From positions 1 through 64,000 of the IMG/VR virus record IMGVR_UViG_3300047483_000490: a stretch of 64,000 nucleotides of DNA; one strand, written 5' to 3'. A program made the translations under genes and the position numbers. Source of the DNA: a virus. The notes beneath the pieces are model-generated. The model worked only from the letters and a program-made list of their open reading frames with translations, made no database searches and was not told where the DNA came from. The first letter of the stretch is position 1. The number at the start of each line of letters is the position of its first letter. Positions 1 through 64,000 of the stretch are shown piece by piece.

Positions 1-1
1 T

Positions 2-433
2 GACTTTTTAGAAATAGACAACGTGGATGTTAAAGAAATGCGTCAGCGTATTATCGAAGCTTTCACACATACTATTAAAGCAATTGGAGCGGTACCTTCA
101 GATGCTGAATTAGATCCCAAGATTACTGAAAGTTGGGCACAGTGGTATGAACCGCACGATGGTCGAGGACACAATAAACACAATCACTGTAGATGGGATC
201 CAAACGAAGCCCCATTCATAGGCTTTTCTGGAGGTTATTACTTATCAGACGGAGAACCTTTCGCTGACCACACATACTCTGGTGCGTTCTGTTTTCATGT
301 TAGGGACTACGACTACTACATAAGACCCAAAAAAGGCATGTTAATTTTAACATTCAAGTTGATAAGCCATGATGATAATAGCAGTTATACAATCTGTTTT
401 AATATGCATTATTATTTATATCTCAGTAAATAA
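2..433 (+). CDS. hypothetical protein, 5' end outside window
   Basis: The reading frame is open from base 2, so the gene probably starts before the window; a GTG at 23 is the only in-window start upstream of the conserved-looking part. The protein is polar and rich in Trp, His and aromatic residues (WAQWYEPHDGRGHNKHNH), with no family I recognise. The last 22 residues run through the start of the next gene in another frame, so the true C-terminus could be shorter if a frameshift is present. Confidence 0.5.
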   Translation, partial: DFLEIDNVDVKEMRQRIIEAFTHTIKAIGAVPSDAELDPKITESWAQWYEPHDGRGHNKHNHCRWDPNEAPFIGFSGGYYLSDGEPFADHTYSGAFCFHVRDYDYYIRPKKGMLILTFKLISHDDNSSYTICFNMHYYLYLSK

Positions 434-614
434 AATAGAGAAGACCATAAAACAAGAAGTTGCTAATGATTTGGCTAAAATGGAAGATAGATCAAAAAGA
501 GAAATAGAGGCCATGAAAGCAAATGTTGCAATTAATGACAGATATATAGAACAATTACACACTAAAATCTCTGAATTAGAAGTTACTTTACAAAATTTTG
601 TAAACAAAAATTAA
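369..614 (+). CDS. small membrane protein with coiled coil
   Basis: 81 residues. Residues 2-20 are a single hydrophobic membrane segment, followed by a charged helix (about 24-78) with coiled-coil character. This looks like a membrane-anchored accessory or spanin-like protein, but no spanin motif is visible. It overlaps the preceding frame by 65 bp. Two consecutive ATGs (369, 372) could each be the start. Confidence 0.5.
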   Translation: MMIIAVIQSVLICIIIYISVNKIEKTIKQEVANDLAKMEDRSKREIEAMKANVAINDRYIEQLHTKISELEVTLQNFVNKN

Positions 615-648
615 TTTAGTTATATAATAAAAGTTCTTAAACATTATT

Positions 649-734
649 GGAAGGATGGCAGAGTTGGTCGATTGCATCAGACTTGAAATCTGACGTACTG
701 CAAGGTACCGTGGGTTCGAATCCTACTCCTTCCG
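649..734 (+). tRNA. tRNA-Ser(UGA)
   Basis: Class II cloverleaf: acceptor GGAAGGA/TCCTTCC, anticodon loop CTTGAAA giving UGA, long variable arm, T-arm with GGTTCGAATCC, discriminator G. CCA is not fully encoded (GCA follows). An HNH homing gene lies directly downstream. Confidence 0.95.
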
Positions 735-747
735 CATTTATATTTTT

Positions 748-775
748 CATCCGGTGGTAAAAAAACTACCGGATG
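748..775 (+). terminator. hairpin after tRNA-Ser
   Basis: Perfect 8-bp stem CATCCGGT/ACCGGATG with an A-rich loop and no T-run behind it. It probably marks the 3' end of the tRNA transcript; termination is inferred. Confidence 0.4.
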
Positions 776-790
776 TTAGATATATACTAA

Positions 791-1141
791 ATGGAAGATA
801 ATACAATAAACAATCAAATTGGTCGCAAAGAAAATACTGAAAATTTCAAAAATTGGGCCATTAATAACTTAACTATACCAGATGAACTTGTATTTTGTGA
901 AAACGCAACAATAGCAAGACACCATGTTAAGAGAAAAATAATAAACAGAAATTTAATTCCGTATTCGTGTGATATATGCGAAATTGGACCAGAATGGCAT
1001 GGTAATCCTATGCCACTTATATTAGATCACATAAATGGTATTAATAACGATAATCGTCTAGAAAATTTAAGGTTCGTTTGTTCTAATTGTGATTCTCAAT
1101 TACCAACATATAAATCTAGAAATATTAATAATAAAAAATAA
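791..1141 (+). CDS. HNH homing endonuclease
   Basis: 116 residues. An HNH zinc-finger nuclease core is visible: CDIC near residue 57, LDHINGINNDNRLENLRFVC as the catalytic His/Asn stretch (about 77-96), then CSNC. The N-terminal 40 residues resemble the small helical DNA-contact region of free-standing phage HNH enzymes. Location directly behind tRNA-Ser fits a freestanding homing endonuclease that cuts near tRNA genes. An AGATATATA motif lies just upstream (778-786). Confidence 0.8.
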   Translation: MEDNTINNQIGRKENTENFKNWAINNLTIPDELVFCENATIARHHVKRKIINRNLIPYSCDICEIGPEWHGNPMPLILDHINGINNDNRLENLRFVCSNCDSQLPTYKSRNINNKK

Positions 1142-1177
1142 GAGTGGTGCCCATACTCTTGAGGTCCTGAGTCAATA

Positions 1178-1999
1178 ATGGCTTTAGAATTGTTGCAAAG
1201 CAATGAAAGGATTTTAATAAAACAAATTAGCACTATGACAACAAATCAACCAAGCGCATACATTGCACTTAACAACAATCGTTTGCGCGCTTATGCAGAC
1301 GTCATTTATCTAAAAGACGGAGATGAATTTCAAATTGAAATCTTTAATCCTTACAAAGTTTCCGTTCTTGCAAAAATCTATATCAATAATTCTTTGATTT
1401 CAACATCAGGTTTGGTAATTAGACCAGGCCAACGTTATTTCCTAGATCGTTTTATTGATAAAAACAAAAAGTTTAAGTTTAACACTTATACTGTCGATCC
1501 AGGTACAACCCCAGAAGTTTTAGAATCAATTAAGAATAATGGTTCAGTTCGAGTTGAATTTTACAAAGAAACTGAAGAAATAATGCCTAGACCCTGGCAT
1601 GGAATTATTCAAGCCCCATGGAATTCTAATCCATTTGTAGGTCAACCATATGCTGGCAATGTATTGTATAGCAACAATACAGGCTCATCAAACCCAAATC
1701 CTATTACTTTTACAACGACATCTTCTACCATGAATGTCAATGCATGCATTAATGCGCATGTTAGTTCTGAAATTGAAACTGGTAGAATCGAAGGCGAATC
1801 AAAATCAAAACAAAATTTTAGCACAACTAATCAAGACTTTCAATTCTTTACTTGCGCAGTTTCAGAGTGGAAAATCTTACCAGATTCTCACAAGCCAGTT
1901 GAAGTAAATGAGATTAGAAATTATTGTTCTTCATGTGGAACTCGCATGAAAAAACAAAGCTGGAAGTTTTGCCCTAATTGTGGCGAAAAACTAGATTAA
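1178..1999 (+). CDS. zinc-ribbon protein of unknown function
   Basis: 273 residues. The N-terminal two thirds are predicted beta-rich and Asn/Ser-rich, like a virion or surface protein. The C-terminus is a zinc ribbon with two Cys pairs (CSSC and CPNC, about residues 248-268). The combination of a beta-rich body and a C-terminal zinc ribbon is not one I can assign. A short AGAGT/ACTCT hairpin lies just upstream of the ATG. Confidence 0.6.
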   Translation: MALELLQSNERILIKQISTMTTNQPSAYIALNNNRLRAYADVIYLKDGDEFQIEIFNPYKVSVLAKIYINNSLISTSGLVIRPGQRYFLDRFIDKNKKFKFNTYTVDPGTTPEVLESIKNNGSVRVEFYKETEEIMPRPWHGIIQAPWNSNPFVGQPYAGNVLYSNNTGSSNPNPITFTTTSSTMNVNACINAHVSSEIETGRIEGESKSKQNFSTTNQDFQFFTCAVSEWKILPDSHKPVEVNEIRNYCSSCGTRMKKQSWKFCPNCGEKLD

Positions 2000-2009
2000 T
2001 AAATAAAGT

Positions 2010-2606
2010 ATGGCACCACTTTTTAAATTATCTATATTTTTAATACTATTAACTTCATTTAATTTTACACCAAAGCAAAGTATACATGTTAAAAACAATG
2101 TGTATGACATCACATACTCTCAATATTTTGAGCAGCCATTAGATGTTAAATACGACGTGATGTGTAATTCAAAATCTATTAATTACTTTTCTAGAAAGGG
2201 CTTAAATTTCTACACAGTTCCTAATATTCATACTTCTGATGATGCAGATTATTATCATAACGATTATGATAAAGGACACATGGCTCCAGCTGCAGATTTT
2301 AATTGCGATGAAATCTCTTTAAAAGAAACTTTTTCTTATGTTAATTGTGCACTACAGCACAAAGATCTTAATAGAGGTCAATGGAAAGATCTAGAAGCTT
2401 ATGAAAAGGAATTAGCTATTACTAACAAAGTGTCTATCGAGATCGTTGTAGATTTTACAGGATCTGTTAGAAATGCAACTGGAGCTATGATACCTGTTGG
2501 ATTTTCTAAAATTATCACTTTAAATGGAAAACTTTTTAAGTCTTATTATTTTCCAAACCAATCACTTAGAGGTTCATATGAAAAATTTTTAGTAAAAAAG
2601 TACTAA
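2010..2606 (+). CDS. secreted DNA/RNA non-specific endonuclease
   Basis: 198 residues with an N-terminal signal peptide (hydrophobic residues 5-18). The signature DKGHMAPAAD (residues 87-96, catalytic His90) is the DRGH motif of the NucA/NUC1 nuclease family, with Lys in place of Arg. The following NxxxQ segment and an acidic/Asn metal-binding helix (VNCALQHKDLNRGQW) also match. Family members degrade nucleic acid using one divalent metal. Export to the periplasm or outside suggests attack on host or competing DNA, or scavenging during lysis. Confidence 0.8.
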   Translation: MAPLFKLSIFLILLTSFNFTPKQSIHVKNNVYDITYSQYFEQPLDVKYDVMCNSKSINYFSRKGLNFYTVPNIHTSDDADYYHNDYDKGHMAPAADFNCDEISLKETFSYVNCALQHKDLNRGQWKDLEAYEKELAITNKVSIEIVVDFTGSVRNATGAMIPVGFSKIITLNGKLFKSYYFPNQSLRGSYEKFLVKKY

Positions 2607-2655
2607 AATATTTTTTTATGTCAAATGTTTGTTGTATATTTACAGAGTAATTAAA
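2605..2655 (+). promoter_or_regulatory. phage promoter, consensus type
   Basis: Shows the repeated box AAATATTTTTTTATGTCAAA, then TATATTTACAGAG about 12 nt on. The leader is A-rich and leads to the ATG at 2667. Confidence 0.75.
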
Positions 2656-2666
2656 ACAAACAAATC

Positions 2667-2828
2667 ATGACAGTATTCACAGTTATCCCCTTTTTCTCAG
2701 ACGGTATTGAAATTTTTCAAAACGATATTAAAAGTTTTGTAACATTTGATGCAGCTCAATTATATGCGTGGAATGAAATCGATGGTAAAAGATATGAAAT
2801 AGTTGAAAACGATCTAGAAGATTGTTAA
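2667..2828 (+). CDS. small protein, 53 aa
   Basis: Short acidic protein with hydrophobic patches (starts MTVFTVIPFFSDGIEIF). It is preceded by a consensus phage promoter and an A-rich leader and followed at once by another promoter, so it is a single-gene transcription unit. Function unknown. Confidence 0.65.
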   Translation: MTVFTVIPFFSDGIEIFQNDIKSFVTFDAAQLYAWNEIDGKRYEIVENDLEDC

Positions 2829-2849
2829 TAACTTTTGAAAAATAATTGC

Positions 2850-2900
2850 TAAAATATTTTTTTATATCAAATAAAGTTCGTATATTAGCCTTATAATTAA
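2850..2900 (+). promoter_or_regulatory. phage promoter, TATATTAGCC subtype
   Basis: Box AAATATTTTTTTATATCAAA followed by TATATTAGCCTTATAATTAA, then the ATG at 2912. The TTAGCC subtype recurs at 12351, 13793 and 20463. Confidence 0.75.
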
Positions 2901-2911
2901 AAAACAAACAG

Positions 2912-3259
2912 ATGGAAAAGTTTATTATCAAACCAAGCAGACCCTTTGGAACTGCATTTGCCATTGTAAATACTTTAAGCGGTACTTATATATGTCCAGG
3001 TTGGCACCCAGTGCCATCAGGAACTACCAGAGATCAAATAGAGTTTGATATGACTAACTATATTGAGACAAAACCAAAAGAACACGTAAAAGAAGTTACA
3101 GAAGTTAAATCTTATACAGTTGAAGCTTCAAAACCAGGTAAATTTTACGAAGTTAAAAATAATAACGGTAAATGGAGTTGTACTTGCCCGTCAGCTTCAT
3201 TTCACAGAGGAGATTGTAAACACATAAAAAAATTAAAAGAAGATGCCACAAATATTTAA
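2912..3259 (+). CDS. SWIM zinc-finger protein
   Basis: 115 residues. The C-terminal part carries a SWIM-type zinc finger: CTC near residue 91, then C and H in GDCKHIKK (about 102-107). SWIM domains bind DNA or protein partners and occur in recombination and ubiquitin-related proteins. The N-terminal half has no recognisable domain. It overlaps the start of the nucleotidyltransferase gene by 17 bp, so the two are probably co-translated. Confidence 0.7.
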   Translation: MEKFIIKPSRPFGTAFAIVNTLSGTYICPGWHPVPSGTTRDQIEFDMTNYIETKPKEHVKEVTEVKSYTVEASKPGKFYEVKNNNGKWSCTCPSASFHRGDCKHIKKLKEDATNI

Positions 3260-3980
3260 AGTAGGAGGTTGCGTAAGAGACAGATTGCTTGGATTAGAGT
3301 CCAACGATATTGACTTTACATTTGTCTTAGATAATCTAGACAGAACCGTAGAAGAAGGATTTCAAATCATGACAGAATGGTTAGACCATAAAATGTTTAC
3401 AATATTTCTGAGTACACCAGAATGTTTTACGATTAGAGCTAAGTTTCCACAAGGTCATGAGAATGAAGGAATGGTAGCTGACTTTGTATTAGCTCGTAAA
3501 GAAGTCGGTTACGAAGAAGGAACTCGTAGACCAATCTTAGAACTTGGAACTCTTGAAGATGACTTAGTTCGTAGAGATTTTACAGTTAATGCCATGGCTG
3601 AAGATGAAAATGGAAATATTATCGATTTATTCGATGGTCAAGAGCATCTAAAACAAATGATTCTTGTAACTCCATTAGATCCTAAGTTGACATTTATGGA
3701 TGATCCTTTGAGAATTCTAAGAGCTTTTAGATTTTCAATTACCAAAGGATTTGTAATGTGTGAAGATATTCAAAGAGCAATCGCAGAACCATTGTTATGG
3801 GTTAAAATGAAAGAGGTAGTAAGTGCTCAAAGAATTAGAGAAGAGCTTACCAAATGTTTTCATGCAGACACAATGACTTCTTTGCAAATGTTATTCGTGT
3901 TAGAAGATGTGCACCCTGGAATGATTGAAGAAGTTTTATTTCAAGATGGAATGTGGTTGAAACCAACATTCGAAAAATAG
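3243..3980 (+). CDS. CCA-adding / poly(A) polymerase-type nucleotidyltransferase
   Basis: 245 residues. The head domain of class II tRNA nucleotidyltransferases is clear: GGCVRD at residues 8-13, the paired carboxylates DID at 22-24, then the RRDFTVNAMA block and DDPLRILRAFRF. It is much shorter than cellular CCA-adding enzymes (about 400 residues); the C-terminal body and tail helices are reduced. Most tRNAs in this window lack an encoded CCA, so maturing or repairing their 3' ends is the likely job. Whether it adds CCA, only A, or another tail cannot be read from sequence. Confidence 0.85.
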   Translation: MPQIFKVGGCVRDRLLGLESNDIDFTFVLDNLDRTVEEGFQIMTEWLDHKMFTIFLSTPECFTIRAKFPQGHENEGMVADFVLARKEVGYEEGTRRPILELGTLEDDLVRRDFTVNAMAEDENGNIIDLFDGQEHLKQMILVTPLDPKLTFMDDPLRILRAFRFSITKGFVMCEDIQRAIAEPLLWVKMKEVVSAQRIREELTKCFHADTMTSLQMLFVLEDVHPGMIEEVLFQDGMWLKPTFEK

Positions 3981-3990
3981 TATAAAGATT

Positions 3991-4401
3991 ATGGGAAAAG
4001 TAAAAATATATTTAGATGACGTAAGAACACCAGTTGAAAAAGATTGGATTGTTGTTAGAAATTACGATCAATTTGTATCTCAAGTTATGTATATTGGCTT
4101 AGAAAACATTGATTTGATTTCACTAGATCACGATTTAGGTGAAAGCGCAATGAAAGAGTGGCAGCATGGCGTAACTAAAAATTATGCTATCAACTATGAA
4201 AATATTGTTGAAAAAACAGGCATGGACTGCACAAAATGGTTAGTGAATCAATGGTTAGATGGACAACCTGTTGTTGATGTTGTAATTCACTCAGCGAATG
4301 CTGTTGGTTCAGCAAACATGATGGGTTATATCAACAACTACAGGCATTTACATAGATTGCCACAAAATTGTATTAGAGTACGAATAGACCATACAGTATG
4401 A
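3991..4401 (+). CDS. cREC: cyclic-phosphate-processing receiver-like domain
   Basis: 136 residues forming one receiver-like domain: IYLDDVRTP (paired Asp 9-10), the VVRNYDQF strand, LISLDHDLG (46-48) and TGMDCTKWL. This pattern matches the cREC family, which comparative genomics predicts to process cyclic phosphates at RNA ends in RNA-repair systems. It follows the nucleotidyltransferase by 10 bp, so both may be used on cut tRNAs. Biochemistry of the family is a prediction. Confidence 0.7.
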   Translation: MGKVKIYLDDVRTPVEKDWIVVRNYDQFVSQVMYIGLENIDLISLDHDLGESAMKEWQHGVTKNYAINYENIVEKTGMDCTKWLVNQWLDGQPVVDVVIHSANAVGSANMMGYINNYRHLHRLPQNCIRVRIDHTV

Positions 4402-4670
4402 TGAAATTTGAAACACAAGAGGTTTTTATCTGTGAATGCCATTCACCAGATCACCAGTTTATCATTAGAAAATTTGATGATGAACCAGATGTGTATATAG
4501 CAATACATTTAACAAAACAACCAATGATGCGAAGACTTAAATATGCCTTTAGATATATTTTTGGCTATCAATCTAGATTTGGTGCATTTGATGAGATCAT
4601 TTTAAATCCAGATGACGCAGATAGGCTGCAAAAAGTAGTAGATTCACTTAAAATTCAAAAACATGAATAA
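4398..4670 (+). CDS. conserved phage protein, unknown function
   Basis: 90 residues, ATG overlapping the previous stop by 4 bp (translational coupling). The N-terminal HSPDHQF segment and basic centre (RRLKYAFRYIFGYQSRFG) resemble small phage proteins of unknown role. It also overlaps the next gene by 8 bp. Confidence 0.6.
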   Translation: MMKFETQEVFICECHSPDHQFIIRKFDDEPDVYIAIHLTKQPMMRRLKYAFRYIFGYQSRFGAFDEIILNPDDADRLQKVVDSLKIQKHE

Positions 4671-5058
4671 CAATTTAATGACAAAAGAAGAGATGGATGC
4701 TTTCTTAGAAAGTATCGGAGGCTTAAATAATGGCTATTACACTGACAGGCCACCAATTAAGAGCAGGCATTTCTTTTCAGTTTCTGACGGTTGGTTGGGA
4801 ATTATTAAGAGATTGATTGAAGATCTTATAGAACTTGGATGGGATAAAGAAATTTGTCAAGTCAAAGAAAAGTTCGGTGGCCTTAGGTTTTATATCAATA
4901 CTGGCAGTGAAGACATATTTCATCGGATTAGATTAGCCGAAGATGCGTCATATATTACATGTGAAAAATGTGGTGAATTAGGTGAACTTAGAGGTGATGG
5001 TTGGATCACTACGTTATGCGAAGAACATTCAGAAGGAAAGAAAATTATAAATTTATAA
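4663..5058 (+). CDS. conserved phage zinc-binding protein
   Basis: 131 residues. The block GWLGIIKRLIEDL...GWDKEI and KEKFGGLRFYI recurs in many phage hypothetical proteins, and a CxxC pair (CEKCGELGEL) plus a distal Cys/His suggests a zinc site. Function unknown. The co-transcribed set 2912-5058 ends here, where a homing gene has inserted. Confidence 0.65.
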   Translation: MNNNLMTKEEMDAFLESIGGLNNGYYTDRPPIKSRHFFSVSDGWLGIIKRLIEDLIELGWDKEICQVKEKFGGLRFYINTGSEDIFHRIRLAEDASYITCEKCGELGELRGDGWITTLCEEHSEGKKIINL

Positions 5059-5061
5059 AAC

Positions 5062-5084
5062 ATGATATACGCAAGCATTGATAT
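5062..5084 (+). repeat. duplicated start of the exonuclease gene
   Basis: ATGATATACGCAAGCATTG here repeats the first bases of the exonuclease gene at 5790 (ATGCGATACGCAAGCATTG), differing at only two positions over 22. The GIY-YIG gene sits between the copies, so this is a footprint of its insertion. Confidence 0.75.
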
Positions 5085-5128
5085 TTTTAACACTTTAGTA
5101 AGATATATAAATAAAAAATATTTTATTA

Positions 5129-5770
5129 ATGAAAACAGTTTATTTTTATGTGCTTAGATGTCCAATAACAAACGATGTTAAATATGTTGGCAGGAGCGTT
5201 AATCCATCTGGGAGATATAGACAACATATACATTCCGGAAAAAGAGAAGGTGTTAAGGATAGAAAAGCGGCATGGATTAAAGGTCTTTTGAATAAAAATC
5301 TAAAACCTATATTAGAAATTATTGATAAACTCGAAAATTATAAAGATATTGAAGAAGTTAAAAGAAAAGAAGAATTTTTAATACTTGAATTTAAAAAAAT
5401 ATACGATCTTAAAAACGATAGAGATATTGTTGAAAATGGATATAATTTTTCAGATGAATCCAGAGAAAAAATGTCTAAAGCACAAAGAGGAAATACAAAC
5501 AGACGTGGTAAAAAAGCATCTAAAGAAACTAAAAAGAAAATTTCAATTTCCAGGAAAGGTAAGAAACCACCTCGGTCTTATTTTGAAAAAGTAAATAAAC
5601 CTATCTTTCAATATGATAAAAAATTTAATTTCATTAAAGAATGGGAAAGCGGTACAATAGCTGCATTGACATTAAATATTTCCCAACCAAATATTTCTAG
5701 TTCAGCTAATATAAATTCTAACAGAAAAACAGCAGGTGGATTTATATGGAGATATAAATTTAATAATTAA
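5129..5770 (+). CDS. GIY-YIG homing endonuclease
   Basis: 213 residues. The N-terminus has the GIY-YIG fold (VYFYVLRC...VKYVGRSVNPSGRYRQH). The middle has a NUMOD3-type DNA-binding repeat (SREKMSKAQRGN, KETKKKISISRKGKKPP), and the end has a NUMOD1-like module (FQYDKKFNFIKEW...GGFIWRYK). This is a freestanding homing endonuclease, inserted immediately before the DEDD exonuclease gene and flanked by a duplicated target segment. Confidence 0.9.
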   Translation: MKTVYFYVLRCPITNDVKYVGRSVNPSGRYRQHIHSGKREGVKDRKAAWIKGLLNKNLKPILEIIDKLENYKDIEEVKRKEEFLILEFKKIYDLKNDRDIVENGYNFSDESREKMSKAQRGNTNRRGKKASKETKKKISISRKGKKPPRSYFEKVNKPIFQYDKKFNFIKEWESGTIAALTLNISQPNISSSANINSNRKTAGGFIWRYKFNN

Positions 5771-5789
5771 CTAATAAATTAATAAAAAT

Positions 5790-6473
5790 ATGCGATACGC
5801 AAGCATTGATATCGAAACCACTGGAATCGATAATGAAAACACACAAACACTCTCAATTGGTATAGTTGTTGAAGATACTGTCAATTGTAAAACTGTCGAA
5901 GAATTACCTACACTTGAAATTGCAATCCTTAGAGAACGCATCGAAGGTGAGATCTTCGCCATTAACATGAATCGTCAATTGATCGCAGACATTTTAGAAT
6001 ATAAAATGGCTCGCAGCGATGAAGAGCGTAAAGAGATTGAAAAAAGAACTGGTCGTGAATACCTTCGAGAAGAAGATGTGACCAGACGTATTTTTCAATT
6101 CTTATGGGACAATGGAGCCTTAGATGGTAAGATCGATCCAACTGGAGCCTTTGAATTTGTAAATGGTAAATCTTACCCTGCATTGACTTCTAAAATGAAA
6201 CCTTTTTATTTTAATGCTGCTGGTAAAAACTTTGCCAACTTCGATAATAAATTCTTAGAGCGTTTACCAAGATGGAAACAATGTCTTAAAGCTAGAGGTA
6301 GAACACTAGATCCTTCAGTTCTTTATGTTGATTGGAAGAATGATGATACTGCACCTGGATTAAGTCTTTGCAAACAAAGAGCAGGACTTAGCGAAGTCGT
6401 AACGCACAACGCAATTGAAGATGCAATGGACGTAGTCTTGTTATTTAGAAAGTTTTATAAAACGTGGGACTAA
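5790..6473 (+). CDS. DEDDh 3'-5' exonuclease
   Basis: 227 residues. ExoI DIETTG (residues 7-12), ExoII with NFDNKF (about 150-155) and ExoIII HNAIEDA (about 211-217, catalytic His and Asp) define a DnaQ/RNase T-type DEDDh exonuclease. Substrate could be DNA or RNA ends; RNase T and oligoribonuclease relatives trim tRNA 3' ends, which would fit this genome. The true start is set by MRYASIDIETTG, which needs the ATG at 5790. Confidence 0.85.
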   Translation: MRYASIDIETTGIDNENTQTLSIGIVVEDTVNCKTVEELPTLEIAILRERIEGEIFAINMNRQLIADILEYKMARSDEERKEIEKRTGREYLREEDVTRRIFQFLWDNGALDGKIDPTGAFEFVNGKSYPALTSKMKPFYFNAAGKNFANFDNKFLERLPRWKQCLKARGRTLDPSVLYVDWKNDDTAPGLSLCKQRAGLSEVVTHNAIEDAMDVVLLFRKFYKTWD

Positions 6474-6500
6474 TAAGCCCGTAATTTTTTGAAAATAGTT

Positions 6501-6532
6501 AAGCCCAAATTTTTTAGTTTGGGCTTTTTTTT
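6501..6532 (+). terminator. rho-independent terminator (copy 1 of 3)
   Basis: AAGCCCAAA/TTTGGGCTT stem with a T-rich loop and an 8-T tail. The T-tail runs directly into a promoter, as in the near-identical modules at 43468 and 53752. Confidence 0.85.
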
Positions 6533-6564
6533 GTATATTTACAGAGTAATTAAAAACAAACAAG
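6533..6564 (+). promoter_or_regulatory. promoter fused to terminator
   Basis: TTGTATATTTACAGAGTAATT follows the terminator T-run without a gap. The usual upstream AAATATTTTTTTAT box is replaced by the terminator. Confidence 0.7.
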
Positions 6565-6783
6565 ATGATCAAATCAATTAAAGAAAAAAATCAAGCTTTA
6601 GAAATCGATTTAACAGGTCCACAAGGAAACGCTTACTTTTTATTAGGCACTGCTATGGATTTAGCCAGGCAATTAGGATTACCTGCTGAAACTATACTAG
6701 AAGATATGAAATCTGCTGATTATGAGCATCTGGTCGAGGTATTTGACAAGCACTTTGGTGAATATGTTACTTTATATCGATAG
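6565..6783 (+). CDS. small conserved phage protein
   Basis: 72 residues, mixed alpha/beta, with a central helix (YFLLGTAMDLARQLGLPAETI). It forms its own short transcription unit behind a terminator-promoter module. Function unknown. Confidence 0.6.
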   Translation: MIKSIKEKNQALEIDLTGPQGNAYFLLGTAMDLARQLGLPAETILEDMKSADYEHLVEVFDKHFGEYVTLYR

Positions 6784-6912
6784 TGCTGACGAGCTTTAAA
6801 ATCACAATGGGCCTAATATTATTTTCATGAAAATGAAACAAAGGGGCCCGAAAGGAATATAAGTTTTGTCTTTAGGCGAAAATAAGGTTATAGGGACTTA
6901 AATCATTTAAAT
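6784..6912 (+). other. structured leader upstream of glycosylase gene
   Basis: 129 nt without an ORF. It contains GGGCC/GGCCC pairing around a palindromic ATTTTCATGAAAAT hairpin, followed by a second hairpin region with GTCTTTAGGC. It may be a 5' leader RNA of the glycosylase gene; no riboswitch class is recognised. Confidence 0.35.
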
Positions 6913-7716
6913 ATGCCAGAATTAGCAGAATTAAAATTAACAGCAGACTACGTTAGCGAAATTTCAAAGGGTAAAATTTTCAACAGAATTGAAAAGAATC
7001 CAAACCACAAAGGCTTAGAAATTCCTAAACCTTACGATCAATTTAGAATTCGGGCTAAAAGTAAAGGTAAAGAAATGGTCGTATTTTTGTATCAACACGA
7101 ATACGCTCCATATCAATATGTGCCTCTTAGAATAACAATGGGCATGTCGGGCCATTTTCAGTTGACAGAAACTGGCAAAGAACCTAAACACGCGCACCTT
7201 AAATTTTACAGTACAGACGGATATACATTGAGTTTTGTTGATGTTCGCAGATTTGGAAAATGGAAATTAGGCGAAGAATGGTCAGAAAATAGAGGACCAG
7301 ATCCCATTGACCATTTTCAAGAATTTATCAGAAATATCAAAGCCAATTTAGACAGAAAGGAATTTGACAAGCCAATTTGTGAAGTCTTAATGAATCAAAA
7401 ATACTTTAATGGCATTGGCAACTATTTAAGAGCAGAAATTTTGTATAGAATTGATTGCAATCCATTTGTTTCAGCACGAGAAGCTTTACAAAGGTACCCT
7501 GAAATCTATCAACTTTGCAAATTACTACCATTACAAGCTTATAAATTAGGTGGCGGTCAATTAAAAGACTGGGAAAATCCATTTGGTACAGCAGTCGAAG
7601 TAGACTCATGGTCAGAATTCATGATTTGTTATGGCAATCCAAAAATGAACAAAATAACAGACAGAAATGGTAGAACTTTTTGGTTTAATCCTATCTGGAA
7701 AGAAGCTAATATATAA
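6913..7716 (+). CDS. Fpg/Nei-family DNA glycosylase
   Basis: 267 residues. The mature N-terminus PELAE supplies the catalytic Pro2 and Glu3 of the Fpg/Nei family. The helix-two-turn-helix is present (NQKYFNGIGNYLRAEILYR). The C-terminal region (YGNPKMNKITDRNGRTFW) lacks the four zinc Cys, so it is a zincless-finger type as in plant Fpg and NEIL1. It should excise oxidised bases from phage DNA by base excision and AP-lyase cleavage. Confidence 0.9.
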   Translation: MPELAELKLTADYVSEISKGKIFNRIEKNPNHKGLEIPKPYDQFRIRAKSKGKEMVVFLYQHEYAPYQYVPLRITMGMSGHFQLTETGKEPKHAHLKFYSTDGYTLSFVDVRRFGKWKLGEEWSENRGPDPIDHFQEFIRNIKANLDRKEFDKPICEVLMNQKYFNGIGNYLRAEILYRIDCNPFVSAREALQRYPEIYQLCKLLPLQAYKLGGGQLKDWENPFGTAVEVDSWSEFMICYGNPKMNKITDRNGRTFWFNPIWKEANI

Positions 7717-7779
7717 AATAAACCTTTTCATATTTACTCATATAATCATTCAAGTTAATACATTTAAACCAAATTAAAA

Positions 7780-8352
7780 ATGGGAAAAGCACAAAAATCC
7801 AACAAAGTTACATTAGAAGATTTAACAGCATTGCGTACTGAATTAGAAAACGCAGCAGCTGCTAAACAAATTGAATTAGCAGAACAAACTTATTCTGTAA
7901 ACTTCGAAGAAACTGGTAATATTACCAAAGTTTTAAACCACTTAAACAAAGACGTTAGCTGGTCTTCTAAAAATGCAGCTCTTTTGGTTAATTTACATGA
8001 CAATTTAAAAAACGAAAAAACACGTTTGACAATTGAATCTAATTTAGCTAAAAACGAAAAAAGAACTTTATCAGCTGAAGAAGCAGCAACAGTTCAATTA
8101 AAACAAATCGACTTAAACACTTTATACCAATCTTTATTGGCTATTCAAAGTACAGGAGTTGAGTCAGCTAGAACTTATGTTCGTTTATTGACAAACATCG
8201 GTGGTCAAATTACTGAAGCGATGAAAACTATGGCTGAAGCTAACAAGCAGATCCAATCGTTACACGTTGAATTAGCTGAGATTGATGCAAGAATTACAGA
8301 GCAAGAAACACCTCAAACTGTAGCAACAGATGAAACTGTCGAGCAAATCTAA
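7780..8352 (+). CDS. helical coiled-coil protein
   Basis: 190 residues, almost wholly helical, Ala/Glu/Leu-rich with long heptad stretches. No signal or membrane segment. It precedes and overlaps (23 bp) the nuclease-like gene. Function unknown; a structural or DNA-associated scaffold is possible. Confidence 0.6.
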   Translation: MGKAQKSNKVTLEDLTALRTELENAAAAKQIELAEQTYSVNFEETGNITKVLNHLNKDVSWSSKNAALLVNLHDNLKNEKTRLTIESNLAKNEKRTLSAEEAATVQLKQIDLNTLYQSLLAIQSTGVESARTYVRLLTNIGGQITEAMKTMAEANKQIQSLHVELAEIDARITEQETPQTVATDETVEQI

Positions 8353-8866
8353 AAACAGAATTGAGTTACTTGATGTAATTACTGAAGGTATTTCTACACA
8401 AGAAGTATTTAAAACCATTAATTACAAGAACCAATCTGAAGACAAGATTATTCAATTCATATTTCCACACTTGGTTGAAGAGCTAACACAGTGGGTTATG
8501 GAAAAGAAAAGCTTGCCTAAAAATTTGGCTAGAGAAAAAGCAAAAACCATGTTGAGATGGGAAGGCAATGTTAATACAACAGTGCACCAAATGATTTTCA
8601 TGGGAACAGCAAACAGGCCAGATATGGTCGTTGAAGCTGACGGATTAAGAATCGCTATTGAATTTAAAAAAGGTGATAGAGGTTCAGATCTTAGAAGTGG
8701 ATTCGGACAAAGCATGATTTATTCTACATCATTTGATTTTGTACTCTATTTATTTATTGATACGTCAGTAGATTCTAGAATTGCAAATGCAAGTAATGGA
8801 ATAATAGAACAAAAATTCACAGAAGATCTGTGGAACAATTTTAACATCAAATTCGTCATAGTTTAA
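8330..8866 (+). CDS. PD-(D/E)XK nuclease-like protein
   Basis: 178 residues. RPDMVVEADGLRIAIEFKKG (about residues 92-111) matches the Asp...Glu-x-Lys core of PD-(D/E)XK nucleases, followed by a helix with a conserved Gln-like segment (FGQSMIYS). The N-terminal helical part may bind DNA. Starts within the previous gene; stop overlaps the next start by 1 bp. Confidence 0.65.
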   Translation: MKLSSKSKNRIELLDVITEGISTQEVFKTINYKNQSEDKIIQFIFPHLVEELTQWVMEKKSLPKNLAREKAKTMLRWEGNVNTTVHQMIFMGTANRPDMVVEADGLRIAIEFKKGDRGSDLRSGFGQSMIYSTSFDFVLYLFIDTSVDSRIANASNGIIEQKFTEDLWNNFNIKFVIV

Positions 8867-9405
8867 TGAAATTATTTCTAACAGGAAACTTACAGTTTGG
8901 TCGTCCATCGGCGATTAGACAATTTAAAAGACCATTCTCTTCAGTAGAAGAAATGAATGAGACTTTAATTGAAAATTGGAATTCAGTCGTAAATACAGAA
9001 GACGTTGTTTATGTCTTAGGTAATTTCGCATGGGACCCAACAACAGCTGAAGAAACTTTACAAAAGTTAAATGGCCTAATTGTTATAGTACCTGGAGAAA
9101 TTGACGAACCGATACAAGAAATAGAAGCTCGTAAAATTATGCCTTCAAATGCAAAACTAATTGAAGGCATATTTACAGCTGATGCTGACAAAATTACAGT
9201 GTCTTATTGGCCTTTACAAGAATGGCCAAATAAATCCAAAGGACACTATTCCTTCTTTGGCTATCCTAGCCCAAAATACAAAACAGACCATAAAAAGAAA
9301 ATGGTCAATGTTGCTTGTGACTTCTGGGGTTATAAACCTCAAGCCTTGAGTTCTATAATGTCTTTATTTGATGACATTCAGGACATAGATGTAGAAAAAA
9401 AGTAA
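8866..9405 (+). CDS. degenerate metallophosphoesterase paralogue
   Basis: 179 residues with the layout of the phage calcineurin-like phosphoesterase at 14073, but every metal ligand block is altered: TSDTHYNH becomes LTGNLQFG, HLGDW becomes VLGNF, LGNHD becomes VPGEID, MSHYP becomes VSYWP, and VHGHIH becomes FGYPSP. The fold appears kept and the active site lost, which suggests a binding or regulatory role. Strong conservation of spacing argues against simple decay. Confidence 0.65.
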   Translation: MKLFLTGNLQFGRPSAIRQFKRPFSSVEEMNETLIENWNSVVNTEDVVYVLGNFAWDPTTAEETLQKLNGLIVIVPGEIDEPIQEIEARKIMPSNAKLIEGIFTADADKITVSYWPLQEWPNKSKGHYSFFGYPSPKYKTDHKKKMVNVACDFWGYKPQALSSIMSLFDDIQDIDVEKK

Positions 9406-9424
9406 ACTTTTTTGCTTTTTTATC

Positions 9425-9475
9425 ATAAAATATTTTTTTATGTCAAATATTAGTTGTATATTTGACTTATAATTA
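9425..9475 (+). promoter_or_regulatory. phage promoter before sigma-factor gene
   Basis: AAAATATTTTTTTATGTCAAA then TATATTTGACTTATAATT. This copy has the exact Bacteroidota -7 form TATATTTG. The sigma gene thus carries the motif family it may recognise. Confidence 0.8.
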
Positions 9476-9490
9476 AAAAACAAACAAAAT

Positions 9491-10090
9491 ATGTTAAACT
9501 ACAGAGAACTTACAGAGAATTTTTTAGAGACAAAATCAGAAAAAGATTTTACAGCGCTTTATCGCAAAGTTAAACCAGGATTAAAATCTTATATTAATAA
9601 AATTGTCAAAGATAGTGAAGCGACTGAGGATATTGTAGGAAATACATTAACAAAGATGTGGACTAAGATTGATCAATATGATCCACAATATCAAATTACA
9701 ACATGGTTATATCGTATTGCATTTAACGAATGTTTAGGTTACATCAATGAACGTAATAAGAAAACTTCTTTAAACAAATTAGCTGAATTTGGTATTGAAG
9801 TTGGTGATGAAGGTTTTATCGGTGGAGATATTTCTCAATTGATCGAAGATTCTGAACTTAAAACAGAACAAGATTGGTTAGATGAAGATCAAGATTTACA
9901 AAATCAATATACTGGAGCTTTAAAGGCTATTCAGTCTTTGAAACCAATTTATCGTGATATTGTAATTGATCGCTTACTTAACAATATGAAGTATGAAGAT
10001 ATTGCAGACAAGTATGATTTACCTTTGCAAACTATCAAAAACCGTATTTTAAGAGGTAAGCGTATTATCACTGAAGAATTAGAAAAATAA
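9491..10090 (+). CDS. ECF-like RNA polymerase sigma factor
   Basis: 199 residues. Region 2 spans about 15-95 (DFTALYRKVKPGLKSYI, the ITTWLYRIAFNECL helix typical of region 2.4/2.5). Region 4 is at the C-terminus (YRDIVIDRLL...YEDIADKYDLPLQTIKNRI), a helix-turn-helix for the upstream promoter element. There is no region 1 or 3, as in ECF sigmas. It likely directs host RNA polymerase to a class of phage promoters, perhaps the AAATATTTTTTTATGTCAAA set found sixteen times (three in a terminator-fused form) in this window. Confidence 0.9.
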   Translation: MLNYRELTENFLETKSEKDFTALYRKVKPGLKSYINKIVKDSEATEDIVGNTLTKMWTKIDQYDPQYQITTWLYRIAFNECLGYINERNKKTSLNKLAEFGIEVGDEGFIGGDISQLIEDSELKTEQDWLDEDQDLQNQYTGALKAIQSLKPIYRDIVIDRLLNNMKYEDIADKYDLPLQTIKNRILRGKRIITEELEK

Positions 10091-10269
10091 TGAGTTACGT
10101 ATTTTGTTATTGGGATGACCCCGTAATTTATAGAAATGACAGAGAAACCAAGAATAATAATAGTCTATCGAGTATCGAGCAGAAGCAAGAAACACCAGTT
10201 GATGATTCTGGAGAATACGAACGTGGACGACATATTATCAACGACCAAGAGAAAACCAGTAATTCCTAA
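10090..10269 (+). CDS. small ORF coupled to sigma gene
   Basis: 59 codons; its ATG overlaps the sigma stop (TAATG). The first 15 residues are aromatic (MSYVFCYWDDPVIY), the rest polar. It overlaps the 71-aa ORF at 10136 in another frame. Either could be real, or both parts of one gene joined by a frameshift. Confidence 0.4.
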   Translation: MSYVFCYWDDPVIYRNDRETKNNNSLSSIEQKQETPVDDSGEYERGRHIINDQEKTSNS

Positions 10270-10351
10270 TGAATGGGAACTCGATGAGATTTGTGTAGGT
10301 TATTCTGAAGCAACAGTCAATTCATATAAAAAGAAATACAAAATAAAATGA
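10136..10351 (+). CDS. small ORF overlapping 10090-10269
   Basis: 71 codons; the second half (NEWELDEICVGYSEATVNSY) looks protein-like and extends beyond the overlapping frame. Its TGA overlaps the next ATG by 3 bases, as expected for a coupled gene. Function unknown. Confidence 0.45.
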   Translation: MTEKPRIIIVYRVSSRSKKHQLMILENTNVDDILSTTKRKPVIPNEWELDEICVGYSEATVNSYKKKYKIK

Positions 10352-10503
10352 TAAAAATAGATCACATGACTCAATCTGGCCAAATTTATCTAATACCAAC
10401 TATTAGAGTAACTCATGATAAATTCCTATATGGTTTTTATAATATTGAATTTTGGTGGTTGAAATGGGGCTTTGAAATTATTTTAAATAAAATGAAACAT
10501 TAA
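10348..10503 (+). CDS. small protein, 51 aa
   Basis: Starts in the stop of the preceding frame (ATGA). The C-terminal half is aromatic and hydrophobic (YGFYNIEFWWLKWGFEIIL) and may lie at a membrane. Function unknown. Confidence 0.5.
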   Translation: MIKIDHMTQSGQIYLIPTIRVTHDKFLYGFYNIEFWWLKWGFEIILNKMKH

Positions 10504-10543
10504 GATTTATTCTAATATAACTAACATCTAAAAACAAAAAACA

Positions 10544-11974
10544 ATGAACTTAGTAGACGCTTTAAGACAAGAAGACATTTTAACAGAAAATGGTATGGCA
10601 ACTAATTCAACTTCGTTGAATGCATGTGTCGATTTATTTTTTAACATTGGTGCAATGAGAGGCCAAGACAAACAACGTTTGATCGCAACCTTTTCGAAAG
10701 CATTTAATGAAGATCCGAAGCGTGCTATGAAACTTTTGTTTTGGGCCAGAGATGTTAGAGGTGGTGCAGGTGAACGTCAAGTCTTCAAAGATATTTTAGT
10801 TTACTTAGCTGAAACTCATGATTTGGCTTTAAAACCAAACTTAGGCTTAATTGCAGAGTATGGTCGTTTTGATGACTTACTAACTTTAGTAGGAACTTAT
10901 TTAGAAAATGATGCTTTGCAAATTATTGCAGATGCTCTTAAATCTGAAAATGGTTTATGTGCAAAATGGATGCCACGTAAAGGTCAAGTAGCTGAAAAGT
11001 TACGTGCATTCTTGAAATTGTCACCAAAACAATATCGTAAAACTTTAGTTAATTTAACTAACGTTGTTGAAACTAAAATGTGTGCTAAAGAATGGGATTC
11101 TATTGAATTCGGTAAATTACCATCAGTGGCTTCAGCACGATACCAAAAAGCTTTCGGTAAAAATGCTTACGAAAGTTATTCAGCTTATATCCAATCCTTA
11201 GTGAAAGGTGAAGCTAAGATTAATGCAGGCGCAGTTTATCCTTATGATGTTGTAAAATCATTAACACACGGAAATGCAGCAGTAGCAAACGAACAATGGA
11301 AAGCCCTTCCAAATTACTTAGAAGGAGCAAACGATATGATTTTACCAGTGGTAGATGTTTCTGGTTCTATGTCTTGCTCTGCAGGAGGTAGTAAAACAGT
11401 AACATGTATGGATGTTGCAATCTCTTTAGGTCTTTATATTTCTGAAAGAAATGAAGGTCCTTTCAAAGATGCATTTATTACATTTTCAAACAATCCACAG
11501 TTACAAGTACTAAGTGGTTCATTGCAAGATCGCTACGCACAGATGTTATGTTCCGATTGGGGAATGTCAACAAATCTCGAGGCGACCTTCAAGCTGATCT
11601 TAGATCAGGCCACTAAACATAAATTGTCTCAAGACAAGATGCCAAATAAAGTTCTGATCTTGTCAGATATGGAATTTAATGCAGCAACTAGATCTAGCGG
11701 ATGGAGAAATACCGGATCAGATTGGAATCCAACTGCTCAACAAATGATTGAGAAAATGTACGAAGATGCAGGTTACAAAATGCCTCAAATCGTTTATTGG
11801 AACATTCAATCCAGAAATGGTGGAGTGCCAGTAGCATTTGACAAAGCAGGAACTGCATTAGTGTCAGGATTCTCTCCAGCAATTATGACAAGTTTACTTG
11901 GAGGAGATATTGAGTCTCCACAACAAATCATGGATAAAACAATCTTGAGCGAGAGATACGCTCCAATTGTTTAA
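10544..11974 (+). CDS. Ro60-like vWA RNA-binding protein (DUF2828 type)
   Basis: 476 residues. The N-terminal helical-repeat half begins with the DUF2828 signature (TENGMATNSTSLNACVDLFF; then LLFWARDVRGGAGERQ). The C-terminal half is a von Willebrand A domain with an intact MIDAS, DVSGS at 271-275. Helical repeats plus vWA is the architecture of Ro60/TROVE proteins, which bind Y RNAs and misfolded RNA and assist RNA decay or repair. DUF2828 is a separate family, so RNA binding is inferred from architecture and from the structured RNA placed 16 bp downstream, as Y RNAs often are. Not an enzyme by sequence. Confidence 0.75.
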   Translation: MNLVDALRQEDILTENGMATNSTSLNACVDLFFNIGAMRGQDKQRLIATFSKAFNEDPKRAMKLLFWARDVRGGAGERQVFKDILVYLAETHDLALKPNLGLIAEYGRFDDLLTLVGTYLENDALQIIADALKSENGLCAKWMPRKGQVAEKLRAFLKLSPKQYRKTLVNLTNVVETKMCAKEWDSIEFGKLPSVASARYQKAFGKNAYESYSAYIQSLVKGEAKINAGAVYPYDVVKSLTHGNAAVANEQWKALPNYLEGANDMILPVVDVSGSMSCSAGGSKTVTCMDVAISLGLYISERNEGPFKDAFITFSNNPQLQVLSGSLQDRYAQMLCSDWGMSTNLEATFKLILDQATKHKLSQDKMPNKVLILSDMEFNAATRSSGWRNTGSDWNPTAQQMIEKMYEDAGYKMPQIVYWNIQSRNGGVPVAFDKAGTALVSGFSPAIMTSLLGGDIESPQQIMDKTILSERYAPIV

Positions 11975-11985
11975 GATATATAAAG
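11974..11985 (+). promoter_or_regulatory. AGATATATAAAG motif before RNA element
   Basis: The motif overlaps the last base of the Ro60-like stop codon and is 6 bases from the RNA helix at 11991. The same motif lies before late-type genes at 38519, 41613 and 56312, so it may be a promoter for the RNA. Confidence 0.4.
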
Positions 11986-11990
11986 AAAAT

Positions 11991-12048
11991 TGGTTCCTTA
12001 CAGCAAACTATAAAAAGCAATCACTTAACTAGCAAACGATTGGAACCA
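11991..12048 (+). ncRNA. CAGCAA-loop RNA element A
   Basis: Helix TGGTTCC/GGAACCA encloses TTACAGCAA on the left and AGCAAACGATT on the right. It shares this frame with elements at 12052, 56537, 58110, 58261 and 58337. 58 nt; no tRNA insert. Placed directly behind the Ro60-like gene. Confidence 0.6.
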
Positions 12049-12051
12049 GGT

Positions 12052-12297
12052 GGATCGGTACAGCAAAAAGTACACACACAACTATGACAAATCTGAACAA
12101 CAGCGGAGCCAGTGGTTAGTCCCGGCATTGAAGCTGCAGATACGGTGAAGGTTAACACTAGAAAATGGACCGCCAGTCATACCACCCCAACAGGCGCAAG
12201 TAGGATGTAGTCGAAGTATAGTAGACTCTCGCGAAAGCTAAGCCGAAGACTATAAAGAGGGTTATTCTGCCGAGAAGAAAATCACGAACAACGATCC
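12052..12297 (+). ncRNA. long structured RNA, CAGCAA-loop element A2
   Basis: Helix GGATCG/CGATCC closes a 246-nt region with GTACAGCAA at its left and ACGAACAAC at its right. Inside are CAGC/GCTG with nested GCC/GGC around a D-loop-like AGTGGTTAGTC, CGGT/ACCG, and TATAGT/ACTATA. No ORF. A terminator follows at 12309. It could be the Y-RNA-like partner of the Ro60-like protein. Confidence 0.6.
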
Positions 12298-12308
12298 CGT
12301 TATAATTT

Positions 12309-12338
12309 AATCCAGGCCCGTAAGCCTGGATTTTTTTT
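12309..12338 (+). terminator. rho-independent terminator
   Basis: AATCCAGGC/GCCTGGATT stem, 6-nt loop, 8-T tail. Ends the RNA unit after the Ro60-like gene. Confidence 0.9.
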
Positions 12339-12350
12339 GTAAAAAATATA

Positions 12351-12402
12351 CGTAATTATTTTTTTATGTCAAAAAGATTTTGTATATTAGCCTTATAATT
12401 AA
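12351..12402 (+). promoter_or_regulatory. phage promoter, TATATTAGCC subtype
   Basis: TT-rich box with TATGTCAAAA, then TATATTAGCCTTATAATT; leads to the ATG at 12415. Confidence 0.75.
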
Positions 12403-12414
12403 AACACCAAGATT

Positions 12415-12579
12415 ATGACTTACAAAAATTATTTGATCGAAGAGAATGAAAATTATCATGTAGCACACCCTGAAAGTAAATATGTTTTTAGTAGTACTAC
12501 AGACTGCGATGAATCTATGGGATGTGGTCGTAGTATCGAAGAGTGTATTGAGCAAATTAACGAACGTTTAGATTTTTAA
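12415..12579 (+). CDS. small protein, 54 aa
   Basis: Acidic protein with two Cys near the centre (TTDCDESMGCG). Own promoter; next gene starts 3 bp after its stop. Function unknown. Confidence 0.6.
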   Translation: MTYKNYLIEENENYHVAHPESKYVFSSTTDCDESMGCGRSIEECIEQINERLDF

Positions 12580-12582
12580 GTT

Positions 12583-12963
12583 ATGAATTGGGAAGAAAGA
12601 AAAGCAGCCTACAAGGCAAAAGCAAAAACATTAAATGATGTACCTAAAGACCTAGCATACTTTTCAAAGTTTAACACTCTGAAAATGGCAGTGATGGAGA
12701 AGGTTGAAACTGACATTAAAGCGGGTAAAATTAAACTTGAAGATGCCAGTGAATTACATACAATTCGAGATGCTGCAGGTACCTTTGGTTTTACCGAAAG
12801 ATATGTAAATGTATTGATGGAATATGCATATCAAGAGGCAGTAATAGAAACTGCGAAAAGATTTGCATTAGAAACAAAGGCGATGAACGATGCTTACGAA
12901 AAGATCGTTGATATTATGGATGGACTAGATATGTTACCAATTAATTGTAACTGTGATTATTAA
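12583..12963 (+). CDS. hypothetical helical protein
   Basis: 126 residues, predicted helical throughout, with a basic N-terminus and a Cys-containing tail (NCNCDY). Function unknown; co-transcribed with its neighbours. Confidence 0.6.
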   Translation: MNWEERKAAYKAKAKTLNDVPKDLAYFSKFNTLKMAVMEKVETDIKAGKIKLEDASELHTIRDAAGTFGFTERYVNVLMEYAYQEAVIETAKRFALETKAMNDAYEKIVDIMDGLDMLPINCNCDY

Positions 12964-12967
12964 AGAT

Positions 12968-13132
12968 ATGGCAAAGAAGAAAAAGAACCCTGATATTGAC
13001 GGCTATCCAGAACGTCACTTAGCAGCAATGATTCGTCGAAAAATGATTCAGAAAAATCATGGCGATGAAACTAAATACGACAGAAAAGATAAAAGCTGGA
13101 AGAAAGAACTTAAAGACAAAGACAATGATTAA
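12968..13132 (+). CDS. small basic protein, 54 aa
   Basis: Lys-rich at both ends (MAKKKKNP; KSWKKELKDKDND). It overlaps the start of the next gene by 8 bp, which supports the 13125 start there. Possibly nucleic-acid binding; unknown. Confidence 0.55.
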   Translation: MAKKKKNPDIDGYPERHLAAMIRRKMIQKNHGDETKYDRKDKSWKKELKDKDND

Positions 13133-13787
13133 TAATTTAGACATAATAAAACCTTTACTAAACTTCGAAAAGAAGGGAGACTTCTATATGCTTTACGTTT
13201 TTAAACGCAAAAAGGATCAACCCGAAGGAGAAAGAGATAATCATCAATCAGTAAGAACAATCAAAACTTATTGTATTGAAAGCATTGATCATTTAGAACG
13301 CAGATATGATGAGATTATTCAACTATGTGAAATGTTTAAAGCGCGTGCATATATTCATGTGCAAAAGCAAAATCATTTTGATGTTTCTTTAAATATGATG
13401 GTTGCTTTAGCTCAAAGAATTCAAGATGGAAACAACAACCAAAAAGGCTTGTTTGATTCTGTGGTTGGTCAGATCAAGACTCAAGAAAAGAGATGGATCA
13501 TTGATTTAGACGATGTAGATGTAGTAAGTCCAGTAATGATGGCATATATTGAATATGAATGTGCTCCAATTACTAAAGTTAAATTTGACAAGGCTGGAAT
13601 GCCAATAGGTTATGAAGTTGGACCAAAAATCGAATCAATTATTCCAACTAAAAGTGGTTTTCATTTAATCACTAAGAAGTTTGATGTTATGAAGTTCAAA
13701 GAGAAATATCCAGATCTAGATATTCAAAAAAAGAATCCTACGCTGCTTTATTATCCAGACTCGTTAGATATTATGAATCATTACTAA
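13125..13787 (+). CDS. possible archaeo-eukaryotic primase (AEP)-like protein
   Basis: 220 residues from the ATG at 13125, chosen because upstream codons lie inside the previous gene. DLDD at 128-130 region (D127xD129) and a later SGFH (177-180) resemble the DxD and SxH motifs of AEP primases, with PDSLD as a possible third motif. Short for a complete primase and weak in similarity; an AEP-like polymerase or an inactive relative are both possible. Confidence 0.4.
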   Translation: MINNLDIIKPLLNFEKKGDFYMLYVFKRKKDQPEGERDNHQSVRTIKTYCIESIDHLERRYDEIIQLCEMFKARAYIHVQKQNHFDVSLNMMVALAQRIQDGNNNQKGLFDSVVGQIKTQEKRWIIDLDDVDVVSPVMMAYIEYECAPITKVKFDKAGMPIGYEVGPKIESIIPTKSGFHLITKKFDVMKFKEKYPDLDIQKKNPTLLYYPDSLDIMNHY

Positions 13788-13792
13788 AAATA

Positions 13793-13850
13793 ATTGCTTA
13801 AATATTTTTTTATGTCAAATATTAGTTGTATATTAGCCTTATAATTAAAA
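13793..13850 (+). promoter_or_regulatory. phage promoter, TATATTAGCC subtype
   Basis: TTGCTTAAATATTTTTTTAT, GTCAAA, then TATATTAGCCTTATAATT; drives 13862 and probably the two genes after it. Confidence 0.8.
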
Positions 13851-13861
13851 ACAAACTTATT

Positions 13862-14062
13862 ATGACAGATATTAAATTAGATTACAGTAAAATTAGTAAC
13901 GTTCAAGTTGGTGGTGTAGATATGCAAGATTATCCAGATTTCTGCGATGCTTATATTGAATCAGCAGATTACGGAGATCGTGAAATGACTGATGAAGAGT
14001 TAGACATTTTAAATGAAGACGGAGAATTTATCTCTATTAATGCTCACGAAAGTTTATATTAA
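13862..14062 (+). CDS. small acidic protein, 66 aa
   Basis: Start placed at 13862, just after the promoter leader; an earlier in-frame ATG at 13826 lies inside the promoter. Strongly acidic with Asp/Glu-rich C-terminal half, so a DNA-mimic or small regulator is possible but not shown. Confidence 0.6.
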   Translation: MTDIKLDYSKISNVQVGGVDMQDYPDFCDAYIESADYGDREMTDEELDILNEDGEFISINAHESLY

Positions 14063-14072
14063 AACAAGAATT

Positions 14073-14738
14073 ATGAAAATAATAGTTAACCCAGGACAAA
14101 GAGTCTTTTTTACTTCAGATACGCATTACAACCATACAAATATTTGTAGAGGTGTTTCTAAGTGGGATGGCGCTAGAGGGACTCGAGATTATGACTCCTT
14201 GAATCAAATGAACATTGACATACAAGACAATATAAATATGTTAGTTATGCCAGATGACATCTTGATTCACTTGGGTGACTGGTCTTTTGGGGGCTTTGAG
14301 TCTATTGTAGAGTTTAGAAACAAACTAAACTGTAAGAACATTCACTTGTTCTTAGGAAATCATGATCATCACATCCTTAACAACAGAGATAACGTGCAAG
14401 ATCTTTTTGCTTCTGTAAATGAGCAAAGAATGGTTACTATTGTTATGCAACCTGAGGTTAAAGGTCAAGCTGCAAAAAGATATAGATTTGTTATGAGTCA
14501 TTATCCTTTAGCTTCTTGGCAAGATATGGGACAAGGTGTTATGCACGTCCATGGTCATATTCATACACCTCACCAATTTAAACTTGGGCCAGGTAAAATG
14601 ATGGATGTTGGACTTGATGGAAACCCTGATTTTCAACCATATACAATTCAACAAGTCTTGAAACTAATAGCAGATAGACCAATACAATCATTATTAAAAC
14701 ACGAGTTCGATCATCATAACGATGCTCAGACTTGCTAA
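14073..14738 (+). CDS. calcineurin-like metallophosphoesterase
   Basis: 221 residues. All metal-binding motifs are present: SDTHYNH (D16, H18), HLGDW, LGNHDHH, MSHYP and VHGHIH. This phage family hydrolyses phosphate mono- or diesters; related enzymes remove 2',3'-cyclic phosphates. The gene at 8866 is its degenerate paralogue. The start at 14073 fits the A-rich leader and the N-terminal strand; an earlier ATG lies inside the upstream gene. Confidence 0.85.
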   Translation: MKIIVNPGQRVFFTSDTHYNHTNICRGVSKWDGARGTRDYDSLNQMNIDIQDNINMLVMPDDILIHLGDWSFGGFESIVEFRNKLNCKNIHLFLGNHDHHILNNRDNVQDLFASVNEQRMVTIVMQPEVKGQAAKRYRFVMSHYPLASWQDMGQGVMHVHGHIHTPHQFKLGPGKMMDVGLDGNPDFQPYTIQQVLKLIADRPIQSLLKHEFDHHNDAQTC

Positions 14739-14748
14739 ATAAACAAAC

Positions 14749-15135
14749 ATGAAAGAATTATTTTTATTAAGAGGTTTACCAGGTTCTGGCAAATCAACAG
14801 TTGCGAAATCTTTAGGTGGAACACATCACGAGGCAGATCATTTCTTTACAAATAAGAAAGGCGAATATAAGTTTGAGGCTGTAAAGCTTTTACAAGCTCA
14901 TAAATATTGCCAATCATCTTGTAAAGAAGACATGGAAAACGGCGAAGAACGTATTGTTATCTCAAACACATTCACACAAGAATGGGAAATGGAAACCTAT
15001 TATACTTTGGCAAAAAAGTATGGTTATATTGTTTATGCTTTAATTGTTGAAAATAGACACAATGGAGTTAACCAACATGGTGTTCCAGCAGAAAAATTAA
15101 AGCAAATGGAAGACAGATTTGAGATACAATTGTAA
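14749..15135 (+). CDS. P-loop kinase, N4BP2/polynucleotide kinase-like
   Basis: 128 residues. Walker A GLPGSGKST at 9-17 right at the N-terminus, an HHEAD substrate-binding segment, ISNTFTQEWEM and a C-terminal lid with ENRHNGVNQHGVP. This pattern is the small AAA_33/N4BP2-like kinase family, related to polynucleotide 5' kinases. It follows the phosphoesterase by 10 bp, so 5'-kinase and phosphatase functions on nucleic-acid ends may be paired. Confidence 0.7.
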   Translation: MKELFLLRGLPGSGKSTVAKSLGGTHHEADHFFTNKKGEYKFEAVKLLQAHKYCQSSCKEDMENGEERIVISNTFTQEWEMETYYTLAKKYGYIVYALIVENRHNGVNQHGVPAEKLKQMEDRFEIQL

Positions 15136-15150
15136 ATAATGCGAAAATAA

Positions 15151-15205
15151 TTGCTTAAATATTTTTTTATGTCAAATATTAGTTGTATATTTACATATAA
15201 CAAAT
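15151..15205 (+). promoter_or_regulatory. phage promoter
   Basis: TTGCTTAAATATTTTTTTAT, GTCAAA, then TATATTTACATATAA; ATG at 15216. Confidence 0.8.
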
Positions 15206-15215
15206 TAATAAAAGT

Positions 15216-16628
15216 ATGAAAAAATTATCATTATTATTAGTAGCAGCATTAGTATTTCAATCTTGTTCAAAAGACGAACTTTCTGAGATTACACCAGTTG
15301 TAAAAAATTCAACAGTTGCTCCAGGAGAATTAAGCTCAGATTCTAAATTAGACAGTAGAATTCTTAATTCAAGCTCTTTAAAAGAATCGATTCTTAAAGG
15401 TGAAACTGTCTATACAACCACTTTAGACGGCGATGGTCATTCATGTATGAGTTGCCACGTCTCTAAAGACGGTTATGACATTGCTTTATTTAACAACATT
15501 GATTCTATTCCATTTATGAATAGAACATTTCAAAGAGCAATCAAACACGTTTCTATACAAGATGCTTCAAACGTGATGAATTACATTAAAAGTTTGACAA
15601 AAGGTAAAGTTACACCTCGAAATTCAATTAAGAATGTCTATCAACCAGGAGCTGAAGTAGTAACTGAAACTCAATTTGCAATGTCAATTGGTCTAAATAA
15701 TCCAGTTTACACTACAAATCAAGTTAATTCTTGGGACTTTACACAAATTAAAGTGCCTATTTTATTGCCATCTTGGATTGACACTAATTCTATTAATGAT
15801 ATTATGCCAGACAAGCCAATGCTTCTTTTAAGAGAAGGCAACGCAGCTGTTAAAAATGCATATAATCAATATTTGAATGCACCAACTGATGAAAACTTTG
15901 TAAGATTTAAAAGAATTGTATTTAATAATTTGACAGAAGGTCAAAGACACCCAGGTGAGCATGGATATTCAGACTTTAAAGAGTCTTATAACACAATGAA
16001 ATGGATGTCTAGCGCTTATATTCAACACGTAATCAGATACAAAAATGGAAATTTTGGTCCATTTAATATGATGGTTGATGGTAAAATGTCAGATGACACA
16101 TACGAATCGGTTTTAGATCCAATTTGGTTTGCTGGTGATATTGCTCGCAGAAGTTTAGATAATGGTAGCGTAACGCAACAATTACCAGAAAGAGATGAAA
16201 TCAGATCTACGTGGTTGTATCTTGGATGGATTGGAAATTACGGCAAAACTGCTAATTTTGAAACTAAGTATATTGCCGAAGCTCTTATAAGTAAAAGATT
16301 TCAATATTTAACACAAGCAGTTATTATGAAATCTTTAGTGAACAGACCGAATAATGTTCAAGCTCTTTACGACGATATTAAAACAGCCAGTAAAGATGTA
16401 GATCCAAACACAGGCAATTATGATAAATGTTTAGATTTCATGTTAACTTATGTCGATAATAAAATCACTACGAATTATCAAGGAGCTAAAGTGATAGGCG
16501 ATCAGAAAAAATGGTCTTTAGAAGATCTTGAAACAGCTCGAGGTTATATTAATCAAAGGGCAGGTGGTTCTAAAACAGCTTTATTAGCTAAGATTGACAA
16601 AATTATAACAGCAGTAAACGCAATGTAA
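15216..16628 (+). CDS. lipoprotein with a c-type haem motif
   Basis: 470 residues. A lipoprotein signal peptide ends FQSC (Cys17), and a single CMSCH (77-81) matches the CXXCH haem-attachment motif of cytochrome c, in a Gly/Asp-rich setting (DGDGHSCMSCH). The rest is helical and not assigned. Phage-encoded c-type cytochromes are rare; a peroxidase-like or respiratory decoy role, or host envelope alteration after infection, is conceivable. It has its own promoter of the early/middle type. Confidence 0.65.
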   Translation: MKKLSLLLVAALVFQSCSKDELSEITPVVKNSTVAPGELSSDSKLDSRILNSSSLKESILKGETVYTTTLDGDGHSCMSCHVSKDGYDIALFNNIDSIPFMNRTFQRAIKHVSIQDASNVMNYIKSLTKGKVTPRNSIKNVYQPGAEVVTETQFAMSIGLNNPVYTTNQVNSWDFTQIKVPILLPSWIDTNSINDIMPDKPMLLLREGNAAVKNAYNQYLNAPTDENFVRFKRIVFNNLTEGQRHPGEHGYSDFKESYNTMKWMSSAYIQHVIRYKNGNFGPFNMMVDGKMSDDTYESVLDPIWFAGDIARRSLDNGSVTQQLPERDEIRSTWLYLGWIGNYGKTANFETKYIAEALISKRFQYLTQAVIMKSLVNRPNNVQALYDDIKTASKDVDPNTGNYDKCLDFMLTYVDNKITTNYQGAKVIGDQKKWSLEDLETARGYINQRAGGSKTALLAKIDKIITAVNAM

Positions 16629-16630
16629 TT

Positions 16631-16780
16631 ATGAAAGAAAAAGAAACAAATCAAATGATTTTAATACTATTGCTAATTGGTTTTGCATTTGGCTTTATAG
16701 TTGCAAAAGGACTTTATGATAATACGCCAATCACAAGAGCAGATGTATATGAAATTAATCAATCGCAGTGGTATGAATAG
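16631..16780 (+). CDS. small membrane protein, 49 aa
   Basis: One membrane helix (about residues 9-27, MILILLLIGFAFGFIVA). Its stop region overlaps the next ATG by 8 bp. Function unknown. Confidence 0.55.
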   Translation: MKEKETNQMILILLLIGFAFGFIVAKGLYDNTPITRADVYEINQSQWYE

Positions 16781-17006
16781 CACAGAAATCATAGGTTCTT
16801 TTTTAGAAAGGAATTCATTTAAGAAGGTTGGAGAAAATAAGTATGCAAATGATTTGTGTTTAGTTACGATCAAAGAAGATCATTATCAAATTAACTTTAC
16901 AAATTTTGATGGAGATTGGGAATTTTACACAGATTCATTACATATACCATCATTAGTAGGCACATTAACATGGAACGATTTATTAGATAGAAATTACTCA
17001 AAATAA
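16773..17006 (+). CDS. hypothetical protein, 77 aa
   Basis: Start at 16773 overlaps the previous gene's end (TATGAATAG). Predicted alpha/beta (SFKKVGENKYANDLCLVTI). Function unknown. Confidence 0.55.
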   Translation: MNSTEIIGSFLERNSFKKVGENKYANDLCLVTIKEDHYQINFTNFDGDWEFYTDSLHIPSLVGTLTWNDLLDRNYSK

Positions 17007-17010
17007 GATT

Positions 17011-17592
17011 ATGAAAGTATACACTCAAAAACAAGTTAAAGAATTATTAGAAACACAAAGAGGTAATTGTTACGTTGCTGTTTTAAATGAAACTAAAAAT
17101 GAAGAAATTGCAGGAATGACTCTTTTAGCGCCAATTCCAGCTGGAGAACAATTCGATAAAATGTATGGCGTTGATGTTACTGAATTAATTCACGAAGATC
17201 TAGCTGACAAGGAATTGCAAGAAAATTACAATAGCTTTAAAAGATCAAAGGAATCTGCAAAGACATCTTACAATGCATTAGTACCGAAGTTAAACTCTAT
17301 GATTGACATGATTGTTAATTTAAAAGAACTTATAGTTTCATTATCAATGCAAGGACTATCAACTGAAAATGCTGTAAAAAGACTTGCAAAATTAGATGAT
17401 CGTTTTACTAAACTTTCAGAAAGAGCAGATTTCTATAAAACTGAAATGGACAAGCAAGATCTTTTAATTAAAAAATATGAAGATTGGAACGAGCGTAAAT
17501 TGTTTATGCACTGGAAATATTTATCATTATTAAAGGCAATTGATGAGCCTTGGTTGGATTGGAAACAAGGATATAAAGACACAATACTTTAA
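17011..17592 (+). CDS. coiled-coil protein
   Basis: 193 residues. Beta-containing N-terminus (NCYVAVLNETKNEEIAGMTLL) then a long helical coiled coil (about 70-165) and a Trp-rich tail. Function unknown. Confidence 0.6.
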   Translation: MKVYTQKQVKELLETQRGNCYVAVLNETKNEEIAGMTLLAPIPAGEQFDKMYGVDVTELIHEDLADKELQENYNSFKRSKESAKTSYNALVPKLNSMIDMIVNLKELIVSLSMQGLSTENAVKRLAKLDDRFTKLSERADFYKTEMDKQDLLIKKYEDWNERKLFMHWKYLSLLKAIDEPWLDWKQGYKDTIL

Positions 17593-17698
17593 ACTTTTTA
17601 AAGGTTTAAGATATAATAAATAGATCCACTACGAAAACGGCGCGCGAAACTACTAATACCGACTCGTACTGTCTGGCAGGTCAGACTGGATTTATGGA
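17593..17698 (+). ncRNA. structured leader before tRNA-like gene
   Basis: No ORF. ATCCA/TGGAT pairs across about 70 nt and encloses GTCTG/CAGAC. It starts with an AGATATAATA motif (17609). Probably transcribed with the tRNA-like gene that follows directly. Confidence 0.35.
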
Positions 17699-17779
17699 AG
17701 TTAGATATTGCGTAATGTGAAAGCGGTCTATCACACCCTCCGGGTTGCAAAGTCGTAGGTTCGAATCCTACTCTAACTA
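17699..17779 (+). tRNA. tRNA-like gene without normal anticodon arm
   Basis: Acceptor AGTTAGA/TCTAACT (7 bp) and T-arm GTAGG-TTCGAAT-CCTAC are intact. A D-arm GTGA/TCAC with AAGCGGTCTA sits 9 nt too far from the acceptor. Where the anticodon arm should be there is only ACCCTCCGGGT, a 4-bp stem with a 3-base loop. No anticodon can be assigned. Confidence 0.55.
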
Positions 17780-17801
17780 CAAACATATAAAATATAAAAT
17801 T

Positions 17802-17978
17802 ATGGGATTTTTTTCAAGTATTATTACAGCAACGGTTAAGACCGTATTAACGCCAGTAGCAATCGTTAAAGATGTTGTGAATGTTGCAACAGGAGAGGAA
17901 GTTAACGCAACTACAAAACTTATATCTAGCGCAGCTGAGGATTTATCAGATGCTGTCGATGATATAACAGGAGGTTAA
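17802..17978 (+). CDS. small protein, 58 aa
   Basis: Amphipathic small protein (MGFFSSIITATVKTVLTPVAIVKDVVNVATGEEV), common in phages as an unknown. The start at 17802 follows an A-rich leader; earlier codons lie inside the tRNA-like gene. Confidence 0.6.
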   Translation: MGFFSSIITATVKTVLTPVAIVKDVVNVATGEEVNATTKLISSAAEDLSDAVDDITGG

Positions 17979-17986
17979 ATTTTATC

Positions 17987-18115
17987 GGCCAGGTGGTGGA
18001 ATTGGTAGACACTAAGCCTCAGCAAGAGTGGCGGAACGCTGTGACGGACTCCGAAGTACAAGGAGTTGAAGGTGAAGATTACGCACGGTTATAGGTTCGA
18101 ATCCTGTCCTGGTCA
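17987..18115 (+). tRNA. tRNA-Leu(CAG)-like gene with insertion
   Basis: Acceptor GGCCAGG/CCTGGTC, D-arm GTG/CAC with GAATTGGTAGA, and T-arm ATAGG/CCTGT are intact. The anticodon loop reads CTCAGCA (CAG), but the 3' anticodon-stem strand GCTTA is absent and about 65 nt of hairpin-rich sequence (ACTCC/GGAGT) follow. It is 129 nt long; a normal tRNA-Leu is about 85. Confidence 0.6.
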
Positions 18116-18117
18116 CT

Positions 18118-18506
18118 CTACTTAAACTAGTTTATGAACAGTCTTTGAGGTGAGATGCTCTCATTATAAAATTAGGTTAAACATTGAATACCTTTGTAAA
18201 TAAGCGGACTCAGTAGTGTGGGCAGTACCTTTCATGGTATGAAGCAAAGAAGACAGGATGTAATTTCCTTCCTTATTTACATAAAGATACTATCAGTAAT
18301 GGTAGATGTGTTGTTCCCTTGAGAAAGAAATATGAAATACGAGGTAGGTCATAACATCCTACACAACACAAATGAGTTCTCAGCAAGTAGTTAAAGCGGA
18401 AGATTGTACATTAAATTGTCCGAAGTACTTAACAGATTAACTACGTGACCCTACTCTTATATGGGCGTAAACAGTAAGAAATAGTCATATAAGAAAGAGG
18501 GTGCTA
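18118..18506 (+). ncRNA. large structured RNA, about 390 nt
   Basis: No ORF. Four perfect long helices lie in order: TGTAAATAAG/CTTATTTACA, TGTGTTGT/ACAACACA, GTAGTTAA/TTAACTAC and CTTATATG/CATATAAG, with smaller ones between (CTATC/GGTAG, TACC/GGTA). A TCTCAGCAAG segment occurs near 18390. It lies between a tRNA-like gene and the RNA ligase gene. GOLLD and ROOL are larger phage RNAs found next to tRNAs; this does not visibly match either. Confidence 0.65.
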
Positions 18507-18514
18507 AAAATATT

Positions 18515-18568
18515 TGCTTAAATATTTTTTTATGTCAAATTAATTATGTATATTTACATATCTAAATA
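18515..18568 (+). promoter_or_regulatory. phage promoter
   Basis: TTGCTTAAATATTTTTTTAT, GTCAAA, then GTATATTTACATATC; ATG at 18578. Confidence 0.8.
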
Positions 18569-18577
18569 AAACACAAG

Positions 18578-19696
18578 ATGGAAAATCAAAATTCAGTTTG
18601 CTATGTAGCAAAAATTAACGAGATTAAAGCAATTGAAGGAGCTGACAATATTGAATTGGTAGTTGCTGGAGGTTGGAATGCTATTACAAAAAAAGGTGAA
18701 TTCACCGTAGGTTCATTAACTGTAATTGCAACAACTGACGCAGTTATTCCTGAAGCACTTTCTGAAAAGATGGGTGTTACTAATTATTTACGTAAAGGTC
18801 AAAGAGTTAGAACTGTAAAACTAAGAGGTGTTTACTCTGAATGTTTGATTATTCCAATAGTTCATATCAAGGCTTCTAGTATTAGAGAAGGTCGCGACTT
18901 AATGGAAGAATTAGGCATCACTAAATTCGAGCCACCGGTTAAACAAATCCAATTAACTTCTGGCAAAAAGATTCGTTACAGTGAAAATCCTAACTTTAAA
19001 ATCTATTACAAGTTTCCAAACTTGAAAAATGTTGCAGGTATGTTTACTGAAGAGAACGCAGTTCAAATCACTCGTAAATTACATGGAACTAACGCACGAT
19101 ATGGAATTGTAAAACGTAAGAAGATAGGATTACTTACAAAACTTAAAGCTTTTTTTGGTGACAAATGGGCTGGATATGAATTTGTAGTTGGTTCTCATAA
19201 CGTTGAAAAAGGTTCTGAATCACAAGGATTCTATGACACTAACGTGTGGTATGAAATTGCAGACAAATATAAGATCAAATCTAAGTTGTGGAATTTTATT
19301 AAAGAGACTGCAACACCTGAAGGAATTGGTGAAGGTTTTTGTATCTATGGTGAAATCTACGGTGCAGGAATTCAAAAGAATTACGAGTACGGTCTTACTG
19401 AAATTAAGTTTTCTATGTTTGACGTAACTCTTAATGGTGATTATGTACCAACCGGATGGACAGAAATGTATGCAAATGAATTAGGATTTGATCACGTTGA
19501 AGTTCTTTACGATGGCTTATGGTCTCAAGAAATTCAAGATCGTTTTGTCTTTAACAACTTTATTGAAGGCACCAAAGTGCCACATGAAGGAATTGTAATC
19601 AAACATGTCTCTGGTGAAAGAAGTAAAGTAGCTAAGGTTATTAACCCAGACTATTTAATCTACGGTGAAAAAAATAACGTAGGAGATTCTCACTAA
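18578..19696 (+). CDS. RNA ligase, Rnl5/DraRnl-like
   Basis: 372 residues. An N-terminal OB-like domain (about 1-110) precedes the nucleotidyltransferase domain with motif I KLHGTN (Lys167 as the AMP-accepting residue), motif III-like FCIYGEIYG, motif IV HEGIVIKH and motif V KVI. The N-terminal OB layout matches the Deinococcus DraRnl (Rnl5) type, which seals 3'-OH/5'-phosphate breaks. Probably repairs cleaved tRNAs, and could join permuted tRNA halves. It lies just after the 390-nt RNA and has its own promoter. Confidence 0.85.
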   Translation: MENQNSVCYVAKINEIKAIEGADNIELVVAGGWNAITKKGEFTVGSLTVIATTDAVIPEALSEKMGVTNYLRKGQRVRTVKLRGVYSECLIIPIVHIKASSIREGRDLMEELGITKFEPPVKQIQLTSGKKIRYSENPNFKIYYKFPNLKNVAGMFTEENAVQITRKLHGTNARYGIVKRKKIGLLTKLKAFFGDKWAGYEFVVGSHNVEKGSESQGFYDTNVWYEIADKYKIKSKLWNFIKETATPEGIGEGFCIYGEIYGAGIQKNYEYGLTEIKFSMFDVTLNGDYVPTGWTEMYANELGFDHVEVLYDGLWSQEIQDRFVFNNFIEGTKVPHEGIVIKHVSGERSKVAKVINPDYLIYGEKNNVGDSH

Positions 19697-20007
19697 TGGA
19701 CCAAATTGCATATAATATTGGTTATATAGGACGCGGTAGCTCGGGTATTCTGAGCTACTATCCTTCTATATGGGATTGTGATTTTAAAACTTTTGCCAAA
19801 AAGGTTAGACAAAAAGGTAATACCAAAGCTTTATTTAAATGGGCAAAAGAGCATCACGTGACTCCATCTTCAGTTGCATTATTTGTTAGTATTTATAAAG
19901 ACGATGAATATTCAAATTATACGATCAAGATGATTAACGTCAGAGAATATAGAAAACACTGGGAATTAATTTATAAAAAAGAATGGACACATGGTCGTAG
20001 ATTATAA
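19696..20007 (+). CDS. hypothetical protein, 103 aa
   Basis: ATG overlaps the ligase stop (TAATG). Mixed alpha/beta with a basic middle (FAKKVRQKGNTKALFKW). It overlaps the next gene by 17 bp. Function unknown. Confidence 0.6.
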   Translation: MDQIAYNIGYIGRGSSGILSYYPSIWDCDFKTFAKKVRQKGNTKALFKWAKEHHVTPSSVALFVSIYKDDEYSNYTIKMINVREYRKHWELIYKKEWTHGRRL

Positions 20008-20446
20008 AAAGATCTTATTAGGTATGCTAGGTGAAAAGATCATAGCTAAACATTTTAGAGATAATGGCTCAAGTGTTGAAGAGTCCTTAAATATCTTTGA
20101 TTCAGAAAAAGATATGATTATTGATGGTCATAATGTAGAAGTAAAGACAAATGCACCTCTGATTTATTATGATTCATTCTCAATTCCAAAGAATCAATAT
20201 AACAAAATAATGAATTCACATCGAGTTTATTGGTTGTCAGTTCCTTTACAAACAAAGGAAGATCAATTTGCAGGTTGTATTTTTGAAATGGATCCTAAAG
20301 TTGCAAAGACCCATACAATTACATTCGGATCTGGTGGTACAGCAATTGGCCTTAAAAGACAGCAAGCTGGCATGAAAGTTATTCATAGAATTGAAGATCA
20401 GGCCTTATTAAAACATCTTCGAGACCTTTCTACTTCATATATGTAA
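19991..20446 (+). CDS. PD-(D/E)XK nuclease-like protein
   Basis: 151 residues. GEKIIAKHFR (Glu in helix 1), then DSEKDMIIDGHNVEVKTN supplies Asp and the E-x-K motif of PD-(D/E)XK restriction-like nucleases (about 36-53). May cut DNA or RNA; a role beside the ligase is possible. Confidence 0.65.
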   Translation: MVVDYKKILLGMLGEKIIAKHFRDNGSSVEESLNIFDSEKDMIIDGHNVEVKTNAPLIYYDSFSIPKNQYNKIMNSHRVYWLSVPLQTKEDQFAGCIFEMDPKVAKTHTITFGSGGTAIGLKRQQAGMKVIHRIEDQALLKHLRDLSTSYM

Positions 20447-20462
20447 AAATAATTTAAAAATA

Positions 20463-20519
20463 AGTGTTTAAATATTTTTTTATGTCAATAAAAAGCAGTA
20501 TATTAGCCTTATAATTAAA
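20463..20519 (+). promoter_or_regulatory. phage promoter, TATATTAGCC subtype
   Basis: GTTTAAATATTTTTTTAT, GTCAAT, then TATATTAGCCTTATAATT; ATG at 20537. Confidence 0.75.
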
Positions 20520-20536
20520 CGATTAAAACTATTATT

Positions 20537-20821
20537 ATGAAATTAGACTTATTTGAAAAAGCAAAGGCGGATGCTAAAAAATATGCAAATGAAAATTTAG
20601 AATGGTGTTTAGCTCAACCAGTCACTGAAGGAGAAAGAATACATATTGTAGATATTGCTGCTTCTATTATCATGACTCGTGATAACATCTTACAAGGCGG
20701 TGGATTTGTTGAAGCTATCATAGATAACAATTTAAGTCAAGCTATTTCAAGAGCAGACTCAACATGTATCAAAGCTTTGAAGTTTTTTGTAATGGTAAAA
20801 GAAAATGCTGGTAAATATTAA
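20537..20821 (+). CDS. hypothetical helical protein, 94 aa
   Basis: Helical, mildly acidic; no membrane segment or motif. Own promoter; tRNAs follow. Function unknown. Confidence 0.6.
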   Translation: MKLDLFEKAKADAKKYANENLEWCLAQPVTEGERIHIVDIAASIIMTRDNILQGGGFVEAIIDNNLSQAISRADSTCIKALKFFVMVKENAGKY

Positions 20822-20899
20822 ATTATTTTAGCATATAATGAAACTAATTGAAGATTGCGTGTAATATATACACAACGAAAGTTCTTTAATATTAATGTT

Positions 20900-20984
20900 G
20901 CCCAGGTGGTGTAATGGTAGCCACGAAGGACTTAAAATCCTTTGGGACGAAGGTCCCGTGCCGGTTCGAGTCCGGCCCTGGGTA
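20900..20984 (+). tRNA. tRNA-Leu(UAA)
   Basis: Class II: GCCCAGG/CCTGGGT, anticodon loop CTTAAAA, variable arm TTGGGACGAAGGTCCCG, T-arm GCCGG-TTCGAGT-CCGGC. Confidence 0.9.
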
Positions 20985-20994
20985 CTATTTAAAT

Positions 20995-21067
20995 GCCTCC
21001 GTAACTCAGCAGGTAGAGTGCAACATTTGTAATGTTGATGTCATCGGTTCGAACCCGGTCGGAGGCT
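20995..21067 (+). tRNA. tRNA-Thr(UGU)
   Basis: GCCTCCG/CGGAGGC acceptor, ACATT TTGTAAT stem-loop region with anticodon TGT, T-arm ATCGG/CCGGT. 73 nt. Confidence 0.93.
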
Positions 21068-21078
21068 CAAAACATTAT

Positions 21079-21150
21079 GGCTCCATAATTAAAGGGATAT
21101 AATGCATCTCTTCTAAAGATGACTTGGGAGTTCGAATCTCTCTGGAGCTA
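21079..21150 (+). tRNA. tRNA-Arg(UCU)
   Basis: GGCTCCA/TGGAGCT acceptor (one G-U), anticodon TCT, T-arm GGGAG/CTCTC; CCA is encoded next (21151-21153). Confidence 0.88.
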
Positions 21151-21163
21151 CCACTCAAAACAT

Positions 21164-21192
21164 AAGCCAATCAATCTAGATTGGCTTTTTTA
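21164..21192 (+). terminator. rho-independent terminator after tRNA cluster
   Basis: AAGCCAATC/GATTGGCTT stem with a 6-nt loop and T-run. Confidence 0.9.
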
Positions 21193-21256
21193 TTGCCTAA
21201 TCATGATACTTTTTATTTTTTCTGAATATAATAGATAACTTATTAATTCAAAATAT

Positions 21257-21682
21257 ATGACTTACGCAGAATTTATAGCAGAAGACCTAAAAGGATCTTA
21301 TAAAATCACAGTTGACCAACCTAGAAATCCAGATGGAAGTAATCCATATATTCTCAAGCTTGGACCATTTGTCTATGTCGATGTCCAAGTAGAGATTTTA
21401 AACATCTATTCCAGATCAGTTGAGCTTTTTCTAAGCTTCGATGGACTTACAGCCAAAAAGTTATTCTTTACACCATCACACGAAGGACCAGATATTATTC
21501 ACGCTAAAATCTTTAGAAAAATTGACAAGATAGTAAATAAAGCTTTATTAGAAGATGGTCGCGAGGAATGGATTCGCGAAGAATACAGAAAGAAAAAAGA
21601 AAGATTAAACAATACAATACAAGGAGTTGTTGGAAAAATAAAAGAAATAGATGGGAATCAAACAAATAATTTGCTCGATTAA
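21257..21682 (+). CDS. hypothetical phage protein, 141 aa
   Basis: Beta-rich N-terminal two thirds, then a basic helical tail (EEYRKKKERL). It overlaps the next gene by 32 bp. Function unknown. Confidence 0.6.
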   Translation: MTYAEFIAEDLKGSYKITVDQPRNPDGSNPYILKLGPFVYVDVQVEILNIYSRSVELFLSFDGLTAKKLFFTPSHEGPDIIHAKIFRKIDKIVNKALLEDGREEWIREEYRKKKERLNNTIQGVVGKIKEIDGNQTNNLLD

Positions 21683-21899
21683 AGGGCACAATTACTCTTA
21701 TAATTTTGGCTGGATGCCAACCAAATGTACTTGTAAGAGATGTGGAATGAAATGGAAAACTATTAATAATCCAGAGTACATTCCAGGTAAATCCAATCCA
21801 ATAGAAACAGATTTATACATTTGGATTGAAGATTTACAAATAGAATCAAAGCCGAGTATTAACACAAATTGGGATGATGAGCCAGATTTAATGTCTTAA
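21651..21899 (+). CDS. small zinc-ribbon phage protein (DUF1660-like)
   Basis: 82 residues: CSIKGHNY near the start, then CTCKRCGMKW, the Cys/His pattern of small phage DUF1660 proteins. Function unknown. Confidence 0.6.
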   Translation: MGIKQIICSIKGHNYSYNFGWMPTKCTCKRCGMKWKTINNPEYIPGKSNPIETDLYIWIEDLQIESKPSINTNWDDEPDLMS

Positions 21900-21900
21900 T

Positions 21901-21990
21901 ATGAAAAAAGTATTAGCGGCAATATGGTTTTTTATCAGCCTATTTTTTAAAAGATTTAAAAGAAAAAAGAAAAGTATATGGGAATTATAA
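21901..21990 (+). CDS. very small membrane peptide, 29 aa
   Basis: Hydrophobic start (VLAAIWFFISLFF) and basic tail (KRFKRKKK). Starts 1 base after the previous stop. Could be a membrane-targeted peptide; only length and composition support it. Confidence 0.4.
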   Translation: MKKVLAAIWFFISLFFKRFKRKKKSIWEL

Positions 21991-22024
21991 CAGTATACAT
22001 TATTAATTAATTAAAAACAAAACT

Positions 22025-22330
22025 ATGAAAAAATTAATCGCATTATTTGCAATATTTGCAATAACAAGTTGTTCAGAATTAAGACACGTTTCTTCAGAAG
22101 GATTAACATACGAAAACGGAAGTATTTACCATAAAGGTGCTGTAATTGCTAAATTAAGTGGCGTTGAAGTTGCCTATGACAATCGAAAACTTGTTACAGA
22201 AGCAACATTTAAATTGACAAGCTCAGAATACAACCACCTGGCTTACGGAATTATCAAATTAGTTACAGAAAGAAATCCTAGATGGGAAGTTGAAGTTGAA
22301 ATAGATCCAAACACTGAAATTTTAAAATAA
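22025..22330 (+). CDS. phage lipoprotein, 101 aa
   Basis: Signal peptide with lipobox ITSC (Cys16), then a beta-rich small domain. Stop overlaps the thyA start by 1 bp. May act at the host membrane; function unknown. Confidence 0.65.
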   Translation: MKKLIALFAIFAITSCSELRHVSSEGLTYENGSIYHKGAVIAKLSGVEVAYDNRKLVTEATFKLTSSEYNHLAYGIIKLVTERNPRWEVEVEIDPNTEILK

Positions 22331-23427
22331 TGAATAACATAGATACTCAATATCAAGCACTTTTGCAAGATATTCTTGACAATGGTGTAATAAAAAGTGA
22401 CAGAACTGGAACAGGAACTGTCTCAGTCTTTGGAAGACAAATTCGTCATAAAATGTCGGAAGGATTTCCATTGCTTACAACTAAGAAAATGCCCTTTAAA
22501 TCAATCATAACAGAATTGATATGGTTCCTTCGAGGTGATACAAATATCAAGTATTTGGTTGATAATGGTTGTAACATTTGGAATGGAGATGCTTACAAGA
22601 ATTATTTAAAATTAACAAAAGATGCTGAACCATTGACTCAAGAACAATTTATCGATAAAATCAGATTAGTTCGTTTTAAAACAGATGATGAGTTTGTTAA
22701 GAAGTGGGGAGAACTGGGTCCAATTTATGGTAAGCAATGGAGAAAATGTGAAAATTTCTTTTATGATAACACAGACCCCGATGGTGATGGTTTTAGATAC
22801 CGATCTATAGACCAAATCCAAAATCTAATCAACGACCTTAAAACAAACCCAGATTCTAGACGATTAATGGTTAATGCATGGAATGTTGGAGAATTAGACC
22901 AAATGGTTCTTCCACCTTGTCATTATGGATTTCAAGTTTATACAAGAGAGTTGAGTTTAGATGAGAGATTAGACCTTATGAGAAAGAGAACCAAAGACGG
23001 AACAGTTGATTATGATAATAGACACCATGGTTTTTTAGACTTTCATAATATACCTAAACGATCAATCTCATTAATGTGGAATCAACGAAGTGTAGATACA
23101 TTCTTAGGTTTACCATTTAATATTGCAAGTTATGCACTCTTATTAGAAATCATCGCAAAAGAAGTTAATATGGTTCCAGATGAATTGATTGGAAATCTTG
23201 GCGATGTTCACTTATATTCTAATCATTTAGAACAAGCTAAAGAACAAATAACTAGATGGTCGATAAAACTACCAACATTAAATATTAATGACGAGTTTTG
23301 GAATACTGATATTCCATTTTTAGAATCACTAAAACGCGATAATTTTCTTAAATGTTTGTTGGAAGAAGATATTCAGTTGTGCAATTATGAATCACATCCA
23401 ACTATCAAAGCACCTTTAAGTAATTAA
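22330..23427 (+). CDS. thyA: thymidylate synthase
   Basis: 365 residues. RTGTGT near the start, catalytic Cys197 in LPPCHYGFQ, RSVDTFLGLPFNI with Asn264, GDVHLYSNH at the C-terminus: a ThyA-fold enzyme. The Asn (not Asp) at the PFN position predicts dUMP rather than dCMP as substrate. It is about 100 residues longer than E. coli ThyA, with insertions around residues 90-125 and at 205-245 (after the catalytic Cys). Methylene-tetrahydrofolate-dependent dTMP synthesis for phage DNA; a hydroxymethylase variant is possible. Confidence 0.93.
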   Translation: MNNIDTQYQALLQDILDNGVIKSDRTGTGTVSVFGRQIRHKMSEGFPLLTTKKMPFKSIITELIWFLRGDTNIKYLVDNGCNIWNGDAYKNYLKLTKDAEPLTQEQFIDKIRLVRFKTDDEFVKKWGELGPIYGKQWRKCENFFYDNTDPDGDGFRYRSIDQIQNLINDLKTNPDSRRLMVNAWNVGELDQMVLPPCHYGFQVYTRELSLDERLDLMRKRTKDGTVDYDNRHHGFLDFHNIPKRSISLMWNQRSVDTFLGLPFNIASYALLLEIIAKEVNMVPDELIGNLGDVHLYSNHLEQAKEQITRWSIKLPTLNINDEFWNTDIPFLESLKRDNFLKCLLEEDIQLCNYESHPTIKAPLSN

Positions 23428-23430
23428 AAT

Positions 23431-23769
23431 ATGACAGAGACAAGACCGTGGGGAACTTATGAAGTTCTTTTAGATGAAGCAAACACAAAAGTTAAAAAGA
23501 TCATTGTTAATCCAAATCAAAGATTATCATATCAGTATCATGAAAAAAGAACAGAGCATTGGATCGTCGTGTCAGGTGAATTGACAATTGTCTTAGATGA
23601 TTATAAACATTACAGAAACCCTGGAGAGTCTATTCATATAGCATTAGGCGCTAAACACAGGGCATGGAATCAAACAAATGAACCCGTAACATTTATAGAA
23701 GTTCAAACTGGAACTTATTTTGGAGAAGATGATATTGTTAGAATAGAAGATGATTACTTAAGAGATTAA
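23431..23769 (+). CDS. cupin, type II mannose-6-phosphate isomerase-like
   Basis: 112 residues with one cupin: RPWGTYEVL, QRLSYQYHEKRTEHWIVVSG (metal His/Glu) and HRAWN. This matches the C-terminal cupin of mannose-6-phosphate isomerase/GDP-mannose pyrophosphorylase proteins. Start of a sugar-related cassette, so sugar isomerisation or sugar binding is likely. Confidence 0.75.
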   Translation: MTETRPWGTYEVLLDEANTKVKKIIVNPNQRLSYQYHEKRTEHWIVVSGELTIVLDDYKHYRNPGESIHIALGAKHRAWNQTNEPVTFIEVQTGTYFGEDDIVRIEDDYLRD

Positions 23770-23771
23770 AT

Positions 23772-23996
23772 ATGATACAAGCAATAGGTTACTTAGCAAC
23801 ATTTATTACTGGACTTTCATTTATGATGAAGGACATTAAAACATTAAGATTAGTAAATGCATTAGGATGCTTGATATGGATAGTTTATGGTGCTTTATTG
23901 CACAGCGAACCTATCATTATTACAAACGTTGGTATTTTTGGCATTCACTTTAGTAAGCTTTTAAAGGAACAATATATAAAACACAAAGAATTGTAA
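23772..23996 (+). CDS. small membrane protein, SemiSWEET/YgjV-like
   Basis: 74 residues with two or three membrane helices. The PQ-loop-like pattern (TGLSFMMKDIKTLRLVNALG, WIVYGALL, IITNVG) resembles YgjV and SemiSWEET sugar carriers but has one repeat only. Role inferred from sugar-gene neighbours. Confidence 0.45.
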   Translation: MIQAIGYLATFITGLSFMMKDIKTLRLVNALGCLIWIVYGALLHSEPIIITNVGIFGIHFSKLLKEQYIKHKEL

Positions 23997-24008
23997 AAAA
24001 AGTAATAC

Positions 24009-24818
24009 GTGAAATCAATCAAATATATCGTAGTATGCGGCACTTCGTTCACGCACGGAGGCGGATATTCAGAGCTTAGCCCGATGATTGAGGTATTAAA
24101 AAAATATGAAGGTCATGTTCCATCTACAATAGAAGAATGTGCATGGCCTGCTTTTTTACAAAAACAAATAGATCCTAAAATTAAAGTTTATAATTTAGCT
24201 CTTTCTGGATCAAGTTTAGAATATCAATCAAGAATCATAAACGAATGGATCGCTAGTAATAAAGATAAAGTCAAAGATACTTTGTTCTTATTAGAAATTT
24301 CTGGCTATGGTAGAATGGAATTATGGGATGCTGAAATTGAAAGATATGTTGTTTGTAATTACGGTTTTGATAAAAGAAACTCAATAATTTCAATTCATTC
24401 AGGTATTTATGACAGAGAGCCTAAATCTAATACAGAAAAAATGGCAACTGGAGAAGAATTAGTTTCAACTTTTTTTAACAGATACGTGGAACCTACTTAT
24501 TTTGTTGAAAAAATACAATCTAATTTCTTTGATTTTCTATGTAAATTAAAATACAAAAACATAGATTTTAAAATATTTGGTGATGCATTTTGGGATCCAA
24601 CGCTCAATGAAGATGCTATAGTACAAAACAACAGATTAAAGCTTTATGATTCTCGTAAAAGGGAAACTGAAGGCATTTTAGACTTCTTAGAAAAAGAAAA
24701 GTTACAAATAAAACATATAACCAAAGGTGAATATCCAGATTTTCATGGGTCATTATCTGGTAATAAAGAAATTGCCAATCAATTTTATACTCAACTAAAG
24801 TCAAATTATATTTTATAA
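24009..24818 (+). CDS. SGNH hydrolase-like protein, paralogue 1
   Basis: 269 residues, starting at GTG. GTSFTHGGG holds the nucleophile Ser block, NLALSGSS the block II Gly, and DFHG near the C-terminus the Asp-x-x-His. Together they indicate an SGNH/GDSL esterase or acetyltransferase-like fold. A second copy lies at 25400, with a glycosyltransferase remnant between. Likely acts on surface sugars. Confidence 0.65.
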   Translation: MKSIKYIVVCGTSFTHGGGYSELSPMIEVLKKYEGHVPSTIEECAWPAFLQKQIDPKIKVYNLALSGSSLEYQSRIINEWIASNKDKVKDTLFLLEISGYGRMELWDAEIERYVVCNYGFDKRNSIISIHSGIYDREPKSNTEKMATGEELVSTFFNRYVEPTYFVEKIQSNFFDFLCKLKYKNIDFKIFGDAFWDPTLNEDAIVQNNRLKLYDSRKRETEGILDFLEKEKLQIKHITKGEYPDFHGSLSGNKEIANQFYTQLKSNYIL

Positions 24819-24821
24819 ACA

Positions 24822-25387
24822 ATGAATAATTTTAAAACTTTAGTCATGTCTTTACAAAAAGATGTAGATCGAAGAGATTGGATGAATTCTATTAAATCTA
24901 AGATAGGTTTAGATTTTGAATTCTTTGATGCATTTGCACCAAATCAACTGACAGATTCTCATAAACATTTTTTTAGAACCACAGACTTTCACATTTGGAA
25001 TATTAATGAAGATGCAGTTAAGGCTACATTTGTAAGTCATATGTTAATGTGCCAATATGCATCGATAACAATACAAATCTATTAATTATAGAAGACGATA
25101 TTGATATTGTAAAATCAGTAGATTGGAATAGTGTTGATTTTACAGAATTTGACATATGGAATTTAACTGCTAAAAAAGTTTCATGCTTTGCTTATTTCAT
25201 TTCAGTCGAAGGTGCTATCAAACTATTAAAAAGATTAAATAGAGTTGAGATAACACAAGCTTATGATTGGGAACTTTCAAAACTAGATGATAGCTTTAAA
25301 GTAAAAGAAGAAAAAGAACCAATATTCATACAAGTTGATAGATTTGAATCTAACATAGCACCAAATGGCTATGAAAAACTAGTCTAA
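24822..25387 (+). pseudogene. GT25 glycosyltransferase, frameshifted
   Basis: Two frames (24822-25085, then 25049-25387, shifted -1) together encode one GT25-type protein. The first has SLQKDVDRRDW, FEFFDAF and SHMLMCQYAS; the second begins with NNTNLLIIEDDIDI, the GT25 acidic motif. The join lies near 25065, where no slippery heptamer is seen. Either a disabling frameshift, a sequencing error, or recoding. Confidence 0.65.
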
Positions 25388-25399
25388 ATATATAAATCA

Positions 25400-26215
25400 A
25401 TGAGAACATTTAAATACATTTTTGTCTGTGGTACATCTTTTACAGCCGGTGGAGGATTTGAAGATAAAAATAGCAACAGACCAATAATACAAAAACACAT
25501 GGACGAGCCTATTCCAGCAAAAATGGAAGATTGCGCTTGGCCAGCTTTTTTACAAAAACAAATAGATCCTAAAATCAAAGTTTATAATCTAGCTTTGCCT
25601 GGGGCTGGTGTTGAATATTTAATAAGAACTACTGAAGAATGGATGGCTAAAAATCCAGATAAAGTTAAAGACACTTTATTTTTATTAGAAAATTCAGGTT
25701 ATGGTAGAATTGAATTATGGGATGTCGAGCTAGACAGATATATTGTCTGTAATTGGGACTATGCTATTAGAAAAGATAAATTTTGTGCATCCGCTCACAG
25801 TGGAAAGTACTGGGAAGATTCTCACGAAACAGCACAAAGGATAATAAATAAAGAACCACTTATAGAAACTTGGTTAAATACGTTCGGTGAACCTATGAAA
25901 ATGGTAGAAGATCTTAACAATAGATTTTTTAATTTTCTATGTAAGCTAAATTATAAAGGCATTGATTTTAAAGTTTTTGGTGAACCTTTAAATGATCCAG
26001 AACTACATAAAGAAGATGTGTTTTTAAAGAATAGATTAGCATTAATGGTTGGAGATAAAGAGATCAATCACATTCATGATTTTTTAATTATCAACCATTT
26101 ACAGATAAAACAATTAACTAACGGAGAATGTGATGATTTTCACGCAACGTTAGAAGGAAATAGAGTTGTAGCACAAGTTTACTATAACGAATTAAAAAAA
26201 CATTACGATTTATGA
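25400..26215 (+). CDS. SGNH hydrolase-like protein, paralogue 2
   Basis: 271 residues, closely similar to the product at 24009: the shared stretch includes CAWPAFLQKQIDPKIKVYNL and KVKDTLFLLE. The active-site blocks GTSFTAGGG, NLALPGAG and DDFHATLEG are kept. Its stop overlaps the carbamoyltransferase ATG by 4 bp. Recent tandem duplication with divergence. Confidence 0.7.
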   Translation: MRTFKYIFVCGTSFTAGGGFEDKNSNRPIIQKHMDEPIPAKMEDCAWPAFLQKQIDPKIKVYNLALPGAGVEYLIRTTEEWMAKNPDKVKDTLFLLENSGYGRIELWDVELDRYIVCNWDYAIRKDKFCASAHSGKYWEDSHETAQRIINKEPLIETWLNTFGEPMKMVEDLNNRFFNFLCKLNYKGIDFKVFGEPLNDPELHKEDVFLKNRLALMVGDKEINHIHDFLIINHLQIKQLTNGECDDFHATLEGNRVVAQVYYNELKKHYDL

Positions 26216-27879
26216 TACAGTTAGGTATTTCAGCATTTTATCATGACTCTGCTGCATGTATTGTAAAAGACGGCAAGGTTTTAGCAGCAATAGAAGAAGA
26301 AAGATTTACAGGCATTAAACATGATTTTAGCTTTCCTAAAAAATCTATTGAGTGGTTATTTGACTATTTAAATTTAACAATAGAAGATATTGATGAAGTT
26401 TGTTGGTATGAAAATCCAGAGCTTAAAAAACAAAGGGTTCTTGCTACTTTTGACAAACATTTTTTCAAGTCATTCTTTAATAGAATTAAATTTTTAAAGA
26501 GACATAAAATAGAAGGCAACGTTAATGCTTTATTAGAACAACATCTAAATTACAATGGCAAAGTTACTCTTGTAGATCATCACATCTCACATGTCATGTT
26601 TGCATATAAGACTTCACCATTTGATGATTGTGCAATCGTTTCTATCGATGGTGTAGGTGAGTGGGATACGATGACAGTTTCTCAAGTTAAAGATGACAAG
26701 CTAATAAAAATTTCAGAGACAGTTTTTCCGCACTCTTTAGGTATGTTTTACTCAACATTCACTTCATTTTTAGGTTTTAAACCAAACGAAGGTGAATATA
26801 AAGTAATGGGTTTAGCACCTTATGGAAATCCAGAAGTTTATTACCCAGAATTGTTTGCCTTATTTACACTTTTACCAGAAGGTAGATTTTCTATCGATCA
26901 AAAATATTTTACGTGGGAATACTCAGACAAAATCATGTTCAAAGACACATTGTGTGAATATTTAAATATGGCTCCGAGAACTAAAGATGCTCCAATGGAA
27001 CAATGTCATAAAGACTTAGCAGCCTCGGTACAAATGGTATATGAACGTATTTTTATGCATATTTTAGAATTTGCAAAAGAACAAACCGGAAGCAATAATT
27101 TATGCCTTAGCGGTGGTTGTGCATATAATGGAGTTGCAAATAATAAAGCTTACAGATTGTTCGAACATATTTGGGTTCCCTTTGCCCCATCAGATTCAGG
27201 GTCAGCTATTGGTGCATGCCTAGCATCATATCCTGGTAAAACGGCAGATAATACGTCTCCATATTTAGGCTCAGAATTCAATCTATGGGACATTCATACA
27301 GCTATTACTTATTTTCAATTTGAGATTGATGTAAGAGAATTGACTGAAGAAGAACTAATAGAAAAAACGGCAACAGCTATTAACGAAAACAAAGTTATAG
27401 GCTGGTGTCAAGGTAGAATGGAATTTGGAGCTAGAGCTCTTGGAAATAGATCAATTCTTGCTAGTCCATTGGACCCAGAAATGAAGTCTAGACTAAATAG
27501 AGTTATTAAAAAGAGAGAAGGCTTTAGACCTTTTGCACCTTCGTGTATTGAAGAAGATGCTGCTAAATTCTTTGAAATTCAAGACACTGTGCCTTATATG
27601 AATCAAGTGATGCAAGTTAAAAAAGAATGGACATTACCTTCTATTACACACGCAGATGGTTCAGCTAGAGTACAGACAGTTAACAAAAATCAAAACGATA
27701 AATACTATAAGTTACTTAAAAAATTAGGTGATATTTCAGGATTTCCAATATCTTTGAATACTTCATTTAATTTTAAAGATCAAACCATAACTGCAACACC
27801 ACATGATGCAATTGAAAGATTTTTAGATTGTGAAATGGATGTTTTAGTAATTAATAACTATTATATAACAAAACTATGA
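26212..27879 (+). CDS. O-carbamoyltransferase, NodU/CmcH/TobZ family
   Basis: 555 residues. N-terminal ASKHA-like domain (GISAFYHDSAACIV, DHHISHVMFAYKTSPF, IDGVGEWDTM) and C-terminal domain (GWCQGRMEFGARALGNRSIL) match carbamoyltransferases that use carbamoyl phosphate and ATP to modify sugar hydroxyls. Length is normal. In this cassette the acceptor is probably a surface or virion glycan; modification of a DNA base is a less likely alternative. Confidence 0.9.
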   Translation: MIQLGISAFYHDSAACIVKDGKVLAAIEEERFTGIKHDFSFPKKSIEWLFDYLNLTIEDIDEVCWYENPELKKQRVLATFDKHFFKSFFNRIKFLKRHKIEGNVNALLEQHLNYNGKVTLVDHHISHVMFAYKTSPFDDCAIVSIDGVGEWDTMTVSQVKDDKLIKISETVFPHSLGMFYSTFTSFLGFKPNEGEYKVMGLAPYGNPEVYYPELFALFTLLPEGRFSIDQKYFTWEYSDKIMFKDTLCEYLNMAPRTKDAPMEQCHKDLAASVQMVYERIFMHILEFAKEQTGSNNLCLSGGCAYNGVANNKAYRLFEHIWVPFAPSDSGSAIGACLASYPGKTADNTSPYLGSEFNLWDIHTAITYFQFEIDVRELTEEELIEKTATAINENKVIGWCQGRMEFGARALGNRSILASPLDPEMKSRLNRVIKKREGFRPFAPSCIEEDAAKFFEIQDTVPYMNQVMQVKKEWTLPSITHADGSARVQTVNKNQNDKYYKLLKKLGDISGFPISLNTSFNFKDQTITATPHDAIERFLDCEMDVLVINNYYITKL

Positions 27880-27998
27880 TAAAGAAATTGATAACTTGGA
27901 TTCAAGTAAAATTAGCAGAACGCAGAAAAAAGAAAGCATTTAAAGCCTCTTTAGAACGTTATAAAAAACAAGATCCCTTTAATTATAAGAATTTTTAA
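27876..27998 (+). CDS. small basic protein, 40 aa
   Basis: ATGA overlap with the carbamoyltransferase stop. Strongly basic (LAERRKKKAFKASLERYKK). Unknown. Confidence 0.5.
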   Translation: MIKKLITWIQVKLAERRKKKAFKASLERYKKQDPFNYKNF

Positions 27999-28000
27999 CT

Positions 28001-28603
28001 ATGGAATTATTACACTCTGACATTTTATTATTTAAGAATGATGGAAAATCTGAAATGGCAAATCTTTTAAAAGATTTAGATGCGTATTTTGAAGAAGCTC
28101 AAGTAAACGACGATCAATATTACAAAGAAATTTCCAAAGACAGTATTGATAAACTTAACAAATATGTTCAATCTAAAATACAAGAGCCATTCTTTCAGTA
28201 CTTTTTAGAACTTACACATCATTCAAGACCAGATTTAGACATGTATGTTAATGGGCATTTTATGTCGCCTGTTGATTATAGCGCTAAAACTAAAGAATAC
28301 AAAAGTAATTTAAGACAATATAATAAATTAGAATTTTCATGGGGTCAAAGCATCCAATTAGCTAGAGTTAATTCAGCTAATAATTTTAATTATATTAAAG
28401 TAAACGGGCATATTAACAAGTTCATGATACTTATTGGATTAAGTAATAAGCCAGAACACACGTCAACTGTATCATTTCCTATACAAAACGTAGCACAACA
28501 ATTAAATAGAGGTGATATTATCATAACTCCAGCTGGAATTACGCACCCTTATACAATAGGATCAATAATCAACGGAGTATTTAAAATAGTAGAAGCAATA
28601 TAA
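28001..28603 (+). CDS. possible 2OG-Fe(II) oxygenase-like protein
   Basis: 200 residues. The C-terminal segment (LNRGDIIITPAGITHPYTIG) has the RGD...P..IxH pattern of double-stranded beta-helix oxygenases and cupins. The His-x-Asp ligand pair is not clear. Position between carbamoyltransferase and SGNH genes suggests a role in sugar or lipid modification. Confidence 0.4.
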   Translation: MELLHSDILLFKNDGKSEMANLLKDLDAYFEEAQVNDDQYYKEISKDSIDKLNKYVQSKIQEPFFQYFLELTHHSRPDLDMYVNGHFMSPVDYSAKTKEYKSNLRQYNKLEFSWGQSIQLARVNSANNFNYIKVNGHINKFMILIGLSNKPEHTSTVSFPIQNVAQQLNRGDIIITPAGITHPYTIGSIINGVFKIVEAI

Positions 28604-29382
28604 TGAGAGGTAAAATTCATTCATTTGGATGTTCATTTAGTACAAGACAATTAGTGCCTAAAAACATGTTTTGGCTAGATCTTTTAGCAAGAAAATACGA
28701 GGTACCTTATGATTCATGGGGGACAGGAGCTTCTGAATTTAATGAAGCTTTTCATCGTCTATCTTTCGCAATGAAAGATTTCAAAAAAGATGATTTGGTT
28801 GTTTTTCAATTCACAGATCATAATAGATTAGGTATTGTACCTAATGGATATTATTTGACAACTGCAATGATGAACAAAAGAACCATGGAAGATACTTTAG
28901 ATGGTTTTAATTGGAATAGAAAGGTTGGACATATTAATAAAACAGACGAAGAATTCATGTTACTGTTTGATTTTGCAAACACGTGGTTACATGATCAAAT
29001 GTTTTGGAATTATTGGAGAGTTTGGAATACTCTTAAATTTCTAGAAGAAAAGATAGGTATTCATTTCGTAATTTTATTCTTAGATAAAACGTGGGAAGAG
29101 GTTATTCATCCGGATCATTATTATAACATTCCTTTATTTCCATTGCCAGAGAAAAATCAATACGATAACATAAAGAATCCACATGAAAATATAGCTTTGA
29201 GTTTATTTTGTTGGGGTAATAAAGGTTATGCAGTTGGACATGATTTAAATTACAAAGATGTTCCAAACTGGCACGAAGGTGATGGTCACCCTGGAGAATT
29301 AGGTAATGCTAAGATGGTAGATTGTATCATGGATCATATTAACAAAACATGGCCAACGTCTAATCCATATAACACAAAATAA
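28603..29382 (+). CDS. SGNH/GDSL hydrolase-like protein
   Basis: 259 residues. SFGCSFS near the N-terminus, WGTGASEFNEAF as block II and WHEGDGHPGELGN with Asp-x-His at the C-terminus define the SGNH layout. It is distinct from the 24009/25400 pair. ATG overlaps the previous stop by 1 bp. Confidence 0.65.
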   Translation: MRGKIHSFGCSFSTRQLVPKNMFWLDLLARKYEVPYDSWGTGASEFNEAFHRLSFAMKDFKKDDLVVFQFTDHNRLGIVPNGYYLTTAMMNKRTMEDTLDGFNWNRKVGHINKTDEEFMLLFDFANTWLHDQMFWNYWRVWNTLKFLEEKIGIHFVILFLDKTWEEVIHPDHYYNIPLFPLPEKNQYDNIKNPHENIALSLFCWGNKGYAVGHDLNYKDVPNWHEGDGHPGELGNAKMVDCIMDHINKTWPTSNPYNTK

Positions 29383-29385
29383 TTA

Positions 29386-29796
29386 ATGAAAAAGTATAAT
29401 ATTGGTATCATAGCTGGAAACTTTGACGTGATACACCCCGGTTACATTTATATGTTTAACGAATGTGCTAAAAATTGTGAAAAGCTAATTGTACTTTTAC
29501 ACTCAGATCCTTCTATTGAAAGACCTGAAAAGCTAAAGCCAATTTTGAGTGTTAATGAGCGTATGAGTATTTTACTTTCATTAAGACAGATTCGAGAAGT
29601 GTTGGTTTATGAAACTGAAGCAGATCTTTTAAGCTTGATAGAATGGGTTAGTCCAGATGTTAGATTTTTAGGCGATGATTATATCAATAAACCATATACC
29701 GGTGATAAACTTAATATTCCAGTTCACTTCTTAAACCGCGATCATGGTTGGTCTACCACTAGATATAAGACATTAATAGCGCAAACTGTAAAATAA
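29386..29796 (+). CDS. cytidylyltransferase-like protein
   Basis: 136 residues. GNFDVIHPGYIYMF holds the HxGH-type motif with the second His replaced by Tyr, and WSTTRYK supplies the C-terminal loop similar to ISTTxI/K. Matches glycerol-3-phosphate cytidylyltransferase/RfaE-like nucleotidyltransferases, activating a polyol or sugar phosphate with CTP. Loss of the second His may alter catalysis. Confidence 0.7.
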   Translation: MKKYNIGIIAGNFDVIHPGYIYMFNECAKNCEKLIVLLHSDPSIERPEKLKPILSVNERMSILLSLRQIREVLVYETEADLLSLIEWVSPDVRFLGDDYINKPYTGDKLNIPVHFLNRDHGWSTTRYKTLIAQTVK

Positions 29797-29807
29797 TTTT
29801 AAAATAA

Positions 29808-29860
29808 TTGCTTAAATATTTTTTTATGTCAATAATTAGTTGTATATTTACTACATAATT
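29808..29860 (+). promoter_or_regulatory. phage promoter
   Basis: TTGCTTAAATATTTTTTTAT, GTCAATAATT, TATATTTACTACATAATT; ATG at 29874. Confidence 0.8.
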
Positions 29861-29873
29861 AAAAACATAAAGT

Positions 29874-30281
29874 ATGAATATTATTAAGAGAAGCTATTTG
29901 AAATTAAAAGTCAAGTACAAAAACAGAAATGTTAAGCCACTTGATGATGAACAGAAATTATTACACGAGATTGTAACTAAGATGTGTTCTAAACAGGATT
30001 CTAAATTTTTAATGACACCTATTGAAGTACATCATAATAGGTATTACATTGAAAATAGGGCTAATGAGTATTTTATCGTTTTAAGCGATGAATCTATTAA
30101 AATCACAAACCACAAATTTTATCTTGTTCGTCAATTCCATAGTGAACAAATGAAACCTCTTATTGATAAAGTTCGTCGTAGAATTGAAAACGATAGAGTT
30201 AAAATGGAAAAGGAAATGTTTAAAAATGAATTAGATCTTTTAAGAAACATTTCACAAAGTTTAGATACAACAGTAAAATAA
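29874..30281 (+). CDS. hypothetical protein, 135 aa
   Basis: Basic N-terminus, central beta region (YYIENRANEYFIVLSDESI) and long C-terminal helix. Co-transcribed with the kinase gene. Function unknown. Confidence 0.6.
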   Translation: MNIIKRSYLKLKVKYKNRNVKPLDDEQKLLHEIVTKMCSKQDSKFLMTPIEVHHNRYYIENRANEYFIVLSDESIKITNHKFYLVRQFHSEQMKPLIDKVRRRIENDRVKMEKEMFKNELDLLRNISQSLDTTVK

Positions 30282-30286
30282 CATAT

Positions 30287-30760
30287 ATGAAAATAGTTTT
30301 ATTAGGCAAAGGTGCCGCAGGTAAAGATTATCTTAGAAAACGTTTTATTGAAAGAGGTGCAAAATACGGTGTTAGTTATACATCTAGACAACCTCGAGAA
30401 GGCGAAGTCGATGGTAAAGATTATTTGTTTATCTCAAGAGAAGAGTTTGAACAAAGAATTGCAAATGGAGAATTTGTAGAATACCAAGAATTTAATGGTT
30501 GGTATTATGGAATGACAAAAGATGTCTTTGAAGAGTGTGATGCAATGATCTTAAACGTAGAAGGACTTGCATTATTATCTCCAGAATTAAGAGCTAAATG
30601 TTTCGTAATTTACTTAGATATTGACAAAGAGACAAGATTACAAAGATTAAGTGAAAGAAATGATAATCAAGACTCAATTGAAAGAAGAATACAAGCAGAT
30701 GATAATCAGTTTATTGGATTTACAGATTACGATTTAAAAATTACAAATCCAGATTTTTAA
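30287..30760 (+). CDS. guanylate kinase-like nucleotide kinase
   Basis: 157 residues. Walker A GKGAAGKD (7-14), SYTSRQPREGEVDGKDYLFI typical of guanylate kinases, and GWYYGM substrate segment. It is shorter than cellular GMP kinases (about 200), with a trimmed C-terminus. Likely phosphorylates (d)GMP for phage DNA synthesis. Confidence 0.85.
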   Translation: MKIVLLGKGAAGKDYLRKRFIERGAKYGVSYTSRQPREGEVDGKDYLFISREEFEQRIANGEFVEYQEFNGWYYGMTKDVFEECDAMILNVEGLALLSPELRAKCFVIYLDIDKETRLQRLSERNDNQDSIERRIQADDNQFIGFTDYDLKITNPDF

Positions 30761-30832
30761 AAAAAAGTTTAAAAAAATTGAAACTTTTTGAAATTAACGA
30801 GTATATATAGTATAATTAAAATTAAAACAACA

Positions 30833-30940
30833 ATGAAACAGCAAGGGCTACATATTATAGAGAATAATTATCAGTTTAGTAATAAACCGATGGTATGTGA
30901 TCGCATGCAAGGGCTCAATGTTAATTGTAATATGAATTAG
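30833..30940 (+). CDS. very small ORF, 35 aa
   Basis: Follows an A-rich leader and ends before a strong terminator. It contains two AAGGGCT repeats in the DNA (near 30843 and 30909), and the peptide has GLHIIENNYQF. Could be a peptide or a short RNA. Confidence 0.35.
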   Translation: MKQQGLHIIENNYQFSNKPMVCDRMQGLNVNCNMN

Positions 30941-30969
30941 TAAGTTATATTCATACAAGATTTTAAAAA

Positions 30970-30995
30970 GAGCCCGATTTTATCGGGCTTTTTTA
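30970..30995 (+). terminator. rho-independent terminator
   Basis: AGCCCGAT/ATCGGGCT with a 3-nt loop and T-run, separating the kinase unit from the tRNA array. Confidence 0.9.
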
Positions 30996-31006
30996 TTTTA
31001 TAATAA

Positions 31007-31082
31007 CGGGTAATAGAGGAGTCAGGCTTATCTCGCTGGCCTTGGACGCTAGAGCACGCAGGTTCGAATCCTGCTTACCCGA
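31007..31082 (+). tRNA. tRNA-Pro(UGG)
   Basis: CGGGTAA/TTACCCG acceptor, anticodon stem CTGGC/GCTAG with loop CTTGGAC, T-arm GCAGG/CCTGC. Confidence 0.88.
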
Positions 31083-31114
31083 CAAGAATAGTTCATTGAC
31101 ATATTGGTAAAGTT

Positions 31115-31195
31115 ACCCAGATGATGGAATGGTAGACATAACGGTCTTAGAAACCGTGGTCGTAAGACGTGAGAGTTCGAGTCTCACCGGGGTCA
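31115..31195 (+). tRNA. tRNA-Leu(UAG)
   Basis: Anticodon stem ACGGT/ACCGT with loop CTTAGAA, variable arm GGTCGTAAGACG, D-arm ATG/CAT. The acceptor ACCCAGA/CCGGGGT has two mismatches, so charging may be weak. Confidence 0.75.
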
Positions 31196-31199
31196 CAAT

Positions 31200-31321
31200 G
31201 GTCGAGTGGTGTAATTGGTAACACAACAGGCCTTAGAGAGCAAGCGGTTCGATTCCACAAAGCTTAATGTAACTGGTAGTTACACATCCTGTTGATGTAG
31301 GTTCGAATCCTGCCTTGGCCA
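31200..31321 (+). tRNA. tRNA scaffold with insert in anticodon loop
   Basis: Acceptor GGTCGAG/CTTGGCC, D-arm GTGT/ACAC, anticodon stem ACAGG/CCTGT (31226-31230, 31288-31292) and T-arm GTAGG/CCTGC all pair. The loop has 57 nt in place of 7. The insert holds a T-loop-like GGTTCGATTCC followed by a D-arm-like TGTAA-CTGGTAG-TTACA, i.e. tRNA parts in reversed order. Confidence 0.6.
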
Positions 31322-31326
31322 CAAAT

Positions 31327-31420
31327 GCTTCATACACAATCTTACGATCTCTCAGTTAAAAGCTGTCGTAAGCGTAAATCGATATTCCTATATGTTTATC
31401 AGTTGTGAACAATATGAAGC
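31327..31420 (+). ncRNA. structured RNA between tRNA genes
   Basis: Outer helix GCTTCATA/TATGAAGC, then CACAA/TTGTG with AACAA bulged, and inner CTTACGA/TCGTAAG. 94 nt, no ORF. Confidence 0.5.
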
Positions 31421-31425
31421 TCCAT

Positions 31426-31500
31426 GCTTTCTTAGCTCAGTTGGTTCAGAGCATCTCGTTTACACCGAGAGGGTCACAGGTTCGAATCCTGTAGAAAGCA
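31426..31500 (+). tRNA. tRNA-Val(UAC)
   Basis: GCTTTCT/AGAAAGC, TCTCG-TTTACAC-CGAGA, ACAGG/CCTGT. 75 nt. Confidence 0.94.
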
Positions 31501-31596
31501 CTGTCGGCGCCCAAAGGACGCATGACCTGGTCAGAGATTTATTCTCGCAAACTCGGTACCTAAAGCTGAGCGGCCAATCTACGGGATTGGCTTTAT
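31501..31596 (+). ncRNA. hairpin-rich spacer
   Basis: 96 nt without an ORF, ending in CCAATC/GATTGG with a short T-rich tail, so a weak terminator is possible. Nothing else recognised. Confidence 0.3.
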
Positions 31597-31670
31597 GCCC
31601 GGGTGGTGGAATTGGTATACACGGCGGCCTTAGAACCCGTCTATTGAGAGTTCGAGTCTCTCCTTGGGTA
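31597..31670 (+). tRNA. tRNA-Leu(UAG)-like, short variable loop
   Basis: GCCCGGG/CTTGGGT, D-arm GTG/CAC with GAATTGGTATA, anticodon loop CTTAGAA, T-arm GAGAG/CTCTC. The variable region is only CTATT, whereas tRNA-Leu needs a long arm, and C31 cannot pair. Possibly a deletion derivative. Confidence 0.6.
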
Positions 31671-31733
31671 CTATGTTCATTATTATGCAATGTTCACTCG
31701 CAATGAACACATAAAAATAATGAACACATAAAT

Positions 31734-31807
31734 GGTAGTTATAGTGTTAATGGTTAGCACGTCAGATTGTGGTTCTGCTAGTATGGGTTCGAATCCCATT
31801 AATTACC
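31734..31807 (+). tRNA. tRNA-His(GUG)
   Basis: The extra G(-1) pairs with C73, as in tRNA-His; anticodon loop TTGTGGT. CCA is encoded (31808-31810). Confidence 0.93.
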
Positions 31808-31811
31808 CCAC

Positions 31812-31896
31812 GGAAGTTTGTCAGAGTGGTCTATTGTGCATCTTTGCTAAAGATGTGGATGTTAAAGTCCCACAGGTTCGAATCCTGTAGCTTCCG
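31812..31896 (+). tRNA. tRNA-Ser(GCU)
   Basis: GGAAGTT/AGCTTCC, CATCT-TTGCTAA-AGATG, long variable arm, T-arm ACAGG/CCTGT, discriminator G, CCA encoded at 31897. Confidence 0.94.
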
Positions 31897-31917
31897 CCAA
31901 ATTAAAATATATAAACC

Positions 31918-32460
31918 ATGAAAAAGAAAGTAATTTTTATAGATGTAGATGGTCCATTGGCTTGGGCAACATGGGATGACGGTAAGGTTACTTTGAGAGA
32001 AGGATCTCACTTTGAGTTTCAGATTCCATACCCATGGGTTAAAGAAGACTGTGAAGCTTTGCAAAAAATATGTGATGCAACAGATGCAGAATTGGTAGTT
32101 AGCTCAGATTGGAAACATCACTTTAGTTTTATTCAGCTAAAGCATATATTTCAACATTATGGTATCACAGCTAATATCATTGATATTACAACGCACATGA
32201 ATGCTCGTCAAACTGGAGCTTGGCATAAAATGAGCAAGCCTTCAATTGATTTTGAAAGAGCTACACAAATTTTAAAATGGGCCAAAGACAATAAGGTTTC
32301 AAATTGGATTGCAATTGATGATTTAAATTTGAGTGAAGCTTTTAAATGGATGACACCACGAGAGCCAATGTGGAGGCACGTTCAAGTTGACGGTGATTGG
32401 GGATTCGGTGGAAGACTCAGAGACAAAGTTAATGAATGTATTAAAAAGTTAGAAAGATAA
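31918..32460 (+). CDS. HAD phosphatase of RNA-repair type (HAD_SAK-like)
   Basis: 180 residues. Nucleophile block FIDVDGPL (Asp9, Asp11), motif II VVSSDWK and motif III/IV WIAIDD define a HAD phosphatase. The VSSDW form is typical of the HAD domain found in Swiss-army-knife RNA-repair proteins, which are predicted to remove 3' or cyclic phosphates. Its place inside the tRNA array supports work on tRNA ends. Confidence 0.75.
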   Translation: MKKKVIFIDVDGPLAWATWDDGKVTLREGSHFEFQIPYPWVKEDCEALQKICDATDAELVVSSDWKHHFSFIQLKHIFQHYGITANIIDITTHMNARQTGAWHKMSKPSIDFERATQILKWAKDNKVSNWIAIDDLNLSEAFKWMTPREPMWRHVQVDGDWGFGGRLRDKVNECIKKLER

Positions 32461-32464
32461 CTAT

Positions 32465-32535
32465 TGCCCGATGATGTAAAGGTAGCATCACAGATTTTGA
32501 TTCTGTTCGTGTAGGTTCGAATCCTGCTCGGGTAA
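32465..32535 (+). tRNA. tRNA-Gln(UUG)
   Basis: TGCCCGA/TCGGGTA, ACAGA-TTTTGAT-TCTGT, T-arm GTAGG/CCTGC. Confidence 0.92.
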
Positions 32536-32579
32536 CTAAATTGAAACATTTTATTAGGTTGATATATAAAAGACACACA

Positions 32580-32650
32580 GCGAGTTGGTAGAAGTGGTAT
32601 CTCGTCGGGCTCATAACCCGAAGGTCGGGGGTTCGAATCCCTCACTCGCA
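32580..32650 (+). tRNA. tRNA-Met(CAU)
   Basis: TCGGG-CTCATAA-CCCGA anticodon arm, GCGAGT/ACTCGC acceptor core, T-loop GGGTTCGAATCCC. It could also be a tRNA-Ile2 with CAU. Confidence 0.85.
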
Positions 32651-32657
32651 ACTATAT

Positions 32658-32729
32658 GCTGCCATCGTCTAACGGTTAGGACATTAGGTTTTCATCCTAA
32701 AAATCGGAGTTCGATTCTCCGTGGCAGTA
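32658..32729 (+). tRNA. tRNA-Glu(UUC)
   Basis: GCTGCCA/TGGCAGT, TTAGG-TTTTCAT-CCTAA, T-arm CGGAG/CTCCG; CCA encoded next. Confidence 0.93.
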
Positions 32730-32786
32730 CCATGAAACTTTTTGCCAATTTCATGGATATATAGATTATAAAATATCTAAATATCC

Positions 32787-33419
32787 ATGGAAAGAGCATC
32801 AAGAAGAAAATATCATTACATTTATAAAACAACATGTATCATTACAAATAAGTTTTATATTGGAATGCATTCAACCGATAAACTACAGGATGGATATATC
32901 GGTTCAGGTAAAAGATTATGGCATTCAATTAATAAACATGGTAAAGATAATCACGTTTGTGAAATATTAGAATTTTTGCCAGATAGGAATTCTTTAAAAG
33001 CTAGAGAAAAAGAAATAGTTAATATTGAATTAATCAACGAAGATTTGTGTATGAATTTACAATTAGGCGGTGGAGGTGGAATATCTAGTGATAAACATTT
33101 TTTAAGTCTTAGAGAAGGTAACAAAATATGGTTAAAGAATAAATGGAACAATACTATTTATTCTGAAACAATAAAAAGGCAACTCTATATAAATATGAAG
33201 AAAGCCCACGCTAACGGTTATATTAAATATGATAACTTTACTGGAAAATCTCACACAGAAGAAGCTAAGAAAAAAATAGGAATGGCTAATTCAATCAAAC
33301 AAAGGGGTTCTAACAATTCTCAATATGGAAAATGTTGGATAACAAATGAAATCGAATCTAAGAAAATCAATAAGGGTGAAATAATACCTGAGGGATGGAG
33401 ATTAGGTAGAAAAATATAA
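32787..33419 (+). CDS. GIY-YIG homing endonuclease
   Basis: 210 residues. HYIYKTTCIITNKFYIGMHST is the GIY-YIG block, followed by GYIGSGKRL and a C-terminal zinc-less DNA-binding tail with NUMOD3-like GKSHTEEAKKKIG. Lies between tRNA-Glu and tRNA-Asp, comparable to T4 SegB in its tRNA cluster. Likely a freestanding mobile endonuclease. Confidence 0.88.
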   Translation: MERASRRKYHYIYKTTCIITNKFYIGMHSTDKLQDGYIGSGKRLWHSINKHGKDNHVCEILEFLPDRNSLKAREKEIVNIELINEDLCMNLQLGGGGGISSDKHFLSLREGNKIWLKNKWNNTIYSETIKRQLYINMKKAHANGYIKYDNFTGKSHTEEAKKKIGMANSIKQRGSNNSQYGKCWITNEIESKKINKGEIIPEGWRLGRKI

Positions 33420-33422
33420 AAT

Positions 33423-33496
33423 GGCTCGTTAGTAGAGTTGGTTACAATGTCGCCCTGTCACGGCGAAGGTCACGGGTTCGAGTCCCGTACGAGCCG
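33423..33496 (+). tRNA. tRNA-Asp(GUC)
   Basis: GGCTCGT/ACGAGCC, TCGCC-CTGTCAC-GGCGA, ACGGG/CCCGT, discriminator G. Confidence 0.94.
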
Positions 33497-33525
33497 CAAC
33501 TTTAATTTTAATTCTTGTATTCTAA

Positions 33526-34062
33526 ATGAACAAAAAACTGAAAACAACATTGATAATTCTAATATCGATGTTGGTCTTTGCTTTAGCTATTTTTCTAATT
33601 ACTAAAGTAAATGAAGACAAACCTTTTAACAAAGTTACTTTTACAGAATCTAATTTTGTTAAGAACAAAACAGATATGAAGTACTTAGATACTTTAGTTT
33701 TAGCGGGTTTGCATGTTTTAGAAATTGATAAAACTTCAGTTTTAATATTACCTTTAGATGTTGAAGGTTCATCTGATTTAGAATTAAAAGCGCATATAAG
33801 AAAGGTTGAAAATGGTTACATTATTTTTATAAAGAATGTTGACAGAAATTATGCTTTAGAAATTATTTCACACGAGCTTGTACATTTACAACAATATAAC
33901 ACTGGTAAATTATATGTAAATTTTATTACAGATGAATTGATCTTTGATAAAAAAGTTTATCCTGTTGGCAAATTACCAGCGTATGATGTTAGACCATGGG
34001 AAATGGAAGCTTTTGATAAACAATTTGAAGTAAGATCTGATGTAATAGATATTCTTTATTAA
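33526..34062 (+). CDS. membrane-anchored zincin-type peptidase
   Basis: 178 residues. An N-terminal membrane segment (8-25) anchors an external domain with SHELVHLQQY, the HExxH zinc motif at 116-120; RPWEMEAF later may supply the third ligand. Probably cleaves a protein at the cell envelope. Unknown target. Confidence 0.65.
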   Translation: MNKKLKTTLIILISMLVFALAIFLITKVNEDKPFNKVTFTESNFVKNKTDMKYLDTLVLAGLHVLEIDKTSVLILPLDVEGSSDLELKAHIRKVENGYIIFIKNVDRNYALEIISHELVHLQQYNTGKLYVNFITDELIFDKKVYPVGKLPAYDVRPWEMEAFDKQFEVRSDVIDILY

Positions 34063-34067
34063 TAAAT

Positions 34068-34132
34068 TGAGATGTGGCGCAGCGGTAGCACATAGAATCA
34101 ATTGGTCGTAGGTTCGAATCCTACCATCTCAG
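34068..34132 (+). tRNA. tRNA-like gene lacking an anticodon loop
   Basis: TGAGATG/CATCTCA, D-arm with AGCGGTA, variable TGGTC and T-arm GTAGG-TTCGAAT-CCTAC are normal. Only ten bases (TAGAATCAAT) stand where the 17-nt anticodon arm should be. 65 nt in all. The arm remnant TCAAT resembles the 3' strand of an original stem. Confidence 0.65.
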
Positions 34133-34295
34133 CAAGCTTAAAACCGATTCGCGTTAAGGATGCAGTAGTCTCGTGCGGCGACGATGGAACAGTCGTTGAG
34201 TCTTTTAGAACAAGACGTTAAACAATTCGAAACCTTGGAATGTCAATTATTCCTAAAACTACCACGGAAGGTGCTATCGGTGACCTTCCAAATTT
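34133..34295 (+). ncRNA. array of anticodon-arm-like hairpins
   Basis: Four hairpins in a row: CGACGA/TCGTTG; GTCTT-TTAGAAC-AAGAC (5 bp, 7-nt loop); GGAAT-GTCAATT-ATTCC (5 bp, 7-nt loop); GGAAGGT/ACCTTCC. No ORF. It follows directly on a tRNA body that lacks an anticodon arm. Confidence 0.5.
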
Positions 34296-34371
34296 AGGCA
34301 ATTAGCTCAGTTGGTTAGAGCGCCTCGCTGATACCGAGGAGGTTTCGTAGGTTCGAGTCCTACATTGCCTA
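34296..34371 (+). tRNA. tRNA-Ile(GAU)
   Basis: AGGCAAT/ATTGCCT, CCTCG-CTGATAC-CGAGG, T-arm GTAGG/CCTAC. The start of the next gene is 18 nt downstream. Confidence 0.92.
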
Positions 34372-34388
34372 CTAAACTTTTTATCAAT

Positions 34389-35477
34389 ATGCAAAACAAA
34401 GAATTCTTACGCGCGTATCTAAATGCTTATGCTCCAGTTGGTCAAGAAACCCAAGGCCAAAAGATCTGGACAGATTACATTAAACAATTTACCAATGATG
34501 TCAAATTAGATGCTTATGGCACAGCTTATGCGGTTCGTCAAGGCTCACAACCAGATCTTTCTAGCAGATTAGGCAATCCTTACAAAGTAGTTATTGAGGC
34601 TCATTGCGATGAAATTGCATGGATGATAACTCACATTGAAAGCGATGGTTATGTTAGAGTTAAAAGACACGGCGGATCTGATAATATGATTGCAGCTTCT
34701 AAAACTGTTTTAATTCATACACACGATAACACAACAGTTAAAGCTCTTTTTGGTTCTCCAGCGGTTCACGTTAGAGACAAATACACAGAAATGGGACCAG
34801 AACAACATGAACTTTGGTTAGATTTAGGCGTAGACTCAGCTGAAAAGGTTAGAGAGCTTGGAGTTGAAGTTGGTTGTATCGCAACGTTCGATGATCAATT
34901 TAGTGAACTTGGAGACTACTACGTTGGAAGGTCATTAGACAATAAGATCGGTGGATATATCATAGCCGAAGCGCTTAGAGTTATTACAGAGGCTGATATT
35001 AAACTACCTTATGATTTATATGTAGTTAACTCGGTTCAAGAAGAAGTTGGATTGTATGGAGCTAGAATGATCGCTAAAAAATTACAAGCCGATATTGCTT
35101 TAGTACATGATGTGTGTCATAACACTTCACATCCTAAAATGAACAAAGCTAAAGATTGTGATACCAAAGGTGGAGATGGTCCTTGCGTTGAATACACGGC
35201 TCAAAACCACAGAAAAATCTTAAACTTGTTTAAAGAAGTAGCTAAGGACAATGACATTAAAATTCAACACACAGTTGGATCTTATGGTAATGATACGATG
35301 TCATTCTTCTTAGAAAATACACCAACTGCTATTTTAGCAACACCTTTAAAATACATGCACACTACTTGTGAGATGGCTCATAAAGATGATGTTGCAGCTT
35401 GTATTGATCTTTTTGTAAAAACTTTATTATCAATTACTCCAGAATGGATTGATGATGTTAGAAACCCGAAGATTTAA
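34389..35477 (+). CDS. M42-family aminopeptidase
   Basis: 362 residues from ATG 34389; an upstream TTG lies in tRNA-Ile. EAHCDEIAWMI (zinc His/Asp), GRSLDNKIGG (bridging Asp), VQEEVGLYGA (catalytic Glu pair), and a C-terminal HTTCEMAHKDD zinc His are those of M42 glutamyl aminopeptidases. Full length and motif-complete. Such large metallopeptidases are unusual in phages; it may release amino acids late in infection. Confidence 0.88.
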   Translation: MQNKEFLRAYLNAYAPVGQETQGQKIWTDYIKQFTNDVKLDAYGTAYAVRQGSQPDLSSRLGNPYKVVIEAHCDEIAWMITHIESDGYVRVKRHGGSDNMIAASKTVLIHTHDNTTVKALFGSPAVHVRDKYTEMGPEQHELWLDLGVDSAEKVRELGVEVGCIATFDDQFSELGDYYVGRSLDNKIGGYIIAEALRVITEADIKLPYDLYVVNSVQEEVGLYGARMIAKKLQADIALVHDVCHNTSHPKMNKAKDCDTKGGDGPCVEYTAQNHRKILNLFKEVAKDNDIKIQHTVGSYGNDTMSFFLENTPTAILATPLKYMHTTCEMAHKDDVAACIDLFVKTLLSITPEWIDDVRNPKI

Positions 35478-35488
35478 TCTTCTTCGGG
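35465..35488. terminator. convergent hairpin between opposing genes
   Basis: CCCGAAGA/TCTTCGGG, overlapping the 3' ends of both the M42 gene and the minus-strand gene. Likely bidirectional termination. Confidence 0.55.
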
Positions 35489-35767
35489 TAATTGAATTTC
35501 TTCAATGGCAATAGAATCAATATTATTGTTGACAAACATTGACATTGTATAATTTTTTTGATTAGAAATAGAAGCCTCTGAATTTAATTTAGAGGCTTTT
35601 TTACGTTGAATAGAATTGGATTTAACTTCAATTTTTTCAACGATTTGAGGTTGCTCTGTTTGAACAGATTTAATTTCTTGAGTTTGTTTTTTGTCAAAAG
35701 AAAGGACAAAAAAAGCGATGGAAGATAATCCAACGAAAAGCGCGATGTGTTTGATATTGATTTTCAT
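35474..35767 (-). CDS. minus-strand membrane-anchored protein
   Basis: 97 residues. Signal anchor at 6-24 (IALFVGLSSIAFFVLSF) then a polar Ser/Gln-rich tail. The leader upstream (35768 onward, read on minus) is A/T-rich with an A-run. 4-bp overlap with the M42 gene end. Function unknown. Confidence 0.6.
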   Translation of the reverse strand: MKINIKHIALFVGLSSIAFFVLSFDKKQTQEIKSVQTEQPQIVEKIEVKSNSIQRKKASKLNSEASISNQKNYTMSMFVNNNIDSIAIEEIQLPEED

Positions 35768-35971
35768 TTTTATAAATTATTTATATACTATATAATTGAA
35801 AATCATAGTTTTGTTTAGTGCTTTATTAAAAAAGTACAACAAGTTGTTTATCTGGTTCTATGGTTTTTGAAAATAGTTTAAAAATTGTTATATTTTATAA
35901 AATGATTACAATCTAAAATTCTAAGTTTCAAAATCTAATATATAGATAAACAATATTAGCGTGAAATAACT
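35768..35971. promoter_or_regulatory. divergent intergenic region
   Basis: About 200 nt between divergent genes, strongly A/T-rich. TATATACTATATAATT (minus) and AATATATAGATA (35937-35948, plus) are candidate promoters for the two sides. No ORF or RNA recognised. Confidence 0.4.
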
Positions 35972-37699
35972 ATGCAACCGAATATTAATCAAATCAAAGA
36001 TCTTGAAGAAAGATTAAGTGCAATCAACACTAAAATAACGGCAATAGAATCAGTTAATTCTATAAATGCAACAAATACATCAGGTTCAAGTGGAACTGCA
36101 GGAACTTCTGGTTTAAGCGGAACTTCAGGTGTTAGTGGAACATCAGGTATAAATGGCCAAGACGGTATTATAGGTTCAAATGGAACAGCAGGAACTTCTG
36201 GTATCGATGGAACTTCAGGTGTTTCAGGAACTTCAGGTATCAATGGAACTTCAGGTATCAATGGAACTTCAGGTGTTTCAGGAACTTCAGGTATCAATGG
36301 AACTTCAGGTATCAATGGAACTAATGGAACTTCAGGTTCAAGCGGAACAGCTGGAACTTCAGGTGTTTCAGGAACTTCAGGTATCAATGGAACTTCAGGT
36401 ATCAATGGAACTAATGGAACTTCAGGTTCAAGCGGAACAACTGGAACTTCAGGTGTTTCAGGAACTTCAGGTTCAAGCGGAACAGCTGGAACTTCAGGTA
36501 TCAATGGAACTAATGGAACTTCAGGCGTTTCAGGAACTTCGGGTTCTTCAGGTTCAAGTGGAACTTCAGGTATCAATGGAACTAGTGGAACTTCAGGTTC
36601 AAGTGGAACTTCAGGCGTTTCAGGAACTTCGGGTTCTTCAGGTTCAAGTGGAACTTCAGGTATCAATGGAACTAATGGAACTTCAGGTTCAAGCGGAACT
36701 TCAGGAGTCAATGGAACTAACGGAACTTCAGGTTCTTCAGGTTCAAGTGGAACTTCAGGTGTTTCAGGAACTTCGGGTTCTTCAGGATCTAGTGGATCTT
36801 CTGGCGTAAATGGAACTTCAGGATCTAGCGGATCTTCTGGCGCAAATGGAACTTCAGGTTCAAGTGGATCTTCAGGTGTAAATGGAGCAGCTGGTGCCAA
36901 CGGAGATATAGAATATTCATATAATGTTAGTACAGTTGGATTAGATTCAAACACATATTATCCAGTTACTATTGGTTTAGGAACTAACTCTTTGACAAAA
37001 ATATCTATTAGAGTTGCTTTAAATTCAGGTACTACTCCATGGTCAACGCACCCTGCTGGTTTTTCTGTAAAATTAGTATGGTTTGCTAATGGAAATGGAT
37101 GGGGAACAAACGACACAGTAAGATTAATAGATTCATATAATTATAGATTTGTTTCAGGTATGTCACCTATCGGTGGAATTAGACAAATGCATAATTCTTC
37201 AGAAGAAGTTGTATGGCTTAGAGGTGGAGCTACTTATTTTATGTTTGCATCTGCACCAATTAGTCCATCCGTAAAATCAAGCGCTTATAGTTTATACGGA
37301 GATACTGTTTCTCCACAAGCCTCAGCATATAATGACGTATGGTCTTCAGCTAACGGTAGAACTGCAGCTGGTGAAGTTTACGCATCTGGTGATATTATTG
37401 CTTTTTCTGATGCAAGAGCAAAAGAAAATATAAGATCAATCAAAAATCCATTAGATAAAATATTAAATTCTAAAGGAGTTGTTTATGATAGAATTGACAC
37501 AGGTACAAAAGACAATATTGGTTTTATTGCACAAGAATTAGAACTTAGTATTCCAGAACTTGTTTCAACTGACGTCGACGGTAACAAATCGGTTAAGTAT
37601 CAAAACATGGTTGCAGTTTTAGTAGAAGCAATGAAAGAACAACAAAAAGAAATAGACGAACTTAAAGCAGCTATATTTAGTTTATTAGAAAACAAATAA
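35972..37699 (+). CDS. collagen-like fibre with endosialidase-type chaperone
   Basis: 575 residues. N-terminal coiled coil (1-25), then about 270 residues of G-x-x repeats built from GTSG, GSSG, GVSG, GING units (31-305), a beta-rich receptor-binding-like domain, and a C-terminal peptidase S74 intramolecular chaperone ([10 protein letters not shown]...[11 protein letters not shown]). Typical of trimeric phage tail fibres where the chaperone folds then cleaves itself off. The repeat length can change by slippage. Confidence 0.9.
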
Positions 37700-37747
37700 T
37701 AAAATAAATATATAAGATATTAAAGCTGATTAAAAAATAAACGAACA

Positions 37748-38242
37748 ATGGCATTACCATCATCATCGGGCGGATCTATTTCAATAGGCCAAATTTGGGC
37801 AGAAACTGGAGCTCCAGCAGACCCTAACGAAGACATAAACACTGTTAAAAATAGTTTGTGGAATGGATATTTACCAGTGGTTGGAAGTGTAGAAGTAGAC
37901 AATCTTAATGGTACGGCTAAATGTAGAATTCTTATAAGTACATCGCATCCATATAGATATACAGCAGATGTTATAATATACGCGGCAGTAGCAACTTACG
38001 CATTTAATGGTATATATTGGGAATACGTGATGTTACCAGGAAATTATACAATAGCACAAGGCGCAAGCACTTCTACTTTATTTAACGTATCATATACATA
38101 TTACGGGCCTGGTGCATATTTATCAGCTCTTGAAATTACTAGTGTAGCTCCCGATCGAACTGGGGATTATGTAAATTCTACCAGTTTTGACCAATATCAA
38201 GCAAAAACAAGATATAACTTACATTATAACACAATAACATAA
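37748..38242 (+). CDS. fibre-associated structural protein
   Basis: 164 residues. The N-terminus (SGGSISIGQIWAETG) resembles that of the protein at 38555 and of Bacteroidota phage tail proteins. The body is beta-rich. Likely virion component next to the collagen-like fibre. Confidence 0.6.
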   Translation: MALPSSSGGSISIGQIWAETGAPADPNEDINTVKNSLWNGYLPVVGSVEVDNLNGTAKCRILISTSHPYRYTADVIIYAAVATYAFNGIYWEYVMLPGNYTIAQGASTSTLFNVSYTYYGPGAYLSALEITSVAPDRTGDYVNSTSFDQYQAKTRYNLHYNTIT

Positions 38243-38252
38243 ATAATAAACC

Positions 38253-38519
38253 ATGGCATATCAATTTTACAAAAGAAATTACGACAACGCATTTTATGCA
38301 TTTGATTCAGAAACAGATACTTTTAAAGTAGTTACAGATCCAACACACGAAGGCTCAGCTAATATGTGTGCAGTGATGTATACTGAAATTGCAAACTCTA
38401 ATATTATTCAAATGAATACTCAAATTAGCTCAAATCCAACCGAATTTGCAAGTATAACAGAATCTGAATTTAATAATAGAATTTTTTCTATGAAAAGCTT
38501 CTTAGAACAAAATTTATAA
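38253..38519 (+). CDS. hypothetical protein, 88 aa
   Basis: Small alpha/beta protein (FYAFDSETDTFKVV) between virion genes, probably a tail or fibre accessory. Unknown. Confidence 0.55.
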   Translation: MAYQFYKRNYDNAFYAFDSETDTFKVVTDPTHEGSANMCAVMYTEIANSNIIQMNTQISSNPTEFASITESEFNNRIFSMKSFLEQNL

Positions 38520-38530
38520 GATATATAAAG
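38519..38530 (+). promoter_or_regulatory. AGATATATAAAG motif (candidate late promoter)
   Basis: Identical to the motif at 11974 and similar to copies before 41625, 56353 and 56833. T4 late promoters use TATAAATA; function inferred from position. Confidence 0.4.
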
Positions 38531-38554
38531 TATAAAAAAATAAATAAATAAATT

Positions 38555-39241
38555 ATGGCATTATCATCAGGAGGATCTATCTCCATGGGACAAATAGCAA
38601 CAGAAACAGGTGTAGCATTATCAGGCGTATCTTTGTATAACAGATCTAGAGTAATGTCTAGATCAAATCCATACGGATATTATCCTGGGAGTATGACATC
38701 TACGCCGGATTCTATGAGTGAATTTAGAGGAACTACATTTGCAAACGTACCGCAATCGTCTTGTTTGTTAGAAGGAACTTTAATTTCAATGGCTGACGGT
38801 TCAACTAAAAGAATTGAGCAATTAGTAGCTGGAGATTCATTAAAAGGTGTAAGCATTGAAGGTTTACCTTTAGATGAAACATTACACTTCGCTTGGACTG
38901 CTAAAAATCCAAACATTACATTGTCAGATACCATTGTAGTTAACGCTACTAAAGTAGAAGCATTTGCACTTTACAATATTAATGGTGGATTACTTAAAGC
39001 TACTGCAGAACACATTCACTTGGTAAAAAGAGAATTAACATACATGTTCGTTCAATCATCTGAACTTTTAGAAGGTGATATTTTATTAGATGGTGAATTA
39101 AAAGAAATTACTATTACAAGTGTTGTTAATGAAAAATTAACAGAAGGTAAGAGTGTTAACGTTTACTTAATTGACGTAGAAACAATCGATTTATTTATTG
39201 CTAATAACATCATTACACACAACAAGAAACCTTTACAATAA
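38555..39241 (+). CDS. virion-type protein with Hint (intein-like) domain
   Basis: 228 residues. N-terminal SGGSISMGQIATETG links it to the structural protein at 37748. From Cys70 (SSCLLEGTLI) a Hint domain begins: TLISMADGSTKRIEQL, then TAEHIHLV (block B His), and a C-terminal block FIANNIITHN ending at Asn223 followed by KKPLQ. There is no C-extein nucleophile (Lys follows), as in bacterial intein-like domains, so self-cleavage or cross-linking is more likely than full splicing. Confidence 0.75.
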   Translation: MALSSGGSISMGQIATETGVALSGVSLYNRSRVMSRSNPYGYYPGSMTSTPDSMSEFRGTTFANVPQSSCLLEGTLISMADGSTKRIEQLVAGDSLKGVSIEGLPLDETLHFAWTAKNPNITLSDTIVVNATKVEAFALYNINGGLLKATAEHIHLVKRELTYMFVQSSELLEGDILLDGELKEITITSVVNEKLTEGKSVNVYLIDVETIDLFIANNIITHNKKPLQ

Positions 39242-39263
39242 TATTTGCATATTATTAAATTTT

Positions 39264-39290
39264 AAAGCCAATCGAAAGATTGGCTTTTTT
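39264..39290 (+). terminator. rho-independent terminator
   Basis: AAAGCCAATC/GATTGGCTTT with a GAAA loop and T-run, after the Hint-domain gene. Confidence 0.9.
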
Positions 39291-39340
39291 ATTGTAAACT
39301 TTTTTAAGAAGATAGATATAACATCTAAACTTAAAGATAC

Positions 39341-40306
39341 ATGAATTTAACAGGCATACACGTATTTAAATCGGTTTCAGCTTCAAGTTACTCAGAACAC
39401 GTTTTGATGATTCAAACAATTTCTGCTCTTGAATGGAAGAAACACAATGGTCCAATTCACTTATACACTACTAAAAAGGACTTAAAGTTTTTTGAAGCTT
39501 TAGGTATGGATCAATTATATGACAATATCAACACTGATGTTTTAGAACAAAAAGACGACATTTATTGGCCTCATTTCGGTGCAGCTAGTAAAATGAAAGT
39601 TTTAAATTCTATTGAAGAATTTCCAGTTGCATTTATTGACAATGATTTAATTTACAGAGAAAAAATTGAAATCAAAGATGAGAGTATCATCTATCTACAT
39701 GACGAAGGGCGCTTTCATAAAAACTATCCACCTTTAGATTTCTTAAGCAAAAGAGATGGTTATGAATTTCCACAGATGGAATCCTTAGAAACATGTCACC
39801 CAATCAATGTTGGTTTATTCGTTATTAATGACGTTAAACTAAGAGATGAATATTGTGCTTTAGCAATGGATTTCATGACTAAAAATTCTAAGAAACCAGC
39901 ACCTGTGAAATGGGCACCAGAAGGTCTTAGAATATTTTGGAAACCATTATTTGTTGAGCAAAGATTACTTTCAGCAGTCGTAGATAATGGCAAATATAAA
40001 AAGCGTCAATTGTTTCCATACACTTACATGGGAGATACTTTAAGATGGAGATCTTGGGAAACAGGCGAAGAATACACACACGGTGAATTAGCGCAAAGAG
40101 AAACTTTAACTTGGTTTCACTTATGGGGTGAAAAAGTAGAGTACTCTAGACCTGAAGGTCAATCATTAAAAATCAAAGTTTTCTATAACTTATTAAGTGC
40201 TTTACAAAACAGTGGGCCTAAAGCGTGGGTAATTAGACAAAATCTAATAGATTTTTTAAAATACAAAGAACAAGATTTACAAGAAGAATTAGGATATAAA
40301 ATTTAA
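39341..40306 (+). CDS. glycosyltransferase-like protein
   Basis: 321 residues. The GT-A-like DxD is seen in AFIDNDLIY, preceded by an N-terminal nucleotide-binding-like region (MIQTISALEWKKHNGPIHLYT). Trp-rich C-terminal half. Possible virion or host-glycan transferase; similar phage proteins are annotated only as DUF6734-type. Confidence 0.5.
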   Translation: MNLTGIHVFKSVSASSYSEHVLMIQTISALEWKKHNGPIHLYTTKKDLKFFEALGMDQLYDNINTDVLEQKDDIYWPHFGAASKMKVLNSIEEFPVAFIDNDLIYREKIEIKDESIIYLHDEGRFHKNYPPLDFLSKRDGYEFPQMESLETCHPINVGLFVINDVKLRDEYCALAMDFMTKNSKKPAPVKWAPEGLRIFWKPLFVEQRLLSAVVDNGKYKKRQLFPYTYMGDTLRWRSWETGEEYTHGELAQRETLTWFHLWGEKVEYSRPEGQSLKIKVFYNLLSALQNSGPKAWVIRQNLIDFLKYKEQDLQEELGYKI

Positions 40307-40309
40307 CAT

Positions 40310-41068
40310 ATGAAAAGCAAATTAATAACAGTAGGATCTGAACACGACTTGCATATTTATAAAGAGTGCATTGTTTCTCAAGCGGTTTGGGCTAAAAAAC
40401 ATGGCATTGAACATGAGATTATAGAAACCGAAGTTGATAAAACAGGTAATTGGATTTTCTATGAGAATTTTATCACAACTTTAGTTGATAATGAAGAAAC
40501 TGTAGTTATCGCAATGATGCCAGAAGTAATGGTATTAGAAGACTTTAGTAATCCATTTTTGCTAGACAAAGATTTAATAGTTGTAAATTCAGGAGACATT
40601 GCTGTGATAGCTGGTAGATTCTCTGGCAGCATCTTACAAAGAGCTAATTTACTGCAGTCGCTAGCCTTTAAAGACACACCTCACTCATCTTGTGACTTAG
40701 GGTTACATGTGTTAGATACTAAAGTAAAAAACTATATTCATTTCATGGCAGGTATCTCAGGCAAGCCAGAATATCCGTGTATGTCGGGTTTAAATAACTC
40801 ACACGGTTTTGAAATGCATGCAAAAACATACAAAGATGAAGCTCCTGGAATCAAGTATAATTATTCATCTTATGCTAATCAATTTTACAGAGGTGGTGAT
40901 TTCGCAGTTAATTTAAAAGTAGCTAATATTGAACTATCAATTGGATTTATTAAAGAATTCAAGAAGATGAAAGAGAGAATAGATACTCTTGTAATGGAAC
41001 TATCTCATTTTGAAAAAGATGTTTTAGAGCCAGTAACAGAGGATGAAACGCTTAAAAATAACGTATAA
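40310..41068 (+). CDS. hypothetical protein near glycosyltransferase
   Basis: 252 residues, alpha/beta (MKSKLITVGSEHDLHIYKECI). A glycosyltransferase fold is possible from context and length, without a clear DxD. C-terminal helix. Unknown. Confidence 0.45.
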   Translation: MKSKLITVGSEHDLHIYKECIVSQAVWAKKHGIEHEIIETEVDKTGNWIFYENFITTLVDNEETVVIAMMPEVMVLEDFSNPFLLDKDLIVVNSGDIAVIAGRFSGSILQRANLLQSLAFKDTPHSSCDLGLHVLDTKVKNYIHFMAGISGKPEYPCMSGLNNSHGFEMHAKTYKDEAPGIKYNYSSYANQFYRGGDFAVNLKVANIELSIGFIKEFKKMKERIDTLVMELSHFEKDVLEPVTEDETLKNNV

Positions 41069-41073
41069 CCTTA

Positions 41074-41433
41074 ATGCCGAAATGCGATAGACATCTATGG
41101 GACGAGTTAGATAAAGAACCTTGTTGGAGATGCGAAGAATTAAGATATAAAAAACCAAATATTATGGCAACAGAAGCTTGTATTTCATGTGGTTGTGACA
41201 CTCGAGTTAACGTCGATACACATATAGAATCTAGAATGTATTATGAAGTTGGTGTTGGACAGTTATGTTCAAAATGTTATAACACATCAAATTCTTTAAC
41301 AGAAGATTATAGCGCACCTAAAAAGTTTGGTGCAAATGAAAATGTAAATAGAGTAGTAATTGATGCTAGACTAATCAATGATACACCTAATGATCAAGAA
41401 TTGGGTGAAAAGATCAGAAGACTTTTAGATTAA
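41074..41433 (+). CDS. small zinc-finger protein
   Basis: 119 residues with three CxxC-type pairs (CWRC, CISCGC, CSKC), so probably two zinc sites. An internal Met at residue 30 gives a possible shorter form. Function unknown. Confidence 0.55.
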   Translation: MPKCDRHLWDELDKEPCWRCEELRYKKPNIMATEACISCGCDTRVNVDTHIESRMYYEVGVGQLCSKCYNTSNSLTEDYSAPKKFGANENVNRVVIDARLINDTPNDQELGEKIRRLLD

Positions 41434-41441
41434 TTATATAC

Positions 41442-41598
41442 TGTACCGTGGCGAAAAGCATTAGCGCGGCATACGCACCCACCTGTCTCGTGGGCGTGGA
41501 CAAAGAAATAGATTGATAATATGGGGTAGACCACCAGCTTGCAAGCGTTATGTTATCAATTGAATCTCCACTTGGTGGTTCGAATCCATCCGGTACAG
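41442..41598 (+). tRNA. tRNA-like gene with enlarged interior
   Basis: Acceptor TGTACCG/CGGTACA and T-arm GGTGG-TTCGAAT-CCATC are intact, but the gene is 157 nt. Inside is CCCAC-CTGTCTC-GTGGG, a perfect 5-bp/7-nt anticodon-like arm reading GTC. It is followed by a long arm closed by GTGGA/TCCAC with ATTGATAA/TTATCAAT. An alternative stem GCATA/TATGT would make the middle a 68-nt intron. Charging identity cannot be set. Confidence 0.55.
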
Positions 41599-41624
41599 CC
41601 TGCAATTTTCATGATATATAAATC

Positions 41625-42143
41625 ATGAAAAAAATAACTAAAATAGGAAAGAAAGGATTAGACTTAATCAAATCTTTCGAAGGACTCGCTTTAAAACCAT
41701 ATTTGTGCCCGGCCGGCGTACCAACAATAGGTTACGGTTCTACTTTTTATGAAGATGGTACAAAAGTTACATTAAAAGACAAAAAAATTACAGAAGCTAG
41801 AGCTGTTAAAATATTGCTTCATGAGATTACTGTTTCTGAAAAATATGTAGACGTTTTCTGTCAAGATAAAATTAATCAAAATCAATTTGATGCACTTGTT
41901 AGTTTTATTTATAATATAGGACCAAATGCTCTAAAATCAAGTACATTACTAGTTAAGTTAAATAAGAATGTTAACGATCCTACAATTAAGGATGAATTTT
42001 TAAAATGGTGCAAAGCTGATGGAACACATAATGGTAAAGATGATGATAATGATGGTCTTATTGACGAGGCTGGTGAAAAACAAATACTAGAAGGCCTTTT
42101 AAAAAGAAGAACGGCCGAAGCCGCTCTTTATTTTTCTAAATAA
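41625..42143 (+). CDS. GH24 lysozyme (endolysin)
   Basis: 172 residues. SFEGL (Glu19 catalytic), PTIGYGST and the FCQDKINQNQFDALVSFIYNIG helix are those of T4-type lysozymes (GH24). An unusual insertion GKDDDNDGLIDEAGE near residue 135-149 looks like a calcium-binding loop. No signal peptide, so a holin or host export is needed. Transcribed from an AGATATATA-type motif at 41613. Confidence 0.9.
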   Translation: MKKITKIGKKGLDLIKSFEGLALKPYLCPAGVPTIGYGSTFYEDGTKVTLKDKKITEARAVKILLHEITVSEKYVDVFCQDKINQNQFDALVSFIYNIGPNALKSSTLLVKLNKNVNDPTIKDEFLKWCKADGTHNGKDDDNDGLIDEAGEKQILEGLLKRRTAEAALYFSK

Positions 42144-42726
42144 TATCTTTAGACTCTATTAAAGTATAACTAAAATGGTTGCCATGAATTTTGGCAGCCA
42201 TTTTACATATCTGCATAAATTGATCAAAGTCTTTGACTCTTTTAAAGACTTGACAACCTTCAGACCAATTTTCTACCCAAGTGGAATCTCTACCAGCTTT
42301 GTGAATATTAATACCAAATGCACCTGTTTCAGTTTTAGTTTCATCAAATACTAAATCTTTATTAGCATCTCTATAAACTTTAACGTCTCCGTTACGTTGA
42401 CATAAAGCGTCATATTTACCTTGATGCTTGTCAATTTTCCAAACACCTCTATATTGGTTAGGGACTAATCTTGCAACACCACCTTTTGCTGCACCTTCTA
42501 ACATTCCTTTTTTACCTGGCTCTGTGGTTGCATTCCAAATAAAGAATTGCCAAACTCCATCAATTCTAAATGAAATGGTTAAAAAATCATCAAAGACATT
42601 AGTGACTTTTTTACCAGTACCAGAATTTCTAATACCTACAATATTCACGTCATAATCTTTATTGGAATTGAACCAAAGATATTTTTTAGCTTTGACTGCT
42701 TTTTCTATTTGTTGTCTTGTATACAT
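42136..42726 (-). CDS. L,D-transpeptidase-like envelope protein
   Basis: 196 residues on the minus strand. GINIHKAGRDSTWVENWSEGCQVF contains the His and SEGC Cys of YkuD-like catalytic sites. Paired convergently with the lysozyme gene (8-bp overlap at the ends), so probably cuts or remodels peptidoglycan during lysis. Similar proteins are common in Bacteroidota phages. Confidence 0.65.
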   Translation of the reverse strand: MYTRQQIEKAVKAKKYLWFNSNKDYDVNIVGIRNSGTGKKVTNVFDDFLTISFRIDGVWQFFIWNATTEPGKKGMLEGAAKGGVARLVPNQYRGVWKIDKHQGKYDALCQRNGDVKVYRDANKDLVFDETKTETGAFGINIHKAGRDSTWVENWSEGCQVFKRVKDFDQFMQICKMAAKIHGNHFSYTLIESKDII

Positions 42727-42788
42727 GATTGTGATTATTTTTAGAAACTTTTACTATTTATCGAATATAATGACTAAACGTTATTATT

Positions 42789-43439
42789 ATGGAAGTAAAA
42801 TTTGCAGATACATTCGGTGATTCAATTAAAAGATTAATCATGCATCAAACTTGGTGGTATAAAACTTATGAAACAGTAAGATATAACATCCCAGCCTTTT
42901 TAAAAAATATTTATAGATTTCGTAAAGTCTTATGGAATCATAGATGGTGGGACTATCGTTATACATTAGAAGCTTTACAAACTTCATTAGAAATAATGGA
43001 AAGTAAAATGCACGATGGTATGGAAGTTTTTGAATCTCGAGGTAAAAAGATTGCAAAGATGCAACGAGCTATTCAGATTCTTAAGAATATCAATGAAGAT
43101 AATTACATTGAAATGGCTGAAGCTGAATTAGGTGAAATCATGCATCATGAGTGGGAATTCGAAGAAACTGGCGATACAACTGACAATCCATTTGGTGAAA
43201 AAAACGAAAAGCTTTACAGATTAGTTGATAATGAAACTGATGAAGAAAAAGAGCATAATCGTAAGGTTTATGATAGAACACACGAGCTAGAAGAGCAAGA
43301 GTGGAATGAACTATGGGAAATCTTCAAAGGTAAAAATTACAAAGAATATCACGACAGTTTAAGCGAAGAAGAACGTAATGATCCTAAAAATTACGATAAC
43401 TGGTTCGATGGTTCTGGTATGCAGGGCTGGTGGGATTAA
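42789..43439 (+). CDS. hypothetical helical protein, 216 aa
   Basis: Trp/Tyr-rich N-terminus (HQTWWYKTYETVRYNIP), long acidic helical C-terminal half with many Glu, ending in MQGWWD. Followed by a terminator. Unknown. Confidence 0.6.
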   Translation: MEVKFADTFGDSIKRLIMHQTWWYKTYETVRYNIPAFLKNIYRFRKVLWNHRWWDYRYTLEALQTSLEIMESKMHDGMEVFESRGKKIAKMQRAIQILKNINEDNYIEMAEAELGEIMHHEWEFEETGDTTDNPFGEKNEKLYRLVDNETDEEKEHNRKVYDRTHELEEQEWNELWEIFKGKNYKEYHDSLSEEERNDPKNYDNWFDGSGMQGWWD

Positions 43440-43467
43440 ATTGTTCGTAACTTTTTGAAAAATAATT

Positions 43468-43498
43468 AAGCCCAGATTTTTTAGTTTGGGCTTTTTTT
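43468..43498 (+). terminator. rho-independent terminator (copy 2 of 3)
   Basis: AAGCCCAGA...TTTGGGCTT with T-run. The surrounding 75 bp are nearly the same as at 53735-53805. Confidence 0.85.
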
Positions 43499-43528
43499 CG
43501 TATATTTACAGAGTAATTAAAAGATAAA
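43499..43528 (+). promoter_or_regulatory. promoter fused to terminator
   Basis: CGTATATTTACAGAGTAATT directly after the T-run; ATG at 43533. Confidence 0.7.
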
Positions 43529-43532
43529 CAAC

Positions 43533-44447
43533 ATGGAAAATTCAATTAAAGTAGGTTATGATTCTCAAACTGGTTTATATGTAGTTAAAACTATCTATAA
43601 CAAAACTCTTATTGTTAACGGGAAACCATTAGTAGATGCCTTGAGAGGTACTTCAAATGGAGCAGAGTTAGTTACAATTTCTGAGAAACCAGAAACTATC
43701 ATATACAAAAATACTATTCGAAAGTTAATCGGTTATGATAACACAGAAGACATGACTACGATTGGTTTAACTGAATATAATAAAATTCTTGAAAAGATCA
43801 ATTCGACTCGAGAATATGATGAAGATTCTGAGCAATATGATTATGCTACATTAGAAGATGAAGTATTTGCTGTACGTTTCTTTAGAACTTATAAAGCAAT
43901 TTATGAAAGTGTTGAAGAGATTCATAACATGGAAATCGAGATCATTGAATATCCAGTAAGTGCTTATAAGAACATTGTTCCATTACACTCAATGGATGCT
44001 AAACATATCCTTGAAACTAATTGTAAATTTACACCAAACAACAATGAATTATTCTTCGAAGTTTGTGCAAGTTATGGAATTGACAAGAGTAGAATCGATA
44101 TTCCTACACATTCTGGTTTGAGATTTGTTAAAATCGGTGGTTCTTATGTTAGTGGAATGGAAGATTTCGATAAAACTGCAAGTCTTTCTATTATTTCAAC
44201 TTACGAGAATTGTATCGACAGAATGAACGATAATCGTAAGAAATTAGAAGACTTAATTAGTTTTCATATTGCAAAACAATCTCAAAAGAAAGTAAGCGAT
44301 GCAACCATTGGAAACTTATTGACTCAATTACAATATTTGCAAAATTCAGTTAGAAGTTTAGATGTTAAAGCAAAAGAAGGTAATTCACAAAGATCAATTT
44401 TAACTAGAGTTGGTGAATTAATTAACACTTATAAAGAACAAGCGTAA
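43533..44447 (+). CDS. hypothetical protein, 304 aa
   Basis: Beta-containing N-terminal half, then a long helical C-terminal part (about 215-300) with coiled-coil pattern. No motif recognised. Stop overlaps the next ATG by 1 bp. Confidence 0.6.
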   Translation: MENSIKVGYDSQTGLYVVKTIYNKTLIVNGKPLVDALRGTSNGAELVTISEKPETIIYKNTIRKLIGYDNTEDMTTIGLTEYNKILEKINSTREYDEDSEQYDYATLEDEVFAVRFFRTYKAIYESVEEIHNMEIEIIEYPVSAYKNIVPLHSMDAKHILETNCKFTPNNNELFFEVCASYGIDKSRIDIPTHSGLRFVKIGGSYVSGMEDFDKTASLSIISTYENCIDRMNDNRKKLEDLISFHIAKQSQKKVSDATIGNLLTQLQYLQNSVRSLDVKAKEGNSQRSILTRVGELINTYKEQA

Positions 44448-44650
44448 TGAAAGTCATATTAATATTATTAGCTCTCGTTTTATTTTCATGTAAATCAGCA
44501 GAAGAATCGATCAAAGATTATAGCTACACAAACGAGTGGCATTTTGAAAATGGGCAAAGATATCAAGTTTATCAAACTAAAGGTGGAACTCAGTATGTTT
44601 TAGTCTTGAATAAAAGAGAATCAAAATTTATTAGAAAATACTTAAAATAA
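44447..44650 (+). CDS. small lipoprotein, 67 aa
   Basis: Signal peptide with lipobox LFSC (Cys15), then a small polar domain with GQRYQVYQTKGG. Might alter the host surface. Unknown. Confidence 0.6.
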   Translation: MKVILILLALVLFSCKSAEESIKDYSYTNEWHFENGQRYQVYQTKGGTQYVLVLNKRESKFIRKYLK

Positions 44651-44705
44651 GTAGCTAAATATTTTTTTATATCAAAAAGATTTGGTATATTTACATATCT
44701 AATTA
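44651..44705 (+). promoter_or_regulatory. phage promoter
   Basis: AAATATTTTTTTATATCAAA then GGTATATTTACATATC; ATG at 44719. Confidence 0.8.
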
Positions 44706-44718
44706 AAACAAAGAAATT

Positions 44719-45036
44719 ATGTTTCCATACAGTGCAATTATAGCGGCAAATCTTTTAAATAAAAAAGGAGGCCAAAGACAAGCAAATCAACCTAAGATTG
44801 ATACATTAAACGAATATACATTATTAGCTCCTGAGCAATTTTATAATATACTTACTGCAAGAGCACGTGAAGCTGGTATCTGTGAAATGGCTGATATGAT
44901 TTCAAATTGGCAAAACTTTGATTCTTTGTCAGATGTTAAGAAAAGATTGTTTTTGAATGAGTACGCTCCTCTTGATTGTTTAAAAGATAAACCAACTATA
45001 GTAGAACGAATTAAAGATTATTTTAAATCATTGTAA
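44719..45036 (+). CDS. hypothetical protein, 105 aa
   Basis: Helical, with a basic Gly/Gln patch (NKKGGQRQANQPK). Next gene begins 1 base after its stop. Unknown. Confidence 0.55.
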   Translation: MFPYSAIIAANLLNKKGGQRQANQPKIDTLNEYTLLAPEQFYNILTARAREAGICEMADMISNWQNFDSLSDVKKRLFLNEYAPLDCLKDKPTIVERIKDYFKSL

Positions 45037-45037
45037 T

Positions 45038-45376
45038 ATGAGAGTTGGTGTAATAGGCACAAGATACTTCAATGATTATGATTTGGTGTGCTCTACTCTC
45101 GATAAACTTAAAACTAGAGTAGATTGTATTGTAAGCGGTGGAGCTAAAGGCGCCGATTCTCTTGCTGAAAAATGGGCTAAATCTAATGAAATTAAAACAA
45201 TCATTTATAAACCAGATTGGTCTTTAGGAAAGAGAGCAGCCGCACTTAGAAACATTAAAATCGTAGAGGCTAGCGATATAATAATTGCATTTTGGGATGG
45301 CATTTCCAAGGGAACCAAAATGACAATGGACATGGCCAAAAATGCTGAAAAACCAGTATTTTGTATTAAATATTAA
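45038..45376 (+). CDS. DUF2493/YspA-type SLOG protein
   Basis: 112 residues. MRVGVIGTRYFNDYD, VSGGAKGADSLAEKWA and AFWDGISKGTK are the Rossmann-like nucleotide-binding blocks of the SLOG superfamily, DUF2493. SLOG domains bind nucleotide-derived ligands such as NAD or ADP-ribose. In a phage it could sense or bind a defence signal. Confidence 0.75.
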   Translation: MRVGVIGTRYFNDYDLVCSTLDKLKTRVDCIVSGGAKGADSLAEKWAKSNEIKTIIYKPDWSLGKRAAALRNIKIVEASDIIIAFWDGISKGTKMTMDMAKNAEKPVFCIKY

Positions 45377-45380
45377 AAAT

Positions 45381-45435
45381 AATCGCTTAAATATTTTTTT
45401 ATATCAAAAGTATTTTGTATATTTACATATCTAAT
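45381..45435 (+). promoter_or_regulatory. phage promoter
   Basis: CGCTTAAATATTTTTTTATATC, AAAAG, TTGTATATTTACATATC; ATG at 45451. Confidence 0.8.
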
Positions 45436-45450
45436 TAAAACAAAGAAATT

Positions 45451-45789
45451 ATGAACACATCAATTAAATTATTTTTTGCATTAATCGCAGCTTTAATCAT
45501 TGCAGCAATTTATGTTAATGTTAAAGCTTACAACCACGTCGAAACTCATACTGTAAAAGTAGAAGGTAAAGAACGTATCACAGAACAAACTGGAAAAACA
45601 ATTACGTCATTCTATGTTGTATATACTGATAAAGGTACATTCAAATTAGAAGATGATATGTTACGTGGTAACTATTATTCAAGTGATGTATATGGAAAAC
45701 TTAAACAAGATTCTACGTATACAATCAAAACTTCAGGTTACCGCATTGGATGGGCAAGCGAATATCCTAACATTATAGAAGTTAAGTAA
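45451..45789 (+). CDS. DUF1523-like membrane-anchored protein
   Basis: 112 residues, N-terminal membrane helix (8-24) and a beta-rich domain with the DUF1523-type YVVYTDKGTF and GYRIGWASEYPNI. Function unknown. Confidence 0.55.
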   Translation: MNTSIKLFFALIAALIIAAIYVNVKAYNHVETHTVKVEGKERITEQTGKTITSFYVVYTDKGTFKLEDDMLRGNYYSSDVYGKLKQDSTYTIKTSGYRIGWASEYPNIIEVK

Positions 45790-46043
45790 TGTTAAGTCCA
45801 GCAAAATACGTAATCGTTGATGGATGTGCAATCATATTCTCAGCAGCGATCCAACACAAAGATATGGTTGGTTACAATGAAAAAGCAACAGGTGCAGGAT
45901 TCGTAAGATTTACAACAGAAGTTGATAGTTACGGAGAAACCATCATCAAAGTAATTGCTTATGGTAAATCAATTTCTTTAGGAATCGAATCACAAGAAGA
46001 TGATTCAAGAATATTAACAAGTCAAATCACTAATACTTATTAA
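45789..46043 (+). CDS. hypothetical protein, 84 aa
   Basis: Beta-rich; ATG overlaps the previous stop by 1 bp. Resembles short phage macro-adjacent unknowns; no motif. Unknown. Confidence 0.55.
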   Translation: MLSPAKYVIVDGCAIIFSAAIQHKDMVGYNEKATGAGFVRFTTEVDSYGETIIKVIAYGKSISLGIESQEDDSRILTSQITNTY

Positions 46044-46044
46044 G

Positions 46045-46449
46045 ATGAAAAAACATTATTTCGAATTAGACAAAATAGAGTCAATTACTCTAACACATGA
46101 AACAGAAACATCATATAGATGGATGGATTCAATTCCAGCTCGTCCTAAAACATTCTTAGGATTTAAATATGGCATGGAACCTGAAATTCCAGCAGGTTGG
46201 AATGACTACATCAGAGAAGATGGTACAGATCGATATCCATGGGACAGAAAAACTTCAGAGTATTTTGAAGAGTATGAGTGGCTCAAAGTATTACCATTTC
46301 GTATTCGTAACAAAGCGAATGTTTCTATTTATTTAAGTTACAAGCATAATTTACGAATGTACTTTGATTCAAATGAAGCAGCTCAGACATATGTTGATGA
46401 TTTAATCTTAGGCTCAGACAAAAAATTTCACGTAATCATAAACAAATAA
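46045..46449 (+). CDS. hypothetical protein, 134 aa
   Basis: Alpha/beta, with a Trp/Pro-rich region (GWNDYIREDGTDRYPW). Follows the previous gene by 1 base. Unknown. Confidence 0.55.
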   Translation: MKKHYFELDKIESITLTHETETSYRWMDSIPARPKTFLGFKYGMEPEIPAGWNDYIREDGTDRYPWDRKTSEYFEEYEWLKVLPFRIRNKANVSIYLSYKHNLRMYFDSNEAAQTYVDDLILGSDKKFHVIINK

Positions 46450-46453
46450 AATT

Positions 46454-46591
46454 ATGAAACACTTTTCAATAGCATTAATTTACATTACATTCTTTAGTTT
46501 AATCGGATTTGCATGTTATTTTACAAAGTCCGGATGGCCATTATGGGCATTAGTATTTACACCAACATATTCAAATGAAGATGACGAATAA
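46454..46591 (+). CDS. small membrane protein, 45 aa
   Basis: One long or two short membrane helices (residues 6-36). The end overlaps the next gene. Unknown. Confidence 0.5.
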   Translation: MKHFSIALIYITFFSLIGFACYFTKSGWPLWALVFTPTYSNEDDE

Positions 46592-46871
46592 AAACGAATT
46601 CTTAGAAATTGATGGTTTATATTTTGAGTCTGAAACGCACGAGTGGTTTCACGACAAAATCTCTACACAATATGCTCAAAGTGATAATGGTCTTAATAAA
46701 GATGCTTTAAAGAATATTTTTTGCTTTGTTACAAGAAATAAAGAAACTGGAGAATATGATAGGGTAATGATGGACTCCAAAACCAATGAGGTTATATTTG
46801 ACACAAAAGAATTAGAAATTATGGGTTTTGAAATTGACAGACTAAAGGTAATGAAACGATTTAAAATATAA
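46575..46871 (+). CDS. hypothetical protein, 98 aa
   Basis: Starts inside the previous gene; ATG 46575 or 46581 both possible. Mixed alpha/beta. Unknown. Confidence 0.55.
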   Translation: MKMTNKNEFLEIDGLYFESETHEWFHDKISTQYAQSDNGLNKDALKNIFCFVTRNKETGEYDRVMMDSKTNEVIFDTKELEIMGFEIDRLKVMKRFKI

Positions 46872-46874
46872 GTT

Positions 46875-47285
46875 ATGAAAGACGTACTAGAATGGATGAA
46901 AAGTCCAGCAGGCCAAAAATCAATGGAAGAATACTTTGAGAAGCTTGCCAAAAAGGACGCCATTGAAAGAGCAAGAGCCCAAAGAATTAAAGATCATTTT
47001 ACTAATGCTAAAGAATTTGATCAGATAATGCAAAGAGTTCTTAAAAAGCAAGAGATTTATGATGCACGTCATTATAAGACTTATTCTGAAAGACCTTTAC
47101 ACGTTACTAATTTGTTATGGGAACTTGCATCGAGTGAAGGAAATGAAATTGATCCAATTGATGGCTTGACTGAAAGCTTTCCTTCAGGGATCTATGATTA
47201 CTTTGGTTATCAATTTGCAATCACACATGGCCAAGGAAGTGTATTAAGTATTTACAAAAACAAAGAATGTATTTATAGAAGTTAA
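46875..47285 (+). CDS. hypothetical protein, 136 aa
   Basis: Basic helical N-terminal half, alpha/beta C-terminal half. Unknown. Confidence 0.55.
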   Translation: MKDVLEWMKSPAGQKSMEEYFEKLAKKDAIERARAQRIKDHFTNAKEFDQIMQRVLKKQEIYDARHYKTYSERPLHVTNLLWELASSEGNEIDPIDGLTESFPSGIYDYFGYQFAITHGQGSVLSIYKNKECIYRS

Positions 47286-47287
47286 TT

Positions 47288-47722
47288 ATGGCATCATTTT
47301 TAGACAAAAAGTTAGATTTTAAACCAGCAATTGAAGCTCTTAAAAGAGTGCTTGGTATTTTATTTCCATTCAGTGCTTTTATAAAAAGCAAGAATGACAC
47401 GTATCACGTCGGAACCATATACAATACCAAACATGGACATCCAGTGACTATAAGATCTGAAAAGATAATGTCACAATACGAAAGAATGTATGGTAAGATT
47501 GACTCTCAATTTGCGTTAGACACTGTGAAGATGGGAATCAAACGAGAAATCTGTGATGAAATCATGAGAAGCGATCTATTCGAATGGTCAATTGAAGATA
47601 CCGCAATGGGAACTAGAGTTGCTGCAAGAGTATCGGTTTTAAATTTTAATTCAGAAAATACGAATGGAACTTCAGGAAATGCTGGAAATCTAGGAACTTC
47701 TGGAGGTCGATCATATTATTAA
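47288..47722 (+). CDS. hypothetical protein with GTSG tail
   Basis: 144 residues. The C-terminus has NGTSGNAGNLGTSGG, the same repeat type as the collagen-like fibre at 35972, suggesting recombination from it or a shared virion role. The body is unassigned. Confidence 0.55.
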   Translation: MASFLDKKLDFKPAIEALKRVLGILFPFSAFIKSKNDTYHVGTIYNTKHGHPVTIRSEKIMSQYERMYGKIDSQFALDTVKMGIKREICDEIMRSDLFEWSIEDTAMGTRVAARVSVLNFNSENTNGTSGNAGNLGTSGGRSYY

Positions 47723-47780
47723 AAATAATTAACATTATATTTTTTTATCTCAAAACTTTTGTGTATATTTACATATAATT
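47722..47780 (+). promoter_or_regulatory. phage promoter
   Basis: ATTATATTTTTTTATCTCAAA then TGTATATTTACATATAATT; ATG at 47795. Confidence 0.75.
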
Positions 47781-47794
47781 AAAAACAACATATC

Positions 47795-48670
47795 ATGATA
47801 CAGAAATTAAACTTAGTTGACTTAGAAAATTCAGATATTAAATATAAAATCTCTAGATTTCCAGATGGACAACAATCAATCACATTAGATATGGTTGATG
47901 CAGATTTACCTAACAAAATTACAGTAAGTATTACAAGTAGGTTAAATTCATTTAAGGATTTAGAAATTATTATCTCAGCTAATCAAGCACTAAGAGAATT
48001 CTCTTATGTTGAAAACGTTAAGTTAAATGTGCCTTATTTCTTAGGAGCACGTTCTGATCGTAAATTTGAAGCTGGCACTAGTAACTATCTTAAAACAGTT
48101 ATTTGCCCAATCATCAATGCACAAAACTTTTCAAGAGTGACAGTCTTAGATCCTCACTCAGATGTGTTAGAAGCTTGTTTGAATAACTATCACAAGCATA
48201 ATAACCATCGTTTAGTTAAAGATGCTTTAACAAAGATCGATAACAAAGATGGAGCACAAAGTCGAATCTGTCTAGTAAGCCCAGACGCAGGCGCTTATAA
48301 AAAGATCTTTGATGTTGCTAAAGAATTTAAGATTGATAATATTATCACAGCTTCTAAAGTACGAGATATTAAAACCAGTAAGATTCTTAGAACTGAGATT
48401 CCAACATTAGACCAACACAACGATATAAAATACGCAATCATAGATGATATTTGTGATGGTGGTAGAACTTTCATTGAATTAGCAAAGGCTATTAAAGGAA
48501 GCAGACCAACGGCTAAAGTTTATTTAATCGTAACGCATGGTATTTTTAGTGCTGGTTTCAAAGAATTAGCTCAGCATTTTGAAGGTATTTACACTACAAA
48601 TTCTTATAGAGATGTTGCTGATAATGAATACGAAGAAAAAACAAACACAACAACATTTAACATATTCTAA
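47795..48670 (+). CDS. ribose-phosphate pyrophosphokinase-like protein
   Basis: 291 residues. Paired PRTase-like halves: PYFLGARSDRKFE (ATP/ribose site), VTVLDPHSDV and the PRPP loop AIIDDICDGGRTF. It matches PRPP synthetases but is slightly short. Phage homologues include Adps, which uses ADP-ribose in the NARP1 NAD-rebuilding pathway, so the substrate could be ribose-5-phosphate or ADP-ribose. No nicotinamide-transferase partner is in the window. Confidence 0.8.
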   Translation: MIQKLNLVDLENSDIKYKISRFPDGQQSITLDMVDADLPNKITVSITSRLNSFKDLEIIISANQALREFSYVENVKLNVPYFLGARSDRKFEAGTSNYLKTVICPIINAQNFSRVTVLDPHSDVLEACLNNYHKHNNHRLVKDALTKIDNKDGAQSRICLVSPDAGAYKKIFDVAKEFKIDNIITASKVRDIKTSKILRTEIPTLDQHNDIKYAIIDDICDGGRTFIELAKAIKGSRPTAKVYLIVTHGIFSAGFKELAQHFEGIYTTNSYRDVADNEYEEKTNTTTFNIF

Positions 48671-48882
48671 TGTACACGATAGATTCATTAGCCACGTTAG
48701 GCTTCGTTGTAGAAATTGGTTTAGATCAAACAAGTGCTCCAAAATATGCATTCGACATATACAAATATGAACACTTTGGAAATTACGAATTGATTCAAGT
48801 CAGAGAATGGTATTTATATCGAACATGGCAAGAAGCGTTTGAAGCAGCAGTAGAAGAATTAAAATTTTTAAAATTAATATAA
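48670..48882 (+). CDS. hypothetical protein, 70 aa
   Basis: ATG overlaps the preceding stop by 1 bp. Small alpha/beta protein. Unknown. Confidence 0.55.
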   Translation: MYTIDSLATLGFVVEIGLDQTSAPKYAFDIYKYEHFGNYELIQVREWYLYRTWQEAFEAAVEELKFLKLI

Positions 48883-48883
48883 G

Positions 48884-49033
48884 ATGAGTAAAGAAAATCA
48901 AATCAAAACGGAAATAGTAGACAGAGTAGTCCTGGTACAAGATCCAATTTTAGGCTCAAGATATGAGTTGCAATCAGTAGAAGTTCGCGTAGAAGAATCT
49001 ACAGAAACTGAATCAACCGATGACGAGCAGTAG
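48884..49033 (+). CDS. small acidic protein, 49 aa
   Basis: Starts just after the previous stop and overlaps the next gene by 14 bp. The tail is Glu/Asp/Thr-rich. Unknown. Confidence 0.5.
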   Translation: MSKENQIKTEIVDRVVLVQDPILGSRYELQSVEVRVEESTETESTDDEQ

Positions 49034-49535
49034 AACTTATAGAATGATGGGACTAGTCCCGTATAACATAAGTCCAATTCAACAAGGCATTCAATTCGGC
49101 CATGCTGTTGTTGAATATGGATTAGAATTTGGAAATACCACAGAATACCAAAAATGGGCAAAAGAAGACAAAACTTTTATCATTTTAAATGGAGGTACAA
49201 CAAACAAAAGTTATAACATCGATAACGGTAATCATCTTGGTTCATTAAACAACCACAGACAATTATTGCATGATGAAGGTGTTCAATTCAGTAGTTTTTT
49301 TGAACCAGATTTAGGTGACCAATTAACTGCGGTAGTTTTCTTAGTTGATGATCGAGTATGGGACAAAAAGCTTTGGCCAGATTGGGACGGTGGAGATATT
49401 ACAGAAGATAAAATGGGCGGCAGATGTATTGGCGAACAATATCACGATTGGCTGATGAAATTCAGCGTCGTAGAAAGAGAATCACAAAGAATTGTATTCT
49501 TAAGAGAGTTTTTAAAACAATTTAGATTAGCATAA
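49020..49535 (+). CDS. peptidyl-tRNA hydrolase PTH2-like protein
   Basis: 171 residues. SPIQQGIQFGHAVVEYGLEF...YQKWAKEDKTFIILNGG matches the PTH2 fold signature (xxxxQGxQxxHA..., DKT). The PTH2 fold releases peptides from tRNA; some phage relatives are of unknown activity. A tRNA link suits the genome. Starts inside the preceding small gene. Confidence 0.7.
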   Translation: MTSSRTYRMMGLVPYNISPIQQGIQFGHAVVEYGLEFGNTTEYQKWAKEDKTFIILNGGTTNKSYNIDNGNHLGSLNNHRQLLHDEGVQFSSFFEPDLGDQLTAVVFLVDDRVWDKKLWPDWDGGDITEDKMGGRCIGEQYHDWLMKFSVVERESQRIVFLREFLKQFRLA

Positions 49536-49536
49536 G

Positions 49537-50010
49537 ATGTATCAAGAAATAGAAGGTGATTTAATTGCGCTAGCAAAACAGGGCATGTTTGACGTAATTA
49601 CACATGGTTGTAATTGTATGTCAAATATGGGAGCTGGAATAGCTCCACAAATGGCAAAAGCATTTGGAGTTGACCAATATCCGCTTGAATCATTTACTCG
49701 TAAGGGTGACATTAACAAACTAGGGCAAATAGAATGGCTTATTGAAAGAGATGGAGCAATACCATTTGTTGTTAATTCATACACTCAATTTAGTTATGGT
49801 AAGAATCATGCTGATGGAGTTTCAAAACCATTAGACTACGAAGCATTGACTCTTTGTATGCGTAAAATCAATCATAGATTTAGTGGTAAGCATATTGGAT
49901 TGCCAAAGATTGGAGCAGGATTAGCAGGTGGAGATTGGAACAGAATTAAGAAGATTATTCAAACAGAGTTAAAGGACATGAAAGTGTCAGTAGTAATTTA
50001 TAAACAATAA
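49537..50010 (+). CDS. macrodomain protein (ADP-ribose phosphatase-like)
   Basis: 157 residues forming one macrodomain: GDLIALAKQGMFDVITHGCNCMSNMGAGIA (Asn motif) and IGLPKIGAGLAGGDW. Relatives hydrolyse ADP-ribose-1''-phosphate formed in tRNA splicing, or remove ADP-ribose from proteins, RNA or DNA. Phages also use them against NAD-based defences. Confidence 0.85.
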   Translation: MYQEIEGDLIALAKQGMFDVITHGCNCMSNMGAGIAPQMAKAFGVDQYPLESFTRKGDINKLGQIEWLIERDGAIPFVVNSYTQFSYGKNHADGVSKPLDYEALTLCMRKINHRFSGKHIGLPKIGAGLAGGDWNRIKKIIQTELKDMKVSVVIYKQ

Positions 50011-50012
50011 GG

Positions 50013-50168
50013 ATGAAAGCATATAAAGCAATAGCACCTTTATGGTTAGGTTTTTCTTTGGCACATTTTGGCCATATAACATTCATGACTTGGCAATTTT
50101 ATGCCATTACGGTTCCATTTTTTGTAATAGCAGTAGTAACCGGGTTTATTCAAAGAGACGAAGAATAA
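50013..50168 (+). CDS. small membrane protein, 51 aa
   Basis: Two membrane helices (about 7-22 and 27-46). Stop overlaps the next ATG. Unknown; a holin is possible. Confidence 0.5.
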   Translation: MKAYKAIAPLWLGFSLAHFGHITFMTWQFYAITVPFFVIAVVTGFIQRDEE

Positions 50169-50701
50169 TGAGTCAAACAGAATTTCACACAGGAAAACTT
50201 TATCCGGTTAAAATTGAGAAAAGTTTAGAAGAAACTTGTAGAGCTATCGCAGTTCGTAGACATATCGAATTAGGCGAAGATTGGCAAGAAGATTTTAGAG
50301 ATGCCTTTGATGAATATAAAGGTAAAATCGGAAGCGTTCAAGACGAAGAGTATTTTATTCATGGTGAGAATCTTTACAGAGTCATTGACCATGAAGAATG
50401 TTCTGATGAAGAATACTTCATGAAACTTAACAGAAATAGTGATGGAAGTCTTTCATTTATAGGACAATTCTATAATGGTGGTACTTGCTTCGCTGAAATG
50501 TTAGAAGAAGCATTAGATGAATTGAAACCAATGTATATTGAACAGATTAAAATTGAAGTTGAAAAACCATTAATTGATGAATCCATAACAATGGAAAGTG
50601 ATAGTGGCTTTAAAACATATGAAGTAACATTTATTCAGCATACATTCAAAAAGAATGGAGAATTTAAGTGGATCATGGTAACAGGAATTAGAAAAAATTA
50701 A
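50168..50701 (+). CDS. hypothetical acidic protein, 177 aa
   Basis: Start at 50168 overlaps the previous stop (TAATG); longer reading includes the previous gene in another frame. Acidic alpha/beta. Unknown. Confidence 0.6.
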   Translation: MSQTEFHTGKLYPVKIEKSLEETCRAIAVRRHIELGEDWQEDFRDAFDEYKGKIGSVQDEEYFIHGENLYRVIDHEECSDEEYFMKLNRNSDGSLSFIGQFYNGGTCFAEMLEEALDELKPMYIEQIKIEVEKPLIDESITMESDSGFKTYEVTFIQHTFKKNGEFKWIMVTGIRKN

Positions 50702-50706
50702 ATAAT

Positions 50707-51195
50707 ATGAATTGGATTAAAAGATTATTCGGAATTAAAGAAGTAGAAGAAAATGTAAATGCTTCTATTCCTTATACAGAGTTTGCGATTGCAAAACAAA
50801 AACGTATAAGAGAAATCGTAGAAGCAGAGCGCATTCGTCGCGATGAAATCTATGAACGTTCCCTTAAAAAAGCTAGAGAAGATGAATCGAGTTTCTTAAC
50901 TTCGATGGCAGCTGCTGCAGTTACAGATTCTACAGTCGTCGGAGCCTTAGTTGGTGGAGATATTTTTGGAGCAATTGTCGGAGATGCTATGAGTAAAGAT
51001 GCCTCGAATTTAAACTCAGATTCTTCAGATTCTGGATTTGATGGAGGATTTGGAGGTGGTGATTTCTCTGGTGGAGGTTCTGGCGGAAGCTGGGATGATA
51101 GCTCTTCAAGTAGTTCAGATTCATATGATTCGTCGAGTTCTTATGACTCAGGCTCTTCATATGACTCGAGTGGTTCAAGTTCAAGCGATTGGTAA
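50707..51195 (+). CDS. protein with Ser/Gly-rich low-complexity tail
   Basis: 162 residues. Helical N-terminus, Gly/Ala-rich hydrophobic centre (TVVGALVGGDIFGAIVGDA), then about 60 residues of Ser, Gly, Asp and Tyr. Resembles secreted TPM-type tails or phage low-complexity anchors. Unknown. Confidence 0.55.
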   Translation: MNWIKRLFGIKEVEENVNASIPYTEFAIAKQKRIREIVEAERIRRDEIYERSLKKAREDESSFLTSMAAAAVTDSTVVGALVGGDIFGAIVGDAMSKDASNLNSDSSDSGFDGGFGGGDFSGGGSGGSWDDSSSSSSDSYDSSSSYDSGSSYDSSGSSSSDW

Positions 51196-51197
51196 TC

Positions 51198-51440
51198 ATG
51201 AAGCTTAGAGAGAAATTTGAACCATTTACTTATTTTTGTGATGGTAACAATTCAATGGAAAGGCAATATCAAAGAGAAGATAATGCAGTAGAGTGTGAAA
51301 AAGTCGCAGATGAATTTGCAATAGGTTTTGCAGAATGGCTTCAGTCAAGTGCATCAGATACTTTAATATCAACATTTAATGGTAAATGGATTGGAATTAA
51401 AGCAGTTTTAGAAATATACAAAAAAGAAAAGGGATTATGA
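51198..51440 (+). CDS. hypothetical protein, 80 aa
   Basis: Start at ATG 51198 just after the previous stop. Charged, helical. Overlaps the next gene by 4 bp. Unknown. Confidence 0.55.
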   Translation: MKLREKFEPFTYFCDGNNSMERQYQREDNAVECEKVADEFAIGFAEWLQSSASDTLISTFNGKWIGIKAVLEIYKKEKGL

Positions 51441-51634
51441 AAAACATTCCAATTGAAACATTAAGAGAATTATTCATTAGTTATCAATCTCAGTTTTACA
51501 ATGAAAATGAAATGTATTCTTTAATTGAGCAATCAGATCAGAATAGAGCTATTATAGCAGGTGATTATGATGAACATATAATGGAAACGTTTACAATTAA
51601 AAATGGTGGTTTAACCAAAAAAGAAATAAAATGA
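51437..51634 (+). CDS. hypothetical protein, 65 aa
   Basis: ATGA overlap at both ends with its neighbours (51437 and 51631), so translationally coupled. Unknown. Confidence 0.55.
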   Translation: MKNIPIETLRELFISYQSQFYNENEMYSLIEQSDQNRAIIAGDYDEHIMETFTIKNGGLTKKEIK

Positions 51635-52088
51635 CAATCAGAGAACAAATAAACGCAGATTTTATAACTGCGATGAAAGTAAAGGATGAAACTGCAAAAT
51701 CTACGTTAAGTAGCATTAAAGCAGCAATTACAAATGCTGAAAAGAATAATGGCACATGGGTTGCAACAAACGAAGAGGTTATTAAAATCATTAATAAAGG
51801 AATCAAGCAACGTGAGGAATCTATTAAAATGTATGATTTGGCAAATAGACCTGAATTGGTTGCCAAAGAACAGGATGAAATTAGCATCTTGAAAAAATAC
51901 ATGCCTGCGCAGATGAGCGAACAAGAAATTACGTTAGCACTTAAAGAACTTCTACGGGGTTTTTGGTGACTATTAAAAATCCACAAGCTCTTGTTGGTAA
52001 AACTATTGGAGAATTCAATAAGAAATATCAAGGACGTGCAGATATCGGAACAGTTAAAATGATTGTTAACCAATTAGTAGAAATGTAA
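51631..52088 (+). CDS. yqeY: YqeY-like protein spanning a -1 frameshift
   Basis: The first frame (51631-51969) gives the YqeY N-terminal domain (LSSIKAAITNAEKNNG, ILKKYMPAQMSEQEI). The typical C-terminal end (VGKTIGEFNKKYQGRADIGT) continues in the -1 frame to TAA at 52086-52088. The join carries GGGTTTT in the correct phase for a -1 slippery heptamer (codons ggt ttt). YqeY is a GatB-related protein of unclear role in tRNA-linked metabolism. Programmed recoding or a sequence error are both possible. Confidence 0.7.
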
Positions 52089-52089
52089 T

Positions 52090-52227
52090 ATGGAAGTAAT
52101 ATTAATATCGGTTGGAGCTTTATGCATTACATTTATTTTAGTTGCTTTTAGTCACGTAAGTCATCATGAAAAAATAGATGCAACTAAATTAAAACGCTTA
52201 TACAAGCGTAAAAAAAATAAAAAATAA
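52090..52227 (+). CDS. small membrane protein, 45 aa
   Basis: N-terminal membrane helix (3-20) and a strongly basic tail (LKRLYKRKKNKK). Unknown. Confidence 0.5.
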   Translation: MEVILISVGALCITFILVAFSHVSHHEKIDATKLKRLYKRKKNKK

Positions 52228-52282
52228 TTGCTTAAATATTTTTTTATATCAAAAGTATTTTGTATATTTACAGAGTAATTAA
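52228..52282 (+). promoter_or_regulatory. phage promoter
   Basis: TTGCTTAAATATTTTTTTAT, ATCAAAAG, then TATATTTACAGAGTAATT; ATG at 52294. Confidence 0.8.
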
Positions 52283-52293
52283 AAGATAAAACT

Positions 52294-52635
52294 ATGACAA
52301 AGACACAAGCACTTAGATTAATTGAAGTAACTAGCCAAATTCAAGCAAATAATGGTACAGTATGTTATCATGATCCATTGACTAATGTAGATTACATGAG
52401 TTATGAAAGTGGTTATGTCCGTCGTAAATATTCAACACGTTCTTGGAGAACCGGTAAAAAATTATTTACAATTTATCAGTTAAATAAAACCAGAATGGTT
52501 AAACATGAATTAACTTGGTTTCCTGGTAAATTCGTAGAGTGTACAGAACGTATCTTAGAAATGGATCCAGAAAAACGCATGGATATTATTTGTCGTGCAA
52601 CTGTAAACTATCGTAAAACTTTAAGTATAAAATAA
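52294..52635 (+). CDS. hypothetical basic protein, 113 aa
   Basis: Basic, with Arg/Tyr-rich centre (RRKYSTRSWRTGKK). Could bind nucleic acid. Unknown. Confidence 0.55.
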   Translation: MTKTQALRLIEVTSQIQANNGTVCYHDPLTNVDYMSYESGYVRRKYSTRSWRTGKKLFTIYQLNKTRMVKHELTWFPGKFVECTERILEMDPEKRMDIICRATVNYRKTLSIK

Positions 52636-52636
52636 C

Positions 52637-52996
52637 ATGAAGAACATAATCCAACATGACACATTAGGTCAAATTCAAGTCTTACTTGAAATAGAAAGAG
52701 CTGAAGATTATAAAGGTACAGGTAAAAGAGTAGCTTTAGTAAAGTGTTTTATGAAGCCCGTTGAAGATCGATGGAGTGATAAATTTAAGTACTTTGAATT
52801 AAAACAATGGAGATCTGGTCAAATAAAACCAGAATACTATTTACTTTGGGGTAATACTGAAGATTTAAATCAAAGAGGTATTACACATATCAAGACTCCA
52901 TCTGGTAGAGCAGTTTCTGAAAAATCAGCTTTAAAAAGATTGCACGAAGCTCACAAAGCCATGGAATTTATAACCTTTAAAACAATTCACGATTAA
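52637..52996 (+). CDS. hypothetical protein, 119 aa
   Basis: Alpha/beta; its stop overlaps the phosphoesterase ATG by 1 bp. Unknown. Confidence 0.55.
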   Translation: MKNIIQHDTLGQIQVLLEIERAEDYKGTGKRVALVKCFMKPVEDRWSDKFKYFELKQWRSGQIKPEYYLLWGNTEDLNQRGITHIKTPSGRAVSEKSALKRLHEAHKAMEFITFKTIHD

Positions 52997-53724
52997 TGAA
53001 ACCCATTCGTATCACCTTAATTTCTGACACTCACACTAAACAATTAGAATTGTTGTTGGATGAAACAGATCTTCCGGGTGGAGATATATTAATTCATGCT
53101 GGAGACTTAATGAATTCTGGTAGAAATCCTGAAGACATTACAGAGTTTTGTAAATGGTTTAATGGATTAAATCAATATGATCATAAGATATTTATTGCAG
53201 GTAATCATGATCGTATGTTTGAGAATAAACCAGAAGAAGCCATGGAAATTGTTAATTCATATAAATGGATTACATATTTACAAGACTCTTGGACTAAAAT
53301 TGGTTTTAATGGTCAATTTAACGATGAAGAGATGGTTAAAATCTATGGTAGTCCATGGCAACCAGAATTTTATAGTTGGGCTTTTAACTTACCGAAAGGT
53401 GGTCCTGGTTTAATGTCAAAGTGGGAAGCAATACCAAAAGATACAGATATTTTAGTTACACATGGTCCACCACAAGATCATTTAGATATGAGTGGACCTC
53501 CATATAATGAACCGCATTTAGGCTGTGCCTTATTAAGAGAAAAAGTAGATGAACAACCTCCGAAAATACATGTATTCGGCCATATTCACGGAGGATACGG
53601 CTACAAATTTCACAATGGAACTCATTTCTTTAATGCTTCTATTTTAAATGAAAGATATGATTATGTCAACAAGCCAGTTACGTTTGATTGGAATCCAGAG
53701 ACAAATGAAGTTGTATTTATATAA
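52996..53724 (+). CDS. metallophosphoesterase
   Basis: 242 residues. ISDTHTK, HAGDLMNSG, AGNHDRM, THGPPQD and FGHIHGG: a complete calcineurin-like metal site. The family contains 3',5'-cyclic and other phosphodiesterases as well as phosphatases. This is a separate subfamily from 14073. Confidence 0.85.
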   Translation: MKPIRITLISDTHTKQLELLLDETDLPGGDILIHAGDLMNSGRNPEDITEFCKWFNGLNQYDHKIFIAGNHDRMFENKPEEAMEIVNSYKWITYLQDSWTKIGFNGQFNDEEMVKIYGSPWQPEFYSWAFNLPKGGPGLMSKWEAIPKDTDILVTHGPPQDHLDMSGPPYNEPHLGCALLREKVDEQPPKIHVFGHIHGGYGYKFHNGTHFFNASILNERYDYVNKPVTFDWNPETNEVVFI

Positions 53725-53751
53725 AAATGTTCGTAACTTTTAAAAATAATT

Positions 53752-53781
53752 AAGCCCAGATTTTTTAGTTTGGGCTTTTTT
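53752..53781 (+). terminator. rho-independent terminator (copy 3 of 3)
   Basis: AAGCCCAGA...TTTGGGCTT with T-run; third copy of the terminator-promoter module. Confidence 0.85.
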
Positions 53782-53812
53782 GTGTATATTTACAGAGTAA
53801 TTAAAAACAAAC
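53782..53812 (+). promoter_or_regulatory. promoter fused to terminator
   Basis: TGTATATTTACAGAGTAATT directly after the T-run; ATG at 53818. Confidence 0.7.
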
Positions 53813-53817
53813 AGAAC

Positions 53818-53940
53818 ATGAAAATATTAAAAGTTACTAGAGATTTTGTAGAAGTTCTTTGGACAGATGATAATGAAATTGAATATATTCCATATCAAGA
53901 GTTTATTAAAAAACACGGAATTGAATCTTTAAAAAAATAA
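53818..53940 (+). CDS. small protein, 40 aa
   Basis: Short alpha/beta peptide (MKILKVTRDFVEVLWTDDNEI) directly before the DNA ligase gene. Unknown. Confidence 0.55.
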   Translation: MKILKVTRDFVEVLWTDDNEIEYIPYQEFIKKHGIESLKK

Positions 53941-53945
53941 AAGTT

Positions 53946-55238
53946 ATGTACTTAGACGAAATACAAGAGTTTGTAGATGCTCAAAATTCTACCAATTCAA
54001 ACACAGACAAGTTAAATGTGTTAAAAAAATATGCAGATAATGAGTCAGTTCGAAAAGCATTAGAATACACGTACAATACGTTTAAACAGTATGGTGTAAC
54101 CTCAGAAAATTGTAAGAAGCTTAGTCATCTTTCAAGTTATGGTTATTCTTCTTTGTTTGACATATTAAATGATCTGAATTCTAGGTATCTAACTGGTCAC
54201 AATGCAATTAGTGCAGTAAATGGCTTTGTCGCTGCGAATAAGAGACACGAGGACCTTATATTCTCTATCATAGACAGAAACTTAAAGACAAGATCGACTG
54301 CGTCTATGATTAACAAAGTGATTCCTGGACTGATTCCAACATTTGATGTGGCTTTAGCTAATTCTTTTGATGAGAAAATGGCCAAAAAAGTTAACTTTAA
54401 CGAAGATAATTGGTATGTGAGTCGTAAATTAGATGGATGTCGTTGTATTTGTATCATTGATGAGAATGGTGAACCTAAATACTTTTCAAGAGCTGGAAAT
54501 GAATTTCTAACTCTTAAGAATTTAGATGCTGAGATCATTTCATTAGGTCTTAAAAACACAGTCATTGATGGTGAGATTTGTATGTTAGACGAGAATGGTA
54601 ATGAGAATTTCCAAGGTATCATTAAAGAAATCAAACGCAAAGATCACACAATCGAGAATCCTTTCTTTTACATGTTTGACATTTTGACATTAGAAGAATT
54701 TGTTAACAAAGAAGGAACTACACCATTTTCAATTAGAAATGTTCAATTAGACAATCTTTTCTTTGAAAGAGAATTTAAAAACATTGGTTATTTAGAGCAA
54801 AAATTATTAATTGACGAGAGAATGTTAACGCATTATATCGGTTTAGCTAAAGAAAATAGCTGGGAAGGTTTAATGTTGCGTAAAGATGCTGCATATCAAG
54901 GTAAACGTAGCAATGATGTTTTAAAAGTAAAACAATTCTATGACGCAGAATACGTAGTCGTTGATATTCAAAATGGACCATTTAGAGTAATTGTAGATGG
55001 TAAAGAAGTTGAAGAAGATGTAATGCGTAATGTTGTTATAGAACACAAAGGTTACAGAGTTGATGTTGGATCTGGATTTAATCTTGAACAACGAAGATTA
55101 TACAAAGAAAATCCTGAGTTGATTCTTGGTAAACAAATCACAGTTCAATACTTTGAAGAATCACACAATCAAAATGGTGGAATTAGTTTAAGATTTCCAA
55201 CGGTTAAAGCAATTTATGAAACTGAAAGAAATTTTTAA
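53946..55238 (+). CDS. ATP-dependent DNA ligase
   Basis: 430 residues. An N-terminal helical region (1-150) precedes motif I KLDGCR (Lys161), motif III DGEICML, motif IV WEGLMLR and motif V KVKQF, followed by an OB domain. Matches T4-type ATP-dependent DNA ligases with a nick-sealing role in replication and repair. Motif I KLDG favours DNA over RNA substrates. Confidence 0.9.
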   Translation: MYLDEIQEFVDAQNSTNSNTDKLNVLKKYADNESVRKALEYTYNTFKQYGVTSENCKKLSHLSSYGYSSLFDILNDLNSRYLTGHNAISAVNGFVAANKRHEDLIFSIIDRNLKTRSTASMINKVIPGLIPTFDVALANSFDEKMAKKVNFNEDNWYVSRKLDGCRCICIIDENGEPKYFSRAGNEFLTLKNLDAEIISLGLKNTVIDGEICMLDENGNENFQGIIKEIKRKDHTIENPFFYMFDILTLEEFVNKEGTTPFSIRNVQLDNLFFEREFKNIGYLEQKLLIDERMLTHYIGLAKENSWEGLMLRKDAAYQGKRSNDVLKVKQFYDAEYVVVDIQNGPFRVIVDGKEVEEDVMRNVVIEHKGYRVDVGSGFNLEQRRLYKENPELILGKQITVQYFEESHNQNGGISLRFPTVKAIYETERNF

Positions 55239-55241
55239 GCT

Positions 55242-55442
55242 ATGAAAAAAAGAAGCACATCAACCAAAGTTTGTTCAAATTGTTTAGAAGAATTTTCAGC
55301 AAATGAAATGTACACAGTAGCTAGAAAAAAGCACAGAGGTGTAGATCATGATCATGATGAATATTATTCGCCTTATTGTGAAACGTGCTTAGATGATACA
55401 GAATCGTATTTAAGAGTGATTGAAAAACCAATTCAAAAATAA
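55242..55442 (+). CDS. small zinc-binding protein, 66 aa
   Basis: Two Cys pairs (CSNC, CETC) and a His/Asp-rich loop (DHDHDEYY) suggest one zinc site. Follows the ligase by 3 bp. Unknown. Confidence 0.6.
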   Translation: MKKRSTSTKVCSNCLEEFSANEMYTVARKKHRGVDHDHDEYYSPYCETCLDDTESYLRVIEKPIQK

Positions 55443-55448
55443 ATTAAG

Positions 55449-55730
55449 ATGGAAGAACAAGGTACATTATTAGAAGAAGCAGCATTTAAATTTTCACAAG
55501 ATGCTAACTGTTTATCTGGCGAAGATGAATATGAATTTCTAGAAATAGAAGCTGTCTCAAGTTTGGGGATAGATAGAGATAATGAATGTTTCTTTATTTT
55601 AAAGACAAAGAAATGGTCAGTAGATTCAGCTGAAGATTTAGAAAAATTATTTGATAGAATCAGAGCTGTTGTAATCAAAGAAACCAAAGATGTCAAAACC
55701 CAAAATAAGCCTCGCACCACCAAAAAGTAA
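55449..55730 (+). CDS. hypothetical acidic protein, 93 aa
   Basis: Acidic; its end overlaps the next gene by 41 bp in another frame. Unknown. Confidence 0.55.
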   Translation: MEEQGTLLEEAAFKFSQDANCLSGEDEYEFLEIEAVSSLGIDRDNECFFILKTKKWSVDSAEDLEKLFDRIRAVVIKETKDVKTQNKPRTTKK

Positions 55731-56307
55731 AATAGAATTAAGAAACTATTTAAGATGGTTAAGTGAGGATTTTGAAGTTAAAATCTTAAACACAGATGAT
55801 TTAATTGAAGGCGCTTTAGTTTTATGTGGAGGCCCAGATTTAGGCGCTAATTTAAAAAGAGATGCCTTTGAAATTAAATTAATAAGTCAAGCTGTAAAAC
55901 AAAGATTGCCAATTTTAGGTGTTTGTAGAGGTATGCAGATCCTAAATTTCTTTTTAGGTGGAGATGTCAAAGACATTGATGAACTATTAGTCGAAGGACA
56001 CCAAGCTGATGATTTTAAAAGTGATGATAATCATAATAAAAAACAATCGCATTATCATTGGATTAAAGACATAGAAACCAGAGAAGTTTATATGGTTAAT
56101 TCACGTCATCATCAATATTGTTCATATCTAAGCGATGATTTAAAGGCAACGCATGTTGCATTAGATGGTTTAGTAGAAGCTTTTATTGGAAAAGAAGATA
56201 GTTATTTAGGTGTACAATGGCACCCTGAAAGAAGGGAAGGACCAATGCAAAGCTATCCAGAAATAATGCCAATCAAATGGTTGAAAAATAATTTGAAACA
56301 AAAATAA
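55690..56307 (+). CDS. class I glutamine amidotransferase-like (C26)
   Basis: 205 residues. GVCRGMQIL contains the nucleophile Cys79, and VQWHPER the His-x-Glu. It matches gamma-glutamyl hydrolase/C26 peptidases, which remove gamma-glutamyl groups. Substrate unknown; folates or spermidine-glutamate are known for the family. Confidence 0.8.
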   Translation: MSKPKISLAPPKSKIELRNYLRWLSEDFEVKILNTDDLIEGALVLCGGPDLGANLKRDAFEIKLISQAVKQRLPILGVCRGMQILNFFLGGDVKDIDELLVEGHQADDFKSDDNHNKKQSHYHWIKDIETREVYMVNSRHHQYCSYLSDDLKATHVALDGLVEAFIGKEDSYLGVQWHPERREGPMQSYPEIMPIKWLKNNLKQK

Positions 56308-56311
56308 ACTT

Positions 56312-56322
56312 AGATATATAAA
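56312..56322 (+). promoter_or_regulatory. AGATATATAAA motif
   Basis: Same AGATATATAAA word as at 11974, 38519 and 41613; candidate promoter for 56353. Confidence 0.35.
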
Positions 56323-56352
56323 TTATATTAATAACAAAAATATTTATAAACC

Positions 56353-56526
56353 ATGACAGTAGCAATCATTATTATCGCAGTAGCAGCAGTTGCATATTTT
56401 ATCTTTAAAGGTAAAAATAAAAAAGGTGGAAATAAACCAAATAGCGGAGGTTCTTCTTACGGTGGAGGTTCTTATGTTGGACCAGATCTTGGAAATTCAG
56501 GTTACGGTTCAGACACTGGACGATAA
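56353..56526 (+). CDS. small membrane protein with Gly-rich tail
   Basis: 57 residues. Membrane helix (2-18) and a Gly/Ser-rich tail (GGSSYGGGSYVG). Unknown. Confidence 0.55.
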   Translation: MTVAIIIIAVAAVAYFIFKGKNKKGGNKPNSGGSSYGGGSYVGPDLGNSGYGSDTGR

Positions 56527-56536
56527 TTAACATATT

Positions 56537-56593
56537 AGGATGCTTCCAGCAAATTTACAAAACTTTATATGGAAAAGCAAAACATAGCATCCT
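56537..56593 (+). ncRNA. CAGCAA-loop RNA element C
   Basis: AGGATGC/GCATCCT helix around TTCCAGCAA on the left and AGCAAAACATA on the right, 57 nt. A T-run follows, so it might also end transcription. Confidence 0.6.
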
Positions 56594-56668
56594 GTTTTTT
56601 AAAATTTAAGAGTATGGACGGAGCAGCAGAAATTCTAGATAGCAGAAGTCTCAGGTCCTAACTCTCTC

Positions 56669-56741
56669 GGGGCTGTGGTGAAATTGGCTATCATCACAGA
56701 TTTGCATTCTGTAGTTCTCGGATCGTAACCGGGCAGCTCCA
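56669..56741 (+). tRNA. tRNA-Cys(GCA)
   Basis: GGGGCTG/CAGCTCC, ACAGA-TTTGCAT-TCTGT, T-arm CTCGG/CCGGG. The T-loop is ATCGTAA, where other tRNAs here have TTCGAAT. A second copy of its 3' end lies at 57592. Confidence 0.88.
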
Positions 56742-56744
56742 CTA

Positions 56745-56776
56745 AAAGACTTACATTAATTTGTAAGTCTTTTTTA
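56745..56776 (+). terminator. terminator after tRNA-Cys
   Basis: AAGACTTACA/TGTAAGTCTT with loop and T-run. Confidence 0.9.
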
Positions 56777-56832
56777 TTTATATTAATAGGGCTCGATTGC
56801 TATATTCTCCACATTTAATAGATATATAGAAT

Positions 56833-57591
56833 ATGGAAGAAATAATAAAATGCGAAGAGTGCGGAGAATTATTTATAAATAAAAAGATCAAAGCTAATCA
56901 TGTACGATGGAAACACAGAGATCAAACTTTTTATAAAAATAAAGCATCTGGTATATTAAAAGAAGCTTACGCCGATAAACACGGTAAAATTATCACTGAA
57001 AATGTCATATGTTCTAATTTAAAATGTAATAAGACTTTTTCGATAGAATATAGAACTGGCAAAAAGAAAGAAAAAAACTTCTGTTCTAGATCTTGTGCTA
57101 ATTCAAGAGGATCTTTGTCTACTGAAACTAAACAAAAGATAGCAGATTCGTTAAAAAAAGAATTTAAACTTTGTACATGTAAAAATTGTAATAAGCAGTT
57201 TGAACACAGCAAAGAAAAATTATATTGTTCTAATGAATGCTATTCTAATTATAGAAAAAAAGATAGAACAGATCTTCGTAATTATAGATTAGAAGCCTCG
57301 TTTAATTTTAATATTTTTGACTATCCTGAAGAATTTGATTTAGAATTGATAAAAAAATACGGGTTTTATTCAGCTGCAAACAGAGGATGTAATTTAAATG
57401 GTATTAGCAGAGATCATGCATATAGCTGTAAAATGGGATTAATTAACAATATTGACCCAAAAATTTTAAGTCATCCTGCAAATTGTATATTAATGAGACA
57501 TAATGATAATATTTCCAAACATTCTAATTCATCTATTACAATCGAAGAATTATTAATAAAAATTGACAAATGGGATAAAAAATATAAATAA
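56833..57591 (+). CDS. HNH endonuclease inserted in tRNA-Cys
   Basis: 252 residues. Three Cys-rich fingers (CEECGELF, CSNLKCNKTF/CSRSC, CKNCNKQF/CSNEC) and a C-terminal HNH-type nuclease (GISRDHAYSCKMG...HPANCILM). It lies exactly between the tRNA-Cys and a second copy of the tRNA 3' end that begins at the base after its stop. The element therefore carries a substitute tRNA end, terminator and nuclease. Confidence 0.85.
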   Translation: MEEIIKCEECGELFINKKIKANHVRWKHRDQTFYKNKASGILKEAYADKHGKIITENVICSNLKCNKTFSIEYRTGKKKEKNFCSRSCANSRGSLSTETKQKIADSLKKEFKLCTCKNCNKQFEHSKEKLYCSNECYSNYRKKDRTDLRNYRLEASFNFNIFDYPEEFDLELIKKYGFYSAANRGCNLNGISRDHAYSCKMGLINNIDPKILSHPANCILMRHNDNISKHSNSSITIEELLIKIDKWDKKYK

Positions 57592-57613
57592 GGTTCGAAT
57601 CTGGGTAGCTCCA
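57592..57613 (+). repeat. displaced 3' end of tRNA-Cys
   Basis: GGTTCGAATCTGGGTAGCTC and the bases after it match the tRNA-Cys T-loop to discriminator at 56720-56741 with few differences, and with a normal TTCGAAT loop. It is the old 3' end separated by the HNH insertion. Confidence 0.8.
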
Positions 57614-57616
57614 CTG

Positions 57617-57650
57617 AAAAGGTTTCATTTAACGATGAAACCTTTTTTAT
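57617..57650 (+). terminator. terminator after displaced tRNA end
   Basis: AAAGGTTTCAT/ATGAAACCTTT with T-run. Probably the original terminator of tRNA-Cys. Confidence 0.9.
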
Positions 57651-57687
57651 TTAATAAGTATAATCATTAATTAAAAAATTAAACAAC

Positions 57688-57864
57688 ATGCAAAATTTAA
57701 ATCAGATCGAAGAGATTCTTAACTCAATCAAAGAAGACGCAACTAAATTTTTCGAAAAAGGAAACAAAGCAGCTGGAACTAGAGTTCGTAAAGCAATGCA
57801 AGAAATCAAAGCATTAGCGCAAGCAGTTCGTACTGAAGTTTCAGAGAAAAACAAAGAAGCTTAA
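57688..57864 (+). CDS. histone H1-like (Hc1-type) protein
   Basis: 58 residues. EKGNKAAGTRVRKAMQEIKALA matches the short histone H1-like proteins of Bacteroidota. It may compact phage or host DNA. Length fits. Confidence 0.75.
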   Translation: MQNLNQIEEILNSIKEDATKFFEKGNKAAGTRVRKAMQEIKALAQAVRTEVSEKNKEA

Positions 57865-57936
57865 TTTTTTTTGAAACAAACACTCTTTATTGAGTATAAA
57901 CTTTACAATTAAATTTTAAAACTAAACAAACACAAA

Positions 57937-58101
57937 ATGAAAAAAGTATTTTTCGCAATCGCAGCTATCGTAGCAACAATCTCAATCGCTTCTTGTGGTA
58001 ATGGAGCAACTTCAAAAACTGAAACTACTGATTCTACAGCAGTTCAAGTTGATTCTACGCAAGTAGACACAGTTAGTGTTGACACTGTAACTGTAAAATA
58101 A
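57937..58101 (+). CDS. small lipoprotein, 54 aa
   Basis: Signal peptide with lipobox IASC (Cys20), then a Thr/Val/Asp/Ser-rich unstructured tail. A host-surface role is possible; function unknown. Confidence 0.6.
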   Translation: MKKVFFAIAAIVATISIASCGNGATSKTETTDSTAVQVDSTQVDTVSVDTVTVK

Positions 58102-58109
58102 ATCATTAA

Positions 58110-58250
58110 AGGTTTCTTACAGCAATTAAAATTCTATAGGAACTGGTATCGAAAGATGTGTAGGTTCGAGTCCTACCTCTCCAACAAATTTTAAAATAAT
58201 TGGAGAGTGGTGAAATTGGTAGACACGCTAGTCAGAAAAAACAGAAACCT
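58110..58250 (+). ncRNA. permuted tRNA-Leu-like RNA (element E1)
   Basis: Helix AGGTTTC/GAAACCT with TTACAGCAA on the left. Inside, the tRNA 3' half comes first: ACTGG (58142-58146), variable hairpin ATC-GAAA-GAT, T-arm GTAGG-TTCGAGT-CCTAC, CTCTCCA. After a 17-nt linker comes the 5' half: TGGAGAG (58201-58207), D-arm GTG/CAC with AAATTGGTAGA, CTAGT (58228-58232). Acceptor pairs 7 of 7 and CTAGT/ACTGG pairs as the anticodon stem. No clear anticodon loop. Confidence 0.75.
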
Positions 58251-58260
58251 GAAAATTATT

Positions 58261-58319
58261 GGAATACCTACAGCAAGCTTACCAAACTTTGACTTTTACT
58301 CAAACCAAATGCGTATTCC
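58261..58319 (+). ncRNA. CAGCAA-loop RNA element B with Lys-like anticodon arm
   Basis: GGAATAC/GTATTCC helix with CTACAGCAA on the left and CAAACCAAATGC on the right. In the middle is TTTGA-CTTTTAC-TCAAA, a 5-bp stem with a 7-nt loop reading UUU as anticodon with U33 and A37. 59 nt. Confidence 0.6.
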
Positions 58320-58336
58320 GTTAAATTATTTTATAA

Positions 58337-58471
58337 AGGATGGTTCCAGCAACACATACAAATTAGGCTGTTAACCTCGTGGTCGTCGGTTCGAACCCGG
58401 CCTTTGAACACCGCCTTAAGTGGCACGTTCAGAGTAGCTCAGTTGGTAGAGCACGTACAAAAGCCCATCCT
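58337..58471 (+). ncRNA. permuted tRNA-Asn(GUU) RNA (element E3)
   Basis: Outer helix AGGATGG/CCATCCT, left loop TTCCAGCAA. The 3' half comes first (58365-58409): AGG-CTGTTAA-CCTCG, TGGTC, T-arm GTCGG-TTCGAAC-CCGGC, CTTTGAA, C. The 5' half follows (58428-58455): TTCAGAG, TA, D-arm GCTC-AGTTGGTA-GAGC, A, CG. Joining CG to AGG gives stem CGAGG/CCTCG and a full tRNA-Asn. No other tRNA-Asn is in the window. Confidence 0.8.
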
Positions 58472-58559
58472 GATAAATTAAAAGTGTGTCTTGGTCCGCT
58501 CTGGCGAAAGTTAACGACAAGGTCCCGGTTGGCAGAAGGCCTCTGATCCAACCCAAAAC
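58472..58559 (+). other. hairpin-rich spacer before tRNA-Gly
   Basis: GGTTGG/CCAACC with nested CAGA/TCTG; no ORF. A TTGGTCCG segment resembles the Y-RNA Ro-site word but is too short to rely on. Confidence 0.3.
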
Positions 58560-58631
58560 GCAGCAATGGTATAACGGTTATCACACCGCCTTGCCAAGGC
58601 GGATATCGCAGTTCGATTCTGCGTTGCTGCT
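58560..58631 (+). tRNA. tRNA-Gly(GCC)
   Basis: GCAGCAA/TTGCTGC, CCGCC-TTGCCAA-GGCGG, CGCAG/CTGCG, CCA encoded (58632-58634). Confidence 0.94.
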
Positions 58632-58634
58632 CCA

Positions 58635-58827
58635 GTAGATTTTTTAGCGTGGCGTGGATTCAGCAGACTTGTTAAATCTTAAAAGAAACAAGATAAGGTA
58701 ATAAGAATCAAGTTTGACAGTGATTATCTTTGAACAACTGTACTGCTTTGGTGATCGATCGCCCGTTCCCAGTATCGAATGAAAACTCGTAAGGCAAGAT
58801 GCAAAACTGTAGCGCATCACCAAAGTT
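58635..58827 (+). ncRNA. structured RNA with 10-bp closing helix
   Basis: CTTTGGTGAT/ATCACCAAAG (58746-58755, 58816-58825) closes 60 nt with CGAT/ATCG inside. Upstream are ATCTT/AAGAT and ACTTG/CAAGT. No ORF. A terminator follows at 58828. Confidence 0.5.
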
Positions 58828-58865
58828 AAAAGGGAACCCGTGCACATGGTTCCCTTTTCTTTTTT
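58828..58865 (+). terminator. rho-independent terminator
   Basis: AAAAGGGAACC/GGTTCCCTTTT with T-run, ending the RNA-rich region. Confidence 0.9.
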
Positions 58866-58915
58866 AGATGAAACAAATTGACTTAAATAAATATAACAAC
58901 TAAAATATATTTTAT

Positions 58916-59371
58916 ATGCTTAACATTTTCTCATATTGGTACAACTTTCTTAGAGAGTTAAGACTACTTTACAAATACCGCAAAGCTGCATTATCTTTAA
59001 AAACTGAATTAGAATCAGAAGGTTTAAGAGTTGATAATTTAGGTAGAATCTACACAGTTATCAATCTAAAAGAAGAGTTGTTAGCTCAACCAGAATTGAT
59101 GCAGCAATCATATGTTTTAGGTCAATTAGGTCCTTTAACAAACATCTTAATGAAATACGGAATGGCTGATAGTTCATTTCCTGAAATTGAAAAAATCGAA
59201 GGTTCTGCTTCTTATTTGATCATTCTTTGGCCAGAAAGAGATTACGTAGACGTCGGTGAATTTATTACAAGTACAGCTATAACAGTTATTGTAGCATGCG
59301 TTACTTGGTTAGCATTTAAATTTGTACCTTGGGCTTGGGTAATAGCATCAGTACAACAATTTACTGCTTAA
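58916..59371 (+). CDS. membrane-anchored hypothetical protein, 151 aa
   Basis: Helical N-terminus, then an alpha/beta domain, then one or two C-terminal membrane helices (about 115-147). Overlaps the exonuclease ATG by 1 bp. Unknown. Confidence 0.6.
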   Translation: MLNIFSYWYNFLRELRLLYKYRKAALSLKTELESEGLRVDNLGRIYTVINLKEELLAQPELMQQSYVLGQLGPLTNILMKYGMADSSFPEIEKIEGSASYLIILWPERDYVDVGEFITSTAITVIVACVTWLAFKFVPWAWVIASVQQFTA

Positions 59372-60105
59372 TGAAAGAAAAGATTAAAAGAGTTGAGATT
59401 GATGGCATTAGACATTATCAAGTCAGTCAAGGCTCTAAAATTCTAGGCACATTTCCTTCAGTGACCGCTATTCTTGGTCAAACATCCGATAAATCAGGTT
59501 TAGACAAATGGAAAGCCAAGGTTGGCGAAGAAGAAGCCAATCGCATTTCTACCAATTCCATGAATAGAGGTACAGTCATGCACCGACTAATTGAGCTTTA
59601 TAAACCACTTAAAGGTTCTAAAGAAGACAAATTAGCCATGTTAAAAACACTGATGTTAAACGATAAAGAAATCACAGACTTTGAGCAAACTTATATAGAT
59701 CAAGGCTTTGAATTCTTTATGAAGTTCTACAACAATTCAAGTTACTTTTTTGATAGAGTTAAAAAGGTTTTAGCCGCAGAAAAATTCTTGTGGTCAGTTA
59801 AAGCCGGTGGATATGCAGGCACGGTCGATAATGTGTCAGAGATGATGGATGAAACAATTATAGTTATCGACTATAAAAATTCTAGAAAGCCAAAAGAAGA
59901 ACGATGGATCCAAGACTATTTCATACAAGCTTCAGCTTATGTAGTAGCTTATTGGGAAAGAACAGGAATTAGACCCAGAGGCGTAGAAATTTGGATAGCT
60001 AATGAATTAGATCTAAATCCACAAATATTTAAATTAAGCGAATCAGATATTAAAATTTATTTTAAACTGTTCCAAGAAAGATTAACGGCATTTAAACAAC
60101 TTTAA
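59371..60105 (+). CDS. PD-(D/E)XK exonuclease, MGME1/RecB-like
   Basis: 244 residues from ATG 59371, which overlaps the previous stop. HRLIELY, AEKFLWS (Glu), GTVDNV (Asp) and VIDYKNS (D-x-K), then QASAYVVAYWE: the motif order of RecB/Cas4/MGME1 nucleases. Likely a single-strand DNA exonuclease in phage recombination or host DNA breakdown. Confidence 0.85.
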   Translation: MKEKIKRVEIDGIRHYQVSQGSKILGTFPSVTAILGQTSDKSGLDKWKAKVGEEEANRISTNSMNRGTVMHRLIELYKPLKGSKEDKLAMLKTLMLNDKEITDFEQTYIDQGFEFFMKFYNNSSYFFDRVKKVLAAEKFLWSVKAGGYAGTVDNVSEMMDETIIVIDYKNSRKPKEERWIQDYFIQASAYVVAYWERTGIRPRGVEIWIANELDLNPQIFKLSESDIKIYFKLFQERLTAFKQL

Positions 60106-60138
60106 TCAAATATATACAAAAAAATAAAAAATCTAATC

Positions 60139-60411
60139 ATGGATAAATTAAACAATTTTTTAGCCAAACATGGCATTAAGGTAATTATCGTTTTATTGTT
60201 TTTAACGTATGTGAAATCTTGTAGCATTGACTCAGAATTAACTAAAGTTAAAAAACACTTAACAGTTATTGATTCTCTACCTACTCAAAAACAACTTCAA
60301 ATTGAAGGTTTGAAAGCAGAAAAAAGAATGATTCAAGCAACTGACAGAAAAATGTTAGATGTACAACGTCAAACTGAAATCGACGCAGAGATAAAAAAAC
60401 TAGAAAAATAA
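60139..60411 (+). CDS. small membrane-anchored coiled-coil protein
   Basis: 90 residues. Membrane helix 13-28, then a charged helix. ATG of the next gene overlaps its stop. Unknown. Confidence 0.55.
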   Translation: MDKLNNFLAKHGIKVIIVLLFLTYVKSCSIDSELTKVKKHLTVIDSLPTQKQLQIEGLKAEKRMIQATDRKMLDVQRQTEIDAEIKKLEK

Positions 60412-60617
60412 TGCCAATTGAAGAAAAATCTGAAGGGTTTGGTGACACTGTAGCAAAGTTCACAAAAGCTACGGGTTTGGATAAAGTTGCCAAAAAGGTT
60501 GCAAATGCATTAGGTGCAGAAGATTGTGGATGTGCTGAAAGGCAAAAAGATTGGAATGCAATGTGGCCTTATAGTAAAAAAAATACACAAGACAATGACA
60601 CAACAAACTTTGGTTAA
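60411..60617 (+). CDS. conserved T4-like phage protein, 68 aa
   Basis: GFGDTVAKFTKATGLDKVAK and CGCAERQKDW recur in phage virion-related unknowns. Two to three Cys may bind metal. Unknown. Confidence 0.6.
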   Translation: MPIEEKSEGFGDTVAKFTKATGLDKVAKKVANALGAEDCGCAERQKDWNAMWPYSKKNTQDNDTTNFG

Positions 60618-60676
60618 TAGATTTGTTTAAATTTTATGTTTGTCTACTTTTGCATAATTATTAAGATATATATAAT

Positions 60677-61453
60677 ATGCAAATCTATAAAATAACAAAT
60701 ATGGTCAATGGTAAGATATACATTGGCAAAAATTCAACAAGTAGATCGGATTACATGGGATCAGGCGTCATTTTAAATGAAGCTAAACTAAAATATGGAA
60801 TTAAAAATTTTAGAAAAGACATTGTAGAAGATAATATTGAAGATGTTAAAACTTTAAATGATCGTGAAATATATTGGATCAATTATTACAATTCACAAGA
60901 TAGAAGTATTGGTTATAATAGAACAGAAGGTGGTGATGGAAATAATGGAAAATGGAATGGAGATTCATTGACCGAAGATCATAAAGCTAATATTGGTAAA
61001 GCCATGAAAGGTAGAGAAATCACGTGGAAAGAAAAACTAAGTGAAGCAAGAAAAAATTCAGATTCTGTTAAAGATTTATATAAAAATGAAGAATGGAGGT
61101 CTAAGATTTCAAATTCTCTCAAGGATATTAAGAAAACTGAAGAACATATAAAAAATGTAAAAAATTCTATGCTTAATTCAGATAAACTTAAAGAGTCCAG
61201 GTCTTCTAATGAATTTAAAGAAAAATGTTCAATGTGGCAAAGAGGAAAGAAAAGAGATGATGAATATATGAAAAAATGGTTAGAAACCAAAAAAATAAAT
61301 ACTGCTAAAAGGGCCGAAATAGACAAAAAACGAGTACTAAATATTCTAAGTAAACATGATTGGAATATAAAAGAAGCTGCTATAGAATTAAAATGTCATC
61401 TTCAAACTCTTAAATCTAAAATTAAAAAATATAATTTAATAAATGAAAGATAA
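60677..61453 (+). CDS. GIY-YIG homing endonuclease
   Basis: 258 residues. QIYKITNMVNGKIYIGKNST is the GIY-YIG block, then MGSGVIL; the middle holds NUMOD3-like repeats, and a C-terminal Fis-type helix-turn-helix (WNIKEAAIELKCHLQTLKSKI) binds DNA. An AGATATATATAA motif lies upstream. The end overlaps the next gene by 11 bp. Confidence 0.9.
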   Translation: MQIYKITNMVNGKIYIGKNSTSRSDYMGSGVILNEAKLKYGIKNFRKDIVEDNIEDVKTLNDREIYWINYYNSQDRSIGYNRTEGGDGNNGKWNGDSLTEDHKANIGKAMKGREITWKEKLSEARKNSDSVKDLYKNEEWRSKISNSLKDIKKTEEHIKNVKNSMLNSDKLKESRSSNEFKEKCSMWQRGKKRDDEYMKKWLETKKINTAKRAEIDKKRVLNILSKHDWNIKEAAIELKCHLQTLKSKIKKYNLINER

Positions 61454-62252
61454 ATTAGTTAAAAACTTCATAATTAGTGTATTCGCAATGTTATATATTG
61501 TTACATCATTAATATCAACAATACACGTTATTGATTTTTTCGAATTGTCAAATCCTAGATGGATGGCCATTTCTTTAGCAATTGCGTTTGAATTAGGAGC
61601 AGCAGCTTCTTTGGCATCTATAATAGCATTGGATAAGATGAACAAAACATTGATTTGGGCATTGTTTATTATTATTACAGCAATGCAGGTTCAAGGTAAT
61701 CTTTATTTCGCATTTAAAAATGCACAAGGCTATGATTCATGGGTTCAATTATTCAACTTAGTAGAAGAAGATCCTTTATATCAAAAGAGAATTTTATCTT
61801 TTGTTTCAGGTGCTATTTTACCTTTAGTTGCTTTGGGATTTATTAAGTCTTTAGTAGATTACATCAAACCTGAAAAAGAACAGAGTGCACCAATCGAAGA
61901 GCAAGTAGAATCTATGAGAAGAGTTGTAGATGCTCATGATACTTTGGTTGAAGAGATTCAAAAAAAAAGTAACGCCGACGTTTTAGAAGGACCAATAGGA
62001 GCTAATGGACCAGACGATTCTACTTTAAATGAGATCAATTCTGAAGAATCAGCTGAATCTATTTTAGGTTTAACGGTCGAAGAAGAACCTTCAATTGAAA
62101 CATACGCAAAAGTTATTAAAAACGAAGATGATCTAAACGAGTATTTAGCTAAGAGAAACGAAGTTAAAAGCGGATTGATTAACAAAAATACCGAGAAGAG
62201 AAACATTAAATCAGAAAACGATGCAAGACCAACAGGATTTACAGGAGCTTAA
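61443..62252 (+). CDS. multi-pass membrane protein
   Basis: 269 residues. Four membrane helices (about 8-28, 36-58, 66-84, 113-133) then an acidic cytoplasmic tail. Similar proteins occur in T4-like phages as putative membrane proteins. Unknown. Confidence 0.6.
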   Translation: MKDKLVKNFIISVFAMLYIVTSLISTIHVIDFFELSNPRWMAISLAIAFELGAAASLASIIALDKMNKTLIWALFIIITAMQVQGNLYFAFKNAQGYDSWVQLFNLVEEDPLYQKRILSFVSGAILPLVALGFIKSLVDYIKPEKEQSAPIEEQVESMRRVVDAHDTLVEEIQKKSNADVLEGPIGANGPDDSTLNEINSEESAESILGLTVEEEPSIETYAKVIKNEDDLNEYLAKRNEVKSGLINKNTEKRNIKSENDARPTGFTGA

Positions 62253-62679
62253 TGTTCTAGAGAAAATTCAAGTTAACTTACCACCATTTTATTTAACAGA
62301 ATCGCTTGATTCAGATTCCTTGAAAAAGGTTTTAGAATCAAGCGATTCTGTTTACTATGGCTTACTTATTATAAAAAATGGATTTAAGCAATACTACGAT
62401 TTTGCTAGATTAGAAAATCCAGATCTGCAATTAACTGCCATGGTCAAAGTAGATTATGCAGTTATTGGTAAAGCAAAAGCACAAACTTGGTCTATTACTC
62501 ACCTTAAATCTTTATTATCTAGAAAGCCAAAATACAAAATCATATGTGCTCTTAAAGATTTAAAGTCAAATAAGTATGTTTATAGATTTAGTGAAACTAC
62601 CATCAAAGAAAAATCTGTTTACAAGCATATAGAAGATTGCTACACAGACCTACAAATCATTTTAGATTCTTTCGAATAA
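62221..62679 (+). CDS. hypothetical protein, 152 aa
   Basis: Overlaps the previous gene by 32 bp. Alpha/beta. Unknown. Confidence 0.55.
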   Translation: MQDQQDLQELNVLEKIQVNLPPFYLTESLDSDSLKKVLESSDSVYYGLLIIKNGFKQYYDFARLENPDLQLTAMVKVDYAVIGKAKAQTWSITHLKSLLSRKPKYKIICALKDLKSNKYVYRFSETTIKEKSVYKHIEDCYTDLQIILDSFE

Positions 62680-62725
62680 ACAAAGCCCAGCTTTTTTATA
62701 TAAATAACATATAAATGTTATAACT

Positions 62726-64000
62726 ATGATAGGAATCTTTATTGATACGCTTGCGCTTGGAGACACAATTGCTGCAATTCCAGCCTGCAAAAAGATCGCA
62801 AAAGCTTATGATAATGAAGAGGTTCATATCATAACAAATCATCCATACTTATTTGAAGACCATCCTTCATTTTCACATATTTCTAGACCAGAATCAACCA
62901 ATCTAAATCACTTTCGTAAAGTACATCGAATGTTTATGCCACTTGTTGGTAAATCATATCAATTACATAACGGTGAAACTATAGAATGGAGATATTCTAA
63001 CATGGACATCCGACAATTTCATGCTGTATCACAGGGATTTGCCCTGACTGAACAAGAAATGGAAACTGATTTGTATATTGAAAGAAAACGTGAGCTGCCA
63101 GTCAGCTCCTATGTGATGATACATCCAACATATACTTGGGAATCAAGAACATGGGCTCAAGAAAAATGGCAAGCTTTGATAGACAAATTATTCGACGCAG
63201 GAATTCCAGTCGTGGCCATTGGTAGAAGTGGTAAAGAACAAGGTTTCTTTAACGTTGACAAGCCAGTGATGGATTTACATATTAGATATGGTGTTAATTT
63301 GTTAGATGATCCAGATAATGATGTAGCTGAATTAAGATGGATGATGAATAATCAAGCCATGTGCGTGGTTACAATGGACTCTGGCATTTTACACGTAGCT
63401 GGAACCACTGATGTTAACATTATTCAATTAGGTAGTTCAATCGATCCAAAATTAAGAGCACCATACAGACACGGATCTCAAGCTTACAAATATCAATATG
63501 TAAAAGGCTCTTGTGATTTGTTTTGTTCGTCTAACATGAAATACAATGTTAAAGTACATGGATCTATTCATGGAGTTCCACCTCAAGTTTATTGTTTAGA
63601 AGGAAAACCAACGTTTGAATGTCATCCTTCAGTTGATCAAGTATTCGAAAAAGTTTTATCACATTATAGAGTTAAAGCCAAAATCAAATTAGTTCATTTG
63701 TTATTAGAAGATGATTTAGATCAAGAAAGACAAGCAAAATCTATAGCTTCGATTTCAGAATTATCACGCATAGGAGTTGAGTATATTCAGGTTTGGAATA
63801 AGCGATGGACTGAAACACCACCAAGAGAAACTTTTACTCGACCAGATCAATACGACACTATACCGATTAGACCAGGACATTATGGTGCCTTTAGAGCTTT
63901 TGCTGATGCAACAATCGAACACTTCACGGAAGATACAGACTTTTTTATTGTTTGTGAAGGTGATGCTATGCTAGAAGTTGATTTAAAAGAAGCATTACAA
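62726..64000 (+). CDS. GT9-like glycosyltransferase, 3' end outside window
   Basis: 425 codons to the window end. GIFIDTLALGDTIAAIPACK and HPTYTWESRTWAQEKWQALI, then TMDSGILHVAGTT match heptosyltransferase-like GT9 enzymes (about residues 1-300). A second alpha/beta domain with an acidic FIVCEGDAML suggests an attached GT-A domain. May alter host lipopolysaccharide or virion sugars. Confidence 0.75.
   Translation, partial: MIGIFIDTLALGDTIAAIPACKKIAKAYDNEEVHIITNHPYLFEDHPSFSHISRPESTNLNHFRKVHRMFMPLVGKSYQLHNGETIEWRYSNMDIRQFHAVSQGFALTEQEMETDLYIERKRELPVSSYVMIHPTYTWESRTWAQEKWQALIDKLFDAGIPVVAIGRSGKEQGFFNVDKPVMDLHIRYGVNLLDDPDNDVAELRWMMNNQAMCVVTMDSGILHVAGTTDVNIIQLGSSIDPKLRAPYRHGSQAYKYQYVKGSCDLFCSSNMKYNVKVHGSIHGVPPQVYCLEGKPTFECHPSVDQVFEKVLSHYRVKAKIKLVHLLLEDDLDQERQAKSIASISELSRIGVEYIQVWNKRWTETPPRETFTRPDQYDTIPIRPGHYGAFRAFADATIEHFTEDTDFFIVCEGDAMLEVDLKEALQ

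What the first reader, a model, noticed from the sequence alone, without database searches (positions are those of the whole stretch)
58337..58471. Circularly permuted tRNA-Asn gene in a phage
Seen directly: the tRNA 3' half (58365-58409, with GUU anticodon loop) precedes the 5' half (58428-58455). Rejoined, they give a normal tRNA-Asn with 7-bp acceptor, D-arm GCTC/GAGC, anticodon stem CGAGG/CCTCG and T-arm GTCGG/CCGGC, plus an extra G(-1):C73 pair. The ends are held by AGGATGG/CCATCCT. It is the only tRNA-Asn in the window. Permuted tRNA genes are established in a few algae and archaea, where they depend on a splicing endonuclease absent from bacteria; I know of no phage case. Bacterial YrlA Y RNAs share the topology without being tRNAs.
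Basis: partly seen in the sequence, partly recalled or inferred. Interest (0 to 1): 0.96.

Follow-up and report, generated by a model that had tools for sequence, protein, structure and literature searches.

The report
Phage Ro60-partner RNA mimicking a tRNA
The scrambled tRNA in this phage is most likely not a tRNA gene but the tRNA-shaped module of a small RNA that partners a phage-encoded Ro60-like ring protein, and it points to an RNA family that recurs in many tailed phages.

Summary
In detail: 58337-58471 holds a complete tRNA-Asn fold in permuted order (3' half before 5' half), and relatives show covariation. It is not alone. A second, Leu-like permuted module lies at 58110-58250, and three short elements without tRNA share the same scaffold: an end stem of about 7 bp followed at once by YNCAGCAA (58261-58319, 56537-56593, 11991-12048). 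The last lies just after a gene (10544-11974, DUF2828) whose predicted structure is a Ro60 ring protein (Z 21.6 to Ro60). Such elements sit within 700 nt of the gene in 69 of 84 DUF2828 loci, and near it in Staphylococcus, Listeria, Mycobacterium and E. coli phages. Phages with a TROVE-type Ro60 carry a second scaffold (stem + TTACTTC), again with permuted tRNA modules. In 17 of 39 class-1 permuted modules the acceptor strands are joined by 6 nt or less. The best reading is a Y-RNA-like tRNA mimic for a phage Ro60, not a permuted tRNA gene. The scaffold fails the tests for canonical Y RNA, and Rfam's model of Dictyostelium Class I RNA finds three of the five elements as its only hits in this record, all below its gathering score.

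The parts
58337..58471 (+). Asn-like permuted tRNA module (58365-58455) in a scaffold of end stem AGGATGG/CCATCCT and motif TTCCAGCAA (58344-58352)
   Evidence: Rfam YrlA 30.6 bits, below gathering 69; RNA fold z -2.55
58110..58250 (+). Leu-like permuted tRNA module in the same scaffold (stem AGGTTTC/GAAACCT, motif TTACAGCAA); anticodon stem CTAGT/ACTGG, open loop, no U33
   Evidence: compensatory anticodon-stem change in L003/L005, where the acceptor has one T.T mismatch; RF01414 24.1 bits; RNA fold z only -1.71
58261..58319 (+). short scaffold element without tRNA (GGAATAC-CTACAGCAA-...-GTATTCC)
   Evidence: also in L003, L004 and, as GGGATAC/GTATCCC, L009; not found by the strict scan nor by RF01414; fold z only -0.86
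56537..56593 (+). short scaffold element (AGGATGC-TTCCAGCAA-...-GCATCCT)
   Evidence: RF01414 28.7 bits, E 8.9e-5; fold z -2.89
11991..12048 (+). short scaffold element just downstream of the DUF2828 gene (TGGTTCC-TTACAGCAA-...-GGAACCA)
   Evidence: RF01414 17.9 bits; fold z -2.29; same position in most of L047-L126
10544..11974 (+). DUF2828/DUF7788 protein, Ro60-like ring protein with vWA domain; proposed partner of the RNAs
   Evidence: Pfam, phrog_850 'RNA-binding protein', AF2 model pLDDT 80.7, Foldseek and VIA hits to Ro60/Rsr
18578..19696 (+). RNA ligase (PF09414; DRB0094-like but below that model's cut-off); context, possible RNA repair
31918..32460 (+). HAD_SAK_2 phosphatase domain of RNA repair type; context
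14749..15135 (+). AAA_33 kinase-like protein with weak polynucleotide-kinase matches; context
3243..3980 (+). CCA-adding-type nucleotidyltransferase (head domain; below the equivalog cut-offs); context

Best explanation
58337-58471 encodes a Y-RNA-like noncoding RNA. Its end stem plus the YNCAGCAA motif is the docking scaffold for the phage's own Ro60-like protein (DUF2828, 10544-11974). The rest folds as a complete tRNA-Asn mimic, attached through its anticodon stem between positions 28 and 29. The RNA is used as transcribed: nothing is spliced and no tRNA is released. The mimic most likely brings a tRNA-binding enzyme to the Ro60 ring (an RNA decay or repair enzyme, host or phage), as YrlA tethers Rsr to PNPase. 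Shown by computation: the permuted fold and its covariation, the common scaffold, the Ro60 fold, and the association of scaffold with Ro60-type gene. Inferred: physical binding, the partner enzyme, and benefit to the phage.
For: Five scaffold elements in one phage, three without tRNA. DUF2828 model matches Ro60 at Z 21.6 over 392 residues, first non-Ro60 row 11.9; Foldseek top hits are a TROVE protein and Rsr; TROVE and DUF2828 profiles match over the C-terminal part, hhalign prob 94. Element within 700 nt in 69 of 84 DUF2828 loci against 6 (+) and 0 (-) in 575 kb of background in the same loci; shuffles 0-1 of 84. In 46 records DUF7788 is in 20, TROVE in 8, both in none; 17 CAGCAA-type loci go with the first, 7 TTACTTC-type with the second, and 7 of 8 TROVE loci carry stem+TACTTC elements within about 100-800 nt upstream of the gene. 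Loci picked by anticodon arm alone: 31 of 38 have a D-arm downstream; acceptor 106 of 112 cells paired in 16 distinct pairs, shuffled mean 0.48; end stem 6 of 6 in 23 of 24, shuffled mean 6.7, max 12. 17 of 39 class-1 modules have linkers of 6 nt or less. Elements near DUF2828 in 7 of 10 named phages in one scan, 6 of 10 with two or more in another.
Against: No binding or expression data for this phage. The module keeps a textbook anticodon loop, more than a YrlA-type mimic needs. Its own linker is 19 nt, long enough for processing. The phage has a CCA-adding-type protein and an RNA ligase. 15 of 84 DUF2828 loci fail the strict scan, whose tail rule was relaxed after a first pass gave 33 of 84. 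6 of 12 records with Asn-type elements, and the records of L184, L194 and L205, show no DUF7788 match (37-110 kb, possibly fragments). KVP40, Serratia BF and AsFcp_2 show no convincing element near the gene; AsFcp_2 has one weak hit, and Ci1 only a CTGCAT/CAGCAT variant. YrlA scores 30.6 bits, below its gathering score of 69. Two window elements fold no better than many shuffles (z -0.86, -1.71).
Confidence: 0.82

Rival explanations
1. A genuine permuted tRNA-Asn gene: the transcript is cut in the linker by RNase P and a 3' nuclease, the end stem is removed at CG|AGG, the halves are ligated and CCA is added.
For: Perfect tRNA-Asn fold with U33 and GUU anticodon; compensatory anticodon stems in relatives; no other tRNA-Asn found; RNA ligase and CCA-adding-type gene present; relatives show varied but plausible anticodons.
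Against: Same scaffold without tRNA three times; acceptor strands joined by 6 nt or less in 17 of 39 relatives; C at position 73, whereas G73 is the usual Asn discriminator (recalled); AUU anticodon in 5 of 39 class-1 relatives; Leu sister without U33; no splicing endonuclease or RtcB found in the record (possibly a fragment).
Confidence: 0.07
2. The scaffold and Ro60 partner are as proposed, but the whole-tRNA module is a decoy: it soaks up host anticodon nucleases or other tRNA-targeting defences instead of tethering an enzyme.
For: Intact anticodon arms with different anticodons in different phages; RNA-repair-type genes in the phage; a competitive-inhibitor role was suggested for Salmonella YrlA (PMC7790460, passages read).
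Against: No nuclease identified; three elements of the same phage carry no tRNA; the Salmonella suggestion was not tested there.
Confidence: 0.3
3. Two tRNA remnants abut by chance in a decaying tRNA cluster.
For: The window has 17 ARAGORN tRNAs in several clusters.
Against: Acceptor and anticodon strands pair across the order reversal, and still do in loci not selected for it; 0 of 20 shuffles.
Confidence: 0.01
4. A permuted self-splicing intron releases a circular tRNA.
For: Topology alone.
Against: Only about 10-20 nt lie between end stem and exon; no intron family at gathering score in the window or among the weak hits at 57900-59000.
Confidence: 0.01

Closest known systems
YrlA bacterial Y RNA (RF02553) with Rsr
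   Same: Ro60-type partner; ends paired; T-arm before D-arm with the acceptor in between, i.e. a permuted tRNA-like module
   Different: 30.6 bits against gathering 69; full anticodon arm present; end stem plus YNCAGCAA; partner is DUF2828 type, no Pfam TROVE match in this record
Dictyostelium Class I RNA (RF01414)
   Same: Short elements of 57-59 nt fall in its 42-65 nt range; short end stem; conserved motif next to the 5' arm; AAG start and CUG end in some of ours (paper PMC7919456, passages read)
   Different: No hit reaches gathering 41.5; the paper reports none outside Dictyostelia; a DUF2828 protein in Dictyostelium is not tested here
Proposed Y RNAs of Listeria phage CKA15 (PMC12282133)
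   Same: Authors suggest abundant ncRNAs near an Rsr-like gene may be Y RNAs (passages read)
   Different: The one region with stated coordinates, 26236-26727, holds no element of this scaffold; ours lie at 25553-25290. No motif or permuted tRNA is mentioned in the passages read
Permuted tRNA genes of algae and archaea (recalled)
   Same: 3' half before 5' half
   Different: Those are processed by splicing endonuclease at BHB motifs (recalled); no such enzyme found in this record

Membership tests
YrlA / bacterial Y RNA | Reaches the Rfam YrlA gathering score | tested here: not met
   30.6 bits and 14.8 bits against 69
YrlA / bacterial Y RNA | tRNA-like D, T and acceptor arms in permuted order | tested here: met
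YrlA / bacterial Y RNA | Paired 5' and 3' ends with a bulged C in the Ro-binding stem (bulge: PMC4030889, passage read) | tested here: not met
   Ends pair (7-nt arms or longer), but the stems are uninterrupted; no bulged C in the five window elements
YrlA / bacterial Y RNA | Ro60-type protein in the same genome | tested here: met
   Ro60 fold of 10544-11974
YrlA / bacterial Y RNA | RNA bound by that protein | not testable with these tools
   needs CLIP or gel shift
Ro60 / TROVE protein | HEAT-like ring plus vWA domain with MIDAS | tested here: met
   Z 21.6, 392 residues aligned to Ro60; DxSGSM in A1
Ro60 / TROVE protein | Pfam TROVE PF05731 match | tested here: not met
   no match in the record; the protein matches DUF2828 and DUF7788
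Dictyostelium Class I RNA | Reaches RF01414 gathering score | tested here: not met
   best in this record 28.7 bits against 41.5; best in 40 DUF2828 records 32 bits
Dictyostelium Class I RNA | Short end stem and adjacent 11-nt motif | tested here: met
   compared with the description in PMC7919456
Permuted tRNA gene | Mature spliced tRNA made | not testable with these tools
   needs RNA from infected cells
Permuted tRNA gene | tRNA splicing endonuclease available | tested here: inconclusive
   no PF01974 match in the record, but it may be a fragment and the host is unknown

The most novel reading that the evidence does not exclude
The stem+CAGCAA RNAs of DUF2828 phages and the Class I RNAs of Dictyostelium are one ancient RNA family, the unrecognised partner RNA of a DUF2828-type Ro60, and phages have repeatedly inserted whole tRNA copies, in permuted or linear order, into its loop to aim the Ro60 ring at tRNA-handling enzymes or defences.
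Probability: 0.35. Interest if true: 0.93.

Novelty: new variant of a known kind. Interest (0 to 1): 0.83.

Why it matters
Homologues of the DUF2828 protein occur in 682 of 50,697 phage records, including Escherichia, Salmonella, Vibrio, Listeria, Staphylococcus and Mycobacterium phages; in the rows listed most are annotated hypothetical or RNA-binding. A partner RNA for it would turn a large orphan into a testable Ro60-RNA particle, in a phage of E. coli K-12. Two Ro60 families with two scaffolds that both took up permuted whole tRNAs at the same anticodon-stem site would be a striking convergence. A link to Dictyostelium Class I RNA would give that RNA its first candidate relatives outside amoebae. 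It also warns that permuted or intron-bearing phage 'tRNAs' may be tRNA mimics.

Tried and rejected
Permuted self-splicing intron: no intron family hits, too little flanking sequence. TROVE by Pfam: none in this record, so DUF2828 was tested by structure; the first fold without an alignment was poor (pLDDT 44) and was dropped for the 26-sequence one. A PDB sequence search gave nothing useful. A DNA similarity search of the region in named phages gave 23 records with short matches, many of those listed in tRNA genes. A narrow flank pattern found one locus. DUF7788 is rare in Chloroflexota (2 of 201 genomes). The ~696-aa protein beside the linear TTACTTC arrays matched neither DUF2828 nor TROVE profiles nor Pfam.

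Limits of the counts. The first strict scan required TG after the stem and found 33 of 84 loci; it was relaxed to TG or AG after seeing that many loci end in CCAG, so that rule was tuned on these data, and many loci are near-identical. In one search, 90 unique cores were found, 24 dropped for weak anticodon stems, 66 listed: 39 class 1, 8 class 2, 19 unassigned; the loci came mostly from patterns that fix parts of the anticodon or D arm, so anticodon frequencies are biased; L171 fell among the unassigned and L186 is not listed, although both show the TTACTTC scaffold. One search used the 34 of 39 class-1 rows with the junction after position 28 (33 for the end stem); its arms had been picked for pairing (T stem 5 of 5, acceptor at least 6 of 7, end stem best of several), so its percentages are inflated. 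repeat the test without that choice: of 38 anticodon-arm matches, 7 (L131, L138, L148, L153, L154, L165, L168) have no D-arm downstream and were left out. For the end stem the arm was set one base before the motif, as in the window; with the arm set at the motif only 8 of 24 pair fully, and 23 of 24. Of the 33 control records only 16 had been tested for DUF7788.

Papers not held: PMC10870794, PMC4201824, the 2018 Structure paper. Paper searches.

Full report
What is there. ARAGORN reports no tRNA-Asn in the window or in 60000-79635 of the 79,635-base virus record (size). No shuffle out of 20 reached the score used.

The scaffold. Both modules sit in a common frame: an uninterrupted end stem, directly followed by YNCAGCAA, then a loop, then the 3' arm. 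A scan for stem plus motif found three more in the window without any tRNA, 58261-58319, 56537-56593 and 11991-12048, among chance-like hits (13 window rows in all). A stricter scan gave four in the window, 11992-12047, 56538-56592, 58111-58249 and 58338-58470, and none on the minus strand; it misses 58261-58319. Single-sequence folding is only partly supportive: z -2.55, -1.71, -0.86, -2.29 and -2.89 for the five. The element at 11991 starts 17 nt after the end of the DUF2828 gene.

The gene. Pfam gives DUF2828 and DUF7788, PHROGs 'RNA-binding protein'. A fold from 26 sequences (pLDDT 80.7) matches Ro60: VIA Z 21.6 with 392 residues aligned and 13% identity; the ten top rows are all Ro60, Rsr or TROVE entries, the eleventh scores 11.9. 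One of them is the Ro60 of Thermus phage phiLo. Phage TROVE and DUF2828 profiles align over 237 columns, mainly the vWA part. Three of the mycobacteriophage records listed already call it Ro-like RNA binding protein, and the jumbo-phage survey PMC7824862 mentions ROT/TROVE proteins that in cells work with a tRNA-like partner (passages read).

Association. Of 84 DUF2828 loci (80 viral, 4 from genome assemblies), 69 have a strict element within 700 nt on the same strand, against 6 and 0 on the two strands in 575 kb of background; shuffled flanks gave 0 or 1 of 84. The loci are not independent, and the tail rule was relaxed after a first pass (33 of 84). Of the 15 misses, L090 and L107 end within about 100 nt of the gene, and several others show a variant by eye, such as GGAATAATTGCAGCAA. 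Two Chloroflexi loci with 43-44% identical proteins carry AAAGGTTCCTTACAGCAA...GGAACCTG upstream. In ten named phages, a loose scan shows elements near the gene in seven (E. coli garuso, Listeria LMTA-94, Mycobacterium Douge, Enterococcus EFDG1, Vibrio PhiImVa-1, Staphylococcus Ph13, and a variant in Citrobacter Ci1); KVP40 and AsFcp_2 had none and Serratia BF one match without the full motif. A second scan with shuffles gave 2 to 5 in six of the ten, one of garuso's five lying inside a coding sequence, against shuffle means of 0.1 to 0.3; the minus strand gave one each in garuso and EFDG1; AsFcp_2 had one weak hit, and Ci1, KVP40 and BF none.

A second system. Scanning for the D-arm with its 3' flank gave 67 stretches, many holding permuted whole tRNAs with other anticodons and some holding ordinary tRNAs. 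Some use stem + GTTACTTC in place of CAGCAA. In 46 records, DUF7788 is found in 20 and TROVE in 8 (7 over cut-off), never both. The TTACTTC loci L170, L171, L174, L175, L176, L186 and L188 are all in TROVE records; 17 loci of the CAGCAA type (variants such as CTGCAA, CCGCAA and CAGCAT included) are in DUF7788 records. Six of twelve records with the Asn-type element, and those of L184, L194 and L205, show no DUF7788 match; they may be fragments. Seven of eight TROVE loci carry stem+TACTTC elements upstream of the gene, several in tandem; in the eighth, L217, the same-strand matches lie inside and after the frame. YrlA scores 27-45 bits in five of six such loci, below gathering.

tRNA gene or mimic. 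In 39 unique class-1 modules the linker between the acceptor strands is 3-24 nt, and 17 are 6 nt or less, five of these UUCG loops, which leaves little room for separate 5' and 3' ends. In the window the linker is 19 nt. Pairing without choice of arms: 38 loci were picked by the anticodon arm alone; 31 have a D-arm downstream, and there the acceptor strands pair in 106 of 112 cells over 16 distinct pairs, 15 of them with at least 6 of 7, against a shuffled mean of 0.48 and maximum of 0.67. The end stem pairs 6 of 6 in 23 of 24 distinct rows, shuffled mean 6.7 and maximum 12. In the wider set of 34, all 7 acceptor columns and 3 of 5 anticodon-stem columns show changes on both sides (arms there were partly picked for pairing). 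The anticodon arm is therefore conserved as a structure, usually with U33, which is the best point for the rival view. Against it stand the tRNA-free elements, the short linkers, the AUU anticodon in 5 of the 39, C73, and the Leu module without U33. No splicing endonuclease or RtcB was found in the record, though it may be incomplete.

Dictyostelium Class I RNA. Rfam's RF01414 model has exactly three hits at E up to 1 in this record, and all three are our elements: 56538-56594 (28.7 bits), 58111-58251 (24.1) and 11992-12049 (17.9); none reaches 41.5, and 7 of 14 whole control genomes also ring at that loose limit. At E up to 0.01 it hits 17 of 40 DUF2828 records and 1 of 33 other records, the one being the record of L022, which carries such an element. 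At E up to 0.1 the counts are 24 of 40 and 10 of 33, with 4 of 14 control genomes. Of 32 hits in the DUF2828 records, 17 lie within 700 nt of the gene. The paper describes a 6-bp stem with an invariant 5' G, an adjacent 11-nt motif, AAG start and CUGU end, and reports none outside Dictyostelia (PMC7919456, passages read). Whether this is common descent or convergence on a similar binding site is open. That DUF2828 proteins occur in eukaryotes is recalled, not tested.

How it works. Most likely the end stem and motif bind the DUF2828 ring and the tRNA-like module recruits a tRNA-handling enzyme, as YrlA joins Rsr to PNPase (PMC8394870, passage read). The phage carries an RNA ligase, a kinase-like, a HAD RNA-repair-type and a CCA-adding-type gene, candidates for such partners. 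A decoy role is the main alternative. Expression: authors studying Listeria phage CKA15 found abundant ncRNAs near its Rsr-like gene and suggested Y RNAs (PMC12282133, passages and section 8 read), but the region they locate, 26236-26727, lacks our scaffold; ours are at 25553-25290. The coordinates of the two other regions were not in the passages read.

Verdict. Observation confirmed. Reinterpreted as a tRNA-mimicking partner RNA of a phage Ro60-like protein, in a scaffold that does not meet the tested thresholds of YrlA or Class I RNA. No Rfam family reached its gathering score on it, and the paper searches listed turned up no description of it.

Noticed in passing
L131, L138, L148, L153, L154, L165, L168: Linear tRNA-Asn with a ~50-nt insertion at the same CG|AGG site, at the end of a run of about six to eight TTACTTC repeats; in at least L138, L148, L153 and L165 a ~696-aa protein with no Pfam match (phrog_33734) lies upstream. 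Neither TROVE nor DUF7788 found in these seven records.
   Followed up: partly
window 31200-31321: Rfam tRNA hit of 122 nt, not reported by ARAGORN, with a ~50-nt insertion in the anticodon loop that itself looks like a T-arm followed by a D-arm.
   Followed up: no
window 58480-58557: Hairpin-rich stretch between the Asn-like element and tRNA-Gly, similar in L003 and L014.
   Followed up: no
L228 2614-2959 (Vibrio phage PhiImVa-1): A linear tRNA with an ACAGCAA insertion (annotated suppressor tRNA of 115 nt) appears nested inside a permuted tRNA of another stem+ACAGCAA element (by eye).
   Followed up: no
L230, record 26236-26727 (Listeria phage cka15): The most transcribed noncoding region of that phage is a different, ~490-nt stretch without this scaffold.
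   Followed up: no
L211 downstream of TROVE: An ORF that reads by eye as an RtcB ligase follows the TROVE gene.
   Followed up: no
L127, L128, L109 downstream of DUF2828: Large structured-looking stretches beginning with the CTGCAAA variant of the motif (by eye).
   Followed up: no
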